Positions 1 through 64,000 of a stretch of DNA of 64,000 bases are shown piece by piece. The position numbers and the translations under genes were made by a program. How positions within the stretch are numbered: the first letter of the stretch is position 1; each line of letters begins with the position of its first letter. Source of the DNA: Myrmaecium sp. VS I D KN 1 (Eukaryota > Ascomycota > Dothideomycetes > Valsariales > Valsariaceae); contig JADQAV010000002.1 in the NCBI GenBank assembly GCA_019775845.1, positions 2,356,001 to 2,420,000 of the forward strand, written 5' to 3'. The notes beneath the pieces were generated by a model, which was not told where the DNA came from, did not search any database, and saw only the letters and a program-made list of their open reading frames with translations.

Positions 1-1594
1 CGGCGCAGCTGTCGCGACCTTGGTTCGTTTTGGGCGCGGCATGATCGCACGTCGCGCGTGATGGAGTTCTGTCTCTCTGAAGTCGGTTGCGAGTGCTATA
101 GAGGTAGTAGTTGCTGATTCGATGGTCCGGAAGTCAGGTGGATTGCGAGATGCCTGAGTATTCGAAGGTAGTGCGGATGGAGTTGCGATGTACGTGTATG
201 CGGGAGCTTGACGCTGCGTTTGGGATAAGGTATACTACTAGTAGCATGCGATGGCTCCTTGGCTCCGGTAGCCGCTCCGAAAAGCTTGAGAGGTGGCATC
301 CCGTAGCGAAATCTGTTGGACGCGTGTGAAGGGTGTGTGGCTGGCCCTTGCGCTCATCAGCCTCCCCCAGTTACTCCTACCCCATAACGTTACCTTAAGG
401 CAAGGAAAGTAAATTTTTACTCAACAAATGCGTCTTGTCTGCCCGTCTCGCACAACTCTAGAGAGATGAGGATACCGATGGGATGGTCGTAAATCATCAT
501 CAAACAGCTCAGTCAGCCGACGTGGTTATTCTTCACATTCTTCCAGCTGCCAGCAGCCAGCAGCCGGGCATGGATCGGCTATACGACCGTACTGAGTCGA
601 CCGTTGCCTGGATGGCGCTCCGACAAAATGAAGTGTTCCGTAACTACTTTGCGTACTATTGACAGTACAATAACCCCGAAAGCTTACGAAGAGCGCCATT
701 TGGCGGATTCACATATAGGAGAGCTAAAGATTACGGTGGGTTTGAACGTGTAGTTACCTATACAAAGACAGCGTATTGCGTCGCTGCCCAGGTGTGAATT
801 GTAGTTTCCTGGAGACGACTTCATCTAGCACCCACGCAATCCCTCAATCTCCCTCTAGTAACATATGCCCTCTCATGTCCAGTAAGGTGATCTCAGATTG
901 GTACATTACGACGTTTCTATCCTCAAGGGCCTTGCTCGGTCGACTCCGTTATACGTCACATCCTCCACATCCTCCTCCACCGTTGTGAAGCCGGTATAGT
1001 CCAGGATGCAGATATCGGCGGTCCGCTCTCTGCTGTAAGTCCCAGATCAAACAAGGGATGCGGCATCGCCGGCATAAATAGCCACCATTGTATGTAAGAA
1101 GCACCTCGAATACGGAGCACGTGCGATGCTGGCTCTGGCTTTGGGGGCTGCGACCGGCAGGCTTGTTGTTCGTCGGAAGTAGCTCCGAGCGACTTCCCGC
1201 CCTGTGGCATGAGCGGCAGGACAGCGCGAGGACTCCTTTACTCCGCTCCGAATCTTTCTTTCTCCACCCTGAGTTCATCTTTCTGATCATGATTCTTGCG
1301 TCTGCCTCTCCTTCTGCCAGTCCCTCAGCGGTAGTGTGAGTGAGTGTCATGCCTTTTTCAAGACCTGTGATCGATGCCTCGATGGACGAAAGCAAATCGT
1401 CACCCATCCGCGTCGTCGATCAGGGCTCACTCACGCTGTGCTAACGCTGTGCCTAGGCCGATGTTCCATCGCACGCCCATTTCCACGGGGCGTGCCAAAC
1501 CTCCTCCTTCGTTCCGGCTCCCCGGGGCAGCCTCTTGACTGCACGAGACCGTCCAACCTATCGACTGACCACGGGCATCGGCAGTGGGAAATGT
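1..1594. other. Intergenic stretch, no supported gene
   Basis: This stretch lies downstream of the regulator gene that ends at 1595. Several open frames cross it on both strands, the longest on the minus strand at 949-1407 (152 codons). None shows a family signature, and the overlapping frames on both strands are equally open. I see no tRNA, long repeat or clear exon series. Confidence 0.5.
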
Positions 1595-3807
1595 TCAGGG
1601 GTTGACAAGGGCATTTATTTGCATGGCACGGAGTCCCGGGCTGCCAGCAGAGGATGCAGGCTGCTGGCGTTCCTTGGTAACCGCCGTACGCCGACCGTCA
1701 TCTACATCCGCCTCTGCGCCACGCGCTTCGATAAATTTAGCCCACTCTTCTTCGAACTCAGCAGCAACTGACGCGTCTAACGATCCGATCACGATATCCA
1801 GCGAAGGGCTCCAGTACAGGCGTTCACAAGCGTCGAGAATCTCTTCTGGGCCATGCACCAGATCTTGCATCAGCTGTGCCGCGCCTTCCGGTACGGGAAA
1901 CCTCTTATCGTGGACCATTTGGCCGAAGATAGCCTGCAGTGGTCCAGCAAAAGAGAATGCTAGCGCAGCTTCGCGCAAGGACTCCATGCAGAACAACACC
2001 ACATCATTTCTGGCAGTTTCGGTTGCCTTCTCGAGTAGAAGCACTTCGCACAGGAACACGGTGGATAATGCCTGTAACGGACTTTGAAATTTGCTGGTAT
2101 ACAGCATGCGATGATGCTCCAGGACATCAACGCCCTCACGAGCATTCTGCAAAACAATGTTTCTGACATGCTGGAGAGTGGTTGGTCGCAGCCGCTCCCA
2201 GCCAAGGAGCGGATAAAAGAGCCAGCACAGGGCAATGCGATATTGGACACTAAACGAGATTTAGACCAGACGACATCGGGAGACCGCTTATGGCTATACA
2301 TACTGCAGGAATAGAACATGCGGCTTTCTCTGGTCGACACCTTCCCCGACGGTCAACGCATCGGGGAGGTGCTCCTTCCACTGAAGGAACCTCCCGTAAA
2401 GCATCAGGATGTCTTTTGCTCTCAATCGCTCTCTACTGTTGCAGTAGCGACTGATTGTCTCGCTCAAGATGCTACTGAGCATAGCTGCCTGTTTCGCTGT
2501 TTCGATAGCCATGCTGGGCATAGTTGGCGCTGCAGCATCTGTTGTAAATCGGTAAGGCCTCCAGAGAGCATCATCCCCCTCGCTCTCAACGTCTTCCATG
2601 TTACTCTCCATTGGAAGCATGGAAGATATTGAAGATCTACGATTCAACCCCTCCCAAAGAGTCAAGAGAGACGAGATGCCACAGTATGTTACATCGAACG
2701 TCGAAGGTCGAGGACATTCCTTTTCAAGCACAAGCAGTGCGTCAAAGGCTAGGCGCAGGTGCGAGGAGGCTTTGCGGGCCTGCCCGATGCTTAGCTCGAC
2801 GAGGAACAAGACCGCATATGTGGACGCAAACGTCAGTCTCCGTCGATCCTCCTTTGCAATATCGGTGTGAGCCTGTCCAAGGAACTTGAGGCATAGATCC
2901 TTAGCATCAATATCGCCTGTATCGGTTGAGTCTTCCACAAGGAGGCACCCCATGGCGCAGACTGCATTGACAAGAGCCGGGCTACAGTGGGTATCCTCTC
3001 CGTTTCGAAAGCTCCACGTAAAGTGCTTCTCACTGAACAGCATATGAGCAGGATGGATCCAGGTGAAATAAAGCGCTATCAGATGATGATGAAGCTTTTC
3101 GCTGGGGATCACATCTGTCCAGATGCACCTTTGTCCAGTGGTTGGTTGAGGAGATGCATCCGGCAGCATTTCGTCCTGCATGGAAGGCCTCCTCCCTTGT
3201 TCCCCCTCGATCACCGGTCCGTAACGGCCAACGATATGACTAGTTGGGGAGCGTTGGTGCGATGTGAGACGGTCGGTCAACTGTGTTTGTCCTAGCCTCT
3301 GGATGGCTTCGGCATTGTGAGGATCGGATCCGAGTGCCTTCAGGATATCCTGGACTTGGAAATCCCTCTGCCGAAGAGACTCCTGGAGTTGGGAGTTCTG
3401 TTCCTCCAAGAACCTGATCTTCCTGACCATCTCTTCCTTCGCAGTCTTGACATGGACCTCATAATGACACTGGCCTTGGATGGAGCGACTGACACATCTG
3501 GTGCACGGCGCGGGTTCCTGGCCATCGCACTACCGGATACACATGGAGAGAGAAAACGAAGGAGTCAGCCGCGCCGAGCACAGTCATAATCTTCGGGGAC
3601 TGGGCAGGTTACCTTTGCTCGAGCCTTCTTGCAGTTTGTGCAAGCGTTCTGCGAAACATGACTGGGTGCCCGTCGCTTTCTCGGCTTACCATCTCCTGGG
3701 TCGTGTTTCTCGCTGGGGCTTGTTCTTCCGCTGTCCGAGGCGAAAGAGAAGGCATCCTGTGAGGAGGCCGAGTCGGATGAAGGCTGGAGAGGTCGAAATG
3801 CGGACAT
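1595..3807 (-). CDS. Zn2Cys6 transcription factor with fungal-specific regulatory domain
   Basis: Three exons (3807-3613, 3529-2304, 2249-1595) give 691 residues. The zinc cluster is Cys56, Cys59, Cys66, Cys74, Cys77, Cys86 and matches C-x2-C-x6-C-x7-C-x2-C-x8-C. The first intron falls exactly between Lys65 and Cys66, so unspliced message would lose half of the DNA-binding domain. A short coiled coil follows the cluster, as in dimeric Gal4-type factors. The middle homology region of the fungal-specific TF family (PF04082 type) lies roughly at 160-450. The second intron (2250-2303) restores the frame ...FLHVQYRIALCW. It should act in the nucleus as a DNA-binding regulator; the target pathway is not visible. 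Resemblance to NirA/NIT-4-like factors is only an impression. The start codon is the first ATG in frame upstream of the cluster. Confidence 0.9.
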
Positions 3808-5323
3808 GCTGGCTTGGCAAGGGCAGTCGCTCTCACTGCCAGCTCGTAAGCGATGCTACCGATGGCCCGCTCCCGCGAGCGGAAGGGCAAGGGCAAGGTA
3901 AGCCAGGGGAAGGCACGACGGAAGGGTTTGGTGGTTGTTTGTCAGGCACCTCAGGCTGTACCTGCCGTCGGGGGCCCGCGAGAAGTGTTCCGGAGAAGGT
4001 ATATAATTGAACATGGTCGCCGTTTACTGACGGCCATCAACTAGTAGGGGAACAGGACTTCAGTCCGTGAGCGCACGCACATCGGCCTCAGATGCGCCTT
4101 CACTTCAGCCTATCATGAGTTCTGGAACCCCGCGGACCGGACTCCGCCTAACGAGCACTACTACTCCAGCTGCCTGATTCACAAGCGCGATGGTGCCGAG
4201 TGACCTTTCCTGACTGTCGTGACTACTTTTACGACGCGAAAGCGCTTGATGGCCACTGGCCAGTGCCGTGATCGGCGGATGGGGTTCAACAGAGGCGTGC
4301 CGTGGCGATTGCATCTGGAGCCTCGATCTTGCTACCACGCGCTTCGCACAGTGAACATGCACCACAACCCCCACCTTTTTTGCTGCCGCCGCTTGGAAGA
4401 CTGACACGCGCTGACTACGCTGCGCGGTCAGGCAGAGGGAACCATCGGTCCTTAGGGGAATAAAAGAAAGACAGGTGAGGTCCTGAGTTGATCCTCAAAG
4501 TCCGGAAGGGGACACACATCCGGTGGGGCAGAGAGTGAGGCGCAGGCCCCCGGCTGTAGACCGGAGCTCGGTTGCATTGACATCGGCAGTCGCCACTGGC
4601 GTCAGGGAACGGGAAGGCTTTGATAGGAGAAAATGGGTCCCCATGGGCTTTTGCAATTGCATCCGGTGGTCTTAGTTTCCACATTGGTTCCCGGCCGCAA
4701 CCAAAAAACCCTCCCAAGGCACGGTAAATACAGCAGTAGTAACATTACTCATACCTGAAGGTGCCCTCAATATTTTCTGTACTCAATGTTCTTACTGAAC
4801 ATGAATTTCAGTACATACCCTCTTTATCGGGTGGTAAACAGGTTGAGGTGCGAAAATCCCCGTCCTCCTGCTCCACCCCCTCTTTATCCTTGTCCGTCCC
4901 TAACCGGTTCGGGAGACCGAGGGAGTGACGCGGGATGGACAGATGGGTGGACGGATGGCCCGATGCCTGCCGCCGGTCTGCCCGACGGCTGCCCAGTCGC
5001 ACCCGGAGCTGTGTCCGCCGCCGCCGACCCGCCACCGCGACCGTCTTTAGGGGGTTACGTACTACCTGAAAGTGGTAAGCTAGGCTCGATACCGTACTAC
5101 TAAGCTACTAGTTCAGGTTACCGACGTTTCGCCGCGGAGTTGCTTGGACTTCAAGTTCTTTCTGACCCTCTCTTTTTGTCCCCTCTTTTTCCTTCCTATG
5201 CTGCTCTGGAAAGCGGGAAGCTGAGACCTTCTATCATGTAAATACTGTAAGCCCCAAAACAAGAACGAGAGCTCTGTTCCCATGTCTATCTCGTTTCCTC
5301 CTTCACCCCTTCTTTCCATTCCT
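3808..5323. other. Intergenic region upstream of the Zn2Cys6 gene
   Basis: It holds the 5' flank of the regulator (start at 3807) and the 3' flank of the phosphatase gene (stop at 5324). Only shadow frames without family signatures occur. Around 4936-4965 there is a short run of imperfect GGAYGGAC-type repeats. I see nothing else. Confidence 0.5.
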
Positions 5324-6066
5324 CTAATATCCGTACTCCCACAAATCCTTCTGGTATGCCTCCGTCAGGGAATCATCGTTTCCATACCTGTTCAAAGAGA
5401 AGAGAAAGAGGAAGCGTCCCGCGCATCAGCAGCGATTCCATCGTCTGAAAAATCTTCTGTTGGGGCGAGGAGAGACAAAAAAAGAGTCGGAATGCCTCAT
5501 TGGAACTTGATCTGACCCACTCACCGTTCTTGCCACTTGACGAAGCCGCCTTCCAGCACGTATACCTTCTGACCTTCCTCCTCGCCGATCTGGCCCAGAA
5601 GTCCGGCGGCCGCGCCGTCCGCGTCCGCACCGGTGTCCTTGGCCTGCTCCGCCACTTCCGCCTCGAGCGCCCGCTCCCGCCGCGCGCCTTCGTCCGCCAG
5701 CCGCTGCACGGTCGAGGCCGGCTCGCCAAGCAGGCGCGCGCGCTCGCGCAGGTAGCGGAGCGCGGCGGCGGGCCCGCGCTGCTGCGAGAGGGCGCAGTGG
5801 AAGACGACGAGGCGGTGGTCGCGCAGCTGCCGCACCAGCTCCGGCATCGCGTGGTCGAGCGTGCTCGAGGGCACCCAGCGCGAGCCCCGGATGTGTCCGC
5901 CGACGTGGTCGCTGTCCCGCACGTCGATCACCGCGACCCGGTCGGCAGCGGTGGCGGCGGCGCTGCCCGCTGCCGCCACTTGCTGCTGCTGTTGCAGCAC
6001 GCGCCGAAGCTCATCCCGGCTGATGCGGGCGAGTGTGGCGATGGTGGGCTGGGAAGGAGGGGCCAT
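5324..6066 (-). CDS. Cdc25/rhodanese-type small phosphatase (Ych1/Ibp1/arsenate-reductase-like)
   Basis: Two exons (6066-5525, 5387-5324) give 201 residues. A rhodanese fold carries the active-site loop H-C-A-L-S-Q-Q-R with nucleophile Cys91 and Arg97 (C-x5-R), as in Cdc25-like Ych1/Ibp1 phosphatases and eukaryotic arsenate reductases. Conserved landmarks are VIDVRDSD at 46-53, the GHIRGS turn at 57-62, and YVLEGGFVKWQ before the intron. The second exon encodes only the conserved tail ending DLWEYGY; without it the frame would stop right after the donor GTGAGT. A Gln run (25-29) and Ala-rich segment precede the domain. Family members are about 150-200 residues, so the length fits. Whether the substrate is a phosphoprotein or arsenate cannot be told. 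No other arsenic-resistance gene is adjacent. Confidence 0.9.
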
Positions 6067-6824
6067 CGAGCGCGTCGTCGTCCGGGGATAATCGGATAGG
6101 GAATTCAAGGTGAGAAAGAAGCAGAGGAAGTCCGGTTGTCGGCGAAATTGCCGCGATAGAACGGATGATGGGTGAAAGATGTTGCGAAGCTTGCACCGGG
6201 TACGTATCCAGCACAATAAGGTAGAACAGGAGTGTGGGGATTTGGGCTGTGTGCAAGTGACAGTTACGATACGATACCAGCCGCACGAGCCACTAGGCGC
6301 GTTCAGGTTTCCTGCGGACTCCACTTTCCATATTTGGAGATGGTGGGGCAATGACGACGGGAAGGCCATAGCGCCCGGACTGTGGACCGTGCCACCCTGC
6401 TGGACTCCGAGGAGATCCCCTCGATCATTTCACGTAGTGATATCTAGCGCTGTAAGGCAATGCTACTATACGGCGACAAAATTTGTAAATCGCCTTCAGG
6501 ATTTATATTTCAGTTCACTCCACCAGGAATCTTCGTTCGCCACTGCTACGGCTACACGGCTTGTGAGGGATTAGGACTTCATGATGTCCCTAACCCCTTT
6601 GTCTCGAATCCGAATTGCCCTTATTCTCTTTGCTCTTTACCGAGCTGATCGGCCGGATAAGCCAAGTGAGGTACTGCATGGCAAGGAGCGATGCGTGTTG
6701 TTTGTTGCAAATTGTCTATTTCCAAGTATGTAGGTAGCTACACTGCGTGAAGGTGAAGCACAGCAGTAATTCATATCCGTACACACGGAATCCATTCCCC
6801 CAACGAAGAGCCCCGACCGTGCCC
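6067..6824. other. Intergenic region between phosphatase and crotonase genes
   Basis: Both flanking genes are read on the minus strand, so this holds the promoter of the phosphatase and the 3' end of the crotonase gene. Open frames extend upstream of the chosen phosphatase ATG, but the conserved domain begins just after position 6066. I see no other feature. Confidence 0.5.
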
Positions 6825-7831
6825 TTACAACTTGGCCGCCTTCCAAACCGGCTTGCGCTTCTCCACGAACGCCCGGAGGCCCTCCTTCATGTTCTCGCCG
6901 GCGAAGAGCCTGGCGGCCCACTGCTCGTTCCAAAGCCGGGTCGCCTCTTCCGTCCCCATGCCTTCCAAGCCCATCTTGACGCCCTCCCGGCTGACGATGA
7001 CGGCGTCCGGGCTGTTGGCGGCGATGACGCTCGCAATCTTCACCGCCGCGCCGACCACGCCGCCCTTCTCGTCTGGGGGGACGACCCGGTTGACGAGCCC
7101 CCAGTCCCGGGCCTCTTCCGCCGTGAGCGGCTCGCCCGTCAGGGCCGTGTACATGGCTCGCTGCCGGCCGACCGTCCGCACCAGCCGCGGCAGTGCGCCC
7201 GCGAACGCGACGACCCCTCGCTTCACCTCCGGCAGCGCGAACCGCGCCCCCGCCGCTGCCAGGACGATGTCCGCGTTGACCGCCATTTCGCAGCCGCCCC
7301 CGTAGCAGATCCCGTTTACCGCCGCGATCACCGGCTTCACTCCCGACCGTCTTGACAAACCCCCGAACCCGGACGTCGGCAGCATCGGCGGGGCGGATCC
7401 GGCGGCGGAAGAGGAGGAGGCCCCGCTACCGCCTCCAGTGTTCGTATTCCATTCTGCAGAGGTGGAGCGCACAACTGTGTCAGACAACCAGAGCTATTCA
7501 CAAGCAAAGGAGGGGAGATAAGGAAGAAAGGGGGATAGGGGGATATAAGGGTGAGGGGACGGAGGGGCGGAAACCTACCACGCAGGTCCGCGCCCGCGCA
7601 GAATGCCCGTCCCTGACCGGTGATAATGCCCACCCGCAGCGACGGCTCCGCGTCCAGCCAGGACCAGACCCGGTCGAGCTCGGCGTGGCCGGCCATGTTG
7701 ATGCAGTTGAGCGCGTCCGGCCGGTTCAGGGTGACGAGGAGCACCTGGGGCGCGGGGAAGGAGAGCAAGGCATACTGGGTCGCCGGCGGCGGCGTCGCGA
7801 ACGTGGTCGGGGTCGAGTCTACCGGTGCCAT
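6825..7831 (-). CDS. Enoyl-CoA hydratase/isomerase (crotonase) family, peroxisomal
   Basis: Two exons (7831-7579, 7453-6825) give 293 residues. The crotonase fold is shown by the oxyanion segment AFCAGADLR (76-84) just before the intron and by NGICYGGGCE (131-140). The two catalytic glutamates of true enoyl-CoA hydratases are present as Glu140 and Glu160, spaced 20 apart as in the rat enzyme. The protein ends in A-K-L, a type 1 peroxisomal targeting signal, so it probably hydrates 2-enoyl-CoA in peroxisomal beta-oxidation. A Gly/Ser-rich stretch (91-104) lies after the intron junction, where the family has a variable loop. The gene lies just downstream of a long-chain acyl-CoA synthetase on the same strand, which supports a role in fatty-acid breakdown. 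The exact substrate length is unknown. Confidence 0.9.
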
Positions 7832-8241
7832 TTTCAACGGATTTGATTCGGAGTCGATCTGACAATCGGTGTGGGAGAAGGATTGGAGACGGTCATCCTC
7901 CTGAGATGCTTGGGGTGCGCTTGGACTGCTTGATGGGGAAGCTCCAACTTCCGAGGTATGATCTCCCGACCTGCGAACCACCGCTGATCCATACTTTTGG
8001 ACCGTGCTCGGCCGCGACAACACATTCACCAGTACGCAAACGCAACAACGTGAAATTGAAAACATGTGCATATTTATAACTACAGGAAAAAAGAGTAGAG
8101 TGTCCATGAAGATTAGACTGAGAGTATACCGCTAGAAAGAAGTAAACATGAACTAAAGACCTGTCCTTTCCACATGGCTCCCGCACGCGATCCTCAATAT
8201 ATCAACTCCCGACAGGCAAATTATATCGGAACTTGGCCATC

Positions 8242-10595
8242 TCAAGACGCATGCGCATAAGCCTTATCAACTTCTGCCTTGTACTTCTCAAGAATTCCTT
8301 TGCGGTTCAGTTTCGACGCCGCAGTAATGAGTTGCTGTCATAGATCTGTCAGTAAACGTTGCCGAAGGACACAATTTGAGTACTTACGTTTTGCGGAGTC
8401 CACTCCTCATCAGCAAGAACGACGCCATCAATGATCTCAAACCCGGCCAGACCAGCCTTGCGCCCGACGTCCTGTAGCTGCTTCAGAACAAGGGAGTTGA
8501 TTTTCTCGTTGTGTACCAGCTCCTCCAGGTGGTCACCAGGCACACCATTCTCAGCCGCCACTTTCTTGAGGGCGGGCTCAGCTGGAACAATAATAGCGAT
8601 CGGCTTCGTCTTGTTCGCAGCCGCATACACGCAGATGTTGGCAACAATGGTGGCGGAGCGATAGATTGATTCAAGCTGGACATGACCCCAGTTAGCAGAT
8701 CTTCTACGCACCGCGTGCTATAGACTTACCTTTTCCAAAGCAATATATTCACCGTTCAGAGTCTTTACCAGGTTCTTCTTCCTGTCGATAATCTTCAGCT
8801 CACCCCTCGGACTCCACTCTCCGATGTCTCCAGTCTTGAACCAGCCATCATCAGTGAATGATTCCTTGGTCTCTTTCTCCAGCTCAAGGTACCCATCCGT
8901 AACGCTGCCACCGCGGATCCAGATCTCTCCTTGAGGGGGATTGTTCTTTGTGAAGTAGCCTGCGTCCGCGAAATCAACCAGTTTGACCTCAATACAAGCC
9001 GGGAGCTCTCCGAGGACTTCGTCGGACCATGATAACGGGTCCATCAACGCACCCATCCTGCACTCAAGTTAGCTAATGCTGGTAAATAGATAAATCAGAC
9101 ATACGCAGCGGTTTCAGTCAAACCATATCCACTGATAAGCGGCGCAATCGTCATCGAAATGAATCGTTGGGTATCCTTAGCAATGGGACCACCTCCGTTG
9201 AAGCAGATCCGCACTCTACCGCCAGTAGCGTCTTTGATCTTGTTGAAGACGACGGCATCTAACACAGATACCCCGGGAAGTCCTGATGACAGAAGGAAGT
9301 TCTTAGCGGCAAGTGCACCCCAGAACAGATGGTTCTTGAGCGCACCGCCCTGGTGAACCTTCCCAACGATACCCTTCTTGACACTTTCCCAAACAGCGGG
9401 GACACCGATAAGGACCGTAGGTTTGAACTCGCGGATATCACCCTTGCAATTGCGCACCGACGTGTCGGAAAGCGTGCGCACGCTTCCGTAGCCCATGGTA
9501 CCCCCCCAAAATAGAACAGCATTCTCGAAAACAAATTCGAGAATATGAGCCAGCGGAAGGTAAGTCAAAAGACCATCGCCAGGTCCCAGATATTGCCCGA
9601 AGACAGAGTCGACACCGGCAACTGTCACAGTTATTATTATCGGATTCTTCCAGGCGCAAGGGTAGGACGCTTACCTGCGGCGACGACATTCCTATGTTTC
9701 AGGAGCACTCCCTTCGGAGTACCGGTCGAGCCCGAAGTATACATGATACAGCAGAGATCCTCAGCATTGGGCAACACGGGATCGACGGGGTTCTCTTGTC
9801 CTAGTTTGAGCAAGTCGCTATAGCTGAGAATCTGCAGATGCGAGTGCGCCGCTTTCAACTTGTCTATATCTTCTTGCTTGACCTCCTGATCGTCGTTGTA
9901 GATTACATGCTGGATCGCCTTGGCATCATTCAGCGGCTTGATAAGCTTGGTCAAGAGATGAGGGTCCAGGAAGATCGCTTTCGCGTTCGTCTGAAGCATG
10001 GAGTGCCTGAGCCCTTCTTCCCCAAGTGTATCATAAGCCGTAACTATCGGGATGGACTGGGAGAGGGCACCATGTGACATAGAAAGCCAGAAGGCGCTGT
10101 GGCAGTGTCAGTCTGATGGATCACAGGTATCAACGTCTAAGGCGCGTACCTTGTGCTTGCGTAGAGATGCAGCTTGTCTCCAGGCTCCAACCCCAGCTTC
10201 CTCAGTGCCGAGCCTAGAGACAACACTCTTTGCTCGAACTCAACAAAGCTCCAGTATTTGTAGTCGCTGAGCTCGAAATACTGCCAGTTCTTGTCCACCT
10301 CTTGCTGCTTTCCATCGACCATCTTTTTCACCTTCTTGGTCTCGGTGTGCATCTTAATCACCTTGCGCATGCCCATGGCTTTCGCGTTGCCAAATTTGGC
10401 CGAGGCGTACTTCAGGATATCGTACATGGTGTTGACACCTTCAGCCGGACGCACGTAGAGTTCGTCCTTGTAGCGCGCATGTCGCCGAGGGATCGTCTCG
10501 CCTTCCTTCTTCTCATAACCCGGTGCTTCGACGGTGAAGGGCCCTTGCCTGTAGTACTTGGGCAAAGGCGTCATGCTCTTGTAGTCGGGTGCCAT
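8242..10595 (-). CDS. Long-chain acyl-CoA synthetase (Faa1/Faa4-like)
   Basis: Six exons (10595-10150, 10096-9675, 9621-9105, 9057-8730, 8675-8388, 8334-8242) give 697 residues, the usual size for fungal Faa1/Faa4 proteins. The AMP-binding P-loop reads YTSGSTGTPKGV; the A5 region is GYGLTETAA followed across an intron by MGALMDPL; the A7-A8 motifs are DGWFKTGDIGEW and IDRKKNLVK; the tail has QLITAASKLNRKGILEKY. All five introns are 47-54 nt and all junctions keep the frame. The enzyme activates long-chain fatty acids to acyl-CoA with ATP. The C terminus AHAS is not a peroxisomal signal, so a lipid-droplet, ER or cytosolic site is likelier than the peroxisome. The start ATG is followed by APDYKSM; no in-frame upstream ATG gives a better N terminus. 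Confidence 0.95.
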
Positions 10596-10943
10596 GATGA
10601 GGTCGCTGCTGCTGTAGTGGCAGCAAGGAGGACTTCGTATAACTTGGAAAGCTCCGAGAGGTATGAAAAGATAGAAGGGAGGCGAGCCCAGAAGGATGTG
10701 GGAGTGCGGAAGGAAGGTGACGGCGATGACGGGAGGAGCGCCAACTTGGCACGGGGCAGAAGCTCCCACGATCGGTACAGTACTAGTAGGGGTTGAGGAG
10801 AGGCCCGTGCTGGGCGGCGGCCAGTTGGGCGTGCAGAAGCGACAGCTTGGCGGGCATGGCGGGTTTCAAGGGTTACGTAAGGGGCACGGCACTCCGAGGC
10901 TTCAACCTCCCGCATGTTGAATGTTTACCAGTCCATAAATACT

Positions 10944-11401
10944 GGAAATTGATAATCGTACAACCCGTACATTACTGCGCGTACAACCCCCAGATTACTA
11001 GACGTACAATCCCCTTCCGATTGGTTAGAAACACGCGGTATAGGCTGGCAGTATACTAATTCTCCTCAACGCCCGGTATTATGCCTGCGAGGGGCCCTTA
11101 GTAGAAGTAGACAGGCGCTCTAAGGGCCTACGAGGAGGCCTCTAAGAGGGCCTGCGACTATACGGTTCTACCGGAGCTTGCGAGGGAGCCTGTGGGAGGG
11201 CCTGCGAGGGAGCCTCTGTAAGGGCCTGCCTGAGGGCCTGATAGCCTACCTGAGGGCGAGAAAAGCCTGCGAGGAAGCCCGCGGAAGGGCCTACGTGAGG
11301 GCTTCTAGCCAATCGGAAGCCAATCGGAAGGGGGGTTGTACGTCTAGTAATCTGGGAATTGTACGCGCAGTAATATAGGGGTTGTACGATTATCAATTTC
11401 C
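10944..11401. mobile_element. MITE-like non-autonomous DNA transposon with ~80-bp inverted ends
   Basis: The left end 10944-11024 and the inverted complement of 11320-11401 agree at nearly all positions, both starting GGAAATTGATAATCGTACAA. Each arm contains three spaced copies of a GTACAAY-type word about 23 bp apart, a plausible set of transposase-binding subrepeats. The ~295-bp centre is a G/C-rich run of degenerate ~20-bp units around AGGGCCTGCGAGGGAGCCT. There is no transposase frame. TA dinucleotides occur at 10940-10941 and 11402-11403, but no exact target duplication is clear. It sits between the acyl-CoA synthetase start and ORC4. The family is not recognised; a Tc1/mariner-type origin is a guess. 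Confidence 0.75.
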
Positions 11402-11555
11402 TAAGTACTTAGTAGTAAATACATGGCATGACTGCAAGTGATACATGGAACGGCTCAACAGGTACCAGTAACACGCCGTACTCAAAGGTAAACAACTGTT
11501 TGTAAAATTTGGGGTGAATAGTACAGTGCATACAGATACCGTATGGTATCAAGTA

Positions 11556-11607
11556 CCTAACCGAGACGGCTGTAACGGGCGCTCTCCTTACGCTAGTCTC
11601 GGTTAGG
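11556..11607. repeat. 12-bp inverted repeat (hairpin) upstream of ORC4
   Basis: CCTAACCGAGAC at 11556-11567 is the perfect inverted complement of GTCTCGGTTAGG at 11596-11607, with a 28-nt loop. It lies about 110 bp before the ORC4 ATG. Function is unknown; it could be an operator-like site or the scar of another small element. Confidence 0.6.
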
Positions 11608-11716
11608 AAAACTATTTTGGAGCTTAAACTGTATGTTAGATGCCGGGGTATCGACACTTCCCCATGTCTAAAGCATCCTGACGCTTGTATCTCAACTCTC
11701 ATCTCCTGTGAGTTCC

Positions 11717-14058
11717 ATGTCTTCGCCTCGTCTCAAACGCCGGAGGCTTTCTGGGGATGAAAGATCAAGTCCCGGGACCGCCAACCAGACACCAACAGCA
11801 AATGTAGGCACTTTGAAACGGCCGACTCGCCGTCCTGCTTCGCACTCTACACTGACTGGCTCTCCCACGTCAGCCAGGAAGCGTGGTACGGCTGTTCAAC
11901 CTAGCAGACCGGAAGAGAATGGACAGGATGCCGCTGGGGATGCCGAACAGAGTGTGTATGACGATTTCTCGGGAGCGCTAGAAGGCAAGAGAGTGAGCGG
12001 GAAATCCAAAGACGAACCCACTACCGCTAAGAGTCGGGCCGCGCAGCCAACGCCTAAGGGAAGGAGCAGTCTTCGAAGGCAATCTAAGGCTCACTTAGTT
12101 GAGCAACAAGAGGAGGCACAGGAGCTGAGCGCGGCATCTCCTACTATCACCGCGCGGAAACCAAGAACGAAAAACCGTGCGTCTCTGAGCGGAACCAAGC
12201 ACGCCGAAGAAAGGACTCCAGATGGCAGACCTCGCAGATCTATAGACGCTGAAATCAGCCCCGGAGAAGACAGTATAACTCCGAGTCGACGATCAGCAAC
12301 CAGGTCATCCGTAAGAAATTGTCCGCTAGGAGAGTCTGGAAATGCTTCAGACACCATCACAAGTGGCCGGGTGGAAGAAGCGCCAAGTCCTACAGCGAAC
12401 AATCTAGCATCGTTACATCCCAGTGGTCGCTCTGCGGCAATGCGAAGCAACGCCCTTGCTCAAGCTCCACAAACTGGCCATGCAAAGAAGGCGTCTTTGT
12501 TGCCCGAGGAGACGTCACCCTTCTATCAACCTAAGTCAAGAGAACGGAAGACAATTGCCGTTGATGTCCCGCAGCAGGTGAAAGCACGCCCGGAGATTCA
12601 TGATTCATTGGTCTTGCTCAAGAGAATCGTGCTCGAAAAGCTTACAGGGAAACGAAACGTGCCGTTGATTGGTTTGGATGATGAATACCACAAGGTATAT
12701 CAACTAGTCGAACACACCATTACCGCCGGTGAGGGCAATTCGATGCTCGTGATAGGCGCAAGGGGCAGCGGGAAGAGCGCCTTGGTGGATAAAGTTGTGT
12801 CAGAGTTGGCAAAGGAGCACCGCGAGCATTTTCATATCATCCGATTGAATGGATTCATCCACACAGATGATAAGCTGGCCCTGCGAGAGATATGGAGGCA
12901 ACTTGGCAAGGAGATGGAAATTGAGGACGACAGTCTGGGAAAAAACTATGCCGACACCCTTTCCACACTGCTGGCCTTGCTCTCCCATCCTGCCGAGATT
13001 TCAGGGCAAGAGACCGATCAGGTTGCGAAGGCCGTCATATTCGTGATGGATGAGTTTGACCTTTTTGCGTCTCACCCTCGGCAGACATTACTCTACAATC
13101 TCTTCGACATTGCACAGTCCAGGAAAGCTCCTATAGCGGTGCTTGGTCTGACTACACGTATTGACGTCTCTGACAGCCTTGAGAAGCGAGTGAAGAGTCG
13201 CTTCAGTCATCGATATGTACATCTGTCGTTGGCCAAAAGTCACTCTGTATTCAAAGATATCTGCAAAGCTGCCTTACAGGTGCATTTCGAAGAGTTGAGT
13301 GTGGATGAAAGGACCGAGCTCTCCAGATTCGTTGACGCGACACCGAAAAAACCCAAAACTGGGGCACACAGGCCTGACATCCTCACATCATGGAATTCTG
13401 CCGTCGATGTAAATACTTACCCGCTTGGCACACTCCTGCGTTACACGCTAACAGCGAATAGGCTCTTCTGGCGGATGGCTCCTTGGTCTCCTCGCATCTT
13501 GGCCCACCGTATCACCTTACCAAGTCCATCCCGGATATGCTTATGTCCTTCGTTCTTCCCATGTCGTTGATTCCCCCAGATCAGTTCCCTTCCTTAAACC
13601 CTGCCAATTACGGTATTAAAGTGGGTGAACTATTCGGGCACTCCATATTGGAACCCCCTGACTCGAAATTGCATCTACTCCCTCAACTATCCGAGCTACA
13701 ACTAGCGCTGCTCATCTCCGCTGCTCGTCTCGACATCATCCTCGATACCGACACCTGCAACTTCAACATGGCTTATAACGAATACTCTACGCTCGCCGCC
13801 AAGGCGCGGATTGCGAACGCGGCATCAGGAGCGGTGGCCACGGGTGGCGCCACCGCTAAAGTCTGGGGCAAAGAGGTGGCGAGGCGAGAGTGGGAGCGAT
13901 TGATCAAGTGGGAACTGCTGATTCCGGTCATTGGGCTCAAGACTGGCGGAGCGGGGCAGGGAGAGATGGTGCGTTGTGACGTTGCTTTGGAGGAGATCAT
14001 ACCGTCGTGCGGCAGTGGGATGGATCGGACGCTAGAAAGATGGTGCCGGCACATCTGA
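11717..14058 (+). CDS. orc4: Origin recognition complex subunit 4
   Basis: Two exons (11717-13408, 13462-14058) give 762 residues. The first ~300 residues are basic, Ser/Pro/Arg-rich and probably disordered. The AAA+ ATPase follows: Walker A GARGSGKS at 347-354 and Walker B VIFVMDEFDLF with Asp445-Glu446, then the sensor region and winged-helix part. The 53-nt intron joins SWNSAVD to ALLADGSL. The downstream part (YSTLAAKARIAN..., REWERLIKWELLIPV) matches the Orc4 C terminus. Orc4 is a subunit of the six-protein complex that binds replication origins and loads MCM helicase. The first ATG after an in-frame GTG was chosen. It converges on ERG28 (gap 312 nt). Confidence 0.95.
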
Positions 14059-14370
14059 ACGATGTATTCGGAGGCTACTACTGGTGCTGACCAAGGGTAG
14101 TCATACGGCTTGTGGAAGAAGGGACGTATATGCTTTCCCAACCTCCGCGATTTATTTTGGAGATTTACGAGATCGGAATGTTGACCTGTAGGATCAACTG
14201 CTCACGCTGAACCGTTAAGGTTCTTGTTCAGCTACTCAATAGTTTAGGTGGTGGTAATCGAAGGTCAAGCTGTCGCTGTTGCCAGTCGTGTCTGTACGCA
14301 GGTTTGAGATACCTGCTCTTTCACAACGATTATACCAATACACATATAGCATACAAATATCTTCCATGAT

Positions 14371-14905
14371 TTATTGGACATAGTAGCCATACTGCTGCCA
14401 CATCCATACCAAGGAAAGAGAGCTCACGACAAGGGGCCCCATGAGACCCTTCCCCAATCGAGCAGTGCCAAAGACCAACCACTCGCTCACGAAGTGGAAT
14501 GCCGCGATGGCGTACGTCCACGCGGTGATTTGATACACCACCGGATCATTGATGTGGTATGCGCCATAAAAGCGTACGATAGCAGACAGCAGGGTCCAGG
14601 TACCAAACGTACGTGCGGAGAGGGGCGTCACGGGAGAGAGCGCGCCTGAGTTCGCCGCAGCGGCCGCAGACGGAGTTTGAGGTGACCTTGGGGCCGGGCC
14701 AAGGTAGACCTGCCGCGTCGGCTTAAGAGACACGTAGGCTTGGATGCTGTTGCCCAAAGCGGTGAGGGAGACCTAGAGAGAGACATAAAAGCGTCAGCGC
14801 GCGAATGCGGTGCGGCGGTTTGTGGAGGAGAGATCTTACGAAGAGGAGCCACTTGGGCAGCCAGCCTGGATGCGGAGGAAGGTAAGATGTCAGAACATCC
14901 ATCAT
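14371..14905 (-). CDS. erg28: Ergosterol biosynthesis scaffold protein Erg28
   Basis: Two exons (14905-14840, 14772-14371) give 155 residues. The first exon encodes MMDVLTSYLPP...LPKWLLF, the second starts VSLTALGNSIQAYVSL. Erg28 landmarks are LSARTFGTWTLLSAIVR, a YQITAWTYAIAAFHF segment and EWLVFGTARLGKGLMGPL; about four hydrophobic segments fit this ER membrane protein. It tethers the C-4 demethylation enzymes (Erg25, Erg26, Erg27) in sterol synthesis. A Pro/Ala-rich insertion (roughly residues 45-65) is longer than in yeast. The gene is divergent from a 3-ketoacyl-CoA reductase, another ER lipid enzyme, 411 bp away. Confidence 0.93.
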
Positions 14906-15316
14906 GCAGTAGGTGTAGGCGAGGCCGGCTTTTGGGGAGCTGTGAGTGCAGGATGCCCAGTGGAAGGCGCAATCCTCGGGTAGAAATCTTCTCTGTTGGT
15001 GTTGAGCGGATGTTGTTTGTCTACAGAGCTGAAAGACCTTATGCTCACGATCAATCGGAGGTTTTGCAAGGGTCCAAACGATCCCTTGGAGTGGTATGAC
15101 GATGGGGCGAGAGCAGCTTAGTAACAGACATTATACCGCTTTAGTTTTATTTGGGTACAATACTTGGTAAAGTACAGTGTACAGTGCAATACAGTACGCT
15201 TATCTGATCATGGCACGAGCTTTGAGCTTCATAGCTTTGTACTGCCTCGCTCGCTCCCGCACAAAGTTCGAGACCCCCTTTTCGTCCACTGCGATTGCTG
15301 ACCGTTGCCCGTCAGA
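14906..15316. promoter_or_regulatory. Divergent promoter of ERG28 and 3-ketoacyl-CoA reductase
   Basis: This 411-bp gap separates two start codons pointing away from each other, so it must hold both 5' flanks. The part near 15130-15200 is A/T-rich with several TACAGT repeats (15172-15195). No known factor site could be assigned by eye. Confidence 0.6.
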
Positions 15317-16411
15317 ATGGATACGCTCGTCCAGTATCTCGACCGTGTCGGTCTCCATATCCAGGTCGAGAGCCTCGCGGCCAAACTACTCCTTTACAGT
15401 GTCTTCTCAGCTGGGCTCTATACCCTGTTCAAACCCGTCCTCAGTTACATCCGACTTCTCTTCAGCCTCTTCATTCTCCCGGGTGTTTCCGTATGTATCT
15501 CTACTTGGACGCCGGACAGTCAAGGATGCATGGCTAATACAAACTCACAGCTCTCCAAGTTTGGACCCAAGGGTTCTTGGGCTGTTGTGACTGGAGCATC
15601 GGATGGTATTGGAAAGGAGTACGCTCTGCAGCTCGCCCGCAAAGGCTTCAACATTCTACTTGTGTCGCGCTCTCGATCCAAACTTGATGCTGTAGCTCAG
15701 GAGATACAAAATGGGAAGAATGCCGTGCAGACGAGAACTATCGCGATGGACTTCTCCGAGAATAACGATGCCGACTACGAGAGACTGGAGTCGGCGGTCA
15801 AGGAACTGGATGTCTCTATCCTGATCAACAATGTCGGGTTGTCACACAGCATTCCCGTGCCATTCCTTCTCACCCCGAAGAAGGAGATGCACGACATCAT
15901 CACGATCAACTGCCTCGCTACACTGCGCGTTACGCAGATAGTAGCCCCGCTGCTGGTGAAGAACAAGCGCGGCCTGATCCTCACGATGGCTTCTTTTGGT
16001 GGCCTGCTCCCTACCCCGCTCCTGGCTACATACTCCGGCAGTAAAGCGTTCCTTCAGCACTGGTCCATTGCGCTCGGGGAAGAGCTGGCACCGCATAACG
16101 TCCAAGTCCAGCTCGTGCTCTCTTACCTTGTTACATCGGCCATGTCCAAGATCCGTCGCGCAACCATGACCATCCCGAATCCGAAGATGTTTGTCAGGGC
16201 AGCCCTGAGCAAGATTGGACGCTCGGGCGGCGCGCAAGGCATTGCATACACCAGCACTCCTTACTGGGCCCATGGGATCATGCACTGGGCGTTGCAGACT
16301 TTCTTGAACCCGATGGGTACATTTGTTGCAGGTCAGAACAAAGCTATGCATGAAAGTATCAGGAAAAGGGCGTTGCGAAAGGCAGAGAGGGAGGGAAAGA
16401 AGGTCGCTTAG
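15317..16411 (+). CDS. ifa38: Very-long-chain 3-oxoacyl-CoA reductase (Ifa38/KAR type)
   Basis: Two exons (15317-15490, 15551-16411) give 344 residues. An N-terminal hydrophobic anchor (about 18-55) precedes a short-chain dehydrogenase domain. The cofactor loop is TGASDGIG at 72-79, NNVG is at 151-154, and the catalytic residues are Ser206, Tyr219 and Lys223 in YSGSK. The protein ends K-K-V-A, fitting a KKXX ER retrieval signal. It reduces 3-ketoacyl-CoA with NADPH in the fatty-acid elongation cycle that feeds sphingolipids. The length matches yeast Ifa38 (347). The 60-nt intron ends CTCACAG and joins LPGVS to LSKFGPKG. The first possible start is a non-ATG codon at 15305; the ATG at 15317 was chosen. 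Confidence 0.95.
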
Positions 16412-16829
16412 AGGTAGAAGTGCGGGGGGGAAGCACTGTGAGCTCCCCTAAGAGAAATCATGGCATCTCGTGTGCGGCAAAAACTGTTCACGACCTCAAC
16501 CACCGGCTGGATGGGTAACAGATGGATGATGAGATGGTCATGCGGATGCTATACGATCGAGACATATACTTGCCATCTCGGTGAAGCCGAACTTTGCCAA
16601 TGGACTTCTGCACCGCCATCAAATAGCCATGGTGTTGGCCAGACTCAGCGTATAGAAGATATTCGGTTGCGTGGGGCGGAGAAACAAGCTTTGGTTGGCC
16701 CAAGCTTCTCCGCGGACGGGAGATCCCCGCGCAAAGCTCCTTGAACACTCAACTTTCACACACCCATCTTCTCCCGTCATCCTTCCCGAATCTGTGAACT
16801 ACGCCCAAAATTCGGCGCCAGACATCACG
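16412..16829. other. Intergenic region before the cyclophilin gene
   Basis: This 418-bp stretch holds the 3' flank of the reductase and the 5' flank of the cyclophilin. An open minus-strand frame (16488-16748) has no signature. Nothing else is visible. Confidence 0.5.
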
Positions 16830-18202
16830 ATGGCGCAATCTATAACGCGCCCGCGCGTTTTTATGGATATCAGCATCGGCGGCGAGCCCGTTGGGCGCAT
16901 CGTTATCGAGCTCTTCGTGGACAAAGTACCCAAAACATGCGAGAAGTGCGTGGTCCTTCAAAGCTGAAACCTGGAAGTCAGTGTCGTTCCGATGCTGCAA
17001 CTCTTGCTGGACCAAATATGTGCTGACTCTATGACAACAGCTTCCGCGCGCTTTGTACTGGCGAGAATTCGGATGGCTTATCTTACAAACTCTGTCCTTT
17101 TCACCGCATCATCCCTGAATTTATGGTACAAGGCGGCGACATCACCAAGCAGGATGGAACGGGAGGGACTTCAATCTATGGATCGACATTTGCAGACGAA
17201 GCCCTTGGCTGGCGCGACATCGATACGGCGGGGCTGGTGTGCATGGCCAACCGCGGCCCAGACACGAACAGCAGCCAGTTCTTCATCACGCTGGATGGAG
17301 AAAACTGTCAGCACCTGAGCAAGAAACATTCCGTGTTTGGGACGGTGGTGAACGGGGAGAAAGGAATGAGCGTGCTTCGACGAATGGAGCAGGTGCGGAC
17401 GGACACGGAGACGGATGTGCCAACCGTGCCTGTGCTGGTGGAAAGATGCGGAGAGCTGGAACGGAAGATCAAGGCAGGTTCGGAGCGCAGTCAGCAGAAG
17501 GTGGAGCATAAAGAGGCAGAGCAGGTCGGAGATGACCAAGATCGGGGACGTGCCTCTCACAAACGCCGGCAAGAGTGTAGTCCGAGCAGGTCGCCTTCTC
17601 CGCATGGAGAACGAAGACGGAGAAGCGGCAGCAGACATGGCCATCGTCGCAGAATCTCTCGGTCGCCCAGTCCACTCGACACACATCCCCATGCGGCTGG
17701 CGAATCATCGGAGCGGAGTCACCGGTCGCGACCGCATAAGCATCGACGACGGAGCGATGCCAGCCCGGACCACACGCTGAGGGGACGCGCACGCTCCCGA
17801 AGTGCCATCCCTGAAGAGGATGGAGCGGAAGCCCGAGCGAGGAAGAGGAGCACACCGCCGTCCCGGGGTAGCGAGGACGCGTCGGAAGGGCGGAGGCAGC
17901 GGAGCCTGCCAAACCAGTACCGAAGAGGCGACGAGAGCCGGTATCGAGAGCACGAGCGATATCACGATCGGGGCGACCGGGTTGACGGACGCCGAAACGC
18001 AGACCGGTACGATGGGAGGAGCCGTTGGGGTGATCGAGACGAGGACCGGGGGTACCGGAATTCTCGGCATCGCCACGACGATGGGAGGCTCGGCGACGAT
18101 GGACGCCTGGGCGGCCGGCTCGGCGATGACGCGCCGGTGAGCAAGGATGGCGTCGTCTACAAAGGCCGCGGAGCCATGAAGTACAAGGAAAAGCGGTGGT
18201 AG
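16830..18202 (+). CDS. Cyclophilin-type peptidyl-prolyl isomerase with Arg/Ser-rich tail
   Basis: Two exons (16830-16945, 17041-18202) give 425 residues. The cyclophilin domain covers about 9-190. Active-site residues Arg61, Phe66 and Gln69 ([13 protein letters not shown]) and Phe120 (SSQFFI) are present; the position of CypA Trp121 appears to be His130, as in nuclear CypG-type cyclophilins, which predicts weak cyclosporin binding. From about 205 to the end the protein is rich in Arg, Ser, His and Asp, with RS/SR and RD/DR dipeptides, typical of proteins in nuclear speckles or spliceosomes. The end [15 protein letters not shown] is a conserved-looking terminal block. I infer a pre-mRNA splicing role. 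The tail frame is uninterrupted for ~650 nt, so no further intron is needed. Confidence 0.93.
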
Positions 18203-19044
18203 GATCTGCCGCCAATCTCCGAGTCGGCAGCAGCTTGAGAAGGCAAGGCGTTCACGCTGATCTGGCAAGGCCGTGTACAAACGAACACGGTCGCATGTAG
18301 CGTGTGGGGGAGCGGTCGGAAACGAAGGGACGCGGCAGGGCACTCGAAGCATATGGGCTCCGATGGCAACGCGATGCATCCAGATACTAACGAGGATGGA
18401 ATGGCGCGACTCCTCTCGGAGCCAAAGTTTTGAAGCATCTACTTTTTATTGGTAACTTATTATCCCTCGCCTTGATGGTAGTCCGCCGCATTCAACCATA
18501 TATAACCGCCATCATATAAGTTTCAGGCCAGCATCAGCTCATAACGGTTAATAAGCCTCCGCCAGGCTGTATGGAGGAAACCAAAAGAACCAAAGCCGAG
18601 GCCGCCCTCCGGCTTGCGGGGCTATCGAAACGGGTAGCGGTTTTATATATTACAAAGGCACCAATGTCTGTGATGATGCATGTGTGACAACGGCACCGGT
18701 TCGCAGGTAGATCCGCCATGGTTGGCAAAGCGGCTGGAATCCAGGAGTACCCGTTGATCTGGCGCGATCATGTTGGTCAGGCGCTCTCGAGCGGCTTAAC
18801 CCTTCAGGAAAGCCATGCACATAGCGGGAGTCGCGGAAACCTAACAAGTCGTTCAGACTAGTAGTGGATGCTCGGGGCTGCGGGAAGGGGTGAAACGCCA
18901 TACGCGTGGACAGCGGCAGGTAGCGGACGTCGAGTTGATTGGAATGGAGATTGCGGCAATGACTCTTGCCGTTTCCGTCATGCTCCAGGAGTGTGCCGCT
19001 ATCAAAGTCTTCCTCCTGTCATCATTTCTTCGCTTTTCTTTTCC
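18203..19044. other. Convergent intergenic region
   Basis: The cyclophilin (+) and the RING-YEATS gene (-) end on either side, so only 3' flanks are expected. Frames here have no signatures. I see no structured RNA or element. Confidence 0.5.
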
Positions 19045-20265
19045 TCAAACATCCTCATCAGCGCTCTCAGACTCCTCGTCTTCGTCTTCACTGTCGCTCG
19101 TGTAGTCCTCGTCCTCGTCCTCCTCGTCCTCATCCTCCTCGTCCTCGTCCTCATCCTCATCCCCGTCCTCGTCCTCATCTTCCTCGTCCTCCTCGTCCTC
19201 GTCCTCCTCCTCTTCCTCGTCCTCCTCTTCATCCTCCTCGTCCTCTTCCTCGTCATCCTCGCCCCCAACGTTCAGTCGAACTTTCAGCCTGCACCGTCCC
19301 ATGCTGCCCCTGCCGTCAAACCCGTCGAAGTCCAAAGTCCAGTCGAGCGGCAGCATGGCCTTGGGGGCGCCGGAGGGGGCCCGTTCGGCGTCCTCGCTGA
19401 GCCAGCTGTATCCCGGCTTGAGGATGATGTAGGCCCGGATGGTGAAGTAGCCCCAGCCGACCCGGCGGACCTCGTATGGCGGACGCCGGCAGATGATGCG
19501 ATTCGGCGCGAAGGTCGAATGCTAAGGTAAGGTAGCGCAAGGTTCGGTGTTAACTGAACTGTACCGAAAAAAGGGCAGGTGGGGTGAATAAGGGCCTTTC
19601 TCTGCTTGTCTTTGGGATACAGGGATGGAAGTCACAGCTGCTGTGAATGGCAATGTGCAAACACGCCGTGGAGGCGTGGAACTCGGGACAATCGACCATG
19701 GCGCTTCTGTACTCACCAGCTTTATGTGCACCTCATCGATGATGTCGACCCGACTGGGCCGGACGAAGAAGACCCACTTGTGCATGTTGCTGCTGCCCTC
19801 CGCCGGCATAACGAAGCGATGCCGATTACCAATATCAAGCGTGATGGTCTCGACGGTGCGCCGGCCGCCGCGGGCACCGCCGCCGGCGCCATCCCCACCA
19901 CCACCACCGTCAGCTCCGCCGCGCTCCTCCGCCCGCCGCTCCGCGTACGTCCTCGGGTAGCGCGCGGCGAGGTGGCGGGCGAGCGCGCGATCCGGGTCCG
20001 CGGCGGTCTGCTGCCGACACATGGGACACCGGGCCTCGAGCGGGTGCTCGGCCCCCTCGGTCTCGGCCGCGGCGGGCCCTGCAGGTGCGTCGACGGCGAG
20101 GATGGTCATCTGCCACGTCGTCCTCCCGGCGCTGGCGCAGGCGCTCGCGTCCGCCCACTGCGCCATGCAGGCGCCGCACAGCCGGTGCCGGCACCGCGTC
20201 ACGACCGGGCGGAAGAGCAGCTGGTGGCAGATGGGGCAGAGATCGTCGTCGGCGATGGTTTCCAT
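19045..20265 (-). CDS. RING finger + YEATS domain protein with acidic tail
   Basis: Two exons (20265-19717, 19521-19045; intron 195 nt) give 341 residues. An N-terminal C3HC4 RING has Cys10, Cys13, Cys25, His27, Cys30, Cys33, Cys80 and Cys83, with an unusually long 46-residue gap before the last pair. A Gly/Ala/Asp-rich linker follows. A YEATS domain runs from about 140 to 270: RHRFVMP, HKWVFFVRP, EVHIKL then across the intron HSTFAPNRIICRRPPYEV and GWGYF, ending with LDF...GSMGRCRLKVRLNV. Aromatic-cage positions of acyl-lysine readers appear kept (His184, Thr186, Phe187, Trp206). The last ~75 residues are almost all Asp/Glu, encoded by a CTC/GTC/TCC-type repeat on the plus strand. RING domains usually bind E2 enzymes, so a chromatin-linked ubiquitin ligase is a reasonable inference. 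The start was set at the ATG 9 codons before Cys10. Confidence 0.88.
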
Positions 20266-20904
20266 GGGGTAGGTAGTGAATAATGGGATTGGAGGAAGCG
20301 AGGGTGGGGTGTGGGATGTGGGGTGTGGGGGGACGGACGACGTCGGTGAAGAAGCAGGCGCAGCGAGCGAGAGGCGCACGGCTTGGCTTGCGAGGGAAAC
20401 GAACGGTATGAGTATGCGCAGATTTGCGTCGGTCGGTTTGTCGAGAGCCGGGCGCAAGGCAAGACAAGAGGGTGCGGGCACTTGGGTACCTTGGTGATGA
20501 CGTTTGGCGATGTGCGTCGGTTTCGTAGGGCGACGATGGGAATGGAGTTGCGGGATACCGTGCGCCCTACCTCTCTACGGAGGACTTCTGGGAAGAGCCG
20601 ATGCGACTGATTTAGTAGCGGTTATGTGCGATCTCGGCTGCGGTTCAGATCTTGCAGAGGTGGAACGTGGATTGAGTTCGGTTGTCGAGGTCGATGCGCT
20701 ATTGTTTATGTTTATCTACACAGGTACGAAGACCGAACGCTACTGATGCACAATGTCAACGCATGCTATGCGAATGCCAACTCTCCACGTCAAGTCTGAA
20801 CGCGCCGCCGCTCTATGTATGTACTGTATGTACAGAATACCACCAACCCTCTAAAACAAACCTGCATGCATTCGAACAACGATCAAAGACACCGCTTGAT
20901 GGTT
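20266..20904. other. Intergenic region between GALT 3' end and RING-YEATS 5' end
   Basis: It holds the promoter of the RING-YEATS gene and the 3' flank of the uridylyltransferase gene. Short open frames have no family signature. Near 20810-20835 there is a TATGTATGTACTGTATGTAC run. Confidence 0.5.
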
Positions 20905-22344
20905 CTAGGGATATTCCACGGGGGCATCGAGCTGCTTGCGGTACAGTTTGCCGCCGCAATTGCGCAGGCGCGCCGCCGCTTGTTCGGGGGTGATGTCGCG
21001 CTGAGGCTCCGCCATCATCTCGTATCTGTGGGGAAACGCATTAATAACCCATTCATACCATGCGACGCGGGGGGTTTTTCTATGTCTTTGCTTGCTACTC
21101 ACCCGACCAAGAACTTCCGCACCGTCGCGCTCCGGAGGAGTGGCGGATAGAAGTGAATGTGGAAGTGGCTAGCCTCGATCTCTTCGTCGGTGCCCTCGAG
21201 CGGCGCTTGGTGCAGGCCCATGCTGTACGGGAATTGCGTCTCGAAGAGGTTGTCGAACCGCCTGGTGACCTCCGCGATGGCGTCGGCCAGCTGGGCCCGC
21301 TCGGCATCGTTGAAGTCGACCAGCGCGCGCTTGTGCGCCTTGCTCACGATCATGATCTCGAACGGCCACACGGCCCACCAGGGGCAGAGGGCGAGGAAGC
21401 TCTCGTTCTCGAACACGACCCGCTCCTTCTTCTCGGACTCCAGGGCCGCGTAGTCCTCCAGCATGCTCTTCCCCCCGTGCTCTCGCCGGTACTTCTTCAG
21501 CTGTTCCAGCTCGAGGCTCGGCTCTTCGGGCAGGCCCGTCGTCGTCCACACCTGGCCGTGGGGATGCGGGTTCGAGCAGCCCATCGCGGCGCCCTTGTTC
21601 TCGAAGATCTGCATGTACCGGTACTGCGCGTTGGGCGTGGCGATGTTCTCGTGGCTGCGGGGTGCCAACGTCGTGGCCTGTGCGACCTTCGCAAGGGGCG
21701 ACTTGGGCGAGAGGTGCGCGGTATAGATCTTCGTCCAGGTTTCGATGATGGGGACGATCTCGGGTCCGGACAGGTCGGCGAGAGTGAGGTTGTGCGTCGG
21801 GTTGAAGGTGATCACGTAGCATTTGCCAGTGACCGCTTCGGCGCGGAGAAGGCGCGCTGCCAGGGCTGGAGGAAAGGCCGCTTAGTGCGGGGAGGACGGG
21901 TGAACGAGGGGGGGCTTCTGAGACGTACTCCCTTCTTGCTCCTGGGGAACATATTCGGGTTGCTCCTCCTTGACGGCGCTGTAGTCGTTGACGAAGACGA
22001 AGGTGCTGTCATATTTCGGGTTCACGTCACCCTGGGCGCGCTTGTTCCCCGGGCACAGGTAGCACTGCCAATGGGTCAGAGGGGATTTCGTCAGCGGCGC
22101 GCGGATGCGATGCCTACCGCAGGGTCGTATGCCGGCAGCGTTGTGCCCCGGGCAGGTTCTTGTTGACCTCTGCAAACCGGACAATGATTAGCGCGCCTGG
22201 ATGATCTGGGAACGATCGAAGAAGGGAAACTGAGTATGCTTACTGCCACGGTCTCTTCGTGCGGTGAGGGGATACGAGGATCCAGCTCCCTCGAAGGGGG
22301 TTGTATCGCCGATGTGAGATGTCGTCGAGAATGGCGTCGGGCAT
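20905..22344 (-). CDS. gal7: Galactose-1-phosphate uridylyltransferase
   Basis: Five exons (22344-22244, 22169-22118, 22064-21929, 21865-21103, 21025-20905) give 390 residues, normal for class I GALT. The N terminus reads [20 protein letters not shown]...RTKRPWQGQQE. Zinc-site-like CYLCPGN follows the second intron. The active-site triad H-P-H is at 197-199 in NPHPHGQVW; His199 is the expected uridylylated nucleophile. [12 protein letters not shown] lies near the end of exon 4. The enzyme exchanges UMP between UDP-glucose and galactose-1-phosphate in the Leloir pathway in the cytosol. The second exon is only 52 nt. All four introns (53-77 nt) keep the frame. No other GAL gene is adjacent in this window. 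It is divergent from the YIP1-family gene. Confidence 0.96.
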
Positions 22345-23052
22345 GGTGGGAAGATCTTGGGATACCTCAGGTTGGCGAGGCTGCGATGAGGGGCTGTGAC
22401 GAGGGGCAGGCACGGCTGCATTTAAAGGCGCGGGGGTCCCACGGAGAAGCCGCCAGTGGAGCTCCGGGGCCTTCCAGGTGAGGTTACATGGGGCGCGGGG
22501 CCATCGAGCCTGAGGGCATTGTGAATCCCGCTGGCGTGAGTAAATGCCGTAGTTTGTCGAGTGATTCTTTCACGGAAAACCCTTCCCAGCCTTGTTCTTC
22601 AGCGGATCTTGCGGCCTCTCACTCATTCACTTGTAGTCACTTGTGCTTCTCGGGCGGACTTGGCCCGGCCGGCGGGAGGCCCGAGATGCGACGCAATGGC
22701 CCGGAGCCTTCTGATTAGTTAGCTACAGTAACTGGAGACAATATATGCCACATTTCTAAGGGGAACGGAATGCCGCTTATGCCGCCCCCAGGTTCAATGG
22801 AAACTCAGTCATATGAAAACCTAGATATTGTGCTGGGCCCTCGCTGGAGTCAGGTCTATACTGGAGCTCGATCCGCTGGCGTCCTGATTCGCGGCGCGTC
22901 TGCCAAGCCCGAGCCTCCCACAGGCCGCGTTGCAACTGCTACCCTGTACAGACACGATGGAGAGCTCCTTCATTCCGCACATACAATCTTGACCGAACTC
23001 TCACCCACTTCCACGGCCATAGGCGGTCATTCGCATACGAGATCACGCAGCA
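22345..23052. promoter_or_regulatory. Divergent promoter of GAL7 and YIP1-family gene
   Basis: This 708-bp gap separates two outward-facing start codons. An open plus-strand frame at 22770-23114 overlaps the YIP start in another frame and has no signature, so it is probably 5' leader. I cannot assign factor sites. Confidence 0.5.
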
Positions 23053-24151
23053 ATGGCGGCCATGATGCCAAGCTCCTCCAGCGCCTCCGACAACCCCTAC
23101 CAGAACTACGATGATGATGCCGTGGAACGCGACTTGATCGACCCGGATGATGGTATACAGCCCTCCCCGCCTTGCTCAAGGCGGAGCCGCATACGGACCT
23201 CTATTAACACGGACTAGCTACGCTGGACGACCTCGACGACCCGCTTCAGCCGACTTCGGATCGCGCGCCTCTGACCGGCAACATACAGTCGCAGCAGGGC
23301 CAAAGGAACACACAGTCCTATCTCACATCCTCAATCCCCGGAGAGGACCGCCGCGCACCGACGAACACGATCGACGAAACGGTCTGGGAGACATTGTCCC
23401 GGGATCTTCTTGCCGTATGGGAAAAGATGAAGCAGGTTCTATGGCCTAAATACCTACTGGGCGGGATGCTACAGAGAGGCGGAGGCATGGGCGCGGCTGA
23501 AAGAGGCGAGGCTGGCACGTTCTCCAGCGAAGGTTTGCGAGCGCTTGTTGGTCGCTGGCCGGACGCGGATACGGTGCTTCAGGGCGGGATGAGTGAAGGT
23601 CTACGGGACTGGGATCTTTGGTATGAGCTTGCGCTGCGTGGCCCATTGCTACGACGATGCCTGGAATCTGATTGCTGACTGACCTTCTCCAGGGGCCCTC
23701 TTCTGTTCTGCCTGCTCCTCAGCCTCTTTCTCTCGAGGGGCGCTCAGGATGACCAGAAATCTTTGGTCTTCTCCGGTGTCTTTGCAATGGTTTGGATTGG
23801 TGAGGCGGTCGTTACCGCGCAGATCAAGCTACTTGGAGGGAATGTGTACGTGCTAGCTCCTACCCTGAAGCTGGCATTTGGTCGCTAACTTAAAAGATCA
23901 GTTCATTTTTCCAGGCCGTGTGTATAATCGGCTACACCCTCTTCCCTCTTGTCATTGCCTCTTTGCTCAGCGCTCTGCACTTGCCCGTCATTGCGCGCAT
24001 CCCGGTCTATCTCGTGCTCATCGCGTGGTCCCTAGCCGCAGGGGTCAGCATCCTTGGTGGCTCCGGAGTCGTGAGGAACCGGGTTGGCATAGCTGTGTAT
24101 CCGCTGTTCGTGTTCTACCTCAGCCTTGGATGTCTTTGTTTCATTAGCTAG
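23053..24151 (+). CDS. YIP1-family Golgi membrane protein (YIPF6/Yip4-like)
   Basis: Four exons (23053-23152, 23218-23620, 23693-23845, 23902-24151) give 301 residues. A cytosolic N-terminal part of about 160 residues contains the family feature TIDETVWETLSRDL and the segment KMKQVLWP. It is followed by DWDLWGPLLFCLLL and roughly five hydrophobic segments with GYTLFPLVIASLL, which is the Yip1 domain signature. Yip1 proteins act in ER-Golgi vesicle traffic with Rab GTPases. Introns are 56-72 nt and each junction splits or keeps codons correctly. The stop follows SLGCLCFIS. The assignment to the YIPF6/Yip4 subgroup rests on general sequence feel and is less sure than the family. Confidence 0.92.
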
Positions 24152-25168
24152 AACGTCCAAGCTTCCTATTATCGGGCCGGAAATCATGGTCTGTTTTATT
24201 ATTAAGCTTGCGACAATTGGGCGTTGTTTTGCATGCAGCTGTTACTGTGTAAAGAGTGTTTTTTAAGCTTTCGGGCGCGCCTCATAATGAATGTGTTCCA
24301 GATGAACTCGCGGTCTCATTGATTAAGCATAATACTCCTACTGGATCATGCGTACGTAGGTCTGGGATGTATCGAATTGCACCTATTTTCGCGTGGTGAA
24401 GTCGTTGCTTCTCCATGTTGCGTTGGAGGAACGCAAAGCATGCTGTGAATGGCCGTCTACCCCACCACATGGTTACCTATCGCTTGATCACCTCGAACTC
24501 AACCTTGAGGTTGGCCAGGTCATCTTATTCGCATCAAATAAAATATCGCCGTCCGTACACGCACGCCACGTCTCCCTCCTCTGTACCGCGTTTCATTCCA
24601 CTGGGAGTGTCCGTTGGTCTGTTGGTCCAAGTGATTGGTAGCACCTCGAGTAAACGTCTCCTGTGAGCTGTATGCGCCCGTCGGGTACAACAACGTCGAG
24701 AACACATCATTCCGCGTCCGAACTTTACCGCACACCGCTTTCGACCGAGGAGGGGACTTATCGCCCATCAGCTCTACGACAACAGCAGATAGCATCCTAC
24801 GCGGGATTATCCTACCTGTTCAGCAGCAAACTACTGACGCCCTCTGATCTTGAGTGTCCAAGCACTCAAGCACAGTCGATCATCTGCTCTGTCGCGACCC
24901 ACAAGCTAGTGCTCCACTCCACGACCGCCGCTCCGTTTACGCAGACGAGCACATCTTCTTCCCTACGACGCAGCGACGTTCGAATTCAAGTCCTGACGGA
25001 CAGCCTACTTGCAACTGTCCGTTCCACGAACCCGGCACATCGACTCCAACCAGACTCGCCGATTAGTAACCGTCAGAAGCTGTCTGACGTACTGGAAGTG
25101 CGAACATCACCGGAACCCCACCACAAGAAGCTGTCCGAGCCACGAAACGAAAACCGTACCCCGCAGGC
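24152..25168. other. Intergenic region before the Ran-binding protein gene
   Basis: The stretch of 1,017 bp contains open plus-strand frames (24663-25334 overlaps the next gene in another frame) that lack signatures. It is probably the leader and promoter of the downstream gene. Nothing else is visible. Confidence 0.5.
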
Positions 25169-27105
25169 ATGCCACCTGTTACACGCCGTAATCAGTCGGC
25201 CTCTGGCCGTAAATCGCCCTACCCATCCTCGAAGCCGACCACTCGAGCGTCATCCGCCCGCTCCTCGCCGCAGAGCGATGCTGGTCGGCACAGTGACAGC
25301 GATAGCTCCGACAGACCCGCCCGGGACAAGTTGAAGAAGACGTCTATCGCCGGTATCGATCAACAATTGCAGGATGCAGAACACCGTAGGCTAGATAAAG
25401 GCCCGGAAGACAGCAGAGCTGCTGGCGCCGAGGACGAGGATGGCCGCAGACGCACGGAAGCCAAAGACGATCGCGGTCGTACTGTGAGGAGGAAGAGAAG
25501 CTTCGATGACATAGTGGAGGCTGAGGACGAGCAAGAGACAGTCAAGCCAGAGAAGCATGCCCGGAAGCGATCTCGCGACATCAAGAACGACCAGGCAGAT
25601 GAGACCACCGAAGCGGCCGGAGTTGGTGCTGCTTCACCGGCTGCTCAACATATGGAGGTCACCGAGAAGGAAAGCAATGGTGGTGTCGCATCAGAATCGT
25701 CTTCGACAGATCCAGCGCAGAAAAAGAGTCCTTCCGCAACCCCGCAGAAGACGACGGGTGATCACCAAGCCGGGTCGGAGGTGACCAGCCCAAGAAAAAG
25801 GGCGCGCCGGGAGGAAGAAAATGAGAAGGAGAAAAACAGCAAAGCGGCGAAGAGTCCAAAGGGGCCTGAGGAGGCCTCCACTACTGACAAGGTAGGCAGC
25901 TGAAGCTTCCGAAGAATCTCATCTGATTTCCGCGCGCCATTTGCTAACGGCTACTGCAGATCCCTCCCGGTAGTGCATTTGCGAACACCTCCTCGCAGTC
26001 GCCCTTCAGCGCATTAGCTCGAAGCAAGTCGCCCACCCCCGGACAGCCTTCGACCTCCTCATCTGCGTTTGCTTCGTCAGGCTTCGGCGCTCTTGCCAAC
26101 TCCTCAACCTCCGGTTTTGGTGCACTTGGTGCCAAGACCAGCTCTGCCTCCGCTTCGCCATTCGGTGCTCTGGCGGGAACCACATCTGGCGGATTTGGTG
26201 CTGCTGCTGCACCCGCCACGGCAGCTGCTGGAAACGGCTTTGGTGCCAGCCTCACGAACGAGAACAGATCTCCCTTTGCCAGCGTTAGCACGTCCTCTTT
26301 CGGAGGTAATCTGGGAGGCTTTTCAGGAGGCTTTGGTGGTATCAGCTCTACGGGTGGTCTTTCTACCTTTGCCACAGCGAGTGCTCCTCCGATCGTTGGC
26401 CTCAGCGAGAAGCCAACAAAGCCTTTTGGTGCGGCCGATGATGGAGTAGAGAATGAGGGAGACGAGGAAGAAGCTGGCAGTGGTGAAGAAGGCCACGACG
26501 GTACGGAGGCCAAGGAAGAGGAATCGAAGAAGGATACACGATTTCAGGAGCAAGAGAGTGAGTTTCCCCTTTTATGGCTAGTGGAGCCCAACAGTGATCG
26601 CTTACGCTTTTATGCAGTCCACACCGGTGAAGAGGACGAGGAGACGGTCTTCAAGACCCGCGCGAAGCTGTTCACCTTTGTTACCGAAGAGAAGCAGTGG
26701 AAGGAGCGTGGCATTGGCGAAATCAAGCTCAACGTCAAGAAGCAGGATGAGGAGGAAGACCGGGATCCCGAGGAAGGCTCTCTGCCGAAGAAAGCCAGGT
26801 TCCTCATGCGGGCGGATGGAAACTTCCGCGTCATCCTGAACTCGCCCATCAAGAAGGAGCTCAAGTTCGGCACGCTGGAGGGAGAGAAGCCGAAGAACGG
26901 TCTCTGTCTCTTCATGGGTAGCATCGACAACGAGCCGCGGTTGCAGCTGCTCCAGCTCAAGGTCGGTTCTTTTTATTTCTTTTCATGCGAGGGAAAAGCT
27001 TCGAAGAAACCGTGTTTACTGACTTGATTTGATGGATCACAGATGCGCACCAGGAACGCCGAACTCCTTTACGATGCTGTCGTCGACATTCAGCAGCAGT
27101 TGTAG
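25169..27105 (+). CDS. FG-repeat Ran-binding protein (Yrb2/Hba1/Nup2-like)
   Basis: Four exons (25169-25891, 25960-26557, 26618-26961, 27043-27105) give 575 residues. Residues 1-240 are charged, with basic clusters (RKRS, PRKRARR) that look like nuclear localisation signals. Residues ~245-400 contain scattered FG dipeptides (GFGAL, SGFGAL, SPFGAL, GGFGA), as in nucleoporins. A Ran-binding domain covers about 442-575: KTRAKLFTFV, KQWKERGIGEIKLNV, RFLMRADGNFRVILN, LCLFMG. The last exon is 63 nt. The protein should bind Ran-GTP in nuclear transport, most like Yrb2/Hba1 export cofactors; Nup2 is the alternative. The third donor is GTCGGT, non-consensus but needed to reach the final RanBD helix. 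Confidence 0.9.
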
Positions 27106-28062
27106 CCCATCTTGATCGACAGAGTTTGCCGCCCTTCGCGGCCCTTTTGACATCATGAGCCATTCTTTGACGCGGACTTGCGTGCGGCTTTTACGTACGG
27201 CATAGTGTGAACGATCAACAACAATGCGGCCATTCATTTCTCTTTTTTCTTTCCCCGTTCTGCCAGTCCCCTCTCATCCGAATCGCGTTTCCATTCCGCT
27301 CTACGGACCATCATCCAGTTCTTTCTTCTTCTTTTCCTCCCACTCTCCCTCTCTCCACCTTGCTCCTTTGGGTTCGCAGCGAGGGGAGCCTACCGAGCGG
27401 TGGGGGATGGTATGAAGGTGCCATGCCGTTAGCAAGGATCGGAATTCAGTCTTTTTTGTCTCCTATTTTCCTTTCTCTTTCTCTTTCCCTCTTCCCACTT
27501 TTTGTTTGGAGATCCGGGACGTGGGGGAAAAGGGAAAATACAAGTACGTTTTTGATTGAGCGACTGATTGATGGATGGACAGATGCAGGAGCGGGGGAAA
27601 CATGGCATGTACTGTTTGTACTTACTGAACGGATTATGTATGGTAAAAGAAAAGACTAGCAGAATGAGTGGAAAAGGTCGTCTCAGGAAAAATCCTTCGT
27701 TTTCTTCCTCTTACCTATTTCTCTCCCTTTCTTTTCACTTTTTGCTCTGACTCCGAGCCGCGTTCGCGCGTTTCCCGTGCTATGGAGATTTTTTTCCTTT
27801 GGAATAATACATCAGAAAATAAAAAGCGAGAAAGGAGATAGGAGGGAAAAATCGGAAAAACAAGATCATAATGTAGATCAAATGGCAGGATGATCACCAC
27901 CGGACTTTTTTTTTCCCCATTTCTTTCCCCCCATCCAAGCCAAACCAAGCCGATCCCCCTCTCCCCCATCCCCTCCCCCTCCCTCCTTTTCAAGTCTCCT
28001 GGTCCTATCTCACGCACGACACGAAGAACCCAGGTGCATACCCGCCGCCGCCGCCTGCTTGC
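27106..28062. other. Convergent intergenic region rich in pyrimidine tracts
   Basis: The Ran-binding gene (+) and EED (-) both end here. The sequence contains long T/C-rich runs (27240-27500 and 27890-28010). No gene or element is supported. Confidence 0.55.
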
Positions 28063-30110
28063 TCAGTCCCACCGACGCCACACGCAAATCATCCCGCAGT
28101 CCCCAACGACGACGGCCCACTCGCCGCCCACGCTCCAGGCCGCCTGGCGGGCGCAGAAGGTGACCTTGCCCACGACGTTGGTCCGGTGGGCCTGCAGCTG
28201 CAGGAACGGATCCGCGATGCTGTAGCGGCGCTCGGCCGTGCTGAGCTCGGCGCCGCCGCCGATGGTGACGGCGTCGTCGAGCGGCGGTTGCTGCTGGTGG
28301 CCGCCGGACTTGGCGCCGGGGCGTCGAGCGCCGCCGGCTCCGGATGAGTGACCGCTTCTGCCCGACTGGCCGGAGGCGGTGGAGGTGATGGATGCTTCCC
28401 GGGCTAAGCCCGCGGCGACGGCGCGATGGCGGTGTTTGACCGCTTGCTCCGCTCCCGCCGTGGCGGCGGCGGCGTCGTCCGGTGCCGGGACGGACGTGGA
28501 CGAGGAAGAAGAGGAGGAGGAGGAGGCGAGGCCTTCTTCGAGCCGCTGCAGGTCCCACCAGAAGATCTTGGACCTCTCGTTGCCGATGACGAGGATGGGA
28601 CGCTTGCTCGGGGCGTGGAAGAGGCCGAAGCGCATGTAGAAGAGGCTGGAGTGGGGTACGTCGAAGGCGAGGAGGCGCTGGAACTTGGCCGGTGCGGGCG
28701 TCGTCCGATCGGTCTCGTCGTCGGGGACGAAGGCGGAGCGGGTGGAGGCGGAGGTCTTGGAGGACGGGGGCGGAGCGGTCGAGGGCGGAGGCGGCGCGGC
28801 GCTGGAGGAGAAGTTCGTGATGCGCCAGAGGAGGATGCGGTTCTCCTTGGCGGAGCGGGAGAGGATGAGGTCGTCGTAGAAAGCGACACAGTCGACGAAG
28901 TCGCTGTGGATTTCGGTGGTGGAAAAGTGCGGGTAGTGGACCATGGAAACTTTGTCCGTGCCCGTTTTTTCGTTCGGGACGTCGGGGAGCACCCACTGCG
29001 ACAAAGTCAGCTACGTACACTTGTCATGATGGTTTTGCCAGTGCTTACCAGGTTCACGATGGTATCCATCCCACCAGAAAGCAGATACCTTCCAGTACGA
29101 TGCCAGGCCTGTATGACCGTTAGTGAATACCAGATGGGACTGGAAGTGAGTTAGGCACGTACTACGGTCAGTACAGCTTCTTTATGGCCCTCACCACTGC
29201 ATATGACAGCAGTAGGCTGCTTGGCGTACTTGGGGTCCAGATGCCATATCCGAATGGAGTGATCCTTGGAACCAGACGCCAGCAACTGCGGGTTTTTGGG
29301 TGAGGTTGCGAGGTCGTTAACGGGCTGGAAGAACATCAGACGGATGCTCGAAGGTGGTCGCGTTGCAGTCAGGCGCTTACAGCTCCATGTCCAATCAAAG
29401 TCTAGATTCCCATCATCAGTTGGTTTTATGTCGCACGGAATCAATCGTCCCCGGTGTGGGATGGTATGGACCAGCTCTCTTTCCGTACCTTGACCAACTC
29501 GCCCGTCCTGACGTTCAAGATCTTGATCTTGGGAGACTCCCCCGAGACAGCCAACCACGGATCGCCCGTCTCCGGGTCCTGGGACCATGCCAGACTGTTG
29601 ATGTTTGCCTCCTGTGCAGGAGAAATAGCACGTTAGACTTACATCTGTGGTTTGAAGTTTGAGGAAGCTAAGCTTACCGGATCCTCATCCTTGAACCACC
29701 GTAAAACCTCGACAGAGTTATCCCTGTCTAGGACGGGACGACAGACAATGGTCTGAGAAGCAAAGTCAGACTGGGTACCGGTTGAATGAAGAAGGAGGAA
29801 GAAGAGGACGGACGTTACTACCGCCGGTGACGGCAAAGACAGGGTCGGTGCCTGGCGGGGTATATGGATAGAACTTGACGTCGTAGAAAGGCGTCAAGGC
29901 TGCAACGGCTGTCAGGACATCGGGACAGGATGAGCGAGGAGGTCACCGCACCACTTACCAGCGACGTTGGTGTCCTTGCCCTACGAGGATTTTGCTAGAA
30001 GTGTCAGCGAGAAAGGGAAAGGGTGGAGGGGTGAAGAGGACGAGTGAGAGTCAACGTACGCCGAGTCGAACGGTGGCCCGCAATTGGGGCAGATCCGTTG
30101 GGGAGAGCAT
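28063..30110 (-). CDS. eed: WD40 Polycomb protein EED (PRC2 subunit)
   Basis: Nine exons (30110-30060, 29980-29959, 29899-29814, 29752-29678, 29611-29489, 29401-29381, 29324-29163, 29108-29049, 28995-28063) give 510 residues. Two exons are very small, 22 and 21 nt; the latter encodes TLIGHGA, needed to complete a WD repeat. EED hallmarks are LLASGSKDHSIRIWHL, GHKEAVLTVAWH, LLSGGMDTIVNLWVLP, YPHFSTTEIHSDFVDCVAFYDD LILSRSAKEN and RPILVIGNERSKIFWWDLQ. About 110 residues of low complexity are inserted before the last repeat, which ends VVVGDCGMICVWRRW. EED binds H3K27me3 and stimulates the methyltransferase of PRC2 in the nucleus. The third donor (GTCCGT at 29813) is weak; the GTAGTA donor 8 nt upstream would break the frame. 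Confidence 0.93.
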
Positions 30111-31644
30111 CGTCACATGAGCTCAGGGGCGCATCGATTTAGTTGACGATGCGGTCCGGAGCGCAGCGAGGCTGTGGATGGAAGCGGGTGGGGAGATGGC
30201 GATGCAAGGCGATGCAAGAGGCAAGACGATGCGAGGCAGGGCGAGTGGATTGGTGACGATCCTCTATGGATTCTTCTCTAAGAGGGCATGTACATGAGTA
30301 TGTTATGTACATGTGGATGAAAGCAGCCTGCTGGTGAGGCGAGCCGGGCTGATGCTCACCCAGGCTCCCGGGATTCACAGCCGAATCGGATCGCCAATAT
30401 GCCCTTTGGTCGCGCGTCGACGTGAGCTGGGCGTGCGGCAGGAACAGATACGAGAGGCTGGCTTTGCGAATCGCTTGACCGGACTGGCGCCGATGGAGAG
30501 GGCGAGTGATTTCGTGCAGATGGATGGGAATGTGAAGTCCGGAGGCCCGTCCCAATTCTTGATTGTACTGACCGTCCTTCCCTTGGACGTCCACCGTCGA
30601 TGTTTGTTTGGTGGTGAAAGTCGCGGGCAGGTCTCGGCTAAAACTACCAATCAAGGCCCCAAGGCCCAGTTGCCCTATCTACACCTCTATACACCGGAGA
30701 GGTGAATAGTAGGTATTTACTTACCTCTCTTTAAACAAGTTCCCAGCAACCCGGATTCCGACTCGACAGGGCGAACGGGCTGACTCTCGCGCCATCGTCG
30801 TTTTGCATGTCGAACAAATCACCGCCCTCCTTCTGAAATACTTCGTGAATTCACGCCCATGTACATCCATCCCCCTTCCCACATGCAATAGGTATTGCTC
30901 TATAGCCAAGCCAATCCACGCCACGCCGTGCCATGCCATGCCATGCAATATCCACCGTCCTGCCACAATCGCAGGGAAATACCTTTGCCCTCCTTCTTAT
31001 TTCCGTCTGGACTGTTTGCTGCTGCTGCCGCCGAAATAGAATACGATCGAGTACACATTGCTGTGGCGAGGTTACCTGTGAACTGGTTGATTTCTGATTT
31101 ACTGCATGTAGCTAGTAAATAATGCAGTGGTCGTGTTCCTCGCGGTCAGTTTAAGGGAGGGTATGACGCAGGTGAGCTCTCATAGTGGACGCCCGAGCCA
31201 CCCCGGACCCCTGCTCCGATCAACGGGAGAGCTCTCACAGGTCGCTTCTGGTCGTCTGGCTTTGGCGCTATCAAGTTTATAGAAAGAAACTCCTCAGTTT
31301 CCACGAGGGCGCAGACAAGAGTAGCAGAGCGAGGAAGGATAAAGCGAAGGGGGGGAATAAGTAGCACAGGCACACAGGGGAGAAATTGTCAGAGCGAAAA
31401 AGTGATGAGAGAAGAAGAAGAGCGATCAGTAATCCCATCCTTCTTTTGCATGCCCCGGCACCTGTTCGAAGAGTGCAGTACTAACCTCTATATGGAGAAG
31501 AAAAAGCAACGAGCAGTGCTCCACTTCCTCTGCCGCCCGCCAGGTAACACCAAACGGCGTCACACAGCATGCCCGTTGGTCATCCGTCCTCGGTCGGCCT
31601 CCACCGCGATCCCCCGTCACTTCCACCTCGCGTCGCACTCAGCC

Positions 31645-31689
31645 CTGAAAGCTCTGAAAGCCCTGAAAGCCGTGAAGTCCCTGAAGGTC
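31645..31689 (+). repeat. Short tandem array of a 9-bp unit
   Basis: About five imperfect copies of CTGAAAGCC occur in a row. They lie in the long upstream region of the PAS gene. No function is known. Confidence 0.7.
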
Positions 31690-32088
31690 CTGCCTGAGAA
31701 CCTGCCTGACATCCCGAGCACGGCCTGAACCCTTTCCCAGTTCTTCCCGTCCTCGTCCCTCCGGCCCGTCTGGTCTAACTTGGAAAGATCATCCAGGGCT
31801 ACGAGCCGTTGCAAGGCGGGAACGAACCCTCGCGCCGCCCACCCGTCAAACTATTTCAACGCGCTCCGACCCGTTCTCGTGGCCGCCACCGTCCATCTCC
31901 TCCCCTTCCCCTCCCTCCTCGCTCTCCTCCTCTGCTCACTCCCCCTTTCCCATTGACTTCGACTTATCTGCTGTGAACTCGGAAGCTTCTCCATCACAGC
32001 TTCAGTAAACCGTCCCATTGGTATCCGGACTCCCTTTGCGGGCTCTAGCTTCCAATCGTCTTTGTTTCATTGACTCCGGCAAGCCAAA

Positions 32089-32107
32089 AAGCAAGCAAGC
32101 AAGCAAG
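32089..32107 (+). repeat. AAGC microsatellite touching the PAS gene start
   Basis: Nearly five copies of AAGC end immediately before the ATG at 32108. The repeat therefore forms the end of the 5' leader and sets the start-codon context (CAAGATGG). Confidence 0.75.
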
Positions 32108-33848
32108 ATGGACTCCACTTTCATCAGCATCCATGGTAAGCCGTGAACGGGTTTTTCCTTCGACCGTTGTTGCTGCCTTCAGGGTCTGCGGTTCTGACGC
32201 AATCTTCCCTCCCCATATCAGACCTGACGGAGGACGCGCGGATCCTATATGCGTCCGACTCGATCGTCGACATGCTGGGCCATACGCCCGACGAAGTCGT
32301 GAACCGGCCCGCCTGGGATTTCTTCCACCCGGACGAGCTGCCCCTGGCGAAGATGATGCACAGCCGGGGCGTCAAGCTTGACAAGGCCGCCGTACTGGCC
32401 TATTGTCACATCAAGAACCGTGCTGGCAACTGGGTCTGCTGCGAGTGCTGTTTCTCGGTCGTGTACGACGTGATGGTCTGCTGCACGAGCATCTACCGAT
32501 ATGGAGCCACCAGCGAGAGTACGTCCTGCCACGCGGTCGCCCGCCTGTATTTGAGTGACTCTAACCCCGCCTCTCCCCAGAACGTGCCCTGGAGGCCCCT
32601 GTAGTCCGGAAGCTCTTTACCTCCTCCCCGAAAGACCCCCGCTACCACATGTTAACTCACCTCTCCAGCAAATTCACCTCTGCTCCTAATGACCAGGATC
32701 ATGAGCCTCGCGCTGCCCTCTTCCTGAACCGCTTTACTCGCACCCTGACCATCATGTACGCCACGAGCGGCGTGGAGCAGATCCTAGGCATCTCGGGCGA
32801 AGCCATGAAGGGCCGGAGCTTCTATTACTGCATCCAAGAGAACTGTCTCGAGGATGCGGTCCGCTGCTTGGAAAGCGCCAAGGGAAACGACTCGATCGCG
32901 TACCTCCGTTTTTGGTTCCGCGACCCGCGTACGGACGACCAAAACCGCGGGCAGGGTGCCGACAGTCAGTCGGAAGAAGACGGCGATTCCTCTGACGAAG
33001 TCATGACTGAACTGTCCGATTCCGACGGCGAAGGCGGGGTCCATGTTTCCGACGCCTCCGGCTCCGGCTCCGGCAACACCACCTCTGGAACTGGTTCGGG
33101 GGCAGAAGCATCCTCCAACACTGCATCCGGCTCGAGTGGTGCTGTCACTAGGAATGTCACCGATGGTGAGGCTTCGGACGGCTCGCCACCGGGCTCCGGC
33201 TCAACCCCCGGCTCAACCTCCGACGGCAACAACGCCGACGAACGGGGCATTGAGCTCGAAGCCGTAGTCTCGTGCACATCGGACGGCCTCGTGGTCTGCC
33301 TTCGTCGTGCTCACCCCCTGCTCCCTCCCGCCGCCCAACCTGCGCCTCCCACCGCGACCTACCCTTCGGCCGCCTACCCCACTCACGCCCCCCGCGGCAT
33401 CTTCGCTGCCCCCTGGGCGCCCGAACCGGTTTTCGAGCCCCAGCTGCCTGCACACCCGCAGCCGCAGTGGCGGGTCGCGTACGGCCAGGAGGAGGCTCAG
33501 GCGTCCGCACCGGCGGTCAACGGGCCGTCCCGCACCGCCTTCATGGACACCATCCGCGACGTGGCGGTGTTCGCCTGGGCGCTCACCGGCATCAACGGCA
33601 GCTTGTCCGCGTACGCGCGGGGCAAGCCGGAGCGGGAAAGCGTACCGCAGGACGGGTTCCCCATCTGGGAGCCGTCGCCGCCTGGACCCGGCGGGAGCGG
33701 TGGCAGCGGCAGTGGGAGCGGGAGCGGGAGCGGGGGCTGGGGCGGAAGCGGCATGCTGGGGGCTATGGGTGGAAAGGATCCGTTCGGCGATCCGGGATTG
33801 AGCAGTCGGAGCAGCGGAAGCGCGTCGGCTTCCGGAGCGCAGGCGTAA
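32108..33848 (+). CDS. Tandem PAS-domain protein of unknown signal
   Basis: Three exons (32108-32135, 32222-32518, 32581-33848) give 530 residues. PAS-A covers about 10-105: ILYASDSIVDMLGHTPDEVVN, FFHPDELPLAK, NRAGNWVCCECCFSVVYD. PAS-B starts near 152 (ALFLNRFTRTLTIMYATSGV EQILG), runs to LRFWFRDPRTDD, and resumes after a ~75-residue acidic Ser/Gly-rich insert at IELEAVVSCTSDGLVVCLRR. The C-terminal third is Pro-rich, then a Gly/Ser run near 475-495. Neither PAS carries the GXNCRFLQ flavin-cysteine motif, so it is not a LOV photoreceptor like WC-1 or Vivid. No DNA-binding or kinase domain is present. It may be a partner of other PAS regulators; this is inference. The 28-nt first exon was chosen because it supplies the only ATG with a good donor. 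Confidence 0.85.
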
Positions 33849-36195
33849 TTGGGGGTTGGGATGCGGATGGAGCGCAGAGGGCCTTTTTCGAGGCGAAAGC
33901 GAGGGCGGCTATCCTTCCTGCCCTATGAGATCGCGAGACGGCCCTCCATAGGCAAAGGATACCTCTATATATTGGGTGGGTGATGATTGATTTATATATT
34001 TATGACAGTAGCTTGGAAACGAACAACATGAAAGGAAAAGGAACACGCTGGGCTGATATCCATGGAAAAAAGGGCAACGGGAAATGGGGAACATGCCCCT
34101 TTGAGGTTTTCTTTTTATTTTTTATTTTTTGTCACCCTTTCGTCTGTTTTTCATTTTTGGTAACGTTCTGTTGTGTGTTTCTCTCCTCCGCAGGCATGGG
34201 ACATGTTAAAGACATACTAGTTCACGAACATACATATCTACATATATATGATATATTCATTTATATAATTCAAGGAGTGATACCGAATACACGTAGATGT
34301 ATAACAGGTGATGCATATCACTTTTCTTTTCTATTCTTCTTCCCCGTTCCTTTCCTCCTTTCTTCCTGTTGGACCTCCTCACTCCCTTCCAACAATGGCG
34401 TGAGATGAACTCCCGTTCCGTCACTCGCGATAAGTACCAGGGATAACGGAAGGAGCCGGACGATGACGTCGGGTTACCTAGTTCGGAGGCAATGGAACTA
34501 GCTCGTACCTCGGTGCCTCGGGGTTTCGTCACCGAGCCTCTACGGAGTAGCCTTGGAATTGGTATGGTATGTAAGATATAGTAAGGTAAGAATGCGTTAA
34601 TTTACCACTAGTACCAATAAAATGGACCGGAACAGGAGATGAAGAGACGGGTCAGAGACTCCCAGGGGCCTCGGGATGGGCGATGACGTACCGTACCCTA
34701 GTAGCCTGTTCGTGCGTTTCCCCTCTACCTTACTAGTAGCGTTTGGCGTTCGTTGGTGGGGAAGTGGGGACGGAGAATGACCTCGGGGCTCCCTATGAAT
34801 TGACGATACGATAGTTGAGTTACGCCGAAAGAGCAGACGAATTTCTCCGAGGGGGTTCCGAGGTTTTTTCGTTTGCCCTGGGCGGGATCGTGATCGTGAT
34901 CGATGATGAAGGGAGAGGAGGGATCGCGATGGTGTACTCACTCCGTAGGTACATAATAGACATTACTCGTGTGTACTGAATTGCGGGTCCTTGTGGGAGC
35001 AGATACATTCAACCGCTTGCTGAAGACATCCAGCAAAGGGATTCATACAACTCGTCATGTCGGATAAGGAAGAAAGATAGGTAGTACGTTACTGGCGTGA
35101 CACTTGAAAGAAAGCTGCCCTAAGATCCATCAGGCAAGGTCGACTGACCGCACGCGGCTGTGAGCTGGGAAAGGGTGCGGGGTCCCCTGCTTTTTTTCCC
35201 TGCTTTTCCAGTTTCCCCGGACCTTGTGCGGGGTTCGGGGGTTCAAAGGGGGAAACGACGACAGCGGCGTACTACTAGTAAATAAAGGTAAGTAACTTAA
35301 GTACTGATATTTAAGGGCGATGCTGAGAGGCTCAGCCGTTTGGTTGCGGCGGGTTGCCTGAATGGGCTGGTTTGGCTATATCCCGTCCGGCTGCTGGTAA
35401 GATAATAAAGGTGTAACACGTAAGGTACTATTAGGTGTGTATGTGTTTGCGTGGGTGTGGATGAGCGGAGACCAACCTTGCTAGCTTGGTTTACCCCGCG
35501 TGAGCCGGGGGGAAACGAGACGAGACGAGACGAGACGAGACGATGATGCTGCCATCCCATCCCATTCCTTTGTCCCAAGGGTCCCTCCCCCGGGCGCTTC
35601 GGCGGTTTCCTATTCGATCCAATGAGAGATCGTGAGCGGCATTACTTTAACAGGCAGAGTGCCTGCTGTTCCCCCTCTTCCTCTTCCTCTTCCTCTTCCT
35701 ATCATCCTCCTTCCCCTTCTCCTTCTCTCTATCTTGTGCTCACTTCTTCCTCCTCCCCCCCCCCTCTCTCTCTTCACCAAACCATATCCCCCTCCATCCC
35801 ATCATCCGTCCGTTGCAACGTGATAGACCTCTTGAGCTTTCCCGCTTCGAATCAGACATCTATCCCATCCCCACTGTGACCTAGCCTTGTCTGTCCCGAA
35901 GAGTACAGCCTTGTCACACGTCAATTTGAGCGAGCAACGGTGCTACATACATGTTGCAACCAAGCTCCGACGAACGCACTCGACATTATCCCCTCCTACC
36001 ACCCTGGTCTCCTCTCCCGCCGCCGTGAGGCTAAAGCGTACAGCACTGGGAACAGAGCCCCAGCTAAGAGTGAGTAGGTCGGGTTCGTCCTCGAAGCAAG
36101 ACATACCATACCAACGCTCCTCCCGTCCCGTCTGAGGCCAAGACTGACGAGCATCACGTACAGAACACACTAACATTGCACCGAGCACATCCATC
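33849..36195. other. Intergenic region with simple repeats
   Basis: This 2.3-kb stretch contains T-rich sequence near 34100-34370, TAGTA/GGTA-type A/T-rich words near 34560-34620 and 35270-35310, a CGAGA microsatellite at 35516-35540 and a C/T-rich leader at 35670-35780. Open frames lack signatures. No gene is supported. Confidence 0.5.
35516..35540 (+). repeat. CGAGA microsatellite, five units
   Basis: Five perfect copies of CGAGA are followed by CGATGATG. The repeat is intergenic. Confidence 0.85.
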
Positions 36196-38740
36196 ATGCT
36201 GACCCATCATCTCCGGAGCGTGAACGGCAAAGCCATCTGCAAACGCCAGGGAGCTTCGGATCTGCTGGAGGCAGCAGTAACCCCGCTGTCCCGGCCAAGG
36301 CTGCAGATCGCCAGGATCAGCTCGCAGCAGGTTCGCCACCTCGGCTGGTGGGCTCGTGAATCGAGACGAACGGGCCAAAGCGGTTACCCGGCCGATGGCT
36401 ACAGGTACAAGGTGGAGCAGAAGGCGGCCTGGGACAGAAAGGTTAAGCAATGGCGGAGAGACGTGGAGGATGCCGTGCGGAACATCGATAGCCTGTCTAA
36501 ACAACACCCCCGCCGCATCGTCCGTCTGATGCAGGAGTCCTTGCTCTCGGGAAACTCGCTACATGCCTGGAACGACTGGCATCGTCACGACAAGACGTGG
36601 GAGTCTTCGAGCACCAACAGCACTTCGCGGACCTGCCAGCATCGATCAGGAGCTTTTTCGCCCCCGATTCAACGTGACAGCCAAAAACCGGCCAAAGCAC
36701 CCGTCACCGTCATTGGATCCGCGCCGAAACTCCAATATGATCCGATCACTGGGCGTATGGTTCAGCCGTCGGCCGAAGCGGATCGTGTTGCGGAATCTAG
36801 AGCAGATGCCCCTGCCACTGCAGCTCGGAGGATTCCTCTCGAAGCCTCATCCACGGAGCAGCAGTCCTCGTCGTCGCCTAAGGAATCTTCTAAGCCGGAT
36901 CAGCAGGATCATTCAAGCAATCTCAACGTCGCTGCGACTGATTCGGCGGAATCTCGGTCTCAGCAAGACCACTCATCATCTGGAGTGAGCGAAGCTGTAA
37001 AGGACGATCCGCTTGCTGCCGAACTTCGACAGTACGAGGATCGTGTGAAGCCGGAAAAGGCAAAGCCAGTTGAGGAATGGATTGTACCGAGTGCCGCCAA
37101 ACCTCCTTCGTCTGTCCAGTACGACGACCGCCTTTCTTCAGCCTTGGGAGATTATGAACGCTCTCACCCGGACAAGCCCGCGCCGCCACCCTCTGAGTGG
37201 CTAGTGCAAGAGCAGACTGTCGAGCAAGACTTAGAATCTTTGACAGCGGAGGATATCCGTGCGCGGATGCGTAGTCGTGTGGAGCACAGCGCACGAGAAG
37301 TACCCGCGAAGCTTGAACCAGCCCTTGACCGCTATCAAGCCAAATCCAGGGCAGAAATCGATGGTGTTCAAAGGTCATCCCAGACTTCGAATTCGGTAGG
37401 ATCCTACGATAGTTACGGATATACGCGGGAGCCGATCGGATTGCAAACATCTTTTGCCCGAGAGATTGCTTCCGGCCGAAGCCTAGAAGAAGAACTCAAG
37501 GAGCGCACTGAACACTTGTCTGGCCAGCCGATCGGGTTGCAGACTTCATCAGCCCGAGCATTTGATTCTGGGGATGAGCTCAAAGCTTGTGCGACGGAGC
37601 CCATACGAAATGAGAACTCATCAGAGCTTCCAGGGCCTAAGGAGGCGAAGTCGAATGGCCAAGCTTCTGCTGCAGAAGCCAGTTCTGCCAGCGTTCCTGA
37701 GGTGTGCCAGGAGTCAACAGGCGCCCCGGAAGAGGTTGAACGCGAGGCTCTTGGTGGCCTTGTCTGTTCTGCCCCCGCTAGCCAAGAAGTTGAGGAGTAC
37801 AATGTGAAGAAGCCTGTGTTAGAGGACGAGCATGGATACTCGATGGTTCCGATGGGGCTGGAGACCTCCTTTGCGCGGGAGGTTGCCGAGTGTAGGGAGG
37901 GCAAGAGGAAATCACTGGAGGATGAACTGAAAGAGGCATTCGCCGCGATCCAGAAGCAGTCTGTGATCATCGAAGCTACCTATAAGTCAGCAACCGCCAC
38001 CCTCTCCGAAGTAAAAGCCGCTGTAGCTGACATCACCCAAACATCCGCCAAAGTCTCGGATTCAGCAGTCAAAATCTATGATCTCGCCAGTCGCATCAGC
38101 GCCGAGCGAGTGTCGGCGCCGCCGGTTGAACGGGAGATGGTCTGTCCCGCGCGCCCCGCCTACCTCGTCCTCCACGAAGGCGAACCGGGCCGCATCACGA
38201 AGCGCCTCGAGGATGCGGACCCCCAGCTCCACGCACCTCCTGAAGGAGAGATTCTCGTACAGGACGCCCTCGAGACGCTCGCTCATCCCCTGGTGTTTTT
38301 GGAGCACATGCCCCCGGATGGGACTATCATCAAGGCCACGGGCGATACGCTTGTGTACAAAGATGCGCAGCTGATGTCGTGGCGGTGGCTTCCTCGCACC
38401 GAGCTGAGCTCGATCCTGGCTCGACGGGCAAAAAAGCTGGAGGATCAACAGCAGTATGAAAAGCGACGGGAGTTGAGAGCAGCGCAGCGGGAGCTGGAGC
38501 TACTTCGGGCTAGGTACGTGCGACTGTTCCCTTCCATCGCAGACACTAGGATGATGAGGCTGACTTAACAACAGAAAGAAGATAGAGGCTGCGCGCCCGA
38601 CCTCCGCGAAGGGCGGCAAGGTCAAGTACGACAAGCCCCTGATCTTCGGCGCGGCGTTTGTTGCGGGGACGGGGCTGGCGACCGCGGCGTACGTTCTCGG
38701 CGCATTGACGGAGGCCACTACCAAGAGTATCGGTGGCTGA
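36196..38740 (+). CDS. Probable mitochondrial membrane protein with repeated GL-x-TS-x-AR motifs
   Basis: Two exons (36196-38513, 38575-38740) give 827 residues. I do not recognise the family. The first ~60 residues are Arg/Ser-rich with almost no acidic residues and look like a mitochondrial presequence. A motif P-[IM]-G-L-[QE]-T-S-[FS]-A-R occurs at 413-422, 445-454 and 552-561. A second module, roughly DYE/QYE...KP...EW, occurs twice near 280-340. A helical region near 575-640 and a coiled coil near 735-780 precede a single hydrophobic segment (IFGAAFVAGTGLATAAYVLG) in the second exon, close to the C terminus. This layout suggests a tail-anchored inner-membrane or matrix-facing protein. 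The intron (61 nt) was placed because it adds the membrane segment in frame. Confidence 0.8.
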
Positions 38741-39337
38741 CCGTATGACTGACTGACTTTGGTGATTTTCTGATGGGGCTGGGCTCCCATGACTTCACTT
38801 CACATACCCCATTTTGTGTTCAATTGTTTCGATTGTTTTCTTGCGACAAAGGCGTTGATGGATGGAACCATAGGAACGGGATGGGAACTGGAAGGGCGGA
38901 TGGAGGGCATTGTTCGATCACACAGATCGGGTACATGGGACGTCCGCTTCTATGCAGTATATTCTGAGCAAGGGAGTTTCGGGTTCGACGAGACTCATGA
39001 CATTAACATACTATATCATACCATCAATATCATAAATATGTACCACGAGCAGTCGAAAACCGCCTCAAAACATGTGTACAATGAACATCAACGAACGCCT
39101 GTACGACCACCCCGAAGAAAACACCCGCTCCATAAGTTTCTCCGATCTCCTTGGGAACGATCACTCGCTACCTCCCTGCCTATGTACACATTCAAAAAAT
39201 CAAGCATGATTCTCGCACGGCCGAAGCGGAAAGGAAGACAAACGAGCAACGAGAACGCGAAGCAAAAATAAAAATAAGAATCCACAAGGAAAAAGTTGAA
39301 CGAACGGAACGAACATAGCGAAGCCACGGCGTCCGCC
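38741..39337. other. Convergent intergenic region
   Basis: It contains the 3' flanks of the mitochondrial-like gene (+) and the unknown protein gene (-). The section 38990-39070 is A/T-rich. No other feature is seen. Confidence 0.5.
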
Positions 39338-41113
39338 TCAGTCCGGCAGCAGCCAGGCCTCGGCCGCCCGACGCGCCTCCGCGTCCAGGTCGGCGGCCAG
39401 ATGGATCGGACGTCGCGTGTCCTCGTCATCGTCCGCGGCTTCGTCGTGCTGGTTGTGATGGTCGTCGGCGACGTCGACAATCCCCACGGCGCCCCCGGCA
39501 TGGTCCCACACCGACGTCTCCTCTGGTGGCTCCGCACCCGTCGTGCGTAACGGCGGCGGAGATTCGGATCGCGCGTTTGCGTCTGCGTCTGCGTCGCCGT
39601 CGCTGGCGCTGGAGACGGCTCGTCGTCGCTCGATCATTTCTTGCTGCTGTTCCTCAGGCGGCGTGGGCGCGGGAGGAGGGATGGCGGTGCTGGGGCTTGT
39701 GGTTGTGGTTGTGCCCGCGCCCACGCCCGCTATGCCGGAGATGCTGGGGATGCTAGGGATGCTCCCGGTGAGAAGGTGGATCATGGTGCTGAGACGATTG
39801 CTGTTGCTGTTGCTGTTGGTGGGGTGTTGGGGCGAGGAGGGTGAAGGTTGTTGGTGATCCGCTGCTGTTGCTGCTGCTGCTGTTGCCACGTTGGGCGAGG
39901 GGTTGCTGCTGCTGCTGCTGCTGCTGCTGGTAGCGGCGGCGAGGGGCTTGCGGGTCGGCACGGACGCGCTGGTGGCGGCGAAGGAGGTGGAGGCCGCGGT
40001 TGTGGCGGAGGATTTGCGGGCGCCGTGGGGATACGTTGTCGATGGGCCACGGGTGTGGCTTGCGGGGGTAAGGGGAGGGGTGGCGGGGAATGGATGGGAG
40101 GCCCGGTCGGGGGTGGCGGGGATGGCGGCGGAGGAGCGGGCGATGGATGTGTTGGGGGTGTGGTGGCGGGGCGGTTTCGCGTCGGGGTCCGGGTGCAGGT
40201 GCGGGGCCGCGGACGCGGGTGGAGTGTACGGGGGTGGTGTGACGACGGTGACGGTGACGTCCCGCCTGATGCCGCAGTTGGAACACTCCAGGCGTTCAGT
40301 GGAGGTGTGGGTCTGCGTCTCGAGCAGGTTGGAGGGGTTGTCGACGTGCACCTCGAGGCGCTCGGCCGGGTTGCGGGAGGAGGCCGTGATGGCCTTGGAC
40401 CGCTCCCCTCCTCCGCCTCCTCCGCCTCCTCCTCCTCTGCCGGACCTCCGCGCCGGGTCGAACGTGCGGGCGGAAATGGGCTCGATGGCGGTGACGGCGC
40501 CGAAGACGAGATGCTCGGTGTGCGGGATGAGCATGAGCTCCCGGACCGTCTTCACGCGTTCGACGATCTCCCGTCGCAGCTTGAAGTCGTCCACGCCGCG
40601 GAGGTAGAGGAAATACTTGCACAGCATGTCCTGGTACCAGCCCCGCACCTTGAGCGCTTGCTGGCTCTTCTCCCGCGACAGGTTGGCCATGGATGGCCAC
40701 AGGGCGTCGAGGAGCTGTTTCTCCTTCAACGCCTTCCGGACGAGGAGGTCGACGCGCCCGGCCTCTAGCAGCTTCTTGTCCAGCCGCTCGTGCTGCTCGC
40801 TCATGGTGTTCCGGTAGGCCCGGGCGATGCCGACGATCAGGCCTCGGAGAAACACGGCGTCCAGGTTGTGCGTCCGGACGAGCTGGTCGAGGCACTCGAT
40901 GTCCCGCTGCGCCTGCGCCTTGGCCGGGCGGACCGTCTTGGGCTCCAGCTCGTTGCCCAGGTCGATCCAGCGGCCGGCGCTGCGCGGCTTGGCCGAGGCG
41001 GTGCTGAAGATGCTGCGCAGTGGCGCGTACTCGGCCTTGAAGTAGTTGTACGCGAAGTCGCACAGGTCGTCCACGGTCAGAGGCGCCATGGCCATGCCTT
41101 TGGGGATCTCCAT
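39338..41113 (-). CDS. Fungal protein of unknown function with low-complexity C-terminal half
   Basis: A single exon encodes 591 residues. Residues 1-210 are a helical, non-repetitive region (VDDLCDFAYNYFKAEYAPLRS, LDQLVRTHNLDAVFLRGL, GWYQDMLCKYFLYLRGVDDF) that looks conserved. A Gly run follows near 230-240, then a C-x2-C pair (LECSNCG) near 280. The rest is rich in Pro, Ser, Thr and Ala with eight Ser in a row encoded by an AGC repeat. No catalytic motif is visible and I do not recognise the family. The ATG at 41113 was used; ATG at 41089 is the alternative. The large plus-strand frames here (for example 39848-40768) are shadows of this GC-rich gene. Confidence 0.75.
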   Translation of the reverse strand: MEIPKGMAMAPLTVDDLCDFAYNYFKAEYAPLRSIFSTASAKPRSAGRWIDLGNELEPKTVRPAKAQAQRDIECLDQLVRTHNLDAVFLRGLIVGIARAYRNTMSEQHERLDKKLLEAGRVDLLVRKALKEKQLLDALWPSMANLSREKSQQALKVRGWYQDMLCKYFLYLRGVDDFKLRREIVERVKTVRELMLIPHTEHLVFGAVTAIEPISARTFDPARRSGRGGGGGGGGGGERSKAITASSRNPAERLEVHVDNPSNLLETQTHTSTERLECSNCGIRRDVTVTVVTPPPYTPPASAAPHLHPDPDAKPPRHHTPNTSIARSSAAIPATPDRASHPFPATPPLTPASHTRGPSTTYPHGARKSSATTAASTSFAATSASVPTRKPLAAATSSSSSSSSNPSPNVATAAAATAADHQQPSPSSPQHPTNSNSNSNRLSTMIHLLTGSIPSIPSISGIAGVGAGTTTTTSPSTAIPPPAPTPPEEQQQEMIERRRAVSSASDGDADADANARSESPPPLRTTGAEPPEETSVWDHAGGAVGIVDVADDHHNQHDEAADDDEDTRRPIHLAADLDAEARRAAEAWLLPD

Positions 41114-41716
41114 GATTGGGCCAGCCGGGAGGAGTCCACTGTGCAGGGAAGAGAGGAGAGGGAGCTTGTCAAATGTGACAAGTGGCGAAGAGGAAAATGG
41201 AGAAAAACGAAGAGCCTATGGGTTGACAGGAAGAAGTATGTGGATCTTGGAACGAGGTCAGTGGTGGTTGCCTGATCGTGAGGTATAGTAAGTGAATAAC
41301 CTGAGCTATAACGACCCAATCGGAGATGCTGAGGTATCTGTCCAAACGGATAATCAGGCTAGATGATGACCTTTCTACAAGTGAGCAGTGCAGCATGAAT
41401 TCGAGGACGTGAGGGCTCGCGGGACAATCAAATCATCCTCGAGGCAGAAGGTTGCGCCAGATTAGCAGCGAGGCGGTGGAGGCTTGTTGCTCCTTCGGCG
41501 TCATCGAGCGTGGCTGGGCACTGCCACCTGACCACACTTCCGTCCGATCTGGCGGCGTGATATATATACCTACTGGTCTCGTGGTGTTTATGTGTCTCGG
41601 AGACGCAAAAATCAAAAGGCTTCCGCTTCGAACCTGAGGTTCCTATGCAAAATATGCCGGAGGAGAGCGCCCACAGGCTCTGGGAGATCTCAAAAACAAA
41701 AAGAGATCTTGAACCG
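41114..41716. other. Intergenic region before the tRNA gene
   Basis: It contains the promoter of the unknown protein and the 3' flank of the tRNA. No gene is supported. Confidence 0.5.
41692..41704 (-). terminator. RNA polymerase III terminator of tRNA-Ile
   Basis: On the minus strand two runs of five T (TTTTTGTTTTT) follow the tRNA 3' end by about 13 nt. They are flanked by a short inverted repeat GAGATCT/AGATCTC. Runs of T stop polymerase III. Confidence 0.75.
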
Positions 41717-41801
41717 TGGTCACTACGAGGGTCGAACTCGCGACCTTGGCGTTAACATGAAGATATTAGCACCACGCTCTAACCAACTGAGCTAAGCGAC
41801 C
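41717..41801 (-). tRNA. tRNA-Ile (anticodon AAU) with 11-nt intron
   Basis: The minus strand reads GGTCGCTTAGCTCAGTTGG... and ends AGTGACCA. Acceptor stem GGTCGCT pairs with AGTGACC. The D-arm has the A box TTAGCTCAGTTGG and the T-arm the B box GGTCGCGAGTTCGACCC region. The anticodon loop is CTAATA-A with anticodon AAT; TCTTCATGTTA is inserted after position 37, the normal place for a nuclear tRNA intron. The discriminator base is A. CCA is not needed from the gene; the A at 41717 is the discriminator. Confidence 0.93.
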
Positions 41802-44650
41802 TGACGACCAGCTAGCAGTCGAAACTGCTACTGATCTGCACGTTTAGAAGGTTGGGTAATCCATATAGCTTTACAGCCTTGGGCCTGTACGCCCTTTCTG
41901 TGTCTGACGCTCCACTCTACTCCCTGGAAGGATTCTTTCAGACGTACCGGTGTAATCATATAAAGCAAATATTCAGACGGTTAGTATATATCTTTGCTTC
42001 TGCTGTCGGCAGGATCCAGTCCTGGTGTGCACTGAGAAACAGCCGTCTTAAAGCACTGAAAGAGGTGCAGGAAGAAACCGGCCGGTGAAAGCTCTACCTC
42101 GATAACCACCTACGCACTGATGGAGTACATACCTGTATAGACCTTAAGTGCTGTAGCTCACACATCATATATCCCTCCGAGTCTTCGCTTCTGGTGGATG
42201 CCTTGATACCTAGGTGTCCGTTGATGGGTACTAGAAAGAGATCTTGCCGATAATAGAAGGTAAGACGGCTCCAATCCATCCCTCCGTAAGGTGTTTACAA
42301 GCCATAATGTATACTACAATACCTACTGAAAGTAGGTAAGTATGTACATACTGAGATACTGTACCTAGGTGGTATGTCCTATTGGGAAAGTACTACCTTA
42401 GTAATACAAGCATCTCCAGTAGCTGCAGACAACAACGGCAGGGAAGTTCCCACCACGACCTTTCCACGCCACATCTTCTTTCTGCGAGCGACCTCATCCA
42501 AGTGTCCGCCTTCACCGTCACCACGACGAGCTTTCCAGCAACCACTGATAGTTAACTTCTTCCATCTCCCCTTACTGCTTCCTTGATACTCCGTCGATTT
42601 GGCACTCCTCACCCCCACAAGCTGGGCTCTACATATGTCCGTGGACGTGGTGGACGTGGGTGTTTTCGTGACGACACCATGACTGACCTAAGCCTTGCAT
42701 CTTCACGGGGGGATCTTCCTCCGGCCAGGTCCTGCACAGCAATGGCTGCCTTCCGGCCTGGCCAATCGTTCGGCACCTCTCCGGACCAGCTCGGGGAGAG
42801 CACGACGTCGTTTATTGTCCTTCGCAGCGCATTATCATCGCGCAGAGATGCGTTTGCAACGCTCGACGCTAACTGATCGGTGTGAGAGGCGGGCGTTATG
42901 ATCAGCCCCGGCCTCGTTCGGCTGCAAACTGCTCCGGGACCAATGGCAACCCTGTTGCTTCGCTGTCAGAACTCCGCCCTCCCCTGTCGAACGACAGGCG
43001 CCCCGAGTCAGGATTCGGAGATCGAAGAAGCGACCAAGTTCCAGGTAGAGAGCAGAACTGACTTGATAGGTGGGCTCTGCACATACGTGTTTGCATCTCA
43101 TGGCAACGCCGACGTCCAGGTTCGGTGAGAGGCGGCAGAAGCAGGAAATCTCTAGACAGGAATAGAACGGGAAAGGGGAGAGGGCCAGGGGTTGCAGGTT
43201 GATCCTGGCGGCTACGCTGTAAGGCTGATCTACCGTGCCTCCGCACTCCGACACCCTTGCTATACTGCGAAGTCTATCTTGTCGTCCCTCGATTAACCAC
43301 CACCCCGGTTCACAGTCGTGACGCGCACTTTAGGTACGTGGAGCCAACATGTTCAACTTCATCCGCTTAGCTCAAGTTCGCATTGTACTGGATTGGAGTA
43401 TTCGGACTAACTCGCCTAGTAGATCGCCCGCCATCTTTCACTATCCTGGAACAAGCAGCTGTCGTCCAATCGCTTCCGTACCGCTAGACGGACAGCATCG
43501 CCTCACATGCTCGTCTAAAGTGGAACGTCAGCCTTCCATTCACCCCGGTCCTCCTCATCCGCTGTTCCTCGCTCTGGCAGCCGCCACTCACCACGGGCCG
43601 TCCCTTATTCCAACTTTACTTTGCCCGTCTGCGACCTGCTCTTCATCATCTTTCCCCCCCATGCACCCCCTCCCTTTTGGCCCCCACATACTCCGTAAGG
43701 TTGTCTCTTCTACCGCGTCCAGCCAATCCTTGCTGGAGATCGTGGAGAGAGCTTTCCGTTGGCAAGACAAACATATCTACAGGTGCAGGCCTCGCATCGC
43801 ATATATCATACGTACGTGGGTACAGTGGGTCTTGTCCACGTTGCCCCGTCTGTCCTGGTCCCGGTCCCTGTCCATCAGAGCAGTTCGCCGCTTGCTGGCG
43901 ATGCCCCGCACCCCTCAATGTGATTGAGAATCGCGGACGACCTCTCCGGGTAGCTGCGCCGCGACGGGAAGCGTTTTTCTCCAATCCCCCCTGAGATGGC
44001 CAAGGTGCCGCGGAGTTGAGCTCAAGATACGTGTCATGTGGCGCTCCGAAGATCCTCCTGGGCTTTTCCTTGTATGAAAGCCCCCTTAGCTCTCAGTCGC
44101 CGGGATAGCTCTAGATGCTGTTACAACCAAGCAGGCTTGGCTCTGCGGGAGGCAATTTCCATTGCTGAATGTTATGCGTTGCCTTTCATCGGCGCCCTCT
44201 TCCGCAAGGTTGAGACCAGCCTACCTGGTCCGGAACAGGGCAAATGAGGCTTTCTGTATCGAAACTATCCTAGTGCATGCCAGGATTTGGAAAGGTCAAA
44301 GTGCACAGCATAGGGGGAGAGATATAGGCTCAATGAGTTGAATCGAGCAAGAATGGATGGACTTCAAAGGGAAAAAAGCCTGGTAGAATAAGAACACATC
44401 GCTCAAGTACTCTGCGCCACCGTCTCCCCGGGCCTTCATTCACAGAACGCCCAGTATGGCGACTTTCAGAAAGGAAAGGAAAGACAAACATGAAGAGAAA
44501 CAAAATCAGAAAGCCGTCCAATCTTCCAAAGTCTGTTGTCCGGCCTGAGTCCCAGGTGCTCCGGTCAATATAAGGCTCGATGCCTCAATCATGTCGCTGG
44601 CAGCTCCCGGAAAAGCAATACCGGACGTGGGACCGGTCCATCTGGGAGCC
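41802..44650. other. Gene-poor region between tRNA and small RNA-binding gene
   Basis: About 2.8 kb hold no supported gene. A plus-strand frame at 43349-43927 (192 codons) has no signature and is matched by open minus frames. The part 42290-42420 is A/T-rich with TACCTA/TAGGTA words and a small perfect hairpin ACCTACT-GAA-AGTAGGT. Degraded repeat DNA is possible but not shown. Confidence 0.45.
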
Positions 44651-45157
44651 CTATGGAGTGATGGCGCCGTACAAGCGGTTGTCTACCGCCTGGGCTTTTG
44701 CATCGGATGGCCGACTGCTCGTGTCGTAGCCCAAGTGCGCCAAAGCGCGCTCGGCAGCGTCTTCGCGGGCGTTCTCGACGTATTGGCCGTCGTAAAAGTA
44801 GCGAGCACGTATGGTGCGGCCCGCTACGGTGACGGCACTAGACCATGCTGTCCGTCCGCCTAAAGCATACGCCACACGTTAGCATCGCTATCGACCGGTT
44901 TCTACAAACACTGCCCGCGATTCCATCCTTGGATTGATATAAACATATCACTAGGACAGCGAGCCCGAAGGGTTCAATGGGAAGTTGGAGGAAACGACGC
45001 ACCTCGCCGATCAGAAAACTCATTCCAAATGGGTGGAAGCATCTGACGCTCGGCGCAGAGTTCTGGGGCGTGATTATTAGCAGGACCTTCAAGGACAAGA
45101 GCTTTTCGAAAACTAACCCTGGAGCTTTCTTTGCCACGGGCCCGGTTCGCCAGCCAT
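44651..45157 (-). CDS. Small double-stranded-RNA-binding-like protein
   Basis: Three exons (45157-45118, 45062-45003, 44859-44651) give 102 residues. Joined, they read MAGEPGPWQRKLQ, ELCAERQMLPPIWNEFSDRR, GRTAWSSAVTVAGRTIRARY and YVENAREDAAERALAHLG. This has the layout of a dsRBD: first helix, W-S-S-A-V-T-V-x-G strand, aromatic strand YFYDGQYVE, then a helix with AREDAAERAL. The usual basic KKxAK of strong RNA binders is replaced by AREDAAE, so RNA binding is uncertain and a protein-interaction role is possible. The gene would be missed by simple frame finding because the first exons are 40 and 60 nt. The second intron is 143 nt. Short proteins of this kind occur in other filamentous fungi; their job is unknown to me. 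Confidence 0.8.
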
Positions 45158-47142
45158 TTTCGTGATGATTATGTGGAGGATGTATAGGCTGATGCGCCCG
45201 CAGAGAGCAAGACAGTGAGTGAGTGGGAGCTTGGTAGCTGAACTATGGACCAGTTGCTAAAGAGCTCAGTTGCTGCCGGAAAATCCCAACTTCGGAAGAG
45301 GGAGGAGCAACAGGAGACGGATACTTATACATCGACATGTCGAAGGCAACTGTCTTTCCTCGCAAGGCAACTCTGAGAGAGTGTTGCACGCAACCTCCAG
45401 ACCCGCTAGTCACTCGGACGAACCTCATTAGCATTAGGGAACCTGCATGCCATATCCGACCACCTCTCTGTGAGTTGGTTTCCCAGCCATATGTTCACAC
45501 GGCGTACACTTCTTGCGTTCGCGTTGAAGCCTGGTCGTCCTGCCAATGGAACGGCCCGTAGTCTGCAGCAGGAGAGCGCGTGCGAGTCACAGTTATGACA
45601 GCTGTGCGCTGTCAAAGTGAATACAGCTTCTTTGATTGCCGAGATCGCCGGCCGGGGGGGTGTTCGGTCAGACTCCAGGGGCCAGAAGTGAATGATGTAT
45701 TCCGCGGGGACATGCACAGATGGCAGACGAGGGGGAGGCGCGCAAAGCTCACGACCGAATCCGCCGGGGGGTCGCGTCTCTCGTGTTTCGTGGCTATTCC
45801 TCATTGCATATTAACACGAAATAGGTGCAGTGCCTATTGTAGTGCTGCAGGGGATGACGTGTTCGCCGTCCGCTGTCTCCCTTTTGCCATAAGGTGAGGT
45901 GTCTTCGAGTATCGACATTAGCGTATGTATGTCTTTGTCTACCAAGGCCGTTTGGATCAACGTGTCATTGTTAGATTATATTGAGTACTGCTGTGCTGTC
46001 CGTCATATCTTCTTCACAGCTGCGGAAATTGTCTGTCTTCGTTGAGGCAGTCCGGAGGCGGAGGGGGTTTCTGTGATGAGCAGCATCGACGGAAGTGTGG
46101 TGGAGATGCTGGAGCTGTTACAGAAGGCAACAGGCAAGAAGCAGACGGCAGGTAGCCGGCAGCAGTGCCTAACGGGTAGCGGGTAACGGCCCACTAAGGC
46201 AGGAAGCTGTACCTTACCTGGGCTGCGTCGGTCATATCAGATCGCAGAGGAGGTTCGGTCAGGGTTTCGCGTGTAAGCGCCGCAGAGCCTCAGTGGACCC
46301 AGGTCGAGGGGCAGAGGCTGCCGACCCAAGACAAGGACGGGTACCTGAATGCTTCGTCCGGTTCGAGCGGGCTCCTGGGCGGGCGGCCAGCGAAAGGACC
46401 GCCATGACAGGCGTCAAAAAGGCCTAGTCTGGGCCAGTCAGATCGGAAACTCTTCCTTCACATGAAGCTACTTTACTAACGTCGGCGTCACGCCTCAACC
46501 TGTCAAAAGGCTCCGAGGCCTCCGATGCTGCGGAACGCTTCATACATCATACCACGACGCCAAAGTCCCGTGAGGGTCAATCATCATCTGTTCATTCGTT
46601 AAGCTACATGTCACTATGCACGCTTCCAGGTGTCAAACGTCCTACCCTCCTCAAACCTCCTCCGAAGCAGTGTGTTCTCGTAACATCGTCCATCATGCAG
46701 TTGCCCATATGCTATCGTGCAAAAGGAGAAAAGAAACCGAGCCGCAACCAATGCACCCCCAGCCACAGGGGAGAAACAAAAGAAAGGGGGGGGGGAGGTT
46801 CAGAAATTTGGACAAACACCGCGGAAATAATCATCACACCTTCTGAACGCCGAGTCCGAGATGCCGCTATGCAATCGTTAAAAGAGTGCCAGAAACCGCC
46901 CGACCGCCTTCCCGCATCGCATGCTGTGGACGCAAACAGGAGGTGGCACAAGAGAGGAGAAAAAAGAAAGTCCAATCGCGGCGGGTACATGCAGTCGAAT
47001 ATGCCAACGCTCCGATGGTGGGGTCACACGCCCACGGCGGCAAATGCGTCACAAGATATTTACGAGAATGGAAGGAGAATCGTACCAAGACCGGGGCTGA
47101 GAGGGCCGCGCCCGGCCGCAGGGAGACAGGTTGCCCATCGCG
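45158..47142. other. Gene-poor region
   Basis: Nearly 2 kb without a supported gene. The plus-strand frame 46608-47258 begins with a non-ATG codon and runs antisense into the 3' end of the next gene, so it was not accepted. A G run of nine or more is at 46786-46796. Confidence 0.45.
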
Positions 47143-48561
47143 CTAGACGGACGTCTTGCGGAGCGGAGTGGGCTTGGGAGCCGACGTCGTCGCACGGGCG
47201 CGATGGAAGACCTCGTCGATCAGCCGCATGGGCCCCACGTACTCCATATTCAGCTTGAAAGAGGAGCGTTTGGTGAGAGGGATGTGCAGCTGGGTGGTTT
47301 GCTTGGAGTGGAAATGCCGCTTGATGCAGTCATCTACAAGGGCCATAAGTCCCGAGGAGACCACGACGCTGGGGCGAGGGGAAGTCAGCAAAAGAGCCAG
47401 GGCGGGTTGAAAGACTGGCAATGATAAGACCAAAAAAAGGCTTGCTTACTCGGCAACGTCCGGGGCGGTGTCGACCAGGCTGCTGTCCAGGATCTTCATG
47501 TAACACGGAGGGATCCAGCCGCCACTAGCGATCTCGGCGCGCCGCTGTGCGGCGGTGAGGGGGATGGGAACGATCTCGGCCAGCGTCTGGTCGCTGTTCG
47601 CCGCGTGGAGGTGGAAGGAGGTGCTTCCGGATTCCCCGTCTCCTTGGGACAGACGTCGCCAGGCGTAGTTGGTGCCCCAGTACTCGAATTCGTAGCGCTT
47701 CTTGGCTTTGGCGCCTCGGCGGGTCACCTCCACGTGGGCGTAATTCGAGAATTCGAGCTTGATCGTATTCGTCGGCACCGACTGGCCGTGGACCTGGCCG
47801 GGTGCCTCCTGGCGCTCCTCGTCCTCTTCGTCCGGATGGAAGACCGATCCGTAGCCGGAATCGGCTCGCTTCAGCCCGGCGGCGGCGGCGGCAGGTTTCG
47901 ACTCGGTTTTGTGCCTCAAAGTTGCGAAGGCGGTGCTGAAGGACCTCTGCAACGCTGGCCGCTCTGAAGCCGGCTTCTGATACTTCCGCGTCGAGTGGCA
48001 GACCTCGCGTCCCGATTCCCGGCAGTAACGGCGGAGAGAGAATTCCCGACTCCGCAAGTCGTGCATCCGGAGGTGGAAGAGGGTGAAGTTTTGCGTCCGT
48101 CCCGACTGGGTTTCCGCTTGGGTGTCGACGCGGAGATTCATGTTTCCGTCCAGGGTCGCGTCGTCATGGCGGATGCAGAGGCGCCTGGTGGAGGGGAAGA
48201 GATAGCCGAAGTCCTTGGGCGTCGTGGGGATGGCGTCGACCGGGAAGACCTCGTGCGAGTACGCGGGGACTTGGAATTCCGGGTAGTCGCTGTCGTCGAG
48301 CTCGTCGTCCAGGCTGGAGGAGTACGTCTCGGACGAAGATCGAGGCTCGTCGTAGTCCTCGAACCGCTTGCACGGGTTGTACTCCACGCGTCGGCCTTCC
48401 AGGCGGCCATAGCACGTTTCGGCCTGAGAAAGCGGCGGCCTTTCGCCGTAGTCGGTGGCGGCCGTGCTCCGCGAGCGGCAAGACCGGTCGCTGTCGCTGC
48501 GGTTGGAGCTGGACGTGCTGGAATGATTGGAGCTGTTCTGCTGCCACGGAGAGGAAGGCAT
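47143..48561 (-). CDS. Fungal protein of unknown function, Ser-rich N terminus
   Basis: Two exons (48561-47450, 47368-47143; intron 81 nt) give 445 residues. I do not recognise the family. Residues 1-45 are Ser/Asn-rich. A central globular-looking part includes YPEFQVPAYSHEVFPVDAIP, TPKDFGYLFPSTRRLCIRHDD, LEFSNYAHVEVTRRGAKAKK and YEFEYWGTNYAWRR; the C-terminal part has GWIPPCYMKILD, then DVVVSSGLMALVDDCIKRHF and NMEYVGPMRLIDEVFHR. Alternating hydrophobic strands suggest a beta-rich fold. No signal peptide or membrane segment is seen. The intron is supported by loss of frame without it and by a GTAAGC donor and CCCCAG acceptor. Confidence 0.8.
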
Positions 48562-49798
48562 GTTGAAAGATAGAAAAGATCGCGGGGCGAGGACAGAGTT
48601 GCAGGAAAAAAGATTTGACCAAAATGTTCGAACGTTCTTCTCTCTCCAAAGAAAAATTCCGGATGGGTTGGGGAGAGCGTTATGCTATGCGGCGGTGAAC
48701 ACGGGCATCCGAGGAATGGGGGAGCGGCTGTCACGCAGGAGGTCTTTCTATATCTATGTATCAGGCGCGCCGGAACGAAGGTGACCAGGGGAATGGGGCG
48801 CAGAGAGCGCAGAGATTACTCGAGGCGGACGAAGACCAGAAACGATAGGACGGGTGGTTTGGGTTGGAGGGGGGAAGGGAAGGATTTTTCAGTGAGCCGG
48901 CATTGGGTGGGCGAGGATGGAAGAGCATGCGATCTTTTTGAGGTTGGCAGCGCCCCTTGTCCTGAGGTGGGATAGGGTGAGCAAACCGGGCAAGGGCAAG
49001 GGGGAGGAGGGGGGAGGGTCGGCGAGGGCACTTTGAGGGTGAGGGCTAGGGGAGTGGAAGTGGAAGGGGTTCAGGCGCTTCCAGCGGCGTATGCGGGAGC
49101 ACATGTGGTGCCTGCGAATAGGGCAACCGGAGCGAATGGGAGAAGGGTGTGGGGAGTGAGTGAGTGGGTGGGCGGGAGAGAGGGGGTGGGAGGGCAGGGC
49201 AGGGCAGGCAGGCAGTGGCAGGATCACTAACAACTACTAACGGAGTCCTCAGGAATCACTCGAGATGCACACCCGTGGACACGCTCAGCCACGTCGATTG
49301 CTGGTTAGGTCCCTTGGTCCCCCGGTCCCGCCCACCATGCTGGACCAACCACCCCGCCTCGCAACCCTCCCTCGGCCCCGTCACTCTGCATCCTTCGCAA
49401 CCAGCACATTCCCAGCCCATTCCCAGCCCGTTTTCCGTCCGTCTGGCCTCTCACCTCTCACCTCGCACCTCGCGATCCCGGTGCCAGTGCAACAGGAGGG
49501 AGACAGGGCAGAGACCGGACTCATCTCATGCCAGCCCGTGCCCTCGTTCCTCGTTCCTCGTTCCTTGCTCCCCCGTGTCCTGGGCCCGGCTGATCCTCTC
49601 ATCCTCCCGTTCCCCGTCGTGGTCGTCGTGGTCATCGTCGTCGTCGTCGTCGTCAGTTGGTCGTCGTCCACACCACCTGCGTCCCCGGCCGGTTTCTGTC
49701 GTTCACCTCCTCCCATCGTGATGATGAACCACCGAGGTCTCACCTGCCGATGACTGTGTCCGTGTCTGTCTGTCTGTCTGTGAGTGTGTTGTGCGTGC

Positions 49799-49818
49799 GT
49801 GTGTGTGTGTGTGTGTGT
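49799..49818 (+). repeat. GT dinucleotide microsatellite
   Basis: Ten perfect GT units lie next to a TCTG run at about 49764-49781. The locus is intergenic. Confidence 0.9.
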
Positions 49819-52199
49819 CATATGTGTGTTTCGGATCGAAGGCATCGGCCGAAACAGCAGTCGTGACGGCGCCGACGTACGACAAGTACGTACAGTAGCG
49901 AAAGCGAGACGACGATCGATTATGGAGATGCTGCTGCGACGACGCCGCGACCGTCACCAACAACTAACTAACGGTACAGCACGCAACAACTGTACAGCAA
50001 CAAGTCATCCATCCATCCAGTCTATCCACTCTTGTTGTTGTCTACTAAGTGATAATCATTATCATCATCAATTATTATCATCGAGAATAATCCACACGCA
50101 ACCATGGACGCATTCACATGTTGCGACGATGTCTGTTACAGAAGCTGACTACTACGGATACTCCTGCCTGCCTGTCACCGCTCACCCAGTCACCCACCCC
50201 CACCCCCGACCCGGCTCTGGATGAGTAAGTGAGAAAAGGTCCGTCGTTCGCGGACGCCGGGTCAGTCCGACGATGGGTGCGGAGGTGCGAGATGGTGGGC
50301 GTTTAACTGATGGAAATCTATCCATACATACCCATCCCCGATGAGGCTTGTGGTGAATCGACATGCAGTTCGATGGATGGGTGGAGAGTCTGCCAACGGT
50401 CTGGTGATGGGAGACTGAGGATGGCCGCTCGTCTGGGCGAGCAGCAGCCACGAAAACAACATAAGCCGCTGCCGCCGTGTCGAGTCCGACCGATGGACGA
50501 CCCCACACACACCACCAGCGACCTCTCACAACTCCCGCCGAAAGACGTCATGTATCTGTACCTCGCTCCCTCTGGAACGATCGCCCATCCTGCTGCACCC
50601 GCCGCGGTACCCGGTACCGACCCCGTCGTACATATGTACAATGCCCCCGGTAACCGCATCGAGCTTGCTCTGCGGGTTCCGATCAGTCCGCAACCCGCAC
50701 AGCTGACACACCTCGCCGCCGCCGCCGCCGAATGAGGGGTGCGGACGTCCATCCTGCGACCGGGCCACCTCTTCCTGCACGCTGGAGCAACGATCGATCA
50801 AAGCCCCGGCTGACTGTTGACCCTTTCTCCGCCTTCTGCCCATCAGCTCCGCCTATCTTCTTCCTGGACTCCGTTGGCAAACCACGTCCCTTCACTTTAT
50901 ACCCTGCCTCAATAGGCAGCATTTCTTTTCTTTTTTCTCTCTCTCCGTCCTCGTTATCGGCGATCTGGGCGTGCGAGCGCCCGGCGAGGCTGTGAATTCG
51001 CCTCTTCGGCTGCCGCGCCTTTAAACCTGCTCGGACACTGCCATGAGTCTCGGGACATCACCAGAAGTCCGCCTTAGGTTAACAGCAGCCCCAGCGGAAG
51101 CTGTACATCCGGGTCCCTCGCCTCAGTGATGGTACCGCAGGCGGGCAAGGCTATGAAGAAGAAACCGCCACAGCGTGATATAGTTTGTACTTTCCACGCC
51201 CATAACGGCGCTGCAAGCCAACCTTGAAGCCTTTCCGTTCCTGTGGCGGTCCATCTGTTATTCCTTGCTTCACTGTTACGCATTTCGCTTCCAAGTCCGT
51301 TTTCTTCCCGTTGAGCATCTCAACAGCATCCAACTGGGTCTAGTGGCCAATCAGAATGCGTGACGTGGTTTCTTCTATCAGGTATACCTATCCACATCAG
51401 GCAGTCTTCTTCCGCTCGCGATAATCGGAACGCTTGCCTTGAAGTACATCTGCTCCAGCATTCTAGGCGAGTTACCCGCACATAATTCCAGGCCATTCTT
51501 CTGCCAGGGACGGAAGCGCGAGCGACTGGTTGCGGCGAAGGATCCTGCCTTGTCACAGTCGCCTGGCCATCATTCGCTACTAAGCACAAGTAGCTGGTAG
51601 CCTTGGGAAGACCTGTCGGATAATCGACTAACTTGTTAGATGTCCAAAAGCCCTTTGAGGGAAAGGTACCTTTCGAGGATGAATGAGGACATTCATGATA
51701 TTTCTCTCCGATACTATCAAGTTCTTGTGCAGTATGAGCAAGGCTGCGGTATATACATATCAGCAGAGCTTATGTCGGATGAATCGAGGACGTTAACCCA
51801 AAGAAAGATGCGTGGCATCCCATTCTCTCAGCGCCAATGCCCGTGTGCCACTACTACATCTACTTGTTGTCGGTATCTGAATACCCAAGGGTTTTGCAAC
51901 ACGACTCTTCCGAGCCGAAGGGATTCTGTAAGAAGCACGTAGCTTCTCTAATCACTCTCCGGTCCTAGCTCGGTTTCGGCTTGCCAGTACTGTCCGCACT
52001 GCCTAAAGCTCTACCGGTTATGCTGCCAAGCTCAGCTTGCTCCCAAAAAGATGAGCCAAGGCTTACAAGTGCGCTCTTCGGGTAGGCTTTCCAGCAGCCT
52101 GGGTTCCTCCAGAATTTTCCTTCTCGCCGTTTTACGGATGGTCGAAGGGGCAGCCTGGCCTGGCCGCACGCTGGCTGACCTGCCACGTTTGTCACCCCA

Positions 52200-52358
52200 C
52201 ATACAGTGTATTGGCGCAGCCGGTGGTTAGCGTTGCATAATGCACGTCTTGTTGCAAGGGAAAAACAGCCTCGGGACGGTCTTTCATTCGTGTAAACCAG
52301 GATACCAAGCCACATGCATGGCATGAGCTAACCACCGGCGATGCCAATACACTGTATG
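52200..52358. repeat. Fold-back repeat with 31-bp inverted arms
   Basis: The arm at 52200-52230 (CATACAGTGTATTGGC...CCGGTGGTTAG) and the inverted complement of 52328-52358 match at 29 of 31 positions or nearly so. The loop is about 97 nt. The layout suggests a tiny MITE or fold-back element; no clear target duplication flanks it. A structured RNA is the alternative. Confidence 0.7.
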
Positions 52359-55300
52359 CGCTTATGTATCGGACCGGAGGATTCGCAGCATCGACGGGAT
52401 TCGTTCCGGCTGGGCAGCTTTTTTTTTCCCGGAGGCTCCATGGACCACGGACACGGCGATAGATGGGCCCATTCACCACCCTTGGCGGGCGAGCCCAGCG
52501 GACGTGAATTGGCTCCGGTGCTTCGGCCTAGCAGATGATGCGCGGCTCTCGCAGAAGCCCTCGCTCACATCGCTCCGATCAGTGTTAGCTCGGCATTGTG
52601 ATCTACCAGTGCCGTTGTTTCCAATCAGGGGAATGCTAAAATCTATCGCTGCCTCGAATTTCTCACGCGCTGTGGGTTTCCATGTCCTATCCTGCTTCGA
52701 CAGCGCTGTGATATCTCTTAATCTGAACACCATACGAGTCTTCTCGTGTAGGTTGAGCGTCATATACCGAGGCAGGCCGTATTGCAACATCCTTCGTCCC
52801 TTTTCCTCCGTTGCAATGGATTCACTTCCAGGTTTTCCTTCTTTCCCGTCGGAGCATTGACAACAATTCAGTTTAGGCACCGGTCTTTGATCTTTGTCGA
52901 AGCGCTAATGTACGATCTTAGCCACGTATGAGTTTTCCGTCTCTTAGCTTCCTGGATCAACGCCGTATACATCACTGTACTTCGAAGGTACGCAGGCTAT
53001 CACCGCCGACCCCGCATCGAGATCCCGTCCCGTCCACATAGAGGTCCAACCGAAATCGCAGGGCCTCCTTCGGCGATCATCTGGGGTTCAAGCAATTCTC
53101 CGCAATGACAGAATCCGACATCTTCTTATCCCCACGTTCCCTGATCTGTTCCGTTATACTGGACCATCCCGCCTGCTGATCCTGGCCCGACACACATCAC
53201 TACTAAATGCTGTCCGACCGCGATCCCTTCTCTCGGGCCGAAAACAGACTAAGCCGGATGAAGCAGTCTTTCCCCTGCACCAGCAGTCACGGATGCCAGA
53301 GCCGCAGGTGTGATCCCCACGAAACCAGTCTCCTGGGTCTATGTGGGGGGGCACCCGCCATGCTTCTCCTGTCGCGTTGTTCACATGACTTGCTTGCATT
53401 GGGTCCCTGAGGGTTGCAGGTTGTCAATTAACTATGACAGGGGCAACGGTGTCAGATATCCTTCTTCTGTTGTGCCTGGGGGTTTCACAGAAGAAGGCTT
53501 GCGGCACAGGCATGCCTCTCCCAAGGTTCCTTCAGTAGAGCCGCAGTAGTTTCGTCCACGGAGGAAATTCTCCTGTGACACTATCTGTCCTTCTTCTCGA
53601 AATCGGCACGCTGACGTTAGGAACGAACTCAGGCCATGGCTTTCGTCAGCGGCATTCGGCAGCGCGCTCAGAAGGGTAATTGTCCTGTGGCACGTCAAAC
53701 AGCGGTATGGGAAGCGCGTGGCCGGGAAGGGCCATGGTTGTACTCCTTGCATACGTCGCTTGGCACGACTCGAATCTGCACAACACCGAAGAGAAATGCG
53801 AAGTCAACGTCCAAGCGGCAAATTAATGACACAGTGCGAGATTGTTTGGCGCGGAGAATGAAGGACACACCCCCCTCCGCATCCCATGCGAAGCACGATG
53901 GGTCAGGAGCTAGCGAGGGCCGTCACTCCGCAGGTCCACAGCCTTGTCAATCATCAACTCTCATAGCCGCAATGACGCTGCCGCGACGAGGCGCCAACCA
54001 ACCTCGTGCCGCTGCGATATGTCCAAGATAGGCAAGTCTGGCATCATCGTTCCCATCCGTTCGGCGCCTAATACAGCAGCAGCGGCAGCAGAAGCAGAAG
54101 CAGAAGCAGCACGCGACGACTGTGCTTGCGGAAACCAATCCTTTCCTCTTGCAACCCTTCTTCTTCTTCCACCATCATTATCACCTCTATTGATGCGCAG
54201 GCAGGTAGCAGCCGCCGGACTTCGGCCGGTCGTCCGTGCCATGACGAAGTGACGCTGATTGTGCGACGACGACGAACGCCGAACGCCCGTTCCAACGGAG
54301 TGGAGGGTACCTCCCACGAGCAACATCTGACCCGCTTGCATCGCGCCCTGTGCGTCTTTCTCGGGATCCCGCGACGACGTCGAAGCGAAGCGAAGTGTCG
54401 GCGGAGGGGTAGGGGTTTGGTTCGAGACTGTCGTCGCCATCGACGCCTTCTACCCTTTGTGCATTCCCTTTCTTGTACGTTTGCGCGCAGGTGAATGGTA
54501 CGGTAGGACGGCGGGGTGGCTGAGTACCCTTATTTGCGTGACGCTATTAGCGAGCGAGCGACTGCCGGTATAGGGTTCCGACGAAGTACCGTTGTAGGCC
54601 TCTAGACGACGTTGTGGCGGTGTAACGGACGGCTTCTGGAAGTGTTGCGATGATTATGAGGCTGGCGTTACTGTCTAACGTCCGGGATACGAAAGCAAAA
54701 CGAAGAATGCTATGTATGCAACAAGAAGGGGCGGATGGGCAGCATCCTCCGTTCGTCAGCCTCGTCATCGCGGCCGTCAAATACAGACAGAGTCGCACCA
54801 GCGGCGGACGGAAGCGTTGGCATGGCTCGATGAAAGGTTTGTTGGTGGGCGTCGAGGACCGCTCGGGCTGCGCGCCGTGTCCCCTTCCTCCTCTTTTTTG
54901 GTCGTGGTCACAACGGAGGTGGGCGGAGGCTTTCACGCTTTTCCGCCCGCAGCGTCGACGTTGGCGTTGGCTGAAACAACATGACTGAGCGTGTTCGGAT
55001 TTCCTCGGTTTGGGGTTCCACCGGTGGCTTGGTGAGATGATGAGCATCATGGAAAAGTGGGGAGAGGAGAGGTTCAACGACGAGCGGAACGGCTTTCGAA
55101 TGTCGTGTCGGCTTTCATGACGACGGTGAAGATGGTGGTGGTGGTGGGAAAGGAAGGAGAAGTCCCTCTCTCTCGCTCTCTCTCTCTCGTTTCCTCGACA
55201 CGCAACTTCTTCAGACGGTCACTGGGGGAAGAAGGTACGGAGTCAAGTCAGGATTCAGCACTTAGTCCCCTCTTACGCGGATCGATGTCAGCTAAGGCTT

Positions 55301-55650
55301 TACTTCTTCAGGTTGGTATCGTCGTGTACGCCCTCGACACACGCGCGCGTGTATATGCGCCTCTTTCTCCGCCCTTCGGTCCATCACGGCGTATACCGCA
55401 AGCATATACTATGTACTCCCCACCGTTGTGACGAAATGCCCTGGCTTACACAACGAGCCATGCCGATTCTAACCAGTGCACCACTGCTCCGCATCCTTCC
55501 GGTTGACTCCAAGAAAGAGAAAGGAAAGGAAGAAAAAAGAAGGAAAAACAGACCGGATGGGAGGAAATCTCTATAGGAATCAAGCGCGGGGTCTAGTAGA
55601 TGTCCTTCATGTTCTTCCGCGCACCACGACCTGGCGGGGGCATTGAACGC

Positions 55651-57695
55651 TCACCCTTCACCCTGCTCCCGTTCGGGCGCATACGCATCCCAGGCGCGAA
55701 ACCGCATGAGCTCCCCCCTCATCCGCTCCCGTCCGACCCCGCGCACCTCCTCCTGGAAGAGGCCGGAGAAGCGGGGGGACATCAGGAGGCCGTCCGGCTC
55801 CGGCCCAGGCACGGCCATGTCGAGCTGGGCGGACAACGGGGCAACGAGGTGGGGGAGGCACTGGGAGACCTTGGTCAGCAGCAAGGGGACGAACTTGTCC
55901 GGCCCGCCGGGGAGCTTGGAGAGGAGGGTACAAAGGTGCTTCAGGTAATCGGTCGGGGTGGGCTCGTAGGGCGAGGTGGCGGGGAGCGCGCCGCCGGTCT
56001 TCGCGGCAAACGCGGCGGCGGTCGCGGTTGTGGACGGCGACGGTGCGATGCCCCCGGCGGTCGAGGGGATGCAGGACAGAATGTCGGTGAGGGCGCAGGC
56101 GACGTCAAAGATCTTCTCGGTCTAGGGACGCGGATTATATCAGCGTCACCGCACCGTGGTATGAGATGATGGAGAAGGGGATGGATGACCTACCATGCCC
56201 ACGCCGTGAATCGCCATGCTCCGTTCAGGCAGCTTCCACGTCACGAAGGTGAGGTCGCGCGCGATCTGGAGGGGGTACTGGAAGGTCATGCACTCGTACG
56301 GCGACGTGCTCGACAGGTGGCCCAGCACGGTGAAGAGCTCCCAGAGTACCGTCCGGAGCCAGAGCTGGGTGATGTGCAGGTGGGCCAGCTGGTCGGCGTC
56401 GCGGAGGTCCGGGTTGGGCGGGACGGCCTGACGGATCTGCGACTCGAGCTGGGCGAGCGAGGCGGCCGTGCACAGGCTGTGGGATCGGTTCCACAGCCCG
56501 AAGAAGACGTCGTCGAGGGGACGATAGAGGGCGGCGAGGTAGGGGAAGCTGCTGCGGGGCTGGCCCGGTCCGCCGCCGTCCCCGCCGTCGTCCGCGTGCA
56601 CGGGCGGACTGTCCGGTGTGATCTGCAGGGTGATCGGACGGTGTTTGCGGATGGCAAGCGCGCTATATCGTGCATCGTCTGGTCAGGGCTTCTGCGTCTG
56701 AGCGTGGAGATGAGGAGTGGTGCATGCATGCTCTCTTACCGTTCCGAGACGAGGAGTTGCCAGAACAGCCGGTCCCGGATTTGCGGCTGGTTGATCAAGG
56801 CGCCGTCGGCGGGACTCGTGGGCCCGGACGTCCACAGCGTCGTCGCTTCGCGGAGGAAGTACCACGCGCGTTGCTGGATCCCCAAGCCGACGTGGGCGCC
56901 GTACAGGAAGAAGGAGGTCATGATGGCGCGGCAGGACGGCTCGGTGGGTATGTCCATCCGCTTGCGGGCTTCCAACGCCTCCGTCACGAGCGCTTGACCG
57001 TATACGGCGTCAGCGAGTAACGGGGTACCATCGGTGGCAACGAGGTCGTGGCTGCCGGCGCCGGCTTGGAAGATGACGAAGGCGCAAAAGGCCAGGACGA
57101 GGCAGTAGCTCGACAGAGAATCCTCGATCAGACCGATCTCTTGCTGCAGGATCTCGTGATGGAGGAGCGGCACGGTGGGGCGGACATGGACCAGGAAGAA
57201 GTCGACGCAGGCCGCCATCAGGTCGGTTGACAGCAGGCCCGGCGTGGGCCAGAGCGCGGGCACCGGTCCGGCCCATCGCAGGTCCGGAGGGGATGTGGTG
57301 CCGTCGGGCACGCTTCGAGGGGAGGCGCTGTCGGCGGAGCGGTGGCGGGCGGCCTGCCGGGCGCGCAGCTCGGAGATGACGTTCGCCTTGTCGCCCTGCC
57401 GGCCTTTCCGCTGGGGGACGGCGGTGTAGAGGCACTCGAGCTCGGCCTGGCGGCATTGCGAGCACGGCTGGTGGTTGTCGCAGCGGACCTTGCGGCGTCG
57501 GCAGGCGTCGCAGGCGATCTTGGTGGTCCGTGGCGGAAGGGCATAGGGCGGCGGCGGCGGCGGTGGAGGCGGAGGGGGAGGTGAGGGATATCCGTAGTAG
57601 GATTCGTAGTGTTCGAATTCCATGCCGTCGTTGGTGAGGATGAGGGGATGGTGATGATGGTGAAAGGCTCCGAGGATGGCTCCGTCGTGCCGCAT
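55651..57695 (-). CDS. Zn2Cys6 transcription factor, sugar-regulator-like
   Basis: Three exons (57695-56740, 56662-56194, 56121-55651) give 631 residues. A His run (12-16) and twelve Pro in a row (39-50) precede the zinc cluster Cys62, Cys65, Cys72, Cys78, Cys81, Cys88 with linker TAVPQRKGRQG. The fungal TF homology region includes DFFLVHVRPTVPLLHHEIL, FFLYGAHVGLG and RLFWQLLVSERALAIRKHRP across intron 1. This arrangement recalls AmyR/MalR-type regulators, but the target is not known. The C terminus is uncertain: the model stops at EREQGEG, while a neighbouring frame continues to ARKNMKDIY (stop at 55593), and joining them would need an intron of only 24 nt. MEFEHY at residue 25 is an alternative start. 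Confidence 0.87.
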
Positions 57696-58363
57696 GGCTC
57701 ACCGACGGGGGTGAACTCAGATGCTTGGAGATGAGGTCTCTACCGTGAGACCGTCTTGACTCTTTCTCTCTGCCTCTCTCTTTCGATCTCGCTCTTGCTC
57801 TCGCTATCACTCTCTGGTGGTGGTGGACTCCCCGGCCCCATTTTGTACCTGCCCTCTCGCTCCTCCGGCTCGCGTGAGCGCCCGCCGTGCGTCGCCGTCA
57901 CCCGTCGCCAGTCGAGAAAGAGGGCCGTGAAAGGCAGGCCTCCGCCGTTCCAAGGCGACCATGACCGATGACGGATCAGGCATCATCGGTTCTTTCTGCC
58001 CCCTCCCCCCCGGCGGGCACCCCATGGGACAGTGCATTGACGGCTGCGTGTGAGGCATTTCAAGGATGACTGGGGGGGCCCGGGGGGTGGGTGGACCGTC
58101 CTGCGACTCCAGCGCGGGACGGATGTGTAAGGTATTGTACATGGGATGATGGGTTCGTTGGTGGTGGTGGTTGACGTGAGTGGAGTTGGGATTGATTGAA
58201 GTTAGTGGTCGATGTAGTAAGGTATAGTAAGTACGTAGTATATACTAGTAGTGCACCAAGTATTCAGGTGAGGTTATAAATAGATATATCGTAACGTTAC
58301 CTAGTAGGCACCCAAACACCAATACAATATCATAATGGTAAGGCAGTCAAGCCTCTCTACTTA

Positions 58364-58384
58364 CCCCTCACCCCTCACCCCTCA
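58364..58384 (+). repeat. Three copies of CCCCTCA
   Basis: Three perfect 7-bp units stand in a row, intergenic. Confidence 0.8.
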
Positions 58385-59196
58385 CACTCCCGCGCGCGGT
58401 CCTCTGGGTGGCTTGGGTCCTTCCCTCCCCACCTTCCGCATCGCGACTTCCTCCTCCGCCGCTCCTTCCACCACTCGACGTACTTCCACTCCTTCCAGAA
58501 GCCTTCCCGTTTCGGTGTCTTTCCTCCGGCGCCCTTTCACATGCAGCTCTCTCCTCACGTTCTTCTCTCCTCCTTCCTTCCTTTACATTCTCCACTTCGC
58601 TCCAACCCCCGCTGGCTCACGCGAATACATGCATGTGCTCATCTGCATCCCCGAGCTGCTTTCCTTCGGCTCGTTTCATCTTTTTTTTGTGGTCTTTTCC
58701 TTGTCACCAGAGCAAGCATACGCGGTCTTTTTATGCATGGGCCTTACGCTTAATTGGGGGGGGGAGGGGAGGGTGTTCTATGTTAGTACTTGTCTCGCGA
58801 CGCGAGAACCGGGGGAGAAGGAAGGGAAGGCAGGCGATCCGATCTTTCCCCTCCCTTCCTTTCTCTCTACACATCCTTTGTAGGAACAGGGAAAGGTTGG
58901 AGAGGGAGGGGGAAAGGGAAAGAGAGACTGCGAGGGAGTGAGAGATGGAGAGAGCCTGGCTTCTTTTCTCTCTGGTATTTGTCTGTCTGTCTGTCCGATT
59001 GATCGATTACTTATTCCCCCCTTCGTTCGATCGATCGTTCGTCATCATCATCAGATGGTGTATGCTGTACTAATGCATACCTTACGTACCCCACCATCTC
59101 ATCCATCACTCGGATCGGAAACCATCCGTCACTTCCCTTCAGCCTTGTACTGTATGTAGGTAACTGGCCCGAGGAGTGAACGGGGGTTGGTGATGG

Positions 59197-59219
59197 GCAG
59201 CAGCAGCAGCAGCAGCAGC
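59197..59219 (+). repeat. GCA trinucleotide microsatellite
   Basis: Nearly eight GCA units lie between unique sequence; the locus is intergenic, not in a coding gene. Confidence 0.9.
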
Positions 59220-59310
59220 GAGGCCCCGTTCGAAGAACGGATGTCCTCCTGCATGGAAGGAAAGGAAGGAAAGAAAGGAAGGAAGGAAAGGAAGGGCGAA
59301 TGCTGGTCTA

Positions 59311-59520
59311 CATGCAGGCATACATGCATGCATGGAAGACCAAACCCGCATAGAAGCCTGCATAGAAGCATGCATGGAAAAACCCACCCTTCCTTTCCTC
59401 TCGGCGGGGGGGTTGGGTGACGGATGCGGATGGATGTGCGTCCGAAAGGACGAAGGACGGGACGCGCGGGACGGGATGCATGGAAGCATGCATGGAAGTA
59501 TGCATGGAACCTTCCATGCT
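59311..59520. repeat. Cluster of CATGCATGGAAG-type repeats
   Basis: At least seven near copies of GCATGGAAG or GCATAGAAG occur in two blocks (59311-59381 and 59476-59520); the second ends with an inverted copy, CTTCCATGC. The pattern is minisatellite-like. Confidence 0.75.
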
Positions 59521-60610
59521 TCTTCCTTGCACCTTCCTTGCGCCTTCCCTGCCTGCACGCTACCTACCTGCCTTCCTTTTCGATGATGGGCGGTTGGTAG
59601 GTCTTTCGTTATGAGCTGCAGCTGCAGTAAATAGCAGCGTGATCGTATGGGGGTACCTAACCTACCGACATCGGTGAAACTATCTACAGTATCCATCGCC
59701 GTGGCTTCTCTCCCCCGGCCCTTCCCCTCTCTCTCGTTCTCCGTCTTCTCCGCTTCCTCCGCCGCCTTACTCCTAGGTAGACCCGTTGCATCCCCCACCA
59801 GCCCCGTTTCTGATCTGGCGTCGTGTTCGGGCGTCGAGGTCGGACTTTCAGCTCACTTCAAACGTTGAGGTAAAATAGATTACCTTGGTAGCACCGCTAC
59901 GGATATACTGTTCATATTCGGTCTGTACATCTTATTTTTCATGTTCATTAATCATTTGGAGGATTAGACCTTGCTTTCTTCCTTTTTTCCATCCGTCTTT
60001 CTCTTCTTCATTCTGCCTACCGTGGGTATCCTCTATTCCTCTCTCGTTCCTTCTTTCCTTCTTTCCTTAAGTATCCTTCTCAACCTTTGACCGTGAACCG
60101 GCTTTAATTAGTGGAAGAGCGGACGGATGCGATTGCTCTTCTTCTCAGCCTCCGGTGGTGGCCATATATGCTTGTGAACCTGTTTGCCCAAGTAAATGCA
60201 TACAGTCAATCAGTGATTGGCCCTGTGGGGGAAGTCCTTCGGGAGAGGCGAAGCCGTGATGCGTCAATATATTATGCATTTTCCGGGCCCCTTGGAAGGG
60301 CCACAGTATATCTATCTGCAAACGCCACGTCTGCGTCGTCGTCAAGACGCTCGACCCTCTTGAGTCGAAGAACAGAGGAAAGAGCAGAGCTAATCGTGGT
60401 GATTCCATGATCAGGAGACGAGATAGTACAACAAGAAGAACTAGAATGGAACACATGACAACGCTCGTACTGGAAAACGTGCCGGACTAAAAGCCCTCAT
60501 TGCGAACGGGATTGAGGGAAAAGGAAGAAAAGCGGGAGTACGAGATCCGGGAGCCCATGCCCTGCTCAACGCAAGGCTCTCATCAACGCCCCCACCCACA
60601 TGCCGGAATC

Positions 60611-61799
60611 TCACACGTTCTCCTCGCCGCGAGCGCGGCGGAGCTCGGTCGCGCTCTTAACGACGCCACTCAGGTCGCCGAGGGGGATGGAGAAGGGGAA
60701 GTCGAGAGAGGCGATCATGACGGCGAAGAATATCCACCAGCCTAGTAGACAGCAGACGAAGAGGACTGCCCCGGCGGCGATCTGGAGGGTACTGGCGTAC
60801 GCAGCGTTGCCGTTGGAGATCTGGAAGAAGGCGCCGGTGAGGAGGCCGAACCCGGTGGTGAGGCAGGCGAAGATGCCGCAGAAGACGATGTTCGTCCGGA
60901 GCGCACAGATGAGGAAGACGAGGCAGAGGATGCCCATGGTTAGGAGGAGAAAGGCTGGAGGAGAGAAGGGGTTAGCTATTATTTCCAGGGACGGATTTGG
61001 TCGAGGTCCCTCGCCGCGCCGCGCGTTTCAGGTAACCACGAAACAAAAGGGGCTCGTCAACACGTACCGAAACTCGAATTGAACCCGACGGTGTCCAGGC
61101 CATCTTGGGGATTGCTGGTGGTAGAGTAGGAGCCGAAGACGTAGTAGGCGGGTTGGAGGGTGATGGAGTAGGTAAGGTAGAAGGCGCCGAAGGCCGCGAA
61201 GACGATGAATGGGAACGTGTTGCCCATGATCCACTCGCCGACGGCAGCCAGGATCATGAGGACACCGCCGAAGAAGAGGAAGGCGCCGATCTGGGCGGCG
61301 CCGTTGCCGCCCGACCCTCGCCATCCCATCAGGTCGAAGGAAAGCGGATGGAGGCACAAGAGGAAGCCGGTCAAGCCTCTGTAAGGAAGACAGACGGCAT
61401 GTTAGCTGGGGACGACTTCATCGGATACTCTCGTCGGGGGAGCAGGAGATGACAATGACAGGGAGACTTACAGGGGGGTCGGGTTGCCGAAGCGCTTCCT
61501 CAGGTCGCCGCTCACCTTGTTCGGCGGGTTGAGGTAGAGCTTCTCGAAGAGCTCGGGAGACATGGACACGCTCCCAGCCGTGCGAATCCGTCTCAGCGCA
61601 TCGTCTGGGCTCGTGTGGCTCTCGAGGTACATGTCTGGACCGGAGAATGAGGATCAGGAATCCGCTCGACACTGGGAAGACTGTGTGAGATTGTGTGGAA
61701 CGTACCGTGCTGGCCTCGACTGAAGTCCTTCTCCAACGTGACGTTACCGTTGCCATTACCGTTGCTGGCCAGGTGGGTGGTCGGCTGTTGCTCGGCCAT
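60611..61799 (-). CDS. Gpr1/Fun34/YaaH family membrane protein (acetate transporter-like)
   Basis: Four exons (61799-61706, 61634-61472, 61378-61068, 60954-60611) give 303 residues, the size of AcpA/Ady2. The family signature N-P-x-P-L-G-L is present as NPTPLGL at 82-88, split by intron 2 inside Leu86. Six hydrophobic segments follow (for example AQIGAFLFFGGVLMILAAVG, FPFIVFAAFGAFYLTYSI, MGILCLVFLICALRTNIVF, GAVLFVCCLLGWWIFFAVM). The extracellular loop YVFGSYSTTSNPQDG lies between segments 3 and 4. It probably carries acetate or ammonium across the plasma membrane; Thr replaces the more common Ala in the signature. All introns (71-113 nt) keep the frame. It is divergent from KRR1. Confidence 0.93.
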
Positions 61800-63335
61800 T
61801 GTAGTGGTGGTGGTGGTGGTATTCCCTCTGTGTAAAGGAGCGAATCCGTCCCCCGAAGCTTGTGGTGGAAGCGAGATCTCAGAGAAGAGTGATCGAATGG
61901 TGTCGATATCTTTAAGCAGTTGCGTACAGGAGTGCGAAACTGCTGAAGGAGGAGGTTGGAGGAGCGGGGAGACGGAAGTGTGGAGAGCTGAAGGGAAGGT
62001 GAAGAAAGAGAGCAAGGGGAGGGGGCGAGTAGTGGTTCATATAATAGTTAGTCGTCAGTCACACGGACTACCGTCCCCCTCTCCACACGGCGATCCGGTG
62101 AGTGGGACGGGGTCCATGGGGAATGGGAAAGGGGAAGGCGCGCATCCAGGAGCTCTGGACAAAAGGGTTCCTGGCGGAGAGCAGCGGAAGGGGGAGCTTC
62201 CGTCCTGGACGAATGGGCGAGCTGACGGATCGTTACCCCACGGGGAAAGGGGAGAGGGAAAGAAAGGTGTGCGTTTAAAGTTGCACGCGTTACCCCTACG
62301 ACATCCGCAGTGGCACAACGCGAATCAGCTGGTCGGCGTCGTGATCATGATGAGGGTGGACGAGAGAGTTTGGGGTGGGTGGGAGAGCTCGCTTACCCCA
62401 CAGACGTGGGTCCGGAGAGGCGGATGTGGGGTTGCTAGCGGTGTGCGGAGAATGGGGCACGGGAGTGGACGGTAGGTAGCCACTAACTACTATTTAGTCC
62501 TTCACATCATCCTAGCTCAACCACATCTATATATCCATGATCTGAGATGACCATGGTCGCTCTCCTGAATGAATGAATAATGACTGGCAGTTCGCTAATT
62601 GCGTCGCTCCAGAACATCGAGAGACACCCCTGATGTTACGAGGAAGAGTACAGAGGAAAGTGGGAACGGCCATCCCCCTCAGCTGTCGTCCTCTACTGTA
62701 CGCAGGCTCCCATCCGTAACAGTTACCTCACCACACTATGCTCTCCTCCTTGCGACGCTGAGGGGAGCAACACTGACACCGCATCCAAAAGTGTCCGAAC
62801 CAAGCAGAGCGGAAATCCTGCGGAGGAACGGAAGCGATCTGAGTCGTCAACTAGTGACCAACTAGTGCGTGCATACTAGTTCACTCGTGGGGAGGGCTTC
62901 GGATGAAAGGCTCGCTGAGCTTTGAGCGTTCTCGTTCGCTGCCAACCAAATCGAGCTGGCCTTGACGCATCGTCCTGACAACAACTTGCCCAACGCGTGC
63001 GTAACTGAGACTCCAGAGGACTTCATCCAGCTCGTTCATCTCTCACCGCCAAACTCGAGGCCATTGATCGTCCGCATCTTCTCCTTCGACGTACCAATTC
63101 CGGCTCGGATGAATTTGATTAGTCATCCGGTGGCCGGTCACGTGATAAATTGCCAAACCCCTGCAACGGATGTGGCGCTTCAAACCACGCCTCAATGTGG
63201 CTCAACCCGATAACGCGGGCAAAGGCGGTGGCAGAATTTTGTGCTTTTCTCGACCAGCCAGTCCGCTCCCCATCACCACCGTCCGTCCCTGTGTGCGAAC
63301 AAAGTTTGGGATAGCATAACGCTCACGACGCAATC
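61800..63335. promoter_or_regulatory. Divergent intergenic region between acetate-transporter-like gene and KRR1
   Basis: The 1.5-kb gap holds both 5' flanks. A small run of GTGGTG units lies at 61803-61819, just upstream of the transporter ATG. CTAGT words occur at 62850-62882. No gene is supported. Confidence 0.5.

Positions 63336-64000
<665 letters not shown>

Follow-up and report, generated by a model that had tools for sequence, protein, structure and literature searches.

A single gene of two exons, on the minus strand, encodes one chain of 341 residues in which a RING finger of the C3HC4 type comes first, then a YEATS domain, then a very acidic tail. We propose, with moderate confidence, that the product would work in the nucleus or at chromatin as a RING E3 ubiquitin ligase, with the recruitment of its substrate set by a YEATS acyl-lysine reader. 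Throughout this article "the window" means the whole stretch of DNA that was analysed, 64,000 nucleotides long, and all positions refer to it. The original prediction had given the gene as 19045-20265, with an intron at 19522-19716 and a product of 341 residues; these values are borne out, and the minus strand is our addition to them. The parts of the gene, in the direction of reading, are as follows:

20265-19045, minus strand: RING-YEATS gene, two exons, giving 341 residues
19717..20265, minus strand: exon 1 (549 nt, residues 1-183), with the RING, the Gly-rich linker and the N-terminal part of the YEATS domain
20017..20238, minus strand: C3HC4 RING finger, C10 to C83, with 46 residues separating C33 from C80
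19858..19920, minus strand: Gly-rich linker, residues 116-136, 13 of the 21 being Gly
19522..19716, minus strand: intron (195 nt, GT-AG, GTGAGT...TTAG)
19045-19521, minus strand: exon 2 (477 nt), with the second part of the YEATS domain, the acidic tail and the stop codon
19261..19521, minus strand: first part of exon 2, residues 184-270, the remainder of the YEATS domain, including cage residues H184, T186, F187, W206 and G207
19045..19260, minus strand: acidic C-terminal tail (residues 271-341) and stop codon

The RING finger and its predicted activity

The RING has its eight zinc ligands in C3HC4 order (C10, C13, C25, H27, C30, C33, C80, and C83), as had been claimed for Cys10 to Cys83. When the full protein is searched against Pfam, zf-C3HC4 matches residues 10-40 (E 2.5e-5, 24.5 bits vs a cut-off of 21) and, with a margin of 3.5 bits, is the only RING model above its cut-off among those listed. 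The other RING models probably fall below theirs because 46 residues part C33 and C80. The window was also scanned in all six frames with a general RING spacing pattern; it matched once, at this gene, and there was no match in 60 first-order Markov simulations.

The influence of the long insert can be seen when residues 44-76 are omitted. With residues 1-85 left intact, two of the 17 families listed reach their cut-offs, namely zf-C3HC4 (PF00097) at 28.2 bits and zf-C3HC4_3 (PF13920) at 27.5 bits vs 27. Upon omission, PF00097 is matched from position 1 to 40 of 40 and goes to 29.9 bits (+1.7), PF13920 goes to 30.8 bits (+3.3), and PF12861 rises strongly, from 13.2 to 27.4 bits. PF13920, PF12861, PF13923, and PF13445 then pass their cut-offs alongside PF00097; in all, five of the nine RING-type models listed pass and eight of the nine are covered almost from end to end. 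TRAF3_RING drops from 22.5 to 19.3 bits, and most of the gains are modest when set against the intact 85-residue piece. These scores point to the second ligand pair (C80 and C83) as completing the RING, although in some models the effect is not strong.

Other residues of the RING also deserve attention. I12 lies inside the first ligand pair and W37 beyond C33, and the region of the second pair holds P81 and, immediately past C83, R84; in active RINGs, residues at these four places touch E2 and ubiquitin. The linchpin arginine of RINGs stabilises closed E2~Ub, according to the available part of one paper (PMC12326332), and R84 would be the putative linchpin here. With its E2-contact residues and this arginine, the RING appears to retain the features expected in an active E3.

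Of the 48 sequences matched when residues 1-117 were searched against the PDB, 38 are TRIM, TRAF, BRCA1, UHRF1, or RNF168 chains, the matches spanning residues 2-60 at most. Many of these chains are E3 ligases. The sole match in NCBIfam is rad18 (E 0.12), and its 11.6 bits lie far under the cut-off of 175.05.

A different role for the RING should be weighed at this point. Known YEATS proteins work as readers within larger assemblies, and the present protein could likewise contribute its YEATS domain as an acyl-lysine reader to a larger chromatin complex (in the manner of Yaf9, Taf14, and GAS41), with the RING serving as a surface for binding or dimerisation and not as a ligase. Such a role would suit the long insert and the only moderate profile scores, and the YEATS proteins among the PDB matches are non-enzymatic readers or subunits. 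However, the E2-contact positions and the linchpin arginine are kept, and a purely structural RING would have no need of them. We consider this alternative unlikely, if well worth keeping in mind, and prefer to read the RING as that of a candidate ligase.

The YEATS domain and its acyl-lysine cage

The YEATS domain claimed for the second half of the protein was recovered by Pfam (PF03366) at residues 160-218, with an E value of 1.5e-12 and 47.7 bits vs a cut-off of 22. A PDB search with residues 135-270 (E ≤0.1) gave 46 distinct sequences, all but one of which are YEATS proteins (YEATS2, YEATS4/GAS41, AF9, ENL, Yaf9, Taf14, and Taf14b); the remaining one is a 60S ribosomal protein. YEATS2 is the top match (E 4.9e-9) and GAS41 the next. 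No profile reaches residues 219-270, where the last strands of the fold would lie. The prokaryotic-type family (pYEATS, PF20305) was considered as an assignment and rejected: on the whole protein it scores 26.7 bits vs a cut-off of 26.9, where YEATS scores 47.7, and on the domain alone it passes at 28.5 bits, but YEATS scores 50.1 there. Since AlphaFold2, applied to the reading that retains the intron, with the tail removed and no relatives supplied, gave a mean pLDDT of 34.1, our case for the eight-stranded immunoglobulin fold of the YEATS family is one from sequence.

The contacts of YEATS2 to an H3K27ac peptide include H259, S261, Y262, W282, G283, E284, F285, and Y313, and changing the sandwich residues to alanine abolished binding, as given in the available part of the YEATS2 paper (PMC5651844). 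The cage residues originally named (His184, Thr186, Phe187, and Trp206) are correctly numbered and align with four of these contacts, H259, S261, Y262, and W282, respectively. G207 aligns with G283 and F209 with F285, whereas Y208 stands opposite E284, a non-conservative change. Thus, among the contacts listed in the available text, six of the seven that can be aligned are identical or conservative, Y313 lying beyond the aligned part. The aromatic, Ser/Thr-lined cage for acyl-lysine appears to be kept, with all four core positions and the glycine that follows.

The kept cage also bears on a further alternative, in which the RING is that of an active ligase but the YEATS fold has lost the reading of histone acyl-lysine and recruits its substrate through another surface or modification. 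Identity to YEATS2 is 31 percent over the aligned part, which makes this a divergent domain; the loop ahead of the third strand has five fewer residues than that of YEATS2, and the replacement of E284 by tyrosine can be counted on the same side. Against it stand the core positions and glycine of the cage, every one of them retained, and we judge the loss of reading to be improbable. For the ligase that we prefer, the YEATS domain would still be a reader.

One gene across an intron

The first in-frame ATG is at 20265, and in the 309 nt checked upstream of it there is no ATG in any frame. The intron carries a branch-point-like site (TTAAC) 32 nt upstream of its end. It amounts to 65 codons, and its only stop in the frame of the exons is the TAG of the acceptor, which is its last codon; because the intron is in frame in this way, the splice join needed testing. 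All 1052 GT-AG introns of 45-400 nt in 20265-19045 were therefore scored, each against fragments of YEATS2 and GAS41. The intron at 19522-19716 ranks best, with 52.8 bits for YEATS2 and 44.3 bits for GAS41. The runner-up (49.3 and 38.9 bits, respectively) uses the same acceptor and a donor 27 nt further on, and the unspliced reading reaches 28.5 and 20.8 bits.

The Pfam YEATS score behaves in the same manner, being 29.8 bits for exon 2 without the tail, 33.7 bits when the intron is read through, and 47.7 bits for the spliced protein. By itself, exon 2 without the tail covers positions 30-64 of the 80 in the profile, and the spliced match covers 2-64. Because the match spans the junction, the two exons are tied together without recourse to RNA. 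The original claim of two exons in one gene is thus upheld by comparison, not by RNA, and on that basis the spliced model is supported as the best among the GT-AG models tried. Were the intron retained, the product would be a RING protein carrying only half of the YEATS domain.

Base composition was examined as GC at codon position 3. Exon 1 has a value of 0.86; by part, it is 0.93 for residues 1-115, 0.79 for the YEATS part of exon 1, 0.85 for exon 2 without the tail, and 0.75 for the tail, and the intron, read in the exon frame, has 0.45. The measure varies from gene to gene, since the same calculation on three neighbouring exons gave 0.90 for GalT and 0.65 for both the cyclophilin and the short-chain dehydrogenase. 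The profile fits coding sequence broken by an intron.

It is very improbable that an annotation artefact has joined two adjacent genes or transcripts, one with the RING and the other with the YEATS part: the frame of exon 1 does run open by itself through the intron up to its last codon, and the 55-residue first part of the YEATS domain in exon 1 has no Pfam match on its own, but the YEATS match crosses the intron, the given intron outranks every other candidate for both YEATS2 and GAS41, and the RING and the first YEATS part share one uninterrupted exon. The reading of a single RING-YEATS protein is the one carried forward here. When this protein was compared with the window by tblastn (E ≤1), the two matches obtained were both the gene itself.

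Proposed function, relatives, and surroundings

For the ligase reading, we envisage the following steps. The YEATS cage would hold a lysine bearing an acetyl or crotonyl group, either in a histone tail or in another acylated protein, and the acidic tail may add contacts to basic histone surfaces. The RING, carried on a flexible Gly-rich linker, would then engage E2~ubiquitin, and ubiquitin would pass to a lysine in the captured protein or in its neighbours, the outcome being perhaps signalling, perhaps degradation. The proposed ubiquitination at acylated histones is consistent with the retention of both the cage and the RING features. Somewhat more tentatively, the protein may be a natural acyl-lysine-directed ubiquitin ligase and the first YEATS reader in one chain with an E3.

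The acidic tail had been predicted as well, and 62 of its 71 residues are Asp or Glu (37 E and 25 D). Its DNA (19105-19261) is an imperfect tandem repeat with a period of 6, 15, or 24, and for that reason the length of the tail may vary between strains.

The protein resembles the known YEATS readers (YEATS2, GAS41/YEATS4, AF9, ENL, Yaf9, and Taf14) in the YEATS domain and the kept cage residues. It differs from them in that a RING precedes the YEATS domain and a very acidic tail comes after it. Among the best 60 of 140 PDB matches, which are mostly short domain constructs, none is by name a RING-YEATS protein.

There are also likenesses to proteins outside the YEATS group. UHRF1 and RNF168, which are among the weak PDB matches to the RING part, are chromatin-directed RING E3 ligases that combine a RING with chromatin-reading parts in one protein. 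They read other marks, and their SRA, Tudor, and PHD domains have no match here (Pfam, E ≤1). The reader of TRIM24 has a fold unrelated to YEATS. In TRIM24 a RING and a PHD-bromodomain reader of acyl-lysine occur in one protein, according to the available part of a further paper (PMC11334367), and it is this joining of a RING to an acyl-lysine reader in one chain that makes the present protein like TRIM24/TIF1. Membership of TRIM24/TIF1 was rejected, since B-box, PHD, and bromodomain are absent from the 14 Pfam families found at E ≤1.

Relatives of the 270 residues that remain without the tail were sought in plasmids, prokaryote contigs, and viral contigs, collections that do not include fungi, and none was found there; the candidate stretches were 63 pattern matches in prokaryote contigs and 11 in viral contigs, of which none was confirmed. 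The original prediction knew of no studied fungal protein with this order of domains. In agreement with this, a search of the full-text literature, mostly at the level of titles and the starts of abstracts and with few subscription papers, returned no description of the pairing. Two papers came up as candidates and were rejected: within the available text of PMC9145779 both terms occur only in the reference list, and the "Yeats" of PMC7159879 is, in the part available, the name of an author. The available portions of PMC12221007 and PMC8638923 describe no RING-YEATS protein. The pairing may well be present, yet unstudied, in many fungi.

Should the proposed function be correct, an E3 with a YEATS domain would respond to acetylation or crotonylation, and hence to the supply of acyl-CoA, by placing ubiquitin on chromatin or by causing the destruction of proteins. 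The fusion would couple histone acylation, and through it metabolism, to ubiquitin signalling within one polypeptide, and would give fungi a logic like that of TRIM24 made from a different reader. Widespread occurrence of the architecture in fungi would make it a chromatin regulator yet to be characterised, and rare occurrence a recent fusion of domains. The protein is small enough for testing in vitro.

Several neighbours in the window can be recorded. The exon of a cyclophilin-type isomerase (17027-18202, plus strand) has a long Arg/Ser-rich C-terminal part and resembles the nuclear SR-type cyclophilins. An exon for an AAA-type ATPase (11672-13570, plus strand; AAA_16, E 1e-10) is perhaps a subunit of the origin recognition complex. 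Fungal transcription factor and Zn2Cys6 domains also occur among the neighbours and mark the source of the DNA as fungal. Two long stop-to-stop frames, 36148-38568 (plus strand, 806 codons) and 39338-41215 (minus strand, 625 codons), have no Pfam match at E ≤0.001. At 7340-10865 on the minus strand, ~8-12 kb from the RING-YEATS gene, there are fragments of an enoyl-CoA hydratase (ECH_1) and of an AMP-binding enzyme; both families act on acyl groups, and any tie between them and an acyl-lysine reader is no more than speculation.
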